NCBI GenBank assembly: GCA_946699065.1
Contig: CAMPDV010000150.1
Coordinates: 62,001 to 126,000, forward strand
DNA from: Loxodes magnus
Lineage: Eukaryota > Ciliophora > Karyorelictea > Loxodida > Loxodidae
Reading direction: 5' to 3'
Length of the DNA: 64,000 nucleotides
Part shown: in pieces, positions 1 to 64,000 of the stretch
How positions within the stretch are numbered: position 1 is the first letter of the stretch
How the letters are laid out: every line of letters begins with the position of its first letter
The notes under the pieces: model-generated
What the model was told of the DNA's origin: nothing
Databases searched by the model: none
What the model saw: the letters and a program-made list of their open reading frames with translations, nothing else
Program-made: the position numbers and the translations under genes

Positions 1-2162
1 AAAGCTTACTCAGGTATTTTAAATTAAATGCTTAATTTCATAAAATAGAAACTTTTATAATTATACAGGAAAGCTATTCAAACCCCTTTATAGTAATTAA
101 TAATCATGAGGTTACATTAAAATGTATAAAAATCTTAAAAGAACATTAGTGTTATTAATTAAAAGCATTCAATTCTAAAATTTTCTATATGAGAAATATT
201 TTATTAGTAACTTAGTTTTCTTCTACTATTTAAAATTAGTTATATTGCTATATAAATTACTTGCATACTCTCTTTTATAAGCTTTGCATTGATTTATCTA
301 ATTAATGTAATATGCTATATTGCTTCTATTGCTCTATTTTTATTTACAAGACTTTTTACGATAAAATAGCTTTACATTTTATATAATGCTAGATAATTGA
401 AATAAAAAGATAATATTTTAATTGTTTATAACTCTAAGTTATTTTCTAAGATTAACAATTATCTTTAGCTTATACAATAAAGAATGCTACTGATAGATCA
501 AATTTATATGTGATTGAATGTAGGAATAATAAAATAGCACTAATTTTATCTATTTAAGAGGTTTAAACTCTGCTATCTTTTTAAAAGATTAAAGCTATTA
601 CTTAATAATTAAGTTTTTTAGGTTTTAATTATTCTAATTTAAATGAGTTAATACTTTTATTTAAGTAGATTTAATATTTTAGTATATACAAAGCTAGCAA
701 TACACTTTTATATATAAGTTGATTTTAACTCATAACAAGATATATCTCTTAACTATTTCAACTAAATTCTATGAAAGATTTTTTAACCTAAGTCTAAATA
801 ATTATCTTAAGATACTTTTAAGCAATATTTATAGCATGCCTTAAACTTATTTTTTAAGTTATGACAAAAGGTTATTTTTAAGTAGTCAATTATTAAACTC
901 AAATTTTAGAAGTATTTCAATGTATAAATTATTTCATTTAAATCAACTCTTTATTTATTTTCCTTCTTTTTATAAATTATTATACTTTTCCACAGTTCTA
1001 ACTACAGCCATTTTGTAAATCTCAAATTTACTATTAATAAAACTAGATTTTATTAATTAATATTAGTATCTCTCTTGCTAAACACTTAGTTTCCTCTTTC
1101 AGGATAACTTGCTTATACTTAAAGCTAAATAGAATACAGATATATTTATTGATGTCATTAAGTAATGAATCTAGATAAGTTAAATCCAATCTTAATAAGA
1201 TTAATATTTTCATTAAGCTAAAATTATTAACTTCTTAATTAACTAATTTTGATTATTAACTAGACATTAGAGTATCTAAATATTGTCTTAAGTTCTTTAG
1301 TTAATATCTCTAAAGGATTATAGATAAAGTCTAATAAACTAGTTATTAGTTAATAATTTTCTAGACATAATAAGTATTTAATATAGTTGATTATTAATTA
1401 AAAATAAATCTATTTTATACATTTTTACTTTTATTATTCAGTGGGAAACTAAATAAAGCTGCTTCACTTTAATTTATTATGATTTAAGTATTTAAGTTAG
1501 CTTTGCTTTATCTTTGTAAATTTAATTTAAGCTAATATATTAAAATAATTCTTTAAAGCTTAAATTAAATCTAAAATTAAATTCTTCAAAGAGATACACT
1601 AATTTCTAAAAAGCTTATCTAATAGTTTTTGACTTTTTGCTTGCTATCAAAATTTTTGCCTAATAATTTTGTTTCAGATTGTATTATTGTATAGATAGGA
1701 ATTGATAGAAAGTACTACTCTTTAAAAGATAAAATAAAGCTAAGAATATATAAAATTATAAAAGTAAACTAAAAGAGATTTCTATATATCATCTCTTATA
1801 TTATGGCCATATATCATCTTATTTTTATATTCTCCTCATACAATTAATCAGCTAAATTATCAAGATAAAATATCATAATTAAAGGTAAGCTTAAAAGGAA
1901 TAAATAGTTGTATTTATTTCTAAATGCATTAATAAAAAATTAGTAAATAATTGTAAAATAAATTGGAATAATTGTCTTACTCGCTTAGATAATATCTAAA
2001 GGTCACTAAATATATATTGTTGATAGAAATCAATAAGATCTATATCTTATTTAATTATAAATAGGCCTTAATTAATTTTGATGATTTTACTATTTTTGAT
2101 AATTTAATAAATTAGATTTAATATGAGTTATCAAGAAGATATAATCCTCATATAAGCTAATT
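1..2162. other. A+T-rich stretch without a supported gene
   Basis: This stretch is about 80% A+T with no sustained cysteine, glycine or tryptophan pattern in any frame read. There is no tandem repeat and no tRNA-like cloverleaf. Nothing can be supported beyond intergenic or intronic DNA. A gene with A+T-rich codons could still be hidden, because stop codons are not informative in this code. Confidence 0.5.
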
Positions 2163-3160
2163 TCAGCTTATTTTTAAATTAATTGTATAAACTAAAATTT
2201 AAAGATAAAAATACAAAATTAAATTTTGACGTTCTTGGAGGTATTTCAATCTCTTTCCCACTAGCCTCTAGATTGCTCTAGAGGCTAAATACAAAAACAT
2301 GGAAATAACTAATTTCTTTTCCTTACCATGCTTGCTATCCTTGAATTATTCTTTCATCTAGATGCTAAATATCTTTTTTCTTGTAAATTTCCTCAAATTT
2401 TTTACAATATTATCTTTCTCTTTCTCTTGAGATTCAATATTCTTGCTTGAAATTGAGAAATTACTATCACCTTTTCCACAGTTGCTTTTGAGAGTTACAG
2501 TAATAGCATCTTTTTTCTTGTCGTTTATGTTGAAATTTTGAGTTTTTTCACCTTTTATTATCATTGGATCATTTCTTTATTCTTTCAGTTCTATTTAAAG
2601 CTGAAATTTGTGTGGCTTTCTTCTATTTTTCAATCTTGTTGATTAGCACTTTCTGCATCTAATGTTAGTTTTGAGACTAACTTCTCTATTCTTGTGAAAT
2701 ATTTCAAAATGCATTAAGGTCTCTTTCTTAGGTCATGAGTTCGATTCTATTTCTTCTTCAAGTTCAAGTTTTTCCATTAACTTTTTATTGGCTTTCTTCA
2801 ATTTTTTTTACCTCTTCTTGGAGGTCAAGTACAACATTAATCATCTAATCATAGCTTATTTAAAACTATATGGTGAGATACAAGACTTTCAAAAACATTA
2901 TATTTTTAGCCTATTTCTTTGGGTTTTCTTCAGAAGTGGAAAATTTCATCCTGATGGGCGACCTTTTTGATAACCATAATCTGGTCCTAGCCTTTCTAGT
3001 ATGTTGTAAACTCCTGTTTTTTGGAGCCGACAAGTATTCTGTTTCGAATCCTGACATTTTTCTCTATTTAAAATTTAAAATATTGCCCTTTGTTTAAGTT
3101 TTATCTAAGTTTTAAGTATTAAAATTAAACTATTTGTTCTTTTTCTCTTCTTCTTTCAAA
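2163..3160 (-). CDS. possible protein-coding region, unidentified product
   Basis: This patch is richer in G+C than its surroundings. Read on the minus strand with TAA/TAG = Gln and TGA = Trp, one frame stays coherent for about 330 codons. It starts somewhere right of 3056 (no in-frame ATG was found) and runs to a TGA at 2163-2165. It contains GVYNILERLGPDYGYQKGR (about 3010-2950) followed by PSGWNF, with Trp from TGA. A Lys/Glu-rich coiled-coil-like stretch (KKLMEKLELEEEIESNS) follows near 2780-2736, then a basic Lys/Asn-rich tail. TGA at 2733-2735 would be internal Trp. A competing plus-strand frame at 2870-3097 has many G-first codons and ends at TAA, so the strand is not settled. No family was recognised. 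Confidence 0.35.
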
Positions 3161-3575
3161 TATTTTTATATACTTATAAATAAAAAAAAAACTTTAATAC
3201 GAAATCAACTTAGGATTCAATTTAAATTTATTATGAATTTTACTATTAATTAATTGACTAATTCAAGTCAAATTTTCTAAGAAATTATCAATGATCTTCT
3301 TATTCTGCTTTGATTAAATATAAAAAAATATATCCTATATACGCTAAAAAATAAATTTAGAAGCTATTCTTACTAAGAATTTATTTAATATTTTTGTTTC
3401 ATAAATGCTAAATAATAAATCAAGGATTTATAATAATAAACTTAGAATAAGATTAAAGAAGATCGAAAAGCTTTACTTTTATTGTTATTTAGTTTTATAG
3501 ATACATTTTTAAGTTAAACTTATAAAATATGCTATAATTTAAGCATATTTTAAGTCTCTTAGATGAAAGTAAATA
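3161..3575. other. A+T-rich spacer
   Basis: The spacer lies between the two left-hand coding-like patches. It contains poly-A/T runs and no repeat or RNA gene that I can support. Confidence 0.45.
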
Positions 3576-3716
3576 TCAATTTGCAAACCCAACTTTATTT
3601 ATTAAAGTAATACTTTGGTTAGTACGGCCATTTTCTTTTGCTTCAGCTTTATTATCTTATTTATTAGCACATAAACTTGAATAAGCTTCTTTTGGATCGT
3701 TTTGAGAAATATATAA
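3576..3716 (-). CDS. coding-like 3' segment abutting the satellite, partial
   Basis: On the minus strand this short segment reads as a hydrophilic protein end: SQNDPKEAYSSLCANKQDN, then KAEAKENGRTNQSITLINK, then VGFAN. It is followed by TGA at 3576-3578, a candidate stop. The codons show a purine-first, pyrimidine-third pattern with many G-first codons, unlike the flanking DNA. Reading upstream, the frame runs straight into the last 101-bp satellite unit, where it gives SENNKLIYQSELAKYEKNLY. The segment may be the 3' exon of a gene whose upstream part was amplified or displaced by the satellite. The product is unknown. Because satellite DNA also yields protein-like strings in this code, confidence is limited. 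Confidence 0.35.
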
Positions 3717-6700
3717 ATTTTTTTCATACTTTGCTAACTCACTCTGATATATTAATTTATTATTCTCACTTCAAAACACTTCAAAAACTATATCTTTTTT
3801 CCCTTAAAAAATTAATAATTTTTTTCATACTTTGCTAACTCACTCTGATATATTAATTTATTATTCTCACTTCAAAACACTTCAAAAACTATATCTTTTT
3901 TCCCTTAAAAAATTAATAATTTTTTTCATACTTTGCTAACTCACTCTGATATTAAAATTTATTATTCTCACTTCAAAACACTTCAAAAACTATATCTTTT
4001 TTCCCTTAAAAAATTAATAATTTTTTTCATACTTTGCTAACTCACTCTGATATTAAAATTTATTATTCTCACTTCAAAACACTTCAAAAACTATATCTTT
4101 TTTCCCTTAAAAAATTAATAATTTTTTTCATACTTTGCTAACTCACTCTGATATTAAAATTTATTATTCTCACTTCAAAACACTTCAAAAACTATATCTT
4201 TTTTCCCTTAAAAAATTAATAATTTTTTTCATACTTTGCTAACTCACTCTGATATTAAAATTTATTATTCTCACTTCAAAACACTTCAAAAACTTCATCT
4301 TTTTTCCCTTAAAAAATTAATAATTTTTTTCATACTTTGCTAACTCACTCTGATATATTAATTTATTATTCTCACTTCAAAACACTTCAAAAACTATATC
4401 TTTTTTCCCTTAAAAAATTAATAATTTTTTTCATACTTTGCTAACTCACTCTGATATTAAAATTTATTATTCTCACTTCAAAACACTTCAAAAACTATAT
4501 CTTTTTTCCCTTAAAAAATTAATAATTTTTTTCATACTTTGCTAACTCACTCTGATATTAAAATTTATTATTCTCACTTCAAAACACTTCAAAAACTTCA
4601 TCTTTTTTCCCTTAAAAAATTAATAATTTTTTTCATACTTTGCTAACTCACTCTGATATATTAATTTATTATTCTCACTTCAAAACACTTCAAAAACTTC
4701 ATCTTTTTTCCCTTAAAAAATTAATAATTTTTTTCATACTTTGCTAACTCACTCTGATATTAAAATTTATTATTCTCACTTCAAAACACTTCAAAAACTA
4801 TATCTTTTTTCCCTTAAAAAATTAATAATTTTTTTCATACTTTGCTAACTCACTCTGATATTAAAATTTATTATTCTCACTTCAAAACACTTCAAAAACT
4901 TCATCTTTTTTCCCTTAAAAAATTAATAATTTTTTTCATACTTTGCTAACTCACTCTGATATTAAAATTTATTATTCTCACTTCAAAACACTTCAAAAAC
5001 TATATCTTTTTTCCCTTAAAAAATTAATAATTTTTTTCATACTTTGCTAACTCACTCTGATATTAAAATTTATTATTCTCACTTCAAAACACTTCAAAAA
5101 CTATATCTTTTTTCCCTTAAAAAATTAATAATTTTTTTCATACTTTGCTAACTCACTCTGATATTAAAATTTATTATTCTCACTTCAAAACACTTCAAAA
5201 ACTATATCTTTTTTCCCTTAAAAAATTAATAATTTTTTTCATACTTTGCTAACTCACTCTGATATTAAAATTTATTATTCTCACTTCAAAACACTTCAAA
5301 AACTATATCTTTTTTCCCTTAAAAAATTAATAATTTTTTTCATACTTTGCTAACTCACTCTGATATTAAAATTTATTATTCTCACTTCAAAACACTTCAA
5401 AAACTATATCTTTTTTCCCTTAAAAAATTAATAATTTTTTTCATACTTTGCTAACTCACTCTGATATATTAATTTATTATTCTCACTTCAAAACACTTCA
5501 AAAACTAACTCACTCTGATATATTAATTTTTTTCTCACTTCAAAAAACTTCAAAAACTATATCTTTTTTCCCTTAAAAAATTAATAATTTTTTTCATACT
5601 TTGCTAACTCACTCTGATATTAAAATTTATTATTCTCACTTCAAAAAACACTTTTTTCCCTTAAAAAATTAATAATTTTTTTCATACTTTGCTAACTCAC
5701 TCTTCAAAAACACTTAATCTTTTTTCCCTTAAAAAATTAATAATTTTTTTCATACTTTGCTAACTCACTCTGATATTAAAATTTATTATTCTCACTTCAA
5801 AACACTTCAAAAACTATATCTTTTTTCCCTTAAAAAATTAATAATTTTTTTCATACTTTGCTAACTCACTCTGATATTAAAATTTATTATTCTCACTTCA
5901 AAACACTTCAAAAACTATATCTTTTTTCCCTTAAAAAATTAATAATTTTTTTCATACTTTGCTAACTCACTCTGATATTAAAATTTATTATTCTCACTTC
6001 AAAACACTTCAAAAACTATATCTTTTTTCCCTTAAAAAATTAATAATTTTTTTCATACTTTGCTAACTCACTCTGATATATTAATTTATTATTCTCACTT
6101 CAAAACACTTCAAAAACTTCATCTTTTTTCCCTTAAAAAATTAATAATTTTTTTCATACTTTGCTAACTCACTCTGATTATTCTCACTTCAAAACACTTA
6201 TTAAAATTTATTATTCTCACTTCAAAACACTTCAAAAACTATATCTTTTTTCCCTTAAAAAATTAATAATTTTTTTCATACTTTGCTAACTCACTCTGAT
6301 ATTAAAATTTATTATTCTCACTTCAAAACACTTCAAAAACTTCATCTTTTTTCCCTTAAAAAATTAATAATTTTTTTCATACTTTGCTAACTCACTCTGA
6401 TATTAAAATTTATTATTCTCACTTCAAAACACTTCAAAAACTATATCTTTTTTCCCTTAAAAAATTAATAATTTTTTTCATACTTTGCTAACTCACTCTG
6501 ATATAAAATTTATTATTCTCACTTCAAAACACTTCAAAAACTATATCTTTTTTCCCTTAAAAAATTAATAATTTTTTTCATACTTTGCTAACTCACTCTG
6601 ATATTAAAATTTATTATTCTCACTTCAAAACACTTCAAAAACTTCATCTTTTTTCCCTTAAAAAATTAATAATTTTTTTCATACTTTGCTAACTCACTCT

Positions 6701-9700
6701 GATATTAAAATTTATTATTCTCACTTCAAAACACTTCAAAAACTTCATCTTTTTTCCCTTAAAAAATTAATAATTTTTTTCATACTTTGCTAACTCACTC
6801 TGATATTAAAATTTATTATTCTCACTTCAAAACACTTCAAAAACTTCATCTTTTTTCCCTTAAAAAATTAATAATTTTTTTCATACTTTGCTAACTCACT
6901 CTGATATTAAAATTTATTATTCTCACTTCAAAACACTTCAAAAACTATATCTTTTTTCCCTTAAAAAATTAATAATTTTTTTCATACTTTGCTAACTCAC
7001 TCTGATATTAAAATTTATTATTCTCACTTCAAAACACTTCAAAAACTATCATCTTTTTTCCCTTAAAAAATTAATAATTTTTTTCATACTTTGCTAACTC
7101 ACTCTGATATTAAAATTTATTATTCTCACTTCAAAACACTTCAAAAACTATATCTTTTTTCCCTTAAAAAATTAATAATTTTTTTCATACTTTGCTAACT
7201 CACTCTGATATTAAAATTTATTATTCTCACTTCAAAACACTTCAAAAACTATATCTTTTTTCCCTTAAAAAATTAATAATTTTTTTCATACTTTGCTAAC
7301 TCACTCTGATATTAAAATTTATTATTCTCACTTCAAAACACTTCAAAAACTATATCTTTTTTCCCTTAAAAAATTAATAATTTTTTTCATACTTTGCTAA
7401 CTCACTCTGATATTAAAATTTATTATTCTCACTTCAAAACACTTCAAAAACTATATCTTTTTTCCCTTAAAAAATTAATAATTTTTTTCATACTTTGCTA
7501 ACTCACTCTGATATTAAAATTTATTATTCTCACTTCAAAACACTTCAAAAACTATATCTTTTTTCCCTTAAAAAATTAATAATTTTTTTCATACTTTGCT
7601 AACTCACTCTGATATATTAATTTATTATTCTCACTTCAAAACACTTCAAAAACTTCATCTTTTTTCCCTTAAAAAATTAATAATTTTTTTCATACTTTGC
7701 TAACTCACTCTGATATTAAAATTTATTATTCTCACTTCAAAACACTTCAAAAACTATATCTTTTTTCCCTTAAAAAATTAATAATTTTTTTCATACTTTG
7801 CTAACTCACTCTGATATTAAAATTTATTATTCTCACTTCAAAACACTTCAAAAACTATATCTTTTTTCCCTTAAAAAATTAATAATTTTTTTCATACTTT
7901 GCTAACTCACTCTGATATTAAAATTTATTATTCTCACTTCAAAACACTTCAAAAACTTCATCTTTTTTCCCTTAAAAAATTAATAATTTTTTTCATACTT
8001 TGCTAACTCACTCTGATATTAAAATTTATTATTCTCACTTCAAAACACTTCAAAAACTATATCTTTTTTCCCTTAAAAAATTAATAATTTTTTTCATACT
8101 TTGCTAACTCACTCTGATATTAAAATTTATTATTCTCACTTCAAAACACTTCAAAAACTATATCTTTTTTCCCTTAAAAAATTAATAATTTTTTTCATAC
8201 TTTGCTAACTCACTCTGATATTAAAATTTATTATTCTCACTTCAAAACACTTCAAAAACTTCATCTTTTTTCCCTTAAAAAATTAATAATTTTTTTCATA
8301 CTTTGCTAACTCACTCTGATATTAAAATTTATTATTCTCACTTCAAAACACTTCAAAAACTATATCTTTTTTCCCTTAAAAAATTAATAATTTTTTTCAT
8401 ACTTTGCTAACTCACTCTGATATTAAAATTTATTATTCTCACTTCAAAACACTTCAAAAACTATATCTTTTTTCCCTTAAAAAATTAATAATTTTTTTCA
8501 TACTTTGCTAACTCACTCTGATATTAAAATTTATTATTCTCACTTCAAAACACTTCAAAAACTATATCTTTTTTCCCTTAAAAAATTAATAATTTTTTTC
8601 ATACTTTGCTAACTCACTCTGATATATTAAAATTTATTATTCTCACTTCAAAACACTTCAAAAACTATATCTTTTTTCCCTTAAAAAATTAATAATTTTT
8701 TTCATACTTTGCTAACTCACTCTGATATATTAAAAAATTTATTATTCTCACTTCAAAACACTTCAAAAACTTCATCTTTTTTCCCTTAAAAAATTAATAA
8801 TTTTTTTCATACTTTGCTAACTCACTCTGATATTAAAATTTATTATTCTCACTTCAAAACACTTCAAAAACTATATCTTTTTTCCCTTAAAAAATTAATA
8901 ATTTTTTTCATACTTTGCTAACTCACTCTGATATTAAAATTTATTATTCTCACTTCAAAACACTTCAAAAACTATATCTTTTTTCCCTTAAAAAATTAAT
9001 AATTTTTTTCATACTTTGCTAACTCACTCTGATATATTAATTTATTATTCTCACTTCAAAACACTTCAAAAACTATATCTTTTTTCCCTTAAAAAATTAA
9101 TAATTTTTTTCATACTTTGCTAACTCACTCTGATATTAAAATTTATTATTCTCACTTCAAAACACTTCAAAAACTATATCTTTTTTCCCTTAAAAAATTA
9201 ATAATTTTTTTCATACTTTGCTAACTCACTCTGATATTAAAATTTATTATTCTCACTTCAAAACACTTCAAAAACTATATCTTTTTTCCCTTAAAAAATT
9301 AATAATTTTTTTCATACTTTGCTAACTCACTCTGATATATTAAATTATTTATTATTCTCACTTCAAAACACTTCAAAAACTATATCTTTTTTCCCTTAAA
9401 AAATTAATAATTTTTTTCATACTTTGCTAACTCACTCTGATATTAAAATTTATTATTCTCACTTCAAAACACTTCAAAAACTATATCTTTTTTCCCTTAA
9501 AAAATTAATAATTTTTTTCATACTTTGCTAACTCACTCTGATATTAAAATTTATTATTCTCACTTCAAAACACTTCAAAAACTATATCTTTTTTCCCTTA
9601 AAAAATTAATAATTTTTTTCATACTTTGCTAACTCACTCTGATATTAAAATTTATTATTCTCACTTCAAAACACTTCAAAAACTATATCTTTTTTCCCTT

Positions 9701-12700
9701 AAAAAATTAATAATTTTTTTCATACTTTGCTAACTCACTCTGATATTAAAATTTATTATTCTCACTTCAAAACACTTCAAAAACTATATCTTTTTTCCCT
9801 TAAAAAATTAATAATTTTTTTCATACTTTGCTAACTCACTCTGATATTAAAATTTATTATTCTCACTTCAAAACACTTCAAAAACTATATCTTTTTTCCC
9901 TTAAAAAATTAATAATTTTTTTCATACTTTGCTAACTCACTCTGATATTTTTTTATACTTTGCTAATTTATTATTCTCACTTCAAAACACTTCAAAAACT
10001 ATATCTTTTTTCCCTTAAAAAATTAATAATTTTTTTCATACTTTGCTAACTCACTCTGATATTAAAATTTATTATTCTCACTTCAAAACACTTCAAAAAC
10101 TTCATCTTTTTTCCCTTAAAAAATTAATAATTTTTTTCATACTTTGCTAACTCACTCTGATATTAAAATTTATTATTCTCACTTCAAAACACTTCAAAAA
10201 CTATCATCTTTTTTCCCTTAAAAAATTAATAATTTTTTTCATACTTTGCTAACTCACTCTGATATTAAAATTTATTATTCTCACTTCAAAACACTTCAAA
10301 AACTTCATCTTTTTTCCCTTAAAAAATTAATAATTTTTTTCATACTTTGCTAACTCACTCTGATATTAAAATTTATTATTCTCACTTCAAAACACTTCAA
10401 AAACTATATCTTTTTTCCCTTAAAAAATTAATAATTTTTTTCATACTTTGCTAACTCACTCTGATATTAAAATTTATTATTCTCACTTCAAAACACTTCA
10501 AAAACTTCATCTTTTTTCCCTTAAAAAATTAATAATTTTTTTCATACTTTGCTAACTCACTCTGATATTAAAATTTATTATTCTCACTTCAAAACACTTC
10601 AAAAACTATATCTTTTTTCCCTTAAAAAATTAATAATTTTTTTCATACTTTGCTAACTCACTCTGATATTAAAATTTATTATTCTCACTTCAAAACACTT
10701 CAAAAACTATATCTTTTTTCCCTTAAAAAATTAATAATTTTTTTCATACTTTGCTAACTCACTCTGATATTAAAATTTATTATTCTCACTTCAAAACACT
10801 TCAAAAACTTCATCTTTTTTCCCTTAAAAAATTAATAATTTTTTTCATACTTTGCTAACTCACTCTGATATTAAAATTTATTATTCTCACTTCAAAACAC
10901 TTCAAAAACTATCATCTTTTTTCCCTTAAAAAATTAATAATTTTTTTCATACTTTGCTAACTCACTCTGATATTAAAATTTATTATTCTCACTTCAAAAC
11001 ACTTCAAAAACTATATCTTTTTTCCCTTAAAAAATTAATAATTTTTTTCATACTTTGCTAACTCACTCTGATATTAAAATTTATTATTCTCACTTCAAAA
11101 CACTTCAAAAACTATATCTTTTTTCCCTTAAAAAATTAATAATTTTTTTCATACTTTGCTAACTCACTCTGATATTAAAATTTATTATTCTCACTTCAAA
11201 ACACTTCAAAAACTATATCTTTTTTCCCTTAAAAAATTAATAATTTTTTTCATACTTTGCTAACTCACTCTGATATTAAAATTTATTATTCTCACTTCAA
11301 AACACTTCAAAAACTATATCTTTTTTCCCTTAAAAAATTAATAATTTTTTTCATACTTTGCTAACTCACTCTGATATTAAAATTTATTATTCTCACTTCA
11401 AAACACTTCAAAAACTATCATCTTTTTTCCCTTAAAAAATTAATAATTTTTTTCATACTTTGCTAACTCACTCTGATATTAAAATTTATTATTCTCACTT
11501 CAAAACACTTCAAAAACTATATCTTTTTTCCCTTAAAAAATTAATAATTTTTTTCATACTTTGCTAACTCACTCTGATATTAAAATTTATTATTCTCACT
11601 TCAAAACACTTCAAAAACTATATCTTTTTTCCCTTAAAAAATTAATAATTTTTTTCATACTTTGCTAACTCACTCTGATATTCAAAAAAATCTTTTTTTT
11701 ATTATTCTCACTTCAAAACATTCTCACTTCAAAAACTATATCTTTTTTCCCTTAAAAAATTAATAATTTTTTTCATACTTTGCTAACTCACTCTGATATT
11801 AAAATTTATTATTCTCACTTCAAAACACTTCAAAAACTATATCTTTTTTCCCTTAAAAAATTAATAATTTTTTTCATACTTTGCTAACTCACTCTGATAT
11901 TAAAATTTATTATTCTCACTTCAAAACACTTCAAAAACTATATCTTTTTTCCCTTAAAAAATTAATAATTTTTTTCATACTTTGCTAACTCACTCTGATA
12001 TTAAAATTTATTATTCTCACTTCAAAACACTTCAAAAACTATATCTTTTTTCCCTTAAAAAATTAATAATTTTTTTCATACTTTGCTAACTCACTCTGAT
12101 ATTAAAATTTATTATTCTCACTTCAAAACACTTCAAAAACTATATCTTTTTTCCCTTAAAAAATTAATAATTTTTTTCATACTTTGCTAACTCACTCTGA
12201 TATTAAAATTTATTATTCTCACTTCAAAACACTTCAAAAACTATATCTTTTTTCCCTTAAAAAATTAATAATTTTTTTCATACTTTGCTAACTCACTCTG
12301 ATATTAAAATTTATTATTCTCACTTCAAAACACTTCAAAAACTATATCTTTTTTCCCTTAAAAAATTAATAATTTTTTTCATACTTTGCTAACTCACTCT
12401 GATATTAAAATTTATTATTCTCACTTCAAAACACTTCAAAAACTATATCTTTTTTCCCTTAAAAAATTAATAATTTTTTTCATACTTTGCTAACTCACTC
12501 TGATATTAAAATTTATTATTCTCACTTCAAAACACTTCAAAAACTATATCTTTTTTCCCTTAAAAAATTAATAATTTTTTTCATACTTTGCTAACTCACT
12601 CTGATATTAAAATTTATTATTCTCACTTCAAAACACTTCAAAAACTTCATCTTTTTTCCCTTAAAAAATTAATAATTTTTTTCATACTTTGCTAACTCAC

Positions 12701-14316
12701 TCTGATATTAAAATTTATTATTCTCACTTCAAAACACTTCAAAAACTATATCTTTTTTCCCTTAAAAAATTAATAATTTTTTTCATACTTTGCTAACTCA
12801 CTCTGATATTAAAATTTATTATTCTCACTTCAAAACACTTCAAAAACTATATCTTTTTTCCCTTAAAAAATTAATAATTTTTTTCATACTTTGCTAACTC
12901 ACTCTGATATTAAAATTTATTATTCTCACTTCAAAACACTTCAAAAACTATATCTTTTTTCCCTTAAAAAATTAATAATTTTTTTCATACTTTGCTAACT
13001 CACTCTGATATTAAAATTTATTATTCTCACTTCAAAACACTTCAAAAACTTCATCTTTTTTCCCTTAAAAAATTAATAATTTTTTTCATACTTTGCTAAC
13101 TCACTCTGATATTAAAATTTATTATTCTCACTTCAAAACACTTCAAAAACTATATCTTTTTTCCCTTAAAAAATTAATAATTTTTTTCATACTTTGCTAA
13201 CTCACTCTGATATTAAAATTTATTATTCTCACTTCAAAACACTTCAAAAACTTCATCTTTTTTCCCTTAAAAAATTAATAATTTTTTTCATACTTTGCTA
13301 ACTCACTCTGATATTAAAATTTATTATTCTCACTTCAAAACACTTCAAAAACTATATCTTTTTTCCCTTAAAAAATTAATAATTTTTTTCATACTTTGCT
13401 AACTCACTCTGATATTACCTCAAAAACTAATTTATTATTCTCACTTCAAAACACTTCAAAAACTTCATCTTTTTTCCCTTAAAAAATTAATAATTTTTTT
13501 CATACTTTGCTAACTCACTCTGATATTAAAATTTATTATTCTCACTTCAAAACACTTCAAAAACTATATCTTTTTTCCCTTAAAAAATTAATAATTTTTT
13601 TCATACTTTGCTAACTCACTCTGATATTAAAATTTATTATTCTCACTTCAAAACACTTCAAAAACTATATCTTTTTTCCCTTAAAAAATTAATAATTTTT
13701 TTCATACTTTGCTAACTCACTCTGATATTAAAATTTATTATTCTCACTTCAAAACACTTCAAAAACTATATCTTTTTTCCCTTAAAAAATTAATAATTTT
13801 TTTCATACTTTGCTAACTCACTCTGATATTAAAATTTATTATTCTCACTTCAAAACACTTCAAAAACTATATCTTTTTTCCCTTAAAAAATTAATAATTT
13901 TTTTCATACTTTGCTAACTCACTCTGATATTAAAATTTATTATTCTCACTTCAAAACACTTCAAAAACTATATCTTTTTTCCCTTAAAAAATTAATAATT
14001 TTTTTCATACTTTGCTAACTCACTCTGATATTAAAATTTATTATTCTCACTTCAAAACACCTCAAAAACTATATCTTTTTCCCTTAAAAAATTAATAATT
14101 TTTTTCATACTTTGCTAACTCACTCTGATATATTAATTTATTATTCTCACTTCAAAACACTTCAAAAACTTCATCTTTTTTCCCTTAAAAAATTAATAAT
14201 TTTTTTCATACTTTGCTAACTCACTCTGATATTAAAATTTATTATTCTCACTTCAAAACACTTCAAAAACTATATCTTTTTTCCCTTAAAAAACTTAATA
14301 ATTTTTTTCATACTTG
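3717..14316. repeat. 101-bp satellite array, about 105 copies
   Basis: The core TTTGCTAACTCACTCTGATA recurs at exact 101-bp steps (for example 7085, 7186, 7287) across 10.6 kb. Main variants per unit are GATATTAAAATT versus GATATATTAATT and CTATATC versus CTTCATC, with a rarer one-base insertion (CTATCATC). Copies are otherwise almost identical, which indicates recent amplification or gene conversion. Each unit holds the direct repeat CACTTCAAAA twice and a near-perfect 19-nt dyad, AAAAAATTA-A-TAATTTTTT (3806-3824 in the second unit). Scrambled or truncated copies lie near 5505-5545, 5640-5720, 6175-6200, 9948-9968, 11682-11730 and 13417-13432. The unit length is not a multiple of three. Confidence 0.97.
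3806..3824. repeat. 19-nt dyad within each 101-bp unit (one instance)
   Basis: Nine-base arms AAAAAATTA and TAATTTTTT are exact reverse complements around one central A. The element recurs in nearly every satellite unit. Such a structure could be a protein-binding dyad or simply A/T-tract architecture; no function is shown. Confidence 0.7.
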
Positions 14317-14689
14317 TTTTATTTAATTTAAATCTAAGTAATTTTGTATACATTATTTTAAAGAACTTAACTCAAAAAATAGTTTGTTTTTAAGATTGAG
14401 TTTTTCTTTTCAAAATTTGTTTAAGTCCAAAAATACTTATTTTTTATCTAACTTAATTTAAAATGCTTTTAATTATATATTTCATTTCATTGGTTAATAA
14501 TACGAAATTTGATATCCTTAAATTGAATATGATTTAGATATTGTTATAGCATGCTCGTTAAGCTTTATATTTTTGAAAAATTGCGCTTAAAATACTGAAA
14601 TGTATATTAATTCATGCTTTATATTGATGGCTTATATAATAAATTTTAAGTGCTAATTTTTTTAAATAATATTTTTTTAAAACCGCCAT
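14317..14689. other. A+T-rich spacer right of the satellite
   Basis: The last satellite unit is broken off after CATACTTG, and ordinary A+T-rich unique DNA follows. I see no gene or repeat here. Confidence 0.5.
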
Positions 14690-14709
14690 GGTTGTTAGAA
14701 TGTGTACAA

Positions 14710-14970
14710 CTAAGTCATTTCATCAGATGTTGAGGAAGTTAAGTACCCATAATCGACTTTATTTCTTCCTCTGCTTTGTTCGGCCTCGAGACATAAGATC
14801 CTTAGACCTTCGGCACTTGCTAATTTTGATTTAATTCTGGAACGAATGGAGATGATATTGCGAGCTTCATCAAAGGTGGGGAATTTAAGTACCCATAATT
14901 GACACATGTCTTCCTCTGCTTTGGTGAAGCAATGAGACACAATCCTGTCATGTCCTTGGACCTTCAGCAA
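14710..14970 (-). CDS. 86-residue open frame in the island, possible gene remnant
   Basis: This is an 86-codon frame with no TAA, TAG or TGA inside, unusual for this A+T content. It includes AEEDMCQLWVLKFPTFDEAR, then NIISIRSRIKSKLASAEG. The two direct repeats fall in its N-terminal and C-terminal thirds in different relative frames. The second copy reads as a frameshifted version (KAEE..., LWVL... in separate frames), which suggests decay. If TAG is Gln the frame continues past 14710. No family was recognised, and it may be a broken element gene rather than an active one. Confidence 0.35.
   Translation of the reverse strand: MLKVQGHDRIVSHCFTKAEEDMCQLWVLKFPTFDEARNIISIRSRIKSKLASAEGLRILCLEAEQSRGRNKVDYGYLTSSTSDEMT
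14737..14826. repeat. direct repeat copy 1 of about 90 bp
   Basis: This copy shares TTAAGTACCCATAAT, CTTCCTCTGCTTTG, GAGACA-AA and AGACCTTC-GCA, in the same order, with the copy at 14882-14972. Copies are diverged and differ by small gaps. Confidence 0.75.
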
Positions 14971-14972
14971 GT
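14882..14972. repeat. direct repeat copy 2 of about 90 bp
   Basis: This is the partner of the copy at 14737-14826. It retains the longer form (CCTGTCATGTCC inserted relative to copy 1). Confidence 0.75.
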
Positions 14973-15001
14973 GATATAGATTACGAGTATTCTAAAATTA
15001 T

Positions 15002-15118
15002 ATCAGTATTGAACATTTTTATCAGTAATCAATAATTATACCAGTATTGAACAAGGTTTATCAGTGTCTGATAATTTCATCAGTAAGAAGCATTCTTGTC
15101 AGTATGAAACATTTTTTT
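15002..15118. repeat. six 19-bp iterated repeats (CAGT iterons)
   Basis: CAGT occurs at 15004, 15023, 15042, 15062, 15081 and 15100, giving steps of 19, 19, 20, 19 and 19 bp. Most copies are preceded by AT or TAT and followed by A/T-rich DNA, as in ATCAGTATTGAACATTTTT. Copies are degenerate outside the CAGTA core. Regular spacing of a short core is typical of protein-binding iterons or of the repeat arrays at the ends of some ciliate germline elements. Confidence 0.8.
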
Positions 15119-15123
15119 TAAAG

Positions 15124-15179
15124 AGCTGCGCACCAACGAGAGTGTTACACGCTCTATAATCAAATTTTTTTTTTTTTTA
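15124..15179. other. G+C-rich terminus with hairpin and T tract
   Basis: GAGCTGCGCACCAACGAGAG (15123-15142) precedes a small hairpin, GAGTGT-TAC-ACGCTC (about 15140-15154, one G-T pair). A run of about 15 T follows. This is the most G+C-rich short segment of the window. It could be an element end, a polymerase III type terminator after a small RNA, or both. No tRNA fold was found. Confidence 0.4.
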
Positions 15180-15251
15180 TTTAATAAAAAGAAGAGATTT
15201 ACAACTTGCATTTTTAAGATAGATTAAATACACTAAGAGAATTTGTAAAAA

Positions 15252-16500
15252 TTGTAATAAAGCATTTGATGCATTGACTAGAGTTCTTATGTTAAGTAAG
15301 AATAGCCAAAAATATTTAGAGTTAAATCTGCGATTAAAGTATCGTTAATTATTTAAAATATGATTCAAATAGCAACATTATTACTAATATCTAAATCTTC
15401 GGAAATAAAAGTTTAACTATTTAATAATGTTCTTTATAAATAAATAATTGCAAGCTGTATACTTGTGAAAAACGGAAAATTTGCAGGAAAGCTTAACCTT
15501 AAAAAATTTCCTAAATTTTAACGAGATAAAGATGAGAAAGATTATGATTAAAATGCAATAATGTAGAAATGTAGAAAAGAAATATTAAGTGTTTATATAT
15601 AATTAGGAATTATATTATAAAGAAGAATCATTTTTCCAGGAATAACTTTACATTTCATAATCTAAAATAAAATATAAAAGCTACCAGAATAGATTAAATT
15701 ATTTTATAAATGAATAATAGTAAAATTATCTATTTATATTATTTTCATTATTTACAAATATTAATTTTAATTTTATCTATAAAAGCTTGAAACTAAATAT
15801 TATTAAATTCTTTTATTTCTCTTATAAAATTATAATTTTAAATATTGCTATCTAAAATAACTTAAATACCTACTTATTATTATCTTTTTACGTAAAAAGG
15901 TATTGTATTTAAATTAAAAATTTTGAAGAGAGAAAAATGAGGTTACTAAAAAACCCATCAAGATAATAACTAAATAAAAAGAAAATGAGTAATAGACCTG
16001 AATTTCGCAAGTGAATATACGATTGGCATAATTAGGAGAGAAGCTTAATAGTATTGCATCAAATACTCAATTATGCATTTAAAAATTAAACCATTGGAGA
16101 TCCAATGAACATTGATACAAAGTAATTATTATTTTAAATAGAGAAAGACACGAAGAAAATGGTTTTACGGAGCAGAGAACTTTAAGTTATGTAATATTGC
16201 AATTAATTAAAAAATCAAAGATAGAAGAAAAGAATATTTTAAATAAATTAAAAAAATATATCATATACAATAAGAACAAATTTATGAAAGAAAGCTTTAC
16301 TAAGGATCATATTACACGAAAAAAAAATAGCAAACAATATTAAAATAAGGAAATTATCAAAGGAACATGAGGCTATATTATACTAGAAAAACAAAAAGAA
16401 AATTGAAAAGTAGGAAAAAATCTTTGAGAAACTTCGTAAGAAGCAGTAGAAATTCTATAAGGCCAGATTATCTAATTTTAAGAGGTTAACCAAATAATGC
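15252..16500 (+). CDS. possible protein-coding region, unidentified, probably spliced
   Basis: In the frame that includes ATG 15360, two stretches show a purine-first, pyrimidine-third pattern and many G-first codons: 15260-15600 (VKNGKFAGKLNLKKFPKFQR) and 15920-16490 (WISQVNIRLAQLGEKLNS, later ENGFTEQRTLSYVILQLIKK and GTWGYIILEK). Tryptophans come mostly from TGA (for example 15999, 16113). The A+T-rich part between them (about 15620-15910) could be an intron. Another frame also reads plausibly in places, so the call is tentative. No domain was identified. Confidence 0.35.
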
Positions 16501-17312
16501 TATTACCACTTCAAATAATAATAATTATTATTATTAATATTCTATAATAAAAGAAATTGAAAAAATAAATTTTAATTTTAACTTAAAATTTTAGTGACTT
16601 TTATTCAAAAAACATGAGAATTTATCAAGATAAAATCATTCTTAAAAATTTAATTTTTAATTTATAAAAGTGAAAAATTTCATTAAAACTTTAGAAGAAA
16701 AGAAAAGCCTATTATACTTTTAATTTTAATATATAATAAAAAATTTTTAATTTTTAAGATTAAAACTTAAATTTTTCATTAATTTATTATTAATTGTATT
16801 ATTTTCTATTAATATATTTCAACTACAATTAATAAACTTTATTGTTTTCTATTATTTTAATATAATTATAAAAATAAATGCTTTATGCTTCTTTACCTTT
16901 TGAATATCTTCATTTATTCAAATTATTTATTTTAACACTAAGTTTTAAAAAATAAAATTTTAAGATTGTTTTATTTATATTTATATTTTGTTCTTTTATA
17001 TCTGAAATAATTTAATATGGTTATTTTAATTTATTTTCAATTAAAAAAAAATTTTTCTTATAAAATTAAAATTAAATTAATAACTGAAATTATATCTTTA
17101 AATAACTTAAATAATATTTTAAATATTTTTTATTTTTTCATAACTAACTATAAAATAAAGCTAAGTAATTTTTACTTTTAATTATTTATTCTATTTATCT
17201 ATATATATTTACTTTCCTTCTAAATAAGTATCTATATTATCTACTATTTAAATATACTTTTATTATCTATTAAAACATTTCTTTAATTTCTTAATAATTC
17301 TTCTAATTTCTA
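16501..17312. other. very A+T-rich stretch, possible intron or spacer
   Basis: Long A, T and AAT/ATT runs occupy this stretch, with no repeat periodicity. A TTTCTAG just before 17314 resembles a 3' splice site. No gene is supported. Confidence 0.4.
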
Positions 17313-17313
17313 G

Positions 17314-18660
17314 ATCTATAAATTTATTTCAAATAATATAAAGAAATATCTTAAGTTAGTGAATAAATAATGGTATAAACTTATAAGTAAGAATCTCTCA
17401 TGAGCCAATTAAATTAAAGCAAAAAGTTAAGGTTTAGCAGCTTTTTATATTTTCTAATACATATATGAAAGCTAATAAGAATAAAAAAGTATTTGCAAAT
17501 TAGATTAAAGTTAATAAAAAATTATGTAATTGACAATCTAATTAGAAGATGAATCTATGATACTTTTAAGAAAAAAGGGTTCAAAATGTAGACTAGGCAA
17601 AGATAGAAATTTTAGATAAAATGTAATATATTAAAAATTTTAGAGAATTTAAGAGCAATATAGTAGTGAAGCAGATAAGAATAAAATAGAAAAATATATA
17701 ATATTTAAAATATATTAAAATATAATATCATAAAGCATTTCAGAAAGTAGACAGGAAATTTTAAAGATGATGAGTCAACATTAGAAGTAAAAATATATTA
17801 AATTGGAGATAAAAATTGAAATAAAGGGAAGAAGAATTAATATGAGACAAAGTATCTGCCTATTCGCAAATAGAGTATATACGGAGAGTATGTAAATAGT
17901 AATGTATATAAAGAGTATATTGAATTAAGAGTGAAAATATATATGTAAATTTGTGACTTCAAAAACATTTATTGAGAACAAGATATTAAGAATTATATAA
18001 ATAGTTAAATAAAATAGAGGAGTAGTGCTATTATAATTTTATTTAAGTGATTGAATATGTAAGTTTATAAAAAATAAATCAAAAATATCTAAATATTTCT
18101 AGGGATAAAAAATAAAAGTTTATTAATTTTATTTAATTTCCTTAAAAGCGATGTAAGCCATCTAAAATTAAAAGAAATTTGTAGTATAATGCTGCTAAAC
18201 AAATTTAATATATTTTTCATTAAAAAATGAATAAGTATTTTCTTTATTTTAAAAATAGATAATATAAGCATATAAAAGAGAAACTTAAATTAAATTATTC
18301 TAAACTTTAGAGATTAATATAACTTCTATATCTATCTTTACATTTATTTATATATTATTAAAAATATTAAGTGCAATTACTAATAAAAACATTATAACTA
18401 CTTTTAAAAAATATTTTTCAAATAAATTGCATTAATTTAAATTTGATTACTATAAACAAAAATAATTAAAGAATTGTTAAATATTAAAAAAAGAAAGATA
18501 TTATTAGAAATAGTTTAATATAAAAATCTTAATTTAATTCAAAGAATAGCTATTTAATCTAAAACAAATAAAAGAAAAATATGACAAAAGCATAGATATT
18601 TAGGAAATTGCTAAGTTTATTTAATTTAGAAAATATATTTAATCTATTTTTATAATTTTT
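17314..18660 (+). CDS. possible protein-coding region, unidentified
   Basis: One plus-strand frame stays coherent for about 440 codons with TAR = Gln and TGA = Trp. It includes KLISKNLSWANQIKAKSQG, DESMILLRKKGSKCRLGKDR and INMRQSICLFANRVYTESMQ. TGA codons at 17401 and 17932 read as Trp; TGA at 18052 could be Trp or the stop. The sequence is rich in Gln, Lys, Ile and Asn, and no family was recognised. It could be an exon of the same gene as the region at 15.25-16.5 kb, on the same strand. Confidence 0.33.
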
Positions 18661-18823
18661 ATTTGAGAAATATTTTTTCTTTTTTAATAAAAAATCAAAT
18701 AAGTTATTATGAATTTTTGGGTAATTATCTAATTCACAAAAAATATAAAATAGTAAATATAATATTTAAATTTTATTCTTTCAAGTTTTTCTATAGAAGG
18801 AAAGTTTTATTTTTACCACTGTA

Positions 18824-20233
18824 ATGAAATTAATTAGTTCTTACATTAAAAAAATTTTTCAAGGAATAAAAATACAAGCATAATTTTTATATTGTTATTG
18901 GTTTTTTGGAATTATTTTATATCTTTTATAGAGTATCTCAAAAATTTCTAGATAATCTAAGCTTAATAGGAAGGGCTTTTAATTAAATAAGCTACTAAGA
19001 TGTTATATTTTATAAATGAAAATGCTTGAAATAATAATAAATGATTGCAAATTTAATTTCATATTAATAAAATTATAATAAACTTTAATCATTTTAAATC
19101 AAAATTGTAATTATCATGTTCATTATTCTAAAATTTAAAACAATAATAGTTAATATTTATTACTATTAATATGAGTTGATATATTTGAGAATAATTTAAG
19201 TTTTTGATTATTTACTCTAAATTAACTAATTTCCAAAAATATATGATAAAGTTATTAAACTTAAAGCCAAATATTAAAAAAATCTACCTCTAAAACTTTC
19301 ATGAGTATAAGTTTATTTTTTTTTACTTTTTTTATAGATTTTCGAAAAAAATTTTATATAATAATTATCATAGATTTTAAGGAAAAAATATTTTAAAATC
19401 TAGAAGAATGTTAAAATCCTTTTAATATAACTTACAGCATTTTACTATATCTATTGAATAATTATTTATAAAATAAATTAATAATATGAAAATAATAAAA
19501 TTTTAATAAAGGTTTTCAAATTCATTCAAAGTATTTAATATTATAGCATTAATTTATAAAAAATAATTGTGTGCATCCTACAACCTTATATCACAAATAT
19601 TTAGTAAAAGTTTCTAAAAAGTTGTCTTATTATTATTTATAGTTAACAAAAGTACTCTTATATGAAGAAATAAATCCTGCGATTTTTAATTGTATACATT
19701 TTACTATAATATCTAGAAGGAAATTTCTTTAATTCTGAGAATATAATTTAGTTTCATATAGATAAAAATAGATAAGATACTTAGCAATCTTGATAGTTTT
19801 TAAATTCTCTTTTAATCTTTTAACCAAATATTATTTGAAGTAAATATATATAAAGCATTATCTTTCTTAATAACTTAAAATTAAATTCGAAAAAACCAAT
19901 TTCACTCAATCCTATTTATTTATTTAAAGGTTTAAAACTCTTAATTTTCTATCTAATGAAATAGAGATCTTTAATCCTAGTATAAAATCATTTCAAAATT
20001 TTTTTAAGATAAAAATTTATGAAAGTTAACAAGAAAATCCTGGACTAAGATAAAAATTAAATTCTATGATTTACTTAAAAATTCTTAATTTTACTTTAGA
20101 AAAAAAGCAAAAAGTTATCATAAGCAGGATATATCAAAAAATTAGGAATTGAGAATGACTTGCTAGCATTCACAATTAGAAGTTTCTGTGAAGAAATAAA
20201 ATAAGATAGATAATTAGAAATATAGATATATGA
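18824..20233 (+). CDS. possible 470-codon gene, unidentified
   Basis: This frame runs from ATG 18824 to a TGA at 20231-20233 without a frame change. It reads MKLISSYIKKIFQGIKIQ at the start, then NNCVHPTTLYHKYLVKVSKK and a Lys/Phe/Leu-rich body with few charged clusters. Several internal TGA codons would be Trp. Basic residues and hydrophobic stretches are interspersed with no recognisable domain. The end is uncertain because the frame stays open beyond it. Composition alone does not prove coding in this code. Confidence 0.33.
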
Positions 20234-21950
20234 TAGAAAAATTATTATATAATTTCTTTGAAATTTTCTAACTTTAAAGTTAAATAAGGATTTTCAATCA
20301 AAAGCTCAACTAAACGATATCTTTTTATTATTAAACATCTTGTTAATTCTGCATACTTTAATCTTTTTAATTATTCTAATACTTTTGAGCATTAAAGATA
20401 AAATAGTAACTGAAAATAATCATTACATCTCTTCTTAGTATTCTCTTTTGTATATTTTCTTATATATTAATAAAAAATGCTAGCTTTGCTTTCTTTATAA
20501 ATCTAATTAATAATGCTTATAAAAACAGCTAGATAATTTAAATATTCTATTATTTAGAGTATTAATACCACCTAAAGATGTAATTATTTCTAAATCTATT
20601 GAAATTTATATAGACAAAGGAATTGCTTTAGGATATTTTTTTGATTAAATATAATGAAATTAATAATAATTAGATATTTAGTAGATAAATAGACTGTTAA
20701 AAGTAAAAATTCCAATCTTAGTGCCTACTAACTCAGGGTACTATGTAATCTTTCTCAAAAGTTTGGATGTATCTTTAGCAACTTTAAAATTACTAAAGCT
20801 CTAACTAATTTTTCTTAAATCCTTGCATAAATAAACTAACCCTTAGATTTAACTATTGAGCAGCTTTAGCATATAATACCAAATATTTTTCTGTCAATAT
20901 TTTGCATAACAATCTTAAGAATCTACTTTTGATTGCAAGCATACCCTCCAAAAAGGATTAATAACTCAAGATTAACGGTAAACAGTATAAAAACCTAGAA
21001 AGAGATATGCCAATAACTAGCCATTAATCAGACTGATTTTTATACTAAAGAATTTTATTTTTATCTTAGACTTAGATTTTGCTCCTCCAATTGAAAAGGT
21101 ACTTTCTTCTCTAAAGCCAATTTATTGAATCTGAACAACAAATTTATTTTATGGCGAACTACAACGTTATCTTATATTTCATCCTTATAATAATAATTTT
21201 CTACTGTTTTAATTTCGTAAAAGCTTGAAATCATTATATTCTAAGTCCCCTGAAGCAAAAATAAAATTCTTAGCTGCTTCGATGCCAAGATCAAATCTTC
21301 CTGCGATTATACCACTTTTCTTAGCACACTAGTAATCAAGGAAATCTATCTTATAAATTATAATCAATTTGCATTCATTAAATTTCTTTTTAATGATTTC
21401 GACAAAATATAGAGAACAATGAACTAGAAATAATTATAAAAATTGGTTTAAGCTAAAGTTATAAGATATATCATAAGCAATAGACCTATTAAATTTAAAT
21501 AATTCTCCTATTCTTTCAATTATATTTAATTAAATTAAAATTTATAATATTTGAAGGAATGATTTCATAATTAATAAAGTTAATGAGTAGGATTTAATAT
21601 TAAATTTTATAATTGGAAAGAAATTTAAATTATGGGAATTCAACTTCTGTAATCTTTCTATTTTTCAGAAATTAATCCAGATTTTTTGTTCAACTATGCA
21701 TTCTAACTTTGACAGCTTAAAATTTTAATATGGAATTAATAAAATGAATAATTAATTTCTTTAGCTTTAGAAGTGAATACTGGTAATAAAAACTTGTTTA
21801 AGTGTATTTAATATGAAATGCTTACTAGATATATATTTAGTATTTTCAATTTTTCTTCTTTTTAAAATTCGTTTGAGATAAACATTTTTTTCGCTCTCTT
21901 ATAAATCCAATGTAATTTATCCAAACTTTTCCTCTGTTTGATTAATTATT
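20234..21950. other. coding-like stretch, strand and frame unresolved
   Basis: G+C content is a little higher than the flanks. On the minus strand one frame gives SGIIAGRFDLGIEAAKNFIF (about 21310-21250), and another gives YRLVELLIENPYLTLKLENF (about 20320-20260). On the plus strand a frame gives FDAKIKSSCDYTTFLSTLVI over the same area. All look protein-like, so at most one is real and introns are likely. A gene is probably present but cannot be drawn by eye. Confidence 0.35.
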
Positions 21951-22899
21951 CATAAATAAAAGAGGTAGCATTATATATAATATAGTTAGGTACTCTTAAA
22001 GAAAATATAAATGATGCTTATAACTTAAAAATAAAATTAAGAGCAATAAGCATTAAATCTTAAAACTAAGCTTAGATATATAAAAAATAAAGGATTTAAA
22101 TAATTTCATTTATATTGCATCTACTATATATAAAAAGTTAATTCTAATTTATATTCTTACAAAGGATTGCTACTGGAATCTATCTGATAAAATCGCTATG
22201 TACTTCAATTATTAGAATAATTGGAGAATATAAATCGACCACGAGGATAACGTAAGAAAAATCTAATTTTGACAAGTTTTAGCTTATAAAAATTAAATAT
22301 AGAAGAGACTAAATTTTAGTAGTATTTAATAAAGGAAGATATGCCTTGAATAATAAACTTTTTGATCTCATATTTCTTTATTTGATTTAATTATAGCTAA
22401 CTAGGATATATTTTATAAAGAAGAGAGTCTAATACATTTATATAGCTTTTATATTATCTAATAATTTTATAGAAATGCAAATGAAGATACTTACTAGTTA
22501 GAAGTGTATTATAAGACAAATGTTTATTTTTTAATTAAATTTAAATTAATAGACTTTATCTTTTCAGTTTTTAAAGAATCTTCCTTCTTAATCTTCATAA
22601 AATGAATGATATAAATCTTAGTTTTTCTTTTATTTAATAATTTTTAAGAAATGAGTAAACAAAAATTAAAATTAAGTGAAGAGTAAAAAATTAATTGAAA
22701 TAAAAATTAAAAATTTCAAGAAAGAAAACTTTTAGGTAGCTGATTCTTGCTTATTTAAATGAATATAATGTATATTAATAAATTATAATAATCTTAATAA
22801 AATGAAGATTATGATGTTTTAATTAAATGTTTAATTAAATATTTTAAAATAAGTTATATCCTAGGTTATAACTATTAACTTTTTTCTTTAATTTAAACT
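21951..22899. other. A+T-rich DNA with a weak coding-like patch
   Basis: The segment at 22160-22400 reads on the plus strand as NRYVLQLLEQLENINRPRGQ, with other frames nearly as good. The rest is A+T-rich with no repeat. No call is made. Confidence 0.3.
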
Positions 22900-24330
22900 G
22901 GTATTTTTGAGTTAGATTTTTAATTCTTAGAAGCTTATGAATACCCTTAGTAGATTTAATTTAAGGAAAAATTATTTTTGCTTTTATTTTTTTTTGCTAA
23001 AATATCGTCTATTTTTTTAATATTTCTTAGGATTTGCTCTTGTTTTATTGTATCTTTTTGCTTTTGTAAATTTTCAAAAGACATATCATTAATATGTGCT
23101 TGTACATGAGAAAAGATAACCAAGCTTGTTATATCGAAGATAATAAAATATTAGCTTCTTAATTATTAGTGGTTTTATAGTTTAGATTGAAAAACATAAA
23201 TTAATAATTCATACTTTAAATATATAAAAAAAGTTTAAGGTTTAATAGATATTTATTTCAATAACAGATTTCACTCACACATTTATTTAACTAATTTCTA
23301 CTGAATTTTTTTCAATAATTATTTAAATTTATACCTCATTATGATATTTATTTCCTTTATTAAATAAATTATCTATCATTATAACTCTTTTCTTAGTAAA
23401 ATATTTTTCTTTGTCCTTAAACTTAACTAAATCTCTTTTAATTATTATTTTGGTTTATTTAGTTTATAAATTTATAAGTTATTACTAAAATCTATTATAA
23501 AAAACATTTTTATTTTTATTATCTAAGCAATTTCCTATTTTCGTAATTTATTCAGAAGTTTCTTTTTATTAATAATTTTATCTATTAAGGAGATTTGATA
23601 GATTTGAATCAACTATAAAATAATAATTAATTTATAATGTTGAGTAATTAAATAGGTAGATATATTGTAGTAAATTATTTTAAATACACTTTAGATTTAT
23701 TTACTAAGGAACTAAATGATTTTATCTGCTTTAATTTTATCTTAAATCATATATAATTTTTCATTTTTAATTATTTCTAATTTTGTTATTTCTAAGTTTT
23801 ATTTGAATAATAGCCAGATATTGGGTAAACTTGAATAATATTTATGACTTACTATTTTTATTTGTGAAGAATAAGCTTCTATTCTTTTTATTCAATTAAT
23901 CTATAAAGAAATAAAAATTTAATTATTTTTATACATTTTTTAATTATTTTGTATAGCTAATACTTATATTTTTGGTATGTAGAATAAATAATTTATTTTT
24001 TGGTTTATTTATTTTTCTCTGAAATATCAGATTCTTTCTACAAAATCTTCATTAAGTTTTTTATCAAAAGAGTTATAAACTTCTAAGAATGCTTTTAATT
24101 TTAAACTCACCATATGAACGTAGTTATTAGTTAGAATTTAAAATTCTTTATTATGTAAAATATTTTTTTCTTAAATGCGCTAATAGTATGATTTAGTATC
24201 CTTTCATTATTTATAATATTTTATTGAGCTAGCATAATAATTTGCTTAAAATTAGATGATGAGAATTTATATTTATTCTTTATTTGTTTATGCTAACTAG
24301 TTGCTTATTTAGATAAAATTCATATCCTCA
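22900..24330 (-). CDS. possible protein-coding region, unidentified, frame change inside
   Basis: Minus-strand segments have strong purine-first codon patterns. They include FDKKLNEDFVERIWYFREKQ (about 24080-24000), LPNIWLLFKQNLEITKLEII (about 23830-23770), KRVIMIDNLFNKGNKYHNEV (about 23400-23330) and HINDMSFENLQKQKDTIKQE (about 23095-23035). The right half is in one frame, and the frame changes near 23560, which fits an intron or a one-base error. The product would be Lys/Asn/Gln-rich with coiled-coil tendency near its end. No domain was recognised. Confidence 0.38.
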
Positions 24331-25085
24331 CTATTAATTAATTATAATATAAAGCTATAGATTAAAAATTTTGAAGAGAAAATTAAGAGAAGAAAGGCTA
24401 TATGTTCTAATTAAATAAATAGATATTATTAAAGAGGTTTATTGTATATCTGGATATTAATTTTTTAATAAAAATAAATTATCTTTCAATCCAGAGTTTT
24501 AAATAGCTTTTTACCTTACTTTCTAATAAATTTGCTCTTTTATTATTATTTTAGATATATTTCTCTTATTATTTATTTATTTTTATCAGACTTTTAATTT
24601 TAAAGATTCGTAATTTAAATAATTAATTCTATAGCAAATATATTTATCCTCTTTATAGTACCCAGCTTTATAATTTAATTGATTTTAGATTTATTTGTTA
24701 ATCTCAATTTTCTTCTAAAGTTTATTGTAAGTTATGATTTTCTAATTTTTCTAAAGTTATAATAGTTCTAAATTACCTTATTCATTTTTATTTCCATATT
24801 ATGGTTCTTTTGTCTCTAAAATTTAGAAATCCTCTATTAGCTAGATCTCTTTTTAATATATTATAGTTGTAAAGTATCAGATAAATAGGAATAAATGGAA
24901 ACATTGCTGTTTTATGTTAAACTAACCTCTCTTTTTTATTTTTGCTTTATAAAGGTATCTCATCTTTATATGTTTTAAATATAATCTATAAACAATAAAC
25001 ATTTCTTGCTAAATTTCATAGATTAAGCCTTTATTTAATCTAATTTAAAAAATTAGAAAATGTATGAGTTGATTGTGAGCTAAGA
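24331..25085. other. A+T-rich spacer
   Basis: Mostly T-rich DNA lies between a probable minus-strand gene and a probable plus-strand gene. Their 5' ends would face each other across it, so promoters could lie here. No specific element is supported. Confidence 0.4.
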
Positions 25086-25707
25086 ATGAAAGTAACTAAA
25101 TTGAAATAATGAGACATGGCTTCAATTAAAACATACATTGAAGAAATAAGCATTGAGCAAGAAAAATAATGCTAGCTAATGAAAAAAGAAAACATAAGAA
25201 TAATATAAAAAATGTTTAGAAATTATTGGACTAATTTTAAAGTATTCGAAGAGTAGAAATTTGCAAATCTTAAGTAATCCTTACATCATAAACCTAAAAA
25301 CAAGCAAAATCAAACAGTAGTAGAATCTTATAAGAAAAATTTAATCTGTTAAGATGTCTAAATTAAATAATTAAAATGTATATAAAATAAAAATCTTAAC
25401 TTAATAGAAGATTGTTTCATGCATCTCTCTTAAGTTATAAAATCTATAAATGTATATTTTCTTAAAATTATGAAGTTTCATTTTAATTATTAAGTCTAAC
25501 AAGTATTTTCTCAAAGAAACTTAAACTTTATTAGTGAAATAATTAATAATCTCCTTTCAATATGAAATTTAGATATGTAAGATTATTATATATAACTTTA
25601 GGGTTATTCCTTAAATAAAGTTCAATTATTTCATACAATTTGGAATTTAATAAGAGAAGATCTAAAAGAAGCATTTTTAATTAGTTAAAGACAAATTAGA
25701 TCATAAG
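25086..25707 (+). CDS. probable small protein, unidentified
   Basis: The frame opens at ATG 25086 (alternative ATG 25116) and reads MKVTKLKQWDMASIKTYIEE, then MFRNYWTNFKVFEEQKFANL and, after an internal TGA at 25563, TIWNLIREDLKEAFLISQRQ. It is a charged, helical-looking protein of about 205 residues or more with no signal peptide or membrane segment. TAA/TAG are read as Gln and TGA as Trp. No in-frame TGA is available as a stop before 25884, so the end is unknown. Termination at one of the TAA/TAG codons in the following minisatellite is possible if those codons can also stop translation. The next gene starts about 115 bp downstream on the same strand. Confidence 0.42.
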
Positions 25708-25806
25708 TTAGGGATAAATTAAGAATAAAATAGGGATAAATTAGGGATAAATTAGGGATAAATTAGGGGTAATTTAAGAATAAATTAGGTATAATTTAAT
25801 TTTAAT
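25708..25806. repeat. 11-bp minisatellite, about 9 degenerate units
   Basis: Units of the type TTAGGGATAAA recur in register every 11 bp (25708, 25719, 25730, 25741, 25752, 25763, 25774, 25785, 25796). Variants include TTAAGAATAAA and TTAGGTATAAT. The array fills most of the gap upstream of the large gene. Several units contain TTAGGG. Confidence 0.85.
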
Positions 25807-25822
25807 TTAATTTTTAATAAAA

Positions 25823-28800
25823 ATGTTAATCATTTTTATTTTAGTAATTATTCTATAGGCTTGTTCATAAAGTTTATAGCTTTTGAATCAAACTACACCA
25901 ACTTATTTCACTGGCAGTAACGCCTCTAAAAGTACATTTTCAGATTTAAATTATGACCCCTCCATTAATTCCTAAACTTCGTGAGCTGTAAGTGGGTGAT
26001 TAAAGTTAGAAACTATAAATAGTAGCTATAGTTAAATTTTAAAAATTTCAAGTAGTACTGATTATATTTAGTTTGCTTTTATTCCTTAGTCTAGTTCTAA
26101 TACTTAAATAAATGTGCATAATTCAGCAAATGTTAAGCCAGCAATATTTCCATTTAGCTCTGATTGAATGCTTTTCTTAATTTAACAACAATCTAGCCAA
26201 TTTCTTTTCTGCTATGCTAAAGGAATATCACCTTCGCCTTCATTCGCAAATTTTTGTGGTATGATAAATGAAGGTTCAGGATAATATTTCATCTTTTAAA
26301 ATAGTCCTTTTATTAAATTAGGTGCTTTATCTAATTAATTTTAAGGTTGAATGCAAGATGTAAGATTTTGAACTAACAATAAATGATTTAATGAAAGTGA
26401 ATTCTTAGATCTTTCTTTATAACATCCATGGTCTCTTAGTTGTTTAGGCTACTATAATGAAACATTTTTAAATCCTTGCTAACCTTGTAACGATAGATGT
26501 CTTACTTGTAATGGACCTTTAGATATAAATTGCACAACTTGCAGATAAAATTAATATCTAGACTAAACTAAAACATGTCAATGCAATCTTGGATTTAACA
26601 CCATTAATAATAATCCTTTAGAATGTGAATAATGTGATAAATTTATGCCTTTTTGTGCAACTTTTTCTAGCACTTCAGTTTGTACTTCATGTAAAGCTTC
26701 TAAATACTTAAATTTAGATGGAACTTGTTAAGATAGTTGTCCTACTATATAGCAAGATAAAGATTAGGATTACATATGCAAGCTTTGTAGTGAATTTCTA
26801 CCTAATTGTTTAGAATGTACTCAAGATGCCTTAAATTGTACAAAGTGCGCTGATGGTTTTTATATAGGAATCGACTTTAAATGCTATGCATGCTAAGATT
26901 CAAATTGCAAAAAATGCTCAAACGAAGGAAGCTTTTGTAATGAATGCAGTGGACCTTACAAACTAGAATTAGCAGTAAATAAATGTTCTTTAAATTGCCC
27001 AAATACTGAATAAGATTCTGATAAGGATGAAATATGTTAAACTTGCAATAAGATTTAGAATAATTGCATTTAATGTACTGAAAATGGATAATAATGCACT
27101 CTTTGTAACGATGGCTTCTTCATCAATAATTTTAAATGCGAATCCTGCTAATAAAAAATAGACTTTTGTGAGAGTTGTTCTTAAGATGAATTAAAATGCT
27201 CTAAATGCGTTTATCCAAAAAAGTTATCGAATAATTAGTGTGTCGATTAATGTCCTGATTTTGAATAAGATATAGACAAAGATAATGAATGCTAAGCATG
27301 TTATTACAGTATAGAAAATTGCTTAAAATGTAGTGGAAATAATAATACACTTATATGTGACTAATGCTATGGAAATTAAACTTTAATCAATAATTAGTGT
27401 TCATAGTGTGGACAAATAGATCCAAATTGTATACTATGTGAAGAACAGAACGTTTGTTTACAATGTAATAATGCAAAACTAACTAAAAATTCTTGCAAAC
27501 TCCAATGTGATGAAGATGAATAAGATTATGATTAAGATTACAAATGCGAATTATGTAGTAAAGTAATAGAAAATTGTTATAAATGTGATCAAAGCACTAA
27601 ATAGTGCTTAGAATGCAGTGAAGGATTCTTTTTATAAAACTAAGCTTGCTTTTCATGTTCAAAGATTCATGCTGACTGCATTAAATGTTCCGATAAAAAT
27701 ACTTGCTTAGCTTGCTTATATAATAAATAATTATATAATAATACTTATATAGAAAATTGCTCTATAACTGAGTTTTTTGACATACAAAAAGGAAATTGCA
27801 TTTCTTGTTAACTACCAATAAAAAATTGCTCATAATGTTCAGAAGATGGAACTAAGTGTCTCGTTTGCTAAAATGGATATAACTTAACTTAAAGTTTCAC
27901 ATGTGAATAGTACATAAATTAATTCAGTGAAGAAGAATAAGAAAATTAAGAACTATCGTAAAGTGAAAAAAGTTATATAAAATAAGCAGAAACTACAAAT
28001 AAAGTATTTGGGAACTCTATAACGGTATCATCAGCTGCTATAGTTTTATTTTAATAAGGAAGTATAACAGGTTTGGCTATATTCTGAATAATAATTTTTC
28101 TCGATGAGTTAATATGTTTAAATGGTTTACTTAACTTGAAATTTCCTAGTAACTTAAATTATCTCTATAAATTAAAATAGGTAGGAATGCTGAATTTTAA
28201 TTTTGGAATTCAAAGTTTATTTCTTACAGATAGCAATTAAAACTAAATAAGAAACGAAAATTTTAATGCTTATAATTATAAGGAGTATATTCTACTTTCT
28301 AATATTTATAGAGCTTAGTTTGAACTATCTATTTAATTTTTAATATTTTTAATCAGTTCCATTATTTCAAGAGTTTGAGTAGCGAATAAATATTTTAAGA
28401 GTATAATATCTCATTTTAAATACTGCTCGTTTATAAAGTTTTGCTTAGTTAATACTATTTAAATATGAATAGCTATTCTGCTTCAAATTTAGAATTTACA
28501 ATGAAATGATTGATATACTTCTTAAACTCCATTTTGGCCTTTTGTTTATTGGTAAGTATTTTTATTTAGATTATATTTGTTCTATTTTTAGCTTTTATAT
28601 TTTACTAGATTTATTAAATGCAAAGAGTAAGAAAAAAAAGCGATTAAGAAAGTGAAAGCTAACTAATGGTAAAATATGGAAGTTTATTTGAAGAGTTTAG
28701 AAACGAAGCAAATTTAGCAGTTTCTAGTTTTTATGCTTTATTTATCTTACGAAGATTTATAATAAGCTTAGTCATAGTATTTGCTTAATAGCATCAAGAA

Positions 28801-29655
28801 TTTTAAGTAATGACAATGATAGGATTAAGTGTATTTCAGATAAATTATTTAGTTTACTTTAATCCTTACAAATCTAGGATTGACTCAATACTTAATATTT
28901 TTAGCGAGTTGGTAATCTTTGTGATTTATCTTTTGGATCTGTGCTTCATTGCTTTTGAAAAGTAGCATAGATAGCTATTTACCTAAGATATGTATAATGA
29001 TACTGGCAAGTGCGTTATATTCCTATCTAGTTTAATAGCTTATTTCAATATTTCAGTATTTTTGCTAGTATTAATTAATTAGTTGTATCTAAAGGGCAAA
29101 GAATATAGAAGCAAAAAAGAGAAATAGTTACAGATTTCCCCTTTATATGAGTAAGATTTAGAGGAGAATAAGTAACAGTCTTAAGTAAATTAAAATATTT
29201 CTCAAATTAGCCAACTAAACTATTCATCTTAAAGATTGGTTAATAGCATAGATCTTGATTTATTCAACTAAACTTAGCAGAAAATACTATAAAGTAAGAT
29301 TATAATGGAGGATTTTAATATACTAAGGATTCCACCCAACTAAAAGAATGATAGATTAAAAAATAGTTAAAGAGAGGCTTGACGCAAAAATTATTCGAAG
29401 TAAAAAAAGCATATAATGAGGCTTTTAATAAGAAAAGCATAAAAATAAAAAGTAGATATATCAAGTCTGATTAATGGCATAAATAAATTAGATATTTTGG
29501 ATTATAAAAAACGCAAAAATATATATACTATAAAAAGGTTAAAAATGCTCGTTCGAGAGCATCTTAAAGAAATTGGCAAAACATAAAAGAATAAAGAGGA
29601 AATAAATATATTGATGAAATATTTTGATTACTTGTGTTCAAGAGCAGAAATCTGA
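25823..29655 (+). CDS. large secreted/membrane protein: LamG-like domain, furin-like Cys repeats, multi-pass C-terminus
   Basis: The start ATG 25823 is followed by a signal peptide (MLIIFILVIILQACSQ). Residues about 25-200 form a LamG/ConA-like jelly roll: TSWAVSGWLKLE, then SSDWMLFLIQQQ, then FQGWMQDVRFWTNNKWFNE. Residues about 215-700 are Cys-rich with repeated CxxC spacing, as in furin-like repeats of ciliate surface proteins. Four modules carry an acidic linker of the type QDxDxDxxCxxC. A membrane segment lies at about 738-768 and several more follow before a Gln/Lys-rich cytoplasmic tail of about 190 residues, for about 1,275 residues in all. TAA and TAG occur throughout as Gln. TGA at 25982, 25997, 26165, 26348, 26369, 26384, 28085, 28376, 28466, 28502 and 29380 reads as Trp, against one TGG (26429). 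The frame changes by minus one near 28505-28515 (a one-base loss or an unseen intron). The TGA at 29653-29655 is the likely stop. The family is probably a cell-surface receptor or adhesion protein; the ligand is unknown. Confidence 0.88.
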
Positions 29656-30039
29656 TATTAAAAACGTAAGACTATATTTAATAATAATCTCATTACATAA
29701 ATTAATTTATAACTAATTTAAATGGAAATTTCTTTCTATCTCTAAAATTAAATTATATACCTTTAACTTTTATAAAGATTCATTAATTTACTATATATAG
29801 TATAACTATAATATAAATTTAAATTGACTATAGAAGTTTCTTCATCTTAAGAAGTTAAAAATGTAAAATATTCTAAAAGAAAAATTCTGAAATATCAAGC
29901 ATAATATATCAGATTAATAATAATTTTTAATTTTATATTTTAGATAATTGCAACTTTTCTTATTTTATTTTTATCATGATCATTCTTTTAAGAATTATTT
30001 TTTACAGTTTAAATATTATTAAGCAAGTACTGTTTTTTT
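29656..30039. other. A+T-rich 3' flank of the large gene
   Basis: TAA and TAG become dense directly after the TGA at 29653, as expected past the end of a coding region. No further element is seen. Confidence 0.5.
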
Positions 30040-30690
30040 TATTTTAATGTTTTTTTCTTGGAATTTTAAAGATAGTTAAGTTTCTACTGGCTTTTTTTAG
30101 AATGGGTTTTAAGAAGAAATAGCAATGTTCTGCTGATTATTTCCTGCCAACGTATTTAGATATTGCATACTCAGTGGTCATAATCTTCAGCTGCTACCAA
30201 TCTGGAAAATTTTCAAGATTCATTCTCTCAAAGATCTTAGATTCAACCTAAGGTTCTTAAAGGTTAGAGGTATAATAAAACAAACCAAAATCTTGCTTCC
30301 ACTATTCTTCTGATTATTTGTATAAATTGATTAAGCTAATAAACTATATAAATATCTTAGAAGCAAATTTAGGTATTAGCTTTTATTATATATTTTTACT
30401 TAATAAATATTGAATCTAAAAGATTAAAATTTACAGAAGTAATCAAAATTTTCATATAACATAGCTTTCTTAGCTTCTATATCATATTATTCAATTTAGA
30501 AATTTCACAAAAAAATCCAATTCTGCATGCAAATTTTTATGAATATATGAAGACTCTAAAGAGAAAATTTAAAATATTGATTTTACAAAATATATTAATA
30601 TTTGTTATTAAAAATGGAGAAAATAAAGATTTTATTATAATCTTTTAAATTTAAATGCAAGTCTATCTCCATTAATATTTCGAACTCATT
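30040..30690 (-). CDS. possible gene with a Myb/SANT-like motif, spliced
   Basis: A G+C-richer patch at 30050-30330 reads on the minus strand as SEEQWKQDFGLFYYTSNLQE, then FERMNLENFPDWQQLKIMTT and ISKYVGRKQSAEHCYFFLKP. The last string resembles helix 3 of Myb/SANT domains (VG-R-S-EHC--FL), with Trp residues upstream at SEEQW and FPDW. Further upstream, in another frame, lie IEAKKAMLYENFDYFCKF (about 30470-30410) and NEFEILMEIDLHLNLKDYNK (about 30690-30630). At least one intron is therefore needed. Trp codons in the motif are TGG. It would be a DNA-binding or chromatin protein if the motif is real. The gene sits about 115 bp from the edge of the large tandem array and converges on the large plus-strand gene. 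Confidence 0.4.
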
Positions 30691-30867
30691 CCTACATTTA
30701 CAAAAAAAGTAAGTTAAAATATTATTAATTTATTAATTTTTCTTTAACTTATTTTTGAATTAATTATGTGATGAAAATATTCCCAAATTCATCTTATTTA
30801 AAAATTAAAATTTACACTAATAAATAAAAAAAAGTAGCTTGTAATTTTGGATAAAAATGAATATCGA

Positions 30868-31680
30868 TTATATATAATAAAAAACATAAATTGTATATAC
30901 TTTAAAAAATTATATAGTAAATAATCGATTTGAAAAAGTGTAAAATTGAATATATATCTTAAAAAAATAACATATAGTTCATAAATAAATAATGCTTTAA
31001 AATGTTGTTATGAAAAAGATATTAAATAAAGTAATTGAAAGACAATAATATTACCTATAAAAAATAAGCGTAGCCAATCATAAATAATTAACCAGTTTAT
31101 AAAATTTATTAAGGTTAAAAGTATAAAAACATCATTTTATATACATAAGAGTGTAAATAATAAAACCAACTTAAATAGTAAATCTAAAACGAAAAAGTAG
31201 AAAATCATAAAATAAATGGTAATTAAAAATATTGATAAAATATATAATTATAAAAAACATTATAAAGAAATAAAAAAGTAAATAATAAAAATATAAATAA
31301 AATTTAAAAATTATAAAGTAAAAAAATTTATTAAAATAGTAAAATAAAATAATGCTTAAAAAAGTAAAAATATAAATAATTTAAAATTTATGAAATAAAA
31401 AAGTAAATTCAGAAAGTAAAAAAATAAAAAATATGAATAATTTCAAAAATTTAATAGTTTGTGATTGAATGTTAATATATAAAAATACAAAGGATAATAA
31501 TATTGTAAATTGTTAAATACTAGAGTTAAGAAAAAGCTAGAATCAAAATAAAATGGATTTTATGATAAAGAGCAAAATATTTAATTTCTATTAAATAATT
31601 TAGAATAAAAGTTTGGCTAATAAACATGTATCATAAAAGAAAAGCATGATTTAGTTAAATATTTAAATGGTTAAAGATAG
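30868..31680. repeat. half A of the 2485-bp unit (first copy)
   Basis: Half A shares ordered blocks with half B: GAAAAAGTGTAAA (30932 and 31782), TTACCTATAAAAAATAA (31051 and 31918), AAAAAGCTA (31531 and 32375) and ATTTAGTTAAA (31648 and 32517). The offsets of 844-869 bp show an old internal duplication with small indels. Confidence 0.75.
31050..31090 (+). promoter_or_regulatory. conserved TATA/CCAAT-like block (half A; repeated in half B and in all units)
   Basis: ATTACCTATAAAAAATAA followed by GTAGCCAATCATAAATAA is the best conserved block between the two otherwise diverged halves (second copy at about 31917-31952). It combines a TATA-like run and a CCAAT-like pentamer. Selection on a control site is one explanation, but no transcript is shown. 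Confidence 0.3.
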
Positions 31681-31734
31681 TTTAATACTGTTCAGTAATT
31701 TTTTAGGAATATGAGAGCTTTTACCAGGAATAAT

Positions 31735-32550
31735 AAGAAACAAAAATTGAATATTATATCAAAAATTATATACATTTATATGAAAAAGTGTAAATGTATC
31801 TTATAAATCTCATAAAAAATTACATAATAATCCTAATTAAAATAAATAATTCCTTATAATTTTGTTATGCAAAAGATATTAAGCAAATAAAATTATTTTA
31901 ATGAAAGAACAAAAATATTACCTATAAAAAATAAAAGTAGCCAATCATAAATAAATCAACTAGTGAATATAATTTATTACTGATAAAAGAATAAGTTAAC
32001 TATTTTATATGTCTAATAATATAACAAAAAACTAACATGAATAGAAAAGTATAAATCGGAAAAATAGAAAAGAACCTAAAATTAAATACTAATAAAAAAT
32101 TTATGACTACTAAATTTTTTATAAAGTAAGCAAAAATTTACAATAAAATTTAAATTATAATTAAAAAAATTAAAGTTAAAAAAATGTATAAAAATAGTAA
32201 AAATAAAAATATTTTATAAAAAAGTAAATGCTTAAATATTTTAAATTTATGCAATAAAATTGGAAAGTTTAGAAAATAAATCGTAAAAATAACTAAAAAT
32301 ATTTTATACTTTGTAGTTGAAGATTAATACATAAAAATGCGGAAGATACAATTACCGTTTTATCAAATATTAGAAAAAAGCTAACATTCAAATAAAATGA
32401 ATTTTATATTAAAAAGCAAAATATTTCATTTCTTCTAAATATTTCTGAATAAAATTTATTTTTACAGAAAACATATTCTGATAAAGTTTGGTTAATTAAC
32501 ACATTATATAAAAAATGATTTAGTTAAAAAAGTAGAATAATAAGAAGAAT
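31735..32550. repeat. half B of the 2485-bp unit (first copy)
   Basis: This is the diverged partner of half A, with the same block order. Both halves are carried in every later unit, so the duplication predates amplification of the array. Confidence 0.75.
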
Positions 32551-32927
32551 AGCGTAAATTAAAAATATCTAGTATTATAAAAAAATATCTATGTATATAA
32601 AATTTTAATCATTATTAAAAAAATAATAGCTATAAAATTTTAATTCATAATGAAAATTTAAATAACCTTAGCAAAATAAAAATAAGCATAAATTTATCTA
32701 ATAAGTAAAAGTAAAATATCCAAATAACTGTATATAAAGAATAGTTTTAATAAAGAAAATACTAAATTAAAGATAATAAAGATATTATATAATTAAAAAT
32801 TTTAATAAAATTAAGATAATAATAATAATAATTGATTATATGGGTCTTATATTTTTAGGCTAACCACTTTTTAAGTTTAAAATTAGGTATAAGTATCAAC
32901 TTCAAATCTGTTTAGTTTTTGTCTATC

Positions 32928-33122
32928 TTAGATCTTGATGATTTTTTTAATTGTTAGTTCTAATCTTTTATAAAAAAATATAAATGTAATAGCAAATAAA
33001 AAATTTATATAGTTTATTTTTGCGTTATTTGTTAATGAATTTAATAGACAAAAAAGAAGTGAAAAATTTAACTTAAAAATATAGTATACAATGTTATTTG
33101 ACAAAATATTATTATAAAACAA
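32928..33122 (-). CDS. 64-codon open frame in segment C of each unit, doubtful
   Basis: The frame is identical or nearly so in ten units (for example 35413-35607, 55308-55502, 62765-62959) and is broken by one-base indels in the units near 47.9, 50.4 and 52.9 kb. It opens at TTG, not ATG, and would encode a hydrophobic Asn/Phe-rich peptide. Read with TAA = Gln it continues left through a less A+T-rich block (LNRFEVDTYTQFQTQKVVSL). An adjacent frame reads equally well there. It may be an incidental open frame preserved only because the repeat copies are identical. Confidence 0.2.
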   Translation of the reverse strand: MFYNNILSNNIVYYIFKLNFSLLFCLLNSLTNNAKINYINFLFAITFIFFYKRLELTIKKIIKI

Positions 33123-36100
33123 ATTATTTTAAAAGAAGATTGTTATCTATAAAATTTTGTTTAATTTATTTAGACTAACAGAAGATAAATTTTTTCAAAG
33201 TAATTTAATCCTAAAAAATTAGAATTATAAAGTAAAAGTAATTAAAATTGACTTAATAATATAAATGAACAGATTTAAATAAAAGTAGATATTTATAAAA
33301 TTTACACTAATAAATAAAAAAAAGTAGCTTGTAATTTTGGATAAAAATGAATATCGATTATATATAATAAAAAACATAAATTGTATATACTTTAAAAAAT
33401 TATATAGTAAATAATCGATTTGAAAAAGTGTAAAATTGAATATATATCTTAAAAAAATAACATATAGTTCATAAATAAATAATGCTTTAAAATGTTGTTA
33501 TGAAAAAGATATTAAATAAAGTAATTGAAAGACAATAATATTACCTATAAAAAATAAGCGTAGCCAATCATAAATAATTAACCAGTTTATAAAATTTATT
33601 AAGTTAAAAGTATAAAAACATAATTTTATATACATAAGAGTGTAAATAATAAAGCCAACTTAAATAGTAAATCTAAAACGAAAAAGTAGAAAATCATAAA
33701 ATAAATGGTAATTAAAAATATTGATAAAATATATAATTATAAAAAACATTATAAAGAAATAAAAAAGTAAATAATAAAAATATAAATAAAATTTAAAAAT
33801 TATAAAGTAAAAAAATTTATTAAAATAGTAAAATAAAATAATGCTTAAAAAAGTAAAAATATAAATAATTTAAAATTTATGAAATAAAAAAGTAAATTCA
33901 GAAAGTAAAAAAATAAAAAATATGAATAATTTCAAAAATTTAATAGTTTGTGATTGAATGTAAATATATAGAAATAAAAAGGATAATAATATTGTTAATT
34001 TATTAAACACTAGAGTTAAGAAAAAGCTAGAATCAAAATAAAATGGATTTTATGATAAAGAGCAAAATATTTAATTTCTATTAAATAATTTAGAATAAAA
34101 GTTTGGCTAATAAACATGTATCATAAAAGAAAAGCATGATTTAGTTAAATATTTAAATGGTTAAAGATAGTTTAATACTGTTCAGTAATTTTTTAGGAAT
34201 ATGAGAGCTTTTACCAGGAATAATAAGAAACAAAAATTGAATATTATATCAAAAATTATATACATTTATATGAAAAAGTGTAAATGTATCTTATAAATCT
34301 CATAAAAAATTACATAATAATGCTAATTAAAATAAATAATTCCTTATAATTTTGTTATGCAAAAGATATTAAGCAAATAAAATTATTTTAATGAAAGAAC
34401 AAAAATATTACCTATAAAAAATAAAAGTAGCCAATCATAAATAAATCAACTAGTGAATATAATTTATTACTGATAAAAGAATAAGTTAACTATTTTATAT
34501 GTCTAATAATATAACAAAAAACTAACATGAATAGAAAAGTATAAATCGGAAAAATAGAAAAGAACCTAAAATTAAATACTAATACAAAATTTATGACTAC
34601 TAAATTTTTTATAAAGTAAGCAAAAATTTACAATAAAATTTAAATTATAATTAAAAAAATTAAAGTTAAAAAAATGTATAAAAATAGTAAAAATACAAAT
34701 ATTTTATAAAAAAGTAAATGCTTAAATATTTTAAATTTATGCAATAAAATTGGAAAGTTTAGAAAATAAATCGTAAAAATAACTAAAAATATTTTATACT
34801 TTTTAGTTGAAGATTAATACATAAAAATGCGGAAGATACAATTACCGTTTTATCAAATATTAGAAAAAAGCTAACATTCAAATAAAATGAATTTTATATT
34901 AAAAAGCAAAATATTTAATTTCTTCTAAATATTTTAGAATAAAATTTATTTTTACAGAAAACATATTCTGATAAAAGTTTGGTTAATTAACACATTATAT
35001 AAAAAATGATGTAGTTAAAAAAGTAGAATAAGAAGAAGAATATTGTAAATTAAAAATATCTAGTATTATAAAAAAATATCTATATATATAAAATTTTTAT
35101 CATTATTAAAAAAATAATAGCTATAAAATTTTAATTCATAATGAAAATTTAAATAACCTTAGCAAAATATAAATAAGCATAAAATTATCTAATAAGTAAA
35201 AGTAAAATATCCAAATAACTGTATATAAAGAATAGTTTTAATAAAGAAAATACTAAATTAAAGATAATAAAGATATTATATAATTAAAAATTTTAATAAA
35301 ATTAAGATAATAATAATTGATTATATGGGTCTTATATTTTTAGGCTAACCACTTTTTAAGTTTAAAATTAGGTATAAGTATCAACTTCAAATCTGTTTAG
35401 TTTTTGTCTATCTTAGATCTTGATGATTTTTTTAATTGTTAGTTCTAATCTTTTATAAAAAAATATAAATGTAATAGCAAATAAAAAATTTATATAGTTT
35501 ATTTTTGCGTTATTTGTTAATGAATTTAATAGACAAAAAAGAAGTGAAAAATTTAACTTAAAAATATAGTATACAATGTTATTTGACAAAATATTATTAT
35601 AAAACAAATTATTTTAAAAGAAGATTGTTATCTATAAAATTTTGTTTAATTTATTTAGACTAACAGAAGATAAATTTTTTCAAAGTAATTTAATCCTAAA
35701 AAATTAGAATTATAAAGTAAAAGTAATTAAAATTGATTTAATAATATAAATGAACAGATTTAAATAAAAGTAGATATTTATAAAATTTACACTAATAAAT
35801 AAAAAAAAGTAGCTTGTAATTTTGGATAAAAATGAATATCGATTATATATAATAAAAAACATAAATTGTATATACTTTAAAAAATTATATAGTAAATAAT
35901 CGATTTGAAAAAGTGTAAAATTGAATATATATCTTAAAAAAATAACATATAGTTCATAAATAAATAATGCTTTAAAATGTTGTTATGAAAAAGATATTAA
36001 ATAAAGTAATTGAAAGACAATAATATTACCTATAAAAAATAAGCGTAGCCAATCATAAATAATTAACCAGTTTATAAAATTTATTAAGTTAAAAGTATAA

Positions 36101-39100
36101 AAACATAATTTTATATACATAAGAGTGTAAATAATAAAGCCAACTTAAATAGTAAATCTAAAACGAAAAAGTAGAAAATCATAAAATAAATGGTAATTAA
36201 AAATATTGATAAAATATATAATTATAAAAAACATTATAAAGAAATAAAAAAGTAAATAATAAAAATATAAATAAAATTTAAAAATTATAAAGTAAAAAAA
36301 TTTATTAAAATAGTAAAATAAAATAATGCTTAAAAAAGTAAAAATATAAATAATTTAAAATTTATGAAATAAAAAAGTAAATTCAGAAAGTAAAAAAATA
36401 AAAAATATGAATAATTTCAAAAATTTAATAGTTTGTGATTGAATGTAAATATATAGAAATAAAAAGGATAATAATATTGTTAATTTATTAAACACTAGAG
36501 TTAAGAAAAAGCTAGAATCAAAATAAAATGGATTTTATGATAAAGAGCAAAATATTTAATTTCTATTAAATAATTTAGAATAAAAGTTTGGCTAATAAAC
36601 ATGTATCATAAAAGAAAAGCATGATTTAGTTAAATATTTAAATGGTTAAAGATAGTTTAATACTGTTCAGTAATTTTTTAGGAATATGAGAGCTTTTACC
36701 AGGAATAATAAGAAACAAAAATTGAATATTATATCAAAAATTATATACATTTATATGAAAAAGTGTAAATGTATCTTATAAATCTCATAAAAAATTACAT
36801 AATAATGCTAATTAAAATAAATAATTCCTTATAATTTTGTTATGCAAAAGATATTAAGCAAATAAAATTATTTTAATGAAAGAACAAAAATATTACCTAT
36901 AAAAAATAAAAGTAGCCAATCATAAATAAATCAACTAGTGAATATAATTTATTACTGATAAAAGAATAAGTTAACTATTTTATATGTCTAATAATATAAC
37001 AAAAAACTAACATGAATAGAAAAGTATAAATCGGAAAAATAGAAAAGAACCTAAAATTAAATACTAATACAAAATTTATGACTACTAAATTTTTTATAAA
37101 GTAAGCAAAAATTTACAATAAAATTTAAATTATAATTAAAAAAATTAAAGTTAAAAAAATGTATAAAAATAGTAAAAATACAAATATTTTATAAAAAAGT
37201 AAATGCTTAAATATTTTAAATTTATGCAATAAAATTGGAAAGTTTAGAAAATAAATCGTAAAAATAACTAAAAATATTTTATACTTTTTAGTTGAAGATT
37301 AATACATAAAAATGCGGAAGATACAATTACCGTTTTATCAAATATTAGAAAAAAGCTAACATTCAAATAAAATGAATTTTATATTAAAAAGCAAAATATT
37401 TAATTTCTTCTAAATATTTTAGAATAAAATTTATTTTTACAGAAAACATATTCTGATAAAAGTTTGGTTAATTAACACATTATATAAAAAATGATGTAGT
37501 TAAAAAAGTAGAATAAGAAGAAGAATATTGTAAATTAAAAATATCTAGTATTATAAAAAAATATCTATATATATAAAATTTTTATCATTATTAAAAAAAT
37601 AATAGCTATAAAATTTTAATTCATAATGAAAATTTAAATAACCTTAGCAAAATATAAATAAGCATAAAATTATCTAATAAGTAAAAGTAAAATATCCAAA
37701 TAACTGTATATAAAGAATAGTTTTAATAAAGAAAATACTAAATTAAAGATAATAAAGATATTATATAATTAAAAATTTTAATAAAATTAAGATAATAATA
37801 ATTGATTATATGGGTCTTATATTTTTAGGCTAACCACTTTTTAAGTTTAAAATTAGGTATAAGTATCAACTTCAAATCTGTTTAGTTTTTGTCTATCTTA
37901 GATCTTGATGATTTTTTTAATTGTTAGTTCTAATCTTTTATAAAAAAATATAAATGTAATAGCAAATAAAAAATTTATATAGTTTATTTTTGCGTTATTT
38001 GTTAATGAATTTAATAGACAAAAAAGAAGTGAAAAATTTAACTTAAAAATATAGTATACAATGTTATTTGACAAAATATTATTATAAAACAAATTATTTT
38101 AAAAGAAGATTGTTATCTATAAAATTTTGTTTAATTTATTTAGACTAACAGAAGATAAATTTTTTCAAAGTAATTTAATCCTAAAAAATTAGAATTATAA
38201 AGTAAAAGTAATTAAAATTGATTTAATAATATAAATGAACAGATTTAAATAAAAGTAGATATTTATAAAATTTACACTAATAAATAAAAAAAAGTAGCTT
38301 GTAATTTTGGATAAAAATGAATATCGATTATATATAATAAAAAACATAAATTGTATATACTTTAAAAAATTATATAGTAAATAATCGATTTGAAAAAGTG
38401 TAAAATTGAATATATATCTTAAAAAAATAACATATAGTTCATAAATAAATAATGCTTTAAAATGTTGTTATGAAAAAGATATTAAATAAAGTAATTGAAA
38501 GACAATAATATTACCTATAAAAAATAAGCGTAGCCAATCATAAATAATTAACCAGTTTATAAAATTTATTAAGTTAAAAGTATAAAAACATAATTTTATA
38601 TACATAAGAGTGTAAATAATAAAGCCAACTTAAATAGTAAATCTAAAACGAAAAAGTAGAAAATCATAAAATAAATGGTAATTAAAAATATTGATAAAAT
38701 ATATAATTATAAAAAACATTATAAAGAAATAAAAAAGTAAATAATAAAAATATAAATAAAATTTAAAAATTATAAAGTAAAAAAATTTATTAAAATAGTA
38801 AAATAAAATAATGCTTAAAAAAGTAAAAATATAAATAATTTAAAATTTATGAAATAAAAAAGTAAATTCAGAAAGTAAAAAAATAAAAAATATGAATAAT
38901 TTCAAAAATTTAATAGTTTGTGATTGAATGTAAATATATAGAAATAAAAAGGATAATAATATTGTTAATTTATTAAACACTAGAGTTAAGAAAAAGCTAG
39001 AATCAAAATAAAATGGATTTTATGATAAAGAGCAAAATATTTAATTTCTATTAAATAATTTAGAATAAAAGTTTGGCTAATAAACATGTATCATAAAAGA

Positions 39101-42100
39101 AAAGCATGATTTAGTTAAATATTTAAATGGTTAAAGATAGTTTAATACTGTTCAGTAATTTTTTAGGAATATGAGAGCTTTTACCAGGAATAATAAGAAA
39201 CAAAAATTGAATATTATATCAAAAATTATATACATTTATATGAAAAAGTGTAAATGTATCTTATAAATCTCATAAAAAATTACATAATAATGCTAATTAA
39301 AATAAATAATTCCTTATAATTTTGTTATGCAAAAGATATTAAGCAAATAAAATTATTTTAATGAAAGAACAAAAATATTACCTATAAAAAATAAAAGTAG
39401 CCAATCATAAATAAATCAACTAGTGAATATAATTTATTACTGATAAAAGAATAAGTTAACTATTTTATATGTCTAATAATATAACAAAAAACTAACATGA
39501 ATAGAAAAGTATAAATCGGAAAAATAGAAAAGAACCTAAAATTAAATACTAATACAAAATTTATGACTACTAAATTTTTTATAAAGTAAGCAAAAATTTA
39601 CAATAAAATTTAAATTATAATTAAAAAAATTAAAGTTAAAAAAATGTATAAAAATAGTAAAAATACAAATATTTTATAAAAAAGTAAATGCTTAAATATT
39701 TTAAATTTATGCAATAAAATTGGAAAGTTTAGAAAATAAATCGTAAAAATAACTAAAAATATTTTATACTTTTTAGTTGAAGATTAATACATAAAAATGC
39801 GGAAGATACAATTACCGTTTTATCAAATATTAGAAAAAAGCTAACATTCAAATAAAATGAATTTTATATTAAAAAGCAAAATATTTAATTTCTTCTAAAT
39901 ATTTTAGAATAAAATTTATTTTTACAGAAAACATATTCTGATAAAAGTTTGGTTAATTAACACATTATATAAAAAATGATGTAGTTAAAAAAGTAGAATA
40001 AGAAGAAGAATATTGTAAATTAAAAATATCTAGTATTATAAAAAAATATCTATATATATAAAATTTTTATCATTATTAAAAAAATAATAGCTATAAAATT
40101 TTAATTCATAATGAAAATTTAAATAACCTTAGCAAAATATAAATAAGCATAAAATTATCTAATAAGTAAAAGTAAAATATCCAAATAACTGTATATAAAG
40201 AATAGTTTTAATAAAGAAAATACTAAATTAAAGATAATAAAGATATTATATAATTAAAAATTTTAATAAAATTAAGATAATAATAATTGATTATATGGGT
40301 CTTATATTTTTAGGCTAACCACTTTTTAAGTTTAAAATTAGGTATAAGTATCAACTTCAAATCTGTTTAGTTTTTGTCTATCTTAGATCTTGATGATTTT
40401 TTTAATTGTTAGTTCTAATCTTTTATAAAAAAATATAAATGTAATAGCAAATAAAAAATTTATATAGTTTATTTTTGCGTTATTTGTTAATGAATTTAAT
40501 AGACAAAAAAGAAGTGAAAAATTTAACTTAAAAATATAGTATACAATGTTATTTGACAAAATATTATTATAAAACAAATTATTTTAAAAGAAGATTGTTA
40601 TCTATAAAATTTTGTTTAATTTATTTAGACTAACAGAAGATAAATTTTTTCAAAGTAATTTAATCCTAAAAAATTAGAATTATAAAGTAAAAGTAATTAA
40701 AATTGATTTAATAATATAAATGAACAGATTTAAATAAAAGTAGATATTTATAAAATTTACACTAATAAATAAAAAAAAGTAGCTTGTAATTTTGGATAAA
40801 AATGAATATCGATTATATATAATAAAAAACATAAATTGTATATACTTTAAAAAATTATATAGTAAATAATCGATTTGAAAAAGTGTAAAATTGAATATAT
40901 ATCTTAAAAAAATAACATATAGTTCATAAATAAATAATGCTTTAAAATGTTGTTATGAAAAAGATATTAAATAAAGTAATTGAAAGACAATAATATTACC
41001 TATAAAAAATAAGCGTAGCCAATCATAAATAATTAACCAGTTTATAAAATTTATTAAGTTAAAAGTATAAAAACATAATTTTATATACATAAGAGTGTAA
41101 ATAATAAAGCCAACTTAAATAGTAAATCTAAAACGAAAAAGTAGAAAATCATAAAATAAATGGTAATTAAAAATATTGATAAAATATATAATTATAAAAA
41201 ACATTATAAAGAAATAAAAAAGTAAATAATAAAAATATAAATAAAATTTAAAAATTATAAAGTAAAAAAATTTATTAAAATAGTAAAATAAAATAATGCT
41301 TAAAAAAGTAAAAATATAAATAATTTAAAATTTATGAAATAAAAAAGTAAATTCAGAAAGTAAAAAAATAAAAAATATGAATAATTTCAAAAATTTAATA
41401 GTTTGTGATTGAATGTAAATATATAGAAATAAAAAGGATAATAATATTGTTAATTTATTAAACACTAGAGTTAAGAAAAAGCTAGAATCAAAATAAAATG
41501 GATTTTATGATAAAGAGCAAAATATTTAATTTCTATTAAATAATTTAGAATAAAAGTTTGGCTAATAAACATGTATCATAAAAGAAAAGCATGATTTAGT
41601 TAAATATTTAAATGGTTAAAGATAGTTTAATACTGTTCAGTAATTTTTTAGGAATATGAGAGCTTTTACCAGGAATAATAAGAAACAAAAATTGAATATT
41701 ATATCAAAAATTATATACATTTATATGAAAAAGTGTAAATGTATCTTATAAATCTCATAAAAAATTACATAATAATGCTAATTAAAATAAATAATTCCTT
41801 ATAATTTTGTTATGCAAAAGATATTAAGCAAATAAAATTATTTTAATGAAAGAACAAAAATATTACCTATAAAAAATAAAAGTAGCCAATCATAAATAAA
41901 TCAACTAGTGAATATAATTTATTACTGATAAAAGAATAAGTTAACTATTTTATATGTCTAATAATATAACAAAAAACTAACATGAATAGAAAAGTATAAA
42001 TCGGAAAAATAGAAAAGAACCTAAAATTAAATACTAATACAAAATTTATGACTACTAAATTTTTTATAAAGTAAGCAAAAATTTACAATAAAATTTAAAT

Positions 42101-45100
42101 TATAATTAAAAAAATTAAAGTTAAAAAAATGTATAAAAATAGTAAAAATACAAATATTTTATAAAAAAGTAAATGCTTAAATATTTTAAATTTATGCAAT
42201 AAAATTGGAAAGTTTAGAAAATAAATCGTAAAAATAACTAAAAATATTTTATACTTTTTAGTTGAAGATTAATACATAAAAATGCGGAAGATACAATTAC
42301 CGTTTTATCAAATATTAGAAAAAAGCTAACATTCAAATAAAATGAATTTTATATTAAAAAGCAAAATATTTAATTTCTTCTAAATATTTTAGAATAAAAT
42401 TTATTTTTACAGAAAACATATTCTGATAAAAGTTTGGTTAATTAACACATTATATAAAAAATGATGTAGTTAAAAAAGTAGAATAAGAAGAAGAATATTG
42501 TAAATTAAAAATATCTAGTATTATAAAAAAATATCTATATATATAAAATTTTTATCATTATTAAAAAAATAATAGCTATAAAATTTTAATTCATAATGAA
42601 AATTTAAATAACCTTAGCAAAATATAAATAAGCATAAAATTATCTAATAAGTAAAAGTAAAATATCCAAATAACTGTATATAAAGAATAGTTTTAATAAA
42701 GAAAATACTAAATTAAAGATAATAAAGATATTATATAATTAAAAATTTTAATAAAATTAAGATAATAATAATTGATTATATGGGTCTTATATTTTTAGGC
42801 TAACCACTTTTTAAGTTTAAAATTAGGTATAAGTATCAACTTCAAATCTGTTTAGTTTTTGTCTATCTTAGATCTTGATGATTTTTTTAATTGTTAGTTC
42901 TAATCTTTTATAAAAAAATATAAATGTAATAGCAAATAAAAAATTTATATAGTTTATTTTTGCGTTATTTGTTAATGAATTTAATAGACAAAAAAGAAGT
43001 GAAAAATTTAACTTAAAAATATAGTATACAATGTTATTTGACAAAATATTATTATAAAACAAATTATTTTAAAAGAAGATTGTTATCTATAAAATTTTGT
43101 TTAATTTATTTAGACTAACAGAAGATAAATTTTTTCAAAGTAATTTAATCCTAAAAAATTAGAATTATAAAGTAAAAGTAATTAAAATTGATTTAATAAT
43201 ATAAATGAACAGATTTAAATAAAAGTAGATATTTATAAAATTTACACTAATAAATAAAAAAAAGTAGCTTGTAATTTTGGATAAAAATGAATATCGATTA
43301 TATATAATAAAAAACATAAATTGTATATACTTTAAAAAATTATATAGTAAATAATCGATTTGAAAAAGTGTAAAATTGAATATATATCTTAAAAAAATAA
43401 CATATAGTTCATAAATAAATAATGCTTTAAAATGTTGTTATGAAAAAGATATTAAATAAAGTAATTGAAAGACAATAATATTACCTATAAAAAATAAGCG
43501 TAGCCAATCATAAATAATTAACCAGTTTATAAAATTTATTAAGTTAAAAGTATAAAAACATAATTTTATATACATAAGAGTGTAAATAATAAAGCCAACT
43601 TAAATAGTAAATCTAAAACGAAAAAGTAGAAAATCATAAAATAAATGGTAATTAAAAATATTGATAAAATATATAATTATAAAAAACATTATAAAGAAAT
43701 AAAAAAGTAAATAATAAAAATATAAATAAAATTTAAAAATTATAAAGTAAAAAAATTTATTAAAATAGTAAAATAAAATAATGCTTAAAAAAGTAAAAAT
43801 ATAAATAATTTAAAATTTATGAAATAAAAAAGTAAATTCAGAAAGTAAAAAAATAAAAAATATGAATAATTTCAAAAATTTAATAGTTTGTGATTGAATG
43901 TAAATATATAGAAATAAAAAGGATAATAATATTGTTAATTTATTAAACACTAGAGTTAAGAAAAAGCTAGAATCAAAATAAAATGGATTTTATGATAAAG
44001 AGCAAAATATTTAATTTCTATTAAATAATTTAGAATAAAAGTTTGGCTAATAAACATGTATCATAAAAGAAAAGCATGATTTAGTTAAATATTTAAATGG
44101 TTAAAGATAGTTTAATACTGTTCAGTAATTTTTTAGGAATATGAGAGCTTTTACCAGGAATAATAAGAAACAAAAATTGAATATTATATCAAAAATTATA
44201 TACATTTATATGAAAAAGTGTAAATGTATCTTATAAATCTCATAAAAAATTACATAATAATGCTAATTAAAATAAATAATTCCTTATAATTTTGTTATGC
44301 AAAAGATATTAAGCAAATAAAATTATTTTAATGAAAGAACAAAAATATTACCTATAAAAATAAAAGTAGCCAATCATAAATAAATCAACTAGTGAATATA
44401 ATTTATTACTGATAAAAGAATAAGTTAACTATTTTATATGTCTAATAATATAACAAAAAACTAACATGAATAGAAAAGTATAAATCGGAAAAATAGAAAA
44501 GAACCTAAAATTAAATACTAATACAAAATTTATGACTACTAAATTTTTTATAAAGTAAGCAAAAATTTACAATAAAATTTAAATTATAATTAAAAAAATT
44601 AAAGTTAAAAAAATGTATAAAAATAGTAAAAATACAAATATTTTATAAAAAAGTAAATGCTTAAATATTTTAAATTTATGCAATAAAATTGGAAAGTTTA
44701 GAAAATAAATCGTAAAAATAACTAAAAATATTTTATACTTTTTAGTTGAAGATTAATACATAAAAATGCGGAAGATACAATTACCGTTTTATCAAATATT
44801 AGAAAAAAGCTAACATTCAAATAAAATGAATTTTATATTAAAAAGCAAAATATTTAATTTCTTCTAAATATTTTAGAATAAAATTTATTTTTACAGAAAA
44901 CATATTCTGATAAAAGTTTGGTTAATTAACACATTATATAAAAAATGATGTAGTTAAAAAAGTAGAATAAGAAGAAGAATATTGTAAATTAAAAATATCT
45001 AGTATTATAAAAAAATATCTATATATATAAAATTTTTATCATTATTAAAAAAATAATAGCTATAAAATTTTAATTCATAATGAAAATTTAAATAACCTTA

Positions 45101-48100
45101 GCAAAATATAAATAAGCATAAAATTATCTAATAAGTAAAAGTAAAATATCCAAATAACTGTATATAAAGAATAGTTTTAATAAAGAAAATACTAAATTAA
45201 AGATAATAAAGATATTATATAATTAAAAATTTTAATAAAATTAAGATAATAATAATTGATTATATGGGTCTTATATTTTTAGGCTAACCACTTTTTAAGT
45301 TTAAAATTAGGTATAAGTATCAACTTCAAATCTGTTTAGTTTTTGTCTATCTTAGATCTTGATGATTTTTTTAATTGTTAGTTCTAATCTTTTATAAAAA
45401 AATATAAATGTAATAGCAAATAAAAAATTTATATAGTTTATTTTTGCGTTATTTGTTAATGAATTTAATAGACAAAAAAGAAGTGAAAAATTTAACTTAA
45501 AAATATAGTATACAATGTTATTTGACAAAATATTATTATAAAACAAATTATTTTAAAAGAAGATTGTTATCTATAAAATTTTGTTTAATTTATTTAGACT
45601 AACAGAAGATAAATTTTTTCAAAGTAATTTAATCCTAAAAAATTAGAATTATAAAGTAAAAGTAATTAAAATTGATTTAATAATATAAATGAACAGATTT
45701 AAATAAAAGTAGATATTTATAAAATTTACACTAATAAATAAAAAAAAGTAGCTTGTAATTTTGGATAAAAATGAATATCGATTATATATAATAAAAAACA
45801 TAAATTGTATATACTTTAAAAAATTATATAGTAAATAATCGATTTGAAAAAGTGTAAAATTGAATATATATCTTAAAAAAATAACATATAGTTCATAAAT
45901 AAATAATGCTTTAAAATGTTGTTATGAAAAAGATATTAAATAAAGTAATTGAAAGACAATAATATTACCTATAAAAAATAAGCGTAGCCAATCATAAATA
46001 ATTAACCAGTTTATAAAATTTATTAAGTTAAAAGTATAAAAACATAATTTTATATACATAAGAGTGTAAATAATAAAGCCAACTTAAATAGTAAATCTAA
46101 AACGAAAAAGTAGAAAATCATAAAATAAATGGTAATTAAAAATATTGATAAAATATATAATTATAAAAAACATTATAAAGAAATAAAAAAGTAAATAATA
46201 AAAATATAAATAAAAATTTAAAAATTATAAAGTAAAAAAATTTATTAAAATAGTAAAATAAAATAATGCTTAAAAAAGTAAAAATATAAATAATTTAAAA
46301 TTTATGAAATAAAAAAGTAAATTCAGAAAGTAAAAAAATAAAAAATATGAATAATTTCAAAAATTTAATAGTTTGTGATTGAATGTAAATATATAGAAAT
46401 AAAAAGGATAATAATATTGTTAATTTATTAAACACTAGAGTTAAGAAAAAGCTAGAATCAAAATAAAATGGATTTTATGATAAAGAGCAAAATATTTAAT
46501 TTCTATTAAATAATTTAGAATAAAAGTTTGGCTAATAAACATGTATCATAAAAGAAAAGCATGATTTAGTTAAATATTTAAATGGTTAAAGATAGTTTAA
46601 TACTGTTCAGTAATTTTTAGGAATATGAGAGCTTTTACCAGGAATAATAAGAAACAAAAATTGAATATTATATCAAAAATTATATACATTTATATGAAAA
46701 AGTGTAAATGTATCTTATAAATCTCATAAAAAATTACATAATAATGCTAATTAAAATAAATAATTCCTTATAATTTTGTTATGCAAAAGATATTAAGCAA
46801 ATAAAATTATTTTAATGAAAGAACAAAAATATTACCTATAAAAAATAAAAGTAGCCAATCATAAATAAATCAACTAGTGAATATAATTTATTACTGATAA
46901 AAGAATAAGTTAACTATTTTATATGTCTAATAATATAACAAAAAAACTAACATGAATAGAAAAGTATAAATCGGAAAAATAGAAAAGAACCTAAAATTAA
47001 ATACTAATACAAAATTTATGACTACTAAATTTTTTATAAAGTAAGCAAAAATTTACAATAAAATTTAAATTATAATTAAAAAAATTAAAGTTAAAAAAAT
47101 GTATAAAAATAGTAAAAATACAAATATTTTATAAAAAAGTAAATGCTTAAATATTTTAAATTTATGCAATAAAATTGGAAAGTTTAGAAAATAAATCGTA
47201 AAATAACTAAAAATATTTTATACTTTTTAGTTGAAGATTAATACATAAAAATGCGGAAGATACAATTACCGTTTTATCAATATTAGAAAAAAGCTAACAT
47301 TCAAATAAATGAATTTTATATTAAAAAGCAAAATATTTAATTTCTTCTAAATATTTAGAATAAAATTTATTTTTACAGAAAACATATTCTGATAAAAGTT
47401 TGGTTAATTAACACATTATATAAAAAATGATGTAGTTAAAAAAGTAGAATAAGAAGAAGAATATTGTAAATTAAAAATATCTAGTATTATAAAAAAAATA
47501 TCTATATATATAAAATTTTTATCATTATTAAAAAAATAATAGCTATAAAATTTTAATTCATAATGAAAATTTAAATAACCTTAGCAAAATATAAATAAGC
47601 ATAAAATTATCTAATAAGTAAAAGTAAAATATCCAAATAACTGTATATAAGAATAGTTTTAATAAAGAAAATACTAAATTAAAGATAATAAAGATATTAT
47701 ATAATTAAAAATTTTAATAAAATTAAGATAATAATAATTGATTATATGGGTCTTATATTTTTAGGCTAACCACTTTTTAAGTTTAAAATTAGGTATAAGT
47801 ATCAACTTCAAATCTGTTTAGTTTTTGTCTATCTTAGATCTTGATGATTTTTTTAATTGTTAGTTCTAATCTTTTAAAAAAAATATAAATGTAATAGCAA
47901 ATAAAAAATTTATATAGTTTATTTTTGCGTTATTTGTTAATGAATTTAATAGACAAAAAAGAAGTGAAAAATTTAACTTAAAAATATAGTATACAATGTT
48001 ATTTGACAAAATATTATTATAAAACAAATTATTTTAAAAGAAGATTGTTATCTATAAAATTTTGTTTAATTTATTTAGACTAACAGAAGATAAATTTTTT

Positions 48101-51100
48101 CAAAGTAATTTAATCCTAAAAAAATTAGAATTATAAAGTAAAAGTAATTAAAATTGATTTAATAATATAAATGAACAGATTTAAATAAAAGTAGATATTT
48201 ATAAAATTTACACTAATAAATAAAAAAAAGTAGCTTGTAATTTTGGATAAAAATGAATATCGATTATATATAATAAAAAACATAAATTGTATATACTTTA
48301 AAAAATTATATAGTAAATAATCGATTTGAAAAAAGTGTAAAATTGAATATATATCTTAAAAAAATAACATATAGTTCATAAATAAATAATGCTTTAAAAT
48401 GTTGTTATGAAAAAGATATTAAATAAAGTAATTGAAAAGACAATAATATTACCTATAAAAAATAAGCGTAGCCAATCATAAATAATTAACCAGTTTATAA
48501 AATTTATTAGTTAAAAGTATAAAAACATAATTTTAATATACATAAGAGTGTAAATAATAAAGCCAACTTAAATAGTAAATCTAAAACGAAAAAAGTAGAA
48601 AATCATAAAATAAATGGTAATTAAAAATATTGATAAAATATATAATTATAAAAAACATTATAAAGAAATAAAAAAGTAAATTAATAAAAAATATAAATAA
48701 AATTTAAAAATTATAAAGTAAAAAAATTTATTAAAATAGTAAAATAAAATAATGCTTAAAAAAGTAAAAATATAAATAATTTAAAATTTATGAAATAAAA
48801 AAGTAAATTCAGAAAGTAAAAAAATAAAAAATATGAATAATTTCAAAAATTTAATAGTTTGTGATTGAATGTAAATATATAGAAATAAAAAGGATAATAA
48901 TATTGTTAATTTATTAAACACTAGAGTTAAGAAAAAGCTAGAATCAAAATAAAATGGATTTTATGATAAAGAGCAAAATATTTAATTTCTATTAAATAAT
49001 TTAGAATAAAAGTTTGGCTAATAAACATGTATCATAAAAGAAAAGCATGATTTAGTTAAATATTTAAATGGTTAAAGATAGTTTAATACTGTTCAGTAAT
49101 TTTTTAGGAATATGAGAGCTTTTACCAGGAATAATAAGAAACAAAAATTGATATTATATCAAAAATTATATACATTTATATGAAAAAAGTGTAAATGTAT
49201 CTTATAAATCTCATAAAAAATTACATAATAATGCTAATTAAAATAAATAATTCCTTATAATTTTTGTTATGCAAAAAGATATTAAGCAAATAAAATTATT
49301 TTAATGAAAGAACAAAAATATTACCTATAAAAAATAAAAGTAGCCAATCATAAATAAATCAACTAGTGAATATAATTTATTACTGATAAAAGAATAAGTT
49401 AACTATTTTATATGTCTAATAATATAACAAAAAACTAACATGAATAGAAAAGTATAAATCGGAAAATAGAAAAGAACCTAAAATTAAATACTAATACAAA
49501 ATTTATGACTACTAAATTTTTTATAAAGTAAGCAAAAATTTACAATAAAATTTAAATTATAATTAAAAAATTAAAGTTAAAAAAATGTATAAAAATAGTA
49601 AAAATACAAATATTTTATAAAAAAGTAAATGCTTAAATATTTTAAATTTATGCAATAAAATTGGAAAGTTTAGAAAATAAATCGTAAAAATAACTAAAAA
49701 TATTTTATACTTTTTAGTTGAAGATTAATACATAAAAATGCGGAAGATACAATTACCGTTTTATCAAATATTAGAAAAAAGCTAACATTCAAATAAAATG
49801 AATTTTATATTAAAAAGCAAAATATTTAATTTCTTCTAAATATTTTAGAATAAAATTTATTTTTACAGAAAACATATTCTGATAAAAGTTTGGTTAATTA
49901 ACCACATTATATAAAAAATGATGTAGTTAAAAAAGTAGAATAAAGAAGAAGAATATTGTAAATTAAAATATCTCTGTATTATAAAAAAATATCTATATAT
50001 ATAAAATTTTTATCATTATTAAAAAAATAATAGCTATAAAATTTTAATTCATAATGAAAATTTAAATAACCTTAGCAAAATATAAATAAGCATAAAATTA
50101 TCTAATAAGTAAAAAGTAAAATATCCAAATAACTGTATATAAAGAATAGTTTTAATAAAGAAAATACTAAATTAAAGATAATAAAGATATTATATAATTA
50201 AAAATTTTAATAAAATTAAGATAATAATAATTGATTATATGGGTCTTATATTTTTAGGCTAACCACTTTTTAAGTTTAAAATTAGGTATAAGTATCAACT
50301 TCAAATCTGTTTAGTTTTTGTCTATCTTAGATCTTGATGATTTTTTTAATTGTTAGTTCTAATCTTTTATAAAAAAATATAATGTAATAGCAAATAAAAA
50401 ATTTATATAGTTTATTTTTGCGTTATTTGTTAATGAATTTAATAGACAAAAAAGAAGTGAAAAATTTAACTTAAAAATATAGTATACAATGTTATTTGAC
50501 AAAATATTATTATAAAACAAATTATTTAAAAAGAAGATTGTTATCTATAAAAATTTTGTTTAATTTATTTAGACTAACAGAAGATAAATTTTTTCAAAGT
50601 AATTTAATCCTAAAAAATTAGAATTATTAAAGTAAAAGTAATTAAAATTGATTTAATAATATAAATGAACAGATTTAAATAAAAGTAGATATTTATAAAA
50701 TTTACACTAATAAATAAAAAAAAAAGTAGCTTGTAATTTTGGATAAAAATGAATATCGATATATATAATAAAAAACATAAATTGTATATACTTTAAAAAA
50801 TTATATAGTAATAATCGATTTGAAAAAGTGTAAAATTGAATATATATCTTAAAAAAATAACATATAGTTCATAAATAAATAATGCTTTAAAATGTTGTTA
50901 TGAAAAAGATATTAAAATAAAGTAATTGAAAGACAATAATATTACCTATAAAAAATAAGCGTAGCCAATCATAAATAATTAACCAGTTTATAAAATTTAT
51001 TAAGTTAAAAGTATAAAAACATAATTTTATATACATAAGAGTGTAAATAATAAAGCCAACTTAAATAGTAAATCTAAAACGAAAAAGTAGAAAATCATAA

Positions 51101-54100
51101 AATAAATGGTAATTTAAAATATTGATAAAATATATAATTATAAAAAAACATTATAAAAGAAATAAAAAAGTAAATAATAAAAATATAAATAAAATTTAAA
51201 AATTATAAAGTAAAAAAATTTATTAAAATAGTAAAATAAAATAATGCTTAAAAAGTAAAAATATAAATAATTTAAAATTTTATGAAATAAAAAAGTAAAT
51301 TCAGAAAGTAAAAAAATAAAAAATATGAATAATTTCAAAAATTTAATAGTTTTGTGATTGAATGTAAATATATAGAAATAAAAAGGATAATAATATTGTT
51401 AATTTATTAAACACTAGAGTTAAGAAAAAGCTAGAATCAAAATAAAATGGATTTTATGATAAAGAGCAAAATATTTAATTTCTATTAAATAATTTAGAAT
51501 AAAAGTTTGGCTAATAAACATGTATCATAAAAGAAAAGCATGATTTAGTTAAATATTTAAATGGTTAAAGATAGTTTAATACTGTTCAGTAATTTTTTAG
51601 GAATATGAGAGCTTTTACCAGGAATAATAAGAAACAAAAATTGAATATTATATCAAAGAATTATATACATTTATATGAAAAAGTGTAAATGTATCTTATA
51701 AATCTCTTAAAAAATTACATATAATGCTAATTAAAATAAATAATTCCTTATAATTTTGTTATGCAAAAGATATTAAGCAAATAAAATTATTTTAATGAAG
51801 AACAAAAATATTACCATATAAAAAAATAAAAGTAGCCAATCATAAATAAATCAACTAGTGAATATAATTTATTACTGATAAAAGAATAAGTTAACTATTT
51901 TATATGTCTAATAATATAACAAAAAACTAACATGAATAGAAAAGTATAAATCGGAAAAATAGAAAAGAACCTAAAATTAAATACTAATACAAAATTTATG
52001 ACTACTAAATTTTTTTATAAAGTAAGCAAAAATTTACAATAAAATTTAAATTATAATTAAAAAAATTAAAGTTAAAAAATGTATAAAAATAGTAAAAATA
52101 CAAATATTTTATAAAAAAGTAAATGCTTAAATATTTTAAATTTATGCAATAAAATTGGAAAGTTTAGAAAATAAATCGTAAAAATAACTAAAAATATTTT
52201 ATACTTTTTAGTTGAAGATTAATACATAAAAATGCGGAAGATACAATTACCGTTTTATCAAATATTAGAAAAAAGCTAACATTCAAATAAAATGAATTTT
52301 ATATTAAAAAGCAAAATATTTAATTTCTTCTAAATATTTTAGAATAAAATTTATTTTACAGAAAACATATTCTGATAAAAGTTTGGTTAATTAAACACAT
52401 TATATAAAAAATGATGTAGTTAAAAAAGTAGAATAAGAAGAAGAATATTGTAAATTAAAAATATCTAGTATTATAAAAAAAATATCTATATATATAAAAT
52501 TTTTTATCATTATTAAAAAAATAATAGCTATAAAATTTTAATTCATAATGAAAATTTAAATAACCTTAGCAAAATATAAATAAGCATAAAATTATCTAAT
52601 AAGTAAAAGTAAAATATCCAAATAACTGTATATAAAGAATAGTTTTAATAAAGAAAATACTAAATTAAAGATAATAAAGATATTATATAATTAAAAATTT
52701 TAATAAATTAAGATAATAATAATTGATTATATGGGTCTTATATTTTTAGGCTAACCACTTTTTAAGTTTAAAATTAGGTATAAGTATCAACTTCAAATCT
52801 GTTTAGTTTTTGTCTATCTTAGATCTTGATGATTTTTTTAATTGTTAGTTCTAATCTTTTATAAAAAAATATAAATGTAATAGCAAATAAAAAATTTATA
52901 TAGTTTATTTTTGCGTTATTTGTTAATGAATTTTAATAGACAAAAAAGAAGTGAAAAATTTAACTTAAAAATATAGTATACAATGTTATTTGACAAAATA
53001 TTATTATAAAACAAATTATTTTAAAAGAAGATTGTTATCTATAAAATTTTGTTTAATTTATTTAGACTAACAGAAGATAAATTTTTTCAAAGTAATTTAA
53101 TCCTAAAAAATTAGAATTATAAAGTAAAAGTAATTAAAATTGATTTAATAATTTAAATGAACAGATTAAATAAAAGTAGATATTTATAAAATTTACACTA
53201 ATAAATAAAAAAAAAGTAGCTTGTAATTTTGGATAAAAATGAATATCGATTATATATAATAAAAACATAAATTGTATATACTTTAAAAAATTATATAGTA
53301 AATAATCGATTTGAAAAAGTGTAAAATTGAATATATATCTTAAAAAAATAACTATAAGTTCATAAATAAATAATGCTTTAAAATGTTGTTATGAAAAAGA
53401 TATTAAATAAAGTAATTGAAAGACAATAATATTACCTATAAAAAATAAGCGTAGCCAATCATAAATAATTAACCAGTTTATAAAATTTATTAAGTTAAAA
53501 GTATAAAAACATAATTTTATATACATAAGAGTGTAAATAATAAAGCCAACTTAAATAGTAAATCTAAAACGAAAAAGTAGAAAATCATAAAATAAATGGT
53601 AATTAAAAATATTGATAAAATATATAATTATAAAAAAACATTATAAAGAAATAAAAAAGTAAATAATAAAAATATAAATAAAATTTAAAAAATATAAAGT
53701 AAAAAAATTTATTAAAATAGTAAAATAAAATAATGCTTAAAAAAGTAAAAATATAAATAATTTAAAATTTATGAAATAAAAAAGTAAATTCAGAAAGTAA
53801 AAAAATAAAAAATATGAATAATTTCAAAAATTTAATAGTTTGTGATTGAATGTAAATATATAGAAATAAAAAGGATAATAATATTGTTAATTTATTAAAC
53901 ACTAGAGTTAAGAAAAAGCTAGAATCAAAATAAAATGGATTTTATGATAAAGAGCAAAATATTTAATTTTCTATTAAATAATTTAGAATAAAAGTTTGGC
54001 TAATAAACATGTATCATAAAAGAAAAGCATGATTTAGTTAAATATTTAAATGGTTAAAGATAGTTTAATACTGTTCAGTAATTTTTTAGGAATATGAGAG

Positions 54101-57100
54101 CTTTTACCAGGAATAATAAGAAACAAAAATTGAATATTATATCAAAAATTATATACATTTATATGAAAAAGTGTAGATGTATCTTATAAATCTCATAAAA
54201 AATTACATAATAATGCTAATTAAAATAAATAATTCCTTATAATTTTGTTATGCAAAAGATATTAAGCAAATAAAATTATTTTAATGAAAGAACAAAAATA
54301 TTACCTATAAAAAATAAAAGTAGCCAATTCATAAATAAATCAACTAGTGAATATAATTTATTACTGATAAAAGAATAAGTTAACTATTTTATATGTCTAA
54401 TAATATAACAAAAAACTAACATGAATAGAAAAGTATAAATCGGAAAAATAGAAAAGAACCTAAAATTAAATACTAATAAAAAATTTATGACTACTAAATT
54501 TTTTATAAAGTAAGCAAAAATTTACAATAAAATTTAAATTATAATTAAAAAAATTAAAGTTAAAAAAATGTATAAAAATAGTAAAAATACAAATATTTTA
54601 TAAAAAAGTAAATGCTTAAATATTTTAAATTTATGCAATAAAATTGGAAAGTTTAGAAAATAAATCGTAAAAATAACTAAAAATATTTTATACTTTTTAG
54701 TTGAAGATTAATACATAAAAATGCGGAAGATACAATTACCGTTTTATCAAATATTAGAAAAAAGCTAACATTCAAATAAAATGAATTTTATATTAAAAAG
54801 CAAAATATTTAATTTCTTCTAAATATTTTAGAATAAAATTTATTTTTACAGAAAACATATTCTGATAAAAGTTTGGTTAATTAACACATTATATAAAAAA
54901 TGATGTAGTTAAAAAAGTAGAATAAGAAGAAGAATATTGTAAATTAAAAATATCTAGTATTATAAAAAAATATCTATATATATAAAATTTTTATCATTAT
55001 TAAAAAAATAATAGCTATAAAATTTTAATTCATAATGAAAATTTAAATAACCTTAGCAAAATATAAATAAGCATAAAATTATCTAATAAGTAAAAGTAAA
55101 AATATCCAAATAACTGTATATAAAGAATAGTTTTAATAAAGAAAATACTAAATTAAAGATAATAAAGATATTATATAATTAAAAATTTTAATAAAATTAA
55201 GATAATAATAATTGATTATATGGGTCTTATATTTTTAGGCTAACCACTTTTTAAGTTTAAAATTAGGTATAAGTATCAACTTCAAATCTGTTTAGTTTTT
55301 GTCTATCTTAGATCTTGATGATTTTTTTAATTGTTAGTTCTAATCTTTTATAAAAAAATATAAATGTAATAGCAAATAAAAAATTTATATAGTTTATTTT
55401 TGCGTTATTTGTTAATGAATTTAATAGACAAAAAAGAAGTGAAAAATTTAACTTAAAAATATAGTATACAATGTTATTTGACAAAATATTATTATAAAAC
55501 AAATTATTTTAAAAGAAGATTGTTATCTATAAAATTTTGTTTAATTTATTTAGACTAACAGAAGATAAATTTTTTCAAAGTAATTTAATCCTAAAAAATT
55601 AGAATTATAAAGTAAAAGTAATTAAAATTGATTTAATAATATAAATGAACAGATTTAAATAAAAGTAGATATTTATAAAATTTACACTAATAAATAAAAA
55701 AAAGTAGCTTGTAATTTTGGATAAAAATGAATATCGATTATATATAATAAAAAACATAAATTGTATATACTTTAAAAAATTATATAGTAAATAATCGATT
55801 TGAAAAAGTGTAAAATTGAATATATATCTTAAAAAAAATAACATATAGTTCATAAATAAATAATGCTTTAAAATGTTGTTATGAAAAAGATATTAAATAA
55901 AGTAATTGAAAGACAATAATATTACCTATAAAAAATAAGCGTAGCCAATCATAAATAATTAACCAGTTTATAAAATTTATTAAGTTAAAAGTATAAAAAC
56001 ATAATTTTATATACATAAGAGTGTAAATAATAAAGCCAACTTAAATAGTAAATCTAAAACGAAAAAGTAGAAAATCATAAAATAAATGGTAATTAAAAAT
56101 ATTGATAAAATATATAATTATAAAAAACATTATAAAGAAATAAAAAAGTAAATAATAAAAATATAAATAAAATTTAAAAATTATAAAGTAAAAAAATTTA
56201 TTAAAATAGTAAAATAAAATAATGCTTAAAAAAGTAAAAATATAAATAATTTAAAATTTATGAAATAAAAAAGTAAATTCAGAAAGTAAAAAAATAAAAA
56301 ATATGAATAATTTCAAAAATTTAATAGTTTGTGATTGAATGTAAATATATAGAAATAAAAAGGATAATAATATTGTTAATTTATTAAACACTAGAGTTAA
56401 GAAAAAGCTAGAATCAAAATAAAATGGATTTTATGATAAAGAGCAAAATATTTAATTTCTATTAAATAATTTAGAATAAAAGTTTGGCTAATAAACATGT
56501 ATCATAAAAGAAAAGCATGATTTAGTTAAATATTTAAATGGTTAAAGATAGTTTAATACTGTTCAGTAATTTTTTAGGAATATGAGAGCTTTTACCAGGA
56601 ATAATAAGAAACAAAAATTGAATATTATATCAAAAATTATATACATTTATATGAAAAAGTGTAGATGTATCTTATAAATCTCATAAAAAATTACATAATA
56701 ATGCTAATTAAAATAAATAATTCCTTATAATTTTGTTATGCAAAAGATATTAAGCAAATAAAATTATTTTAATGAAAGAACAAAAATATTACCTATAAAA
56801 AATAAAAGTAGCCAATCATAAATAAATCAACTAGTGAATATAATTTATTACTGATAAAAGAATAAGTTAACTATTTTATATGTCTAATAATATAACAAAA
56901 AACTAACATGAATAGAAAAGTATAAATCGGAAAAATAGAAAAGAACCTAAAATTAAATACTAATAAAAAATTTATGACTACTAAATTTTTTATAAAGTAA
57001 GCAAAAATTTACAATAAAATTTAAATTATAATTAAAAAAATTAAAGTTAAAAAAATGTATAAAAATAGTAAAAATACAAATATTTTATAAAAAAGTAAAT

Positions 57101-60100
57101 GCTTAAATATTTTAAATTTATGCAATAAAATTGGAAAGTTTAGAAAATAAATCGTAAAAATAACTAAAAATATTTTATACTTTTTAGTTGAAGATTAATA
57201 CATAAAAATGCGGAAGATACAATTACCGTTTTATCAAATATTAGAAAAAAGCTAACATTCAAATAAAATGAATTTTATATTAAAAAGCAAAATATTTAAT
57301 TTCTTCTAAATATTTTAGAATAAAATTTATTTTTACAGAAAACATATTCTGATAAAAGTTTGGTTAATTAACACATTATATAAAAAATGATGTAGTTAAA
57401 AAAGTAGAATAAGAAGAAGAATATTGTAAATTAAAAATATCTAGTATTATAAAAAAATATCTATATATATAAAATTTTTATCATTATTAAAAAAATAATA
57501 GCTATAAAATTTTAATTCATAATGAAAATTTAAATAACCTTAGCAAAATATAAATAAGCATAAAATTATCTAATAAGTAAAAGTAAAATATCCAAATAAC
57601 TGTATATAAAGAATAGTTTTAATAAAGAAAATACTAAATTAAAGATAATAAAGATATTATATAATTAAAAATTTTAATAAAATTAAGATAATAATAATTG
57701 ATTATATGGGTCTTATATTTTTAGGCTAACCACTTTTTAAGTTTAAAATTAGGTATAAGTATCAACTTCAAATCTGTTTAGTTTTTGTCTATCTTAGATC
57801 TTGATGATTTTTTTAATTGTTAGTTCTAATCTTTTATAAAAAAATATAAATGTAATAGCAAATAAAAAATTTATATAGTTTATTTTTGCGTTATTTGTTA
57901 ATGAATTTAATAGACAAAAAAGAAGTGAAAAATTTAACTTAAAAATATAGTATACAATGTTATTTGACAAAATATTATTATAAAACAAATTATTTTAAAA
58001 GAAGATTGTTATCTATAAAATTTTGTTTAATTTATTTAGACTAACAGAAGATAAATTTTTTCAAAGTAATTTAATCCTAAAAAATTAGAATTATAAAGTA
58101 AAAGTAATTAAAATTGATTTAATAATATAAATGAACAGATTTAAATAAAAGTAGATATTTATAAAATTTACACTAATAAATAAAAAAAAGTAGCTTGTAA
58201 TTTTGGATAAAAATGAATATCGATTATATATAATAAAAAACATAAATTGTATATACTTTAAAAAATTATATAGTAAATAATCGATTTGAAAAAGTGTAAA
58301 ATTGAATATATATCTTAAAAAAATAACATATAGTTCATAAATAAATAATGCTTTAAAATGTTGTTATGAAAAAGATATTAAATAAAGTAATTGAAAGACA
58401 ATAATATTACCTATAAAAAATAAGCGTAGCCAATCATAAATAATTAACCAGTTTATAAAATTTATTAAGTTAAAAGTATAAAAACATAATTTTATATACA
58501 TAAGAGTGTAAATAATAAAGCCAACTTAAATAGTAAATCTAAAACGAAAAAGTAGAAAATCATAAAATAAATGGTAATTAAAAATATTGATAAAATATAT
58601 AATTATAAAAAACATTATAAAGAAATAAAAAAGTAAATAATAAAAATATAAATAAAATTTAAAAATTATAAAGTAAAAAAATTTATTAAAATAGTAAAAT
58701 AAAATAATGCTTAAAAAAGTAAAAATATAAATAATTTAAAATTTATGAAATAAAAAAGTAAATTCAGAAAGTAAAAAAATAAAAAATATGAATAATTTCA
58801 AAAATTTAATAGTTTGTGATTGAATGTAAATATATAGAAATAAAAAGGATAATAATATTGTTAATTTATTAAACACTAGAGTTAAGAAAAAGCTAGAATC
58901 AAAATAAAATGGATTTTATGATAAAGAGCAAAATATTTAATTTCTATTAAATAATTTAGAATAAAAGTTTGGCTAATAAACATGTATCATAAAAGAAAAG
59001 CATGATTTAGTTAAATATTTAAATGGTTAAAGATAGTTTAATACTGTTCAGTAATTTTTTAGGAATATGAGAGCTTTTACCAGGAATAATAAGAAACAAA
59101 AATTGAATATTATATCAAAAATTATATACATTTATATGAAAAAGTGTAGATGTATCTTATAAATCTCATAAAAAATTACATAATAATGCTAATTAAAATA
59201 AATAATTCCTTATAATTTTGTTATGCAAAAGATATTAAGCAAATAAAATTATTTTAATGAAAGAACAAAAATATTACCTATAAAAAATAAAAGTAGCCAA
59301 TCATAAATAAATCAACTAGTGAATATAATTTATTACTGATAAAAGAATAAGTTAACTATTTTATATGTCTAATAATATAACAAAAAACTAACATGAATAG
59401 AAAAGTATAAATCGGAAAAATAGAAAAGAACCTAAAATTAAATACTAATAAAAAATTTATGACTACTAAATTTTTTATAAAGTAAGCAAAAATTTACAAT
59501 AAAATTTAAATTATAATTAAAAAAATTAAAGTTAAAAAAATGTATAAAAATAGTAAAAATACAAATATTTTATAAAAAAGTAAATGCTTAAATATTTTAA
59601 ATTTATGCAATAAAATTGGAAAGTTTAGAAAATAAATCGTAAAAATAACTAAAAATATTTTATACTTTTTAGTTGAAGATTAATACATAAAAATGCGGAA
59701 GATACAATTACCGTTTTATCAAATATTAGAAAAAAGCTAACATTCAAATAAAATGAATTTTATATTAAAAAGCAAAATATTTAATTTCTTCTAAATATTT
59801 TAGAATAAAATTTATTTTTACAGAAAACATATTCTGATAAAAGTTTGGTTAATTAACACATTATATAAAAAATGATGTAGTTAAAAAAAGTAGAATAAGA
59901 AGAAGAATATTGTAAATTAAAAATATCTAGTATTATAAAAAAATATCTATATATATAAAATTTTTATCATTATTAAAAAAATAATAGCTATAAAATTTTA
60001 ATTCATAATGAAAATTTAAATAACCTTAGCAAAATATAAATAAGCATAAAATTATCTAATAAGTAAAAGTAAAATATCCAAATAACTGTATATAAAGAAT

Positions 60101-63100
60101 AGTTTTAATAAAGAAAATACTAAATTAAAGATAATAAAGATATTATATAATTAAAAATTTTAATAAAATTAAGATAATAATAATTGATTATATGGGTCTT
60201 ATATTTTTAGGCTAACCACTTTTTAAGTTTAAAATTAGGTATAAGTATCAACTTCAAATCTGTTTAGTTTTTGTCTATCTTAGATCTTGATGATTTTTTT
60301 AATTGTTAGTTCTAATCTTTTATAAAAAAATATAAATGTAATAGCAAATAAAAAATTTATATAGTTTATTTTTGCGTTATTTGTTAATGAATTTAATAGA
60401 CAAAAAAGAAGTGAAAAATTTAACTTAAAAATATAGTATACAATGTTATTTGACAAAATATTATTATAAAACAAATTATTTTAAAAGAAGATTGTTATCT
60501 ATAAAATTTTGTTTAATTTATTTAGACTAACAGAAGATAAATTTTTTCAAAGTAATTTAATCCTAAAAAATTAGAATTATAAAGTAAAAGTAATTAAAAT
60601 TGATTTAATAATATAAATGAACAGATTTAAATAAAAGTAGATATTTATAAAATTTACACTAATAAATAAAAAAAAGTAGCTTGTAATTTTGGATAAAAAT
60701 GAATATCGATTATATATAATAAAAAACATAAATTGTATATACTTTAAAAAATTATATAGTAAATAATCGATTTGAAAAAGTGTAAAATTGAATATATATC
60801 TTAAAAAAATAACATATAGTTCATAAATAAATAATGCTTTAAAATGTTGTTATGAAAAAGATATTAAATAAAGTAATTGAAAGACAATAATATTACCTAT
60901 AAAAAATAAGCGTAGCCAATCATAAATAATTAACCAGTTTATAAAATTTATTAAGTTAAAAGTATAAAAACATAATTTTATATACATAAGAGTGTAAATA
61001 ATAAAGCCAACTTAAATAGTAAATCTAAAACGAAAAAGTAGAAAATCATAAAATAAATGGTAATTAAAAATATTGATAAAATATATAATTATAAAAAACA
61101 TTATAAAGAAATAAAAAAGTAAATAATAAAAATATAAATAAAATTTAAAAATTATAAAGTAAAAAAATTTATTAAAATAGTAAAATAAAATAATGCTTAA
61201 AAAAGTAAAAATATAAATAATTTAAAATTTATGAAATAAAAAAGTAAATTCAGAAAGTAAAAAAATAAAAAATATGAATAATTTCAAAAATTTAATAGTT
61301 TGTGATTGAATGTAAATATATAGAAATAAAAAGGATAATAATATTGTTAATTTATTAAACACTAGAGTTAAGAAAAAGCTAGAATCAAAATAAAATGGAT
61401 TTTATGATAAAGAGCAAAATATTTAATTTCTATTAAATAATTTAGAATAAAAGTTTGGCTAATAAACATGTATCATAAAAGAAAAGCATGATTTAGTTAA
61501 ATATTTAAATGGTTAAAGATAGTTTAATACTGTTCAGTAATTTTTTAGGAATATGAGAGCTTTTACCAGGAATAATAAGAAACAAAAATTGAATATTATA
61601 TCAAAAATTATATACATTTATATGAAAAAGTGTAGATGTATCTTATAAATCTCATAAAAAATTACATAATAATGCTAATTAAAATAAATAATTCCTTATA
61701 ATTTTGTTATGCAAAAGATATTAAGCAAATAAAATTATTTTAATGAAAGAACAAAAATATTACCTATAAAAAATAAAAGTAGCCAATCATAAATAAATCA
61801 ACTAGTGAATATAATTTATTACTGATAAAAGAATAAGTTAACTATTTTATATGTCTAATAATATAACAAAAAACTAACATGAATAGAAAAGTATAAATCG
61901 GAAAAATAGAAAAGAACCTAAAATTAAATACTAATAAAAAATTTATGACTACTAAATTTTTTATAAAGTAAGCAAAAATTTACAATAAAATTTAAATTAT
62001 AATTAAAAAAATTAAAGTTAAAAAAATGTATAAAAATAGTAAAAATACAAATATTTTATAAAAAAGTAAATGCTTAAATATTTTAAATTTATGCAATAAA
62101 ATTGGAAAGTTTAGAAAATAAATCGTAAAAATAACTAAAAATATTTTATACTTTTTAGTTGAAGATTAATACATAAAAATGCGGAAGATACAATTACCGT
62201 TTTATCAAATATTAGAAAAAAGCTAACATTCAAATAAAATGAATTTTATATTAAAAAGCAAAATATTTAATTTCTTCTAAATATTTTAGAATAAAATTTA
62301 TTTTTACAGAAAACATATTCTGATAAAAGTTTGGTTAATTAACACATTATATAAAAAATGATGTAGTTAAAAAAGTAGAATAAGAAGAAGAATATTGTAA
62401 ATTAAAAATATCTAGTATTATAAAAAAATATCTATATATATAAAATTTTTATCATTATTAAAAAAATAATAGCTATAAAATTTTAATTCATAATGAAAAT
62501 TTAAATAACCTTAGCAAAATATAAATAAGCATAAAATTATCTAATAAGTAAAAGTAAAATATCCAAATAACTGTATATAAAGAATAGTTTTAATAAAGAA
62601 AATACTAAATTAAAGATAATAAAGATATTATATAATTAAAAATTTTAATAAAATTAAGATAATAATAATTGATTATATGGGTCTTATATTTTTAGGCTAA
62701 CCACTTTTTAAGTTTAAAATTAGGTATAAGTATCAACTTCAAATCTGTTTAGTTTTTGTCTATCTTAGATCTTGATGATTTTTTTAATTGTTAGTTCTAA
62801 TCTTTTACAAAAAAATATAAATGTAATAGCAAATAAAAAATTTATATAGTTTATTTTTGCGTTATTTGTTAATGAATTTAATAGACAAAAAAGAAGTGAA
62901 AAATTTAACTTAAAAATATAGTATACAATGTTATTTGACAAAATATTATTATAAAACAAATTATTTTAAAAGAAGATTGTTATCTATAAAATTTTGTTTA
63001 ATTTATTTAGACTAACAGAAGATAAATTTTTTCAAAGTAATTTAATCCTAAAAAATTAGAATTATAAAGTAAAAGTAATTAAAATTGATTTAATAATATA

Positions 63101-64000
63101 AATGAACAGATTTAAATAAAAGTAGATATTTATAAAATTTACACTAATAAATAAAAAAAAGTAGCTTGTAATTTTGGATAAAAATGAATATCGATTATAT
63201 ATAATAAAAAACATAAATTGTATATACTTTAAAAAATTATATAGTAAATAATCGATTTGAAAAAGTGTAAAATTGAATATATATCTTAAAAAAATAACAT
63301 ATAGTTCATAAATAAATAATGCTTTAAAATGTTGTTATGAAAAAGATATTAAATAAAGTAATTGAAAGACAATAATATTACCTATAAAAAATAAGCGTAG
63401 CCAATCATAAATAATTAACCAGTTTATAAAATTTATTAAGTTAAAAGTATAAAAACATAATTTTATATACATAAGAGTGTAAATAATAAAGCCAACTTAA
63501 ATAGTAAATCTAAAACGAAAAAGTAGAAAATCATAAAATAAATGGTAATTAAAAATATTGATAAAATATATAATTATAAAAAACATTATAAAGAAATAAA
63601 AAAGTAAATAATAAAAATATAAATAAAATTTAAAAATTATAAAGTAAAAAAATTTATTAAAATAGTAAAATAAAATAATGCTTAAAAAAGTAAAAATATA
63701 AATAATTTAAAATTTATGAAATAAAAAAGTAAATTCAGAAAGTAAAAAAATAAAAAATATGAATAATTTCAAAAATTTAATAGTTTGTGATTGAATGTAA
63801 ATATATAGAAATAAAAAGGATAATAATATTGTTAATTTATTAAACACTAGAGTTAAGAAAAAGCTAGAATCAAAATAAAATGGATTTTATGATAAAGAGC
63901 AAAATATTTAATTTCTATTAAATAATTTAGAATAAAAGTTTGGCTAATAAACATGTATCATAAAAGAAAAGCATGATTTAGTTAAATATTTAAATGGTTA

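Follow-up and report, generated by a model that had tools for sequence, protein, structure and literature searches.

The gene at positions 25823..29655 on the plus strand of the window, by which we mean the whole 64,000-nucleotide stretch of DNA that was analysed, belongs to the macronuclear assembly of Loxodes magnus, a ciliate of the class Karyorelictea, and is read by the published karyorelict genetic code (NCBI table 27), a conclusion to which we give a probability of about 95%. Translating TGA as tryptophan inside genes, and TAA and TAG as glutamine, is very probably correct, because paralogues of the gene, tubulins elsewhere in the assembly and the tRNAs found all agree with these assignments; the code itself is already known, and was very probably published for the source organism. 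A sequence-only reading of the window had proposed the same assignments and had listed karyorelicts among the few lineages in which all three stop codons are reassigned, and the source organism is, to go by assembly size and code, a karyorelict with a published code of this kind. One amendment is needed. TGA is also the stop codon of this gene family and of alpha-tubulin, and apparently of eRF1, so that the code is ambiguous and not a clean reassignment. The comparison offers a gene-by-gene confirmation that one codon holds two meanings within one message.

TGA codons and reading frames of the window gene

The gene is a member of a multi-copy family and its coding sequence contains a single frame change near position 28520. 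By codon count, the first frame (25823-28519) holds exactly 11 TGA codons and one TGG, the latter at 26429, in keeping with the 'about eleven' TGA codons and single TGG recorded from the sequence alone. Six of the TGA codons (25982, 25997, 26165, 26348, 26369 and 26384) lie, together with the TGG, in the N-terminal hydrophobic segment and predicted ConA/LamG-like jelly-roll domain (25823..26473), where the contexts previously picked out, SGWLK, SDWML and QGWMQDVRFW, are all present. The Cys-rich repeat region that follows (26474..27919) has frequent TAA and TAG (glutamine) codons and, as had been noted, no in-frame TGA; the TGA-free run extends over codons 189-754, which are mostly the Cys-rich stretch. 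The remaining five TGA codons (28085, 28376, 28466, 28502 and 28511) fall in a hydrophobic part at 28085..28513. Counted over both frames, 69 of the 1,276 codons are TAA and 23 are TAG.

At 28514..28540 the window copy lacks one base relative to the six paralogues aligned there and coding goes on in another frame, which puts any later TGA codons of the first frame out of frame. Beyond 28520, the frame used by the paralogues contains two more TGA codons, one internal (29380..29382) and one terminal (29653..29655), and position 29655, with which the gene had originally been closed, is the last base of the terminal codon. This second frame runs for some 286 codons without TGA before it reaches 29380, and its sequence is conserved in the paralogues. 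The window copy is either frameshifted or misassembled near 28520, and may or may not yield a full protein; copies that lack the frame change exist in the assembly. An intron was considered as the cause of the change near 28.5 kb and rejected, as the six paralogues cross the site without one and the window copy is a single base short. At 29380 the same six paralogues carry TAA or TAG, which means that one of the twelve internal TGA codons is off a tryptophan site. Judged from the alignments, 11 of the 12 fit tryptophan, the six of the N-terminal domain best, and the codon at 29380 does not.

Residues opposite TGA in paralogues

The assembly searched comprises 705,730,643 bases in 7,843 contigs, the window being positions 62001-126000 of contig C150; the macronuclear assembly of L. 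magnus is given as 706 Mbp in the part of PMC11441545 consulted. A 1,001-base query returned at least 65 matching stretches, several per gene, and a set of 20 gene regions was aligned to the window gene. At the six TGA columns of the N-terminal domain (codons 54, 59, 115, 176, 183 and 188), 97 of the cells contributed by the 20 paralogues are TGA, 13 are TGG, six are tyrosine and four are leucine. TGA or TGG thus occupies 110 of 120 cells, which are not independent, as some copies (for example L025, L026 and L027) are near-identical; the agreement with tryptophan is greater than chance would give. Column 59 is TGA in every one of the 20. On a tree of the 21 copies, from which the six columns were left out, the minimum numbers of changes at columns 54, 59, 115, 176, 183 and 188 are 3, 0, 4, 2, 3 and 1, respectively. 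Columns 54 and 115 are TGA or TGG in all 21 copies, so the changes there (at least three and at least four) are exchanges between TGA and TGG. In each of the pairs listed (pS 0.03-0.45, more than 150 codons) dN was lower than dS, with ratios of 0.41-0.98, the upper end of which indicates that constraint is partly weak.

Several observations count against the tryptophan reading. The five TGA columns of the membrane part (755, 852, 882, 894 and 897) have TGA in 7 of 15, 7 of 16, 8 of 16, 7 of 11 and 7 of 12 aligned copies, respectively, the other copies, about half, having various residues and, at column 897, one TGG. Columns 144, 154, 178, 214, 219, 830 and 839, five in the N-terminal domain and two in the membrane part, each have TGA in a single copy and other residues elsewhere, and columns 2, 98, 210, 751, 754 and 850 have 2, 3, 5, 2, 5 and 2 TGA codons among other residues.

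At column 203, where the window gene has its TGG, the 20 copies show TGA three times, cysteine 16 times and glutamine once; at column 129, where it has phenylalanine, TGA is present in 19 of 20. Judged by matched segments, five of the 20 paralogues (L024, L028, L030, L031 and L032) change frame inside the N-terminal domain.

Tubulin, eRF1 and pelota genes

Twenty tubulin loci picked for carrying internal TGA, with 21-55% identity to alpha-tubulin, and three alpha-tubulin copies were compared with alpha-tubulin, making 23 loci in all. Since the loci were picked for TGA, the share of TGA codons is uninformative, but their placement is still informative. Of 70 TGA cells, 47 fall in just four of 454 columns (21, 103, 346 and 407), which have TGA in 13, 13, 13 and 8 loci and TGG in 9, 1, 6 and 4, respectively. 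Columns 21, 346 and 407 are tryptophan in the alpha copy, and the column near 103 is one that we take to be tryptophan in beta-tubulin. The other 23 cells are scattered over 18 columns and count against the tryptophan reading. Alpha-tubulin itself has TGG at all three of its tryptophans and TGA at its end, and the three alpha copies likewise use TGG only. Many of the tubulin matches form a cluster at C64:618992-934095, where L012, L013 and L018 are alpha-tubulins with tryptophan encoded by TGG only, as is L023 on contig C237.

Three places in the assembly matched the eRF1 domain 1 family. From features such as the NIKS motif, we take L010 and L011 to be eRF1 and the best-scoring place, L009, to be pelota. 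The pelota-like gene has one internal TGA, which was weighed against the tryptophan reading. The eRF1-like gene L010 ends at TGA and has further in-frame TGA codons three and five codons on; the three clustered terminal TGA codons at this locus (C196:18213-21581) resemble back-up stops. TAA and TAG occur in frame inside both the tubulin and the eRF1-domain matches.

TGA as a stop codon

In the frame used by the paralogues, the window gene ends with the TGA at 29653..29655 after the residues RAEI. Eight of the 20 copies held the anchor motif for the C-terminal part, and seven of these (L025, L026, L027, L034, L037, L038 and L039) end at the same position, after EGI; the eighth, L028, is out of frame at the stop region. 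The 60 bases past the stop have a G+C content of 0.12-0.17 in the window gene and the seven paralogues, the 100 bases after the window stop having 0.14, and in this they look like a 3′ UTR. In these few genes in-frame TGA is depleted just ahead of the stop, as it is in the karyorelict code: the window gene has none over its final 90 codons, and the seven paralogues have none over their final 317-324.

tRNA genes

A pattern for tRNA-Trp(CCA) gave 125 matches in the assembly, and a control pattern gave none. Among the 100 listed of these 125, 48 are on contig C67, 50 on C148 and two on C110, mostly in tandem arrays. In four genes, two on each of C67 and C148, the 27-43 pair is open, leaving an anticodon stem of 4 bp. 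Only four places match the stem-loop pattern once position 43 is required not to be C. Three of them, on C110 (L065, L066 and L069), have five anticodon-stem pairs; the T stem of L065 and that of L069 have just three of their five pairs, and the T-loop of L069 is atypical. The fourth of the non-C43 places is the last unit of the C67 array and was rejected as a tRNA by ARAGORN. The arrays lie at C67:482300-491371 (containing L064 and L070) and C148:155441-168962 (L067 and L068), and their repeat units measure about 187 and 241 bases. They are possibly worth a look in their own right, as the members examined have the 4-bp stem and only three 5-bp copies were found. No account of tRNA-Trp arrays in Loxodes was found in the literature searched, the two most pertinent papers lying outside that search, and we claim no novelty for them; the main text of PMC11441545 does not contain the word 'tRNA'.

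The sequence-only reading had proposed a search for tRNAs with UCA, UUA and CUA anticodons. When the tRNA-Trp body was given a UCA anticodon, the counts were unchanged (54 and 71), all of the 100 matches listed being CCA, so that no UCA form within two mismatches came to light; the search covered the tRNA-Trp body seen here and would miss a tRNA-Trp(UCA) built on another body. The 4-bp-stem tRNA-Trp(CCA) is found instead. UUA is the anticodon that was present as expected: with up to three mismatches, 363 places match a Gln-type pattern, the 100 listed all being TTA, and ARAGORN assigned the anticodon UUA to two Gln-like tRNAs, which, to go by this likeness, are probably charged with glutamine. 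For a Gln tRNA with a CUA anticodon, one of two narrow patterns found no matches, and the other, with one mismatch allowed, found 169, all TTA among the 100 listed. For TAA and TAG, glutamine is the probable residue, given this Gln-like tRNA and the assignment in table 27.

Structure of the encoded protein

Over 25823..29655 the gene encodes a predicted secreted or membrane protein with a hydrophobic N-terminus, a ConA/LamG-like domain, Cys-rich repeats, a hydrophobic part of multi-pass appearance and a C-terminal tail. An AlphaFold2 model of the N-terminal domain was made from 14 copies, one of which (L028) is out of frame past about residue 168, and has moderate confidence, with a mean pLDDT of 71.7 and a pTM of 0.76. 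Foldseek returned 460 matches to it at E values up to 0.001, with TM-scores (query) of 0.42-0.57 in the 50 listed; these are ConA-type jelly rolls, namely legume lectins, LamG domains of neurexin and agrin, and glycosidase modules, and include many chains of clostridial neurotoxin binding parts, which share the same common fold. The model therefore points, with moderate confidence, to a ConA/LamG-like jelly-roll beta sandwich. The LamG/ConA-like fold first suggested from the residues alone is in this way upheld by the predicted structure, without a sequence match to LamG in Pfam at E values up to 1. Pfam gave only a weak match to Giardia VSP (E 0.4), for the Cys-rich part; a PDB sequence search gave 12 weak matches (best E 0.14), and neither put a name to the protein. 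To judge by its sequence, the whole protein resembles a surface protein of ciliates, combining Cys-rich repeats with a membrane part of multi-pass type; a literature search on ciliate surface proteins yielded nothing useful.

Discussion

In the part of PMC11441545 consulted, karyorelicts including Loxodes are assigned NCBI table 27, with UGA as the sole stop codon and also as a tryptophan codon when it lies far upstream of the poly-A tail. We found no clear departure from this table, with UAA and UAG as sense codons and UGA as tryptophan internally and as a stop at gene ends. A scheme that fits would have TAA and TAG read as glutamine, internal TGA read as tryptophan by the 4-bp-stem tRNA-Trp(CCA), and the final TGA, which lies near the end of the mRNA, acting as a stop, so that termination would depend on position, as the papers suggest. 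In the sections seen, PMC13092985 and PMC12005148 state that Loxodes has a tRNA-Trp(CCA) with a 4-bp stem, citing Swart et al. (eLife RP93502), and the first of these reports that such tRNAs read UGA; a 4-bp-stem tRNA-Trp(CCA) is likewise described for Blastocrithidia in excerpts of PMC12153298. The tRNAs examined here have the same CCA anticodon and open 27-43 pair, and differ from the published form, as far as those excerpts describe it, in being repeated in tandem by the dozen and in having three 5-bp counterparts on a separate contig.

A code of the same type is known from Parduczia sp. and Condylostoma magnum (Swart et al., 2016, PMC4967479, seen in part), where UAA and UAG are also glutamine, UGA is tryptophan and the stop is context-dependent. 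According to that portion of the paper, the Parduczia transcripts inspected end at UGA, as do the genes here, whereas Condylostoma is inferred to stop at all three codons, unlike the genes here. UGA is rare in both species by the figures given there (0.042% and 0.120%), but outnumbers TGG by 97 to 13 at the six columns of our gene family. It is conceivable, though rather doubtful, that TGA has become the commoner tryptophan codon in low-constraint Loxodes gene families whilst the alpha-tubulins seen keep TGG, supported by tandem-amplified 4-bp-stem tRNA-Trp(CCA) genes that have largely displaced the 5-bp form.

It seems very improbable that TGA is purely a stop codon in this ciliate and that the gene is a pseudogene in decay, its TGG codons having mutated to TGA. 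Broken copies do occur in the family, as the frame switches in the N-terminal domain of five paralogues indicate, and the window copy has both its length change and a TGA opposite glutamine codons. However, TGA recurs in the same columns from copy to copy, without exception at column 59 and with TGG as its only substitute at columns 54 and 115; dN stays below dS in the pairs listed, although constraint is partly weak; and conserved tryptophan sites in tubulins encoded on other contigs have TGA as well. The argument made from the sequence alone, that decay would also have put TGA at arginine, glycine or cysteine sites, holds for the 11 TGA codons of the first frame but does not extend to the whole copy, with its frame change and its TGA at 29380. 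That the one-base difference near 28520 is an assembly error in an intact copy is compatible with the table 27 reading and is a real possibility, at somewhat less than an even chance: the frame beyond it is long, conserved and free of TGA up to 29380, and the published coverage is moderate, at about 20-30x in the part of PMC11441545 consulted, but the TGA opposite glutamine codons suggests some decay and other family copies switch frame too.

A-to-I editing that turned TGA into TGG in the mRNA, with TGA itself never decoded as tryptophan, would lead us to expect tryptophan at TGA sites equally well. We give this only a minute chance, given the abundance of 4-bp-stem tRNA-Trp(CCA) genes and the report cited above, in the part of PMC13092985 seen, that such tRNAs read UGA.

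Surroundings of the gene

Around the gene, most of the window consists of repeats, namely a 101-base satellite and a tandem repeat with a period of about 2.49 kb (3716-14315 and about 31000-64000). In the remaining window, a coding-bias scan with a score trained partly on the gene at 25823..29655 found no other gene equally clear; on the minus strand, 2226-3153 has coding-like codon use in several frames and is perhaps a repeat or a gene fragment. Elsewhere in the assembly, paralogues occur as pairs in opposite orientation at a constant spacing of about 6.93 kb (C150:149676/156609, C150:557872/564809 and C2497:49928/56861), an arrangement suggestive of copies of a single inverted unit.
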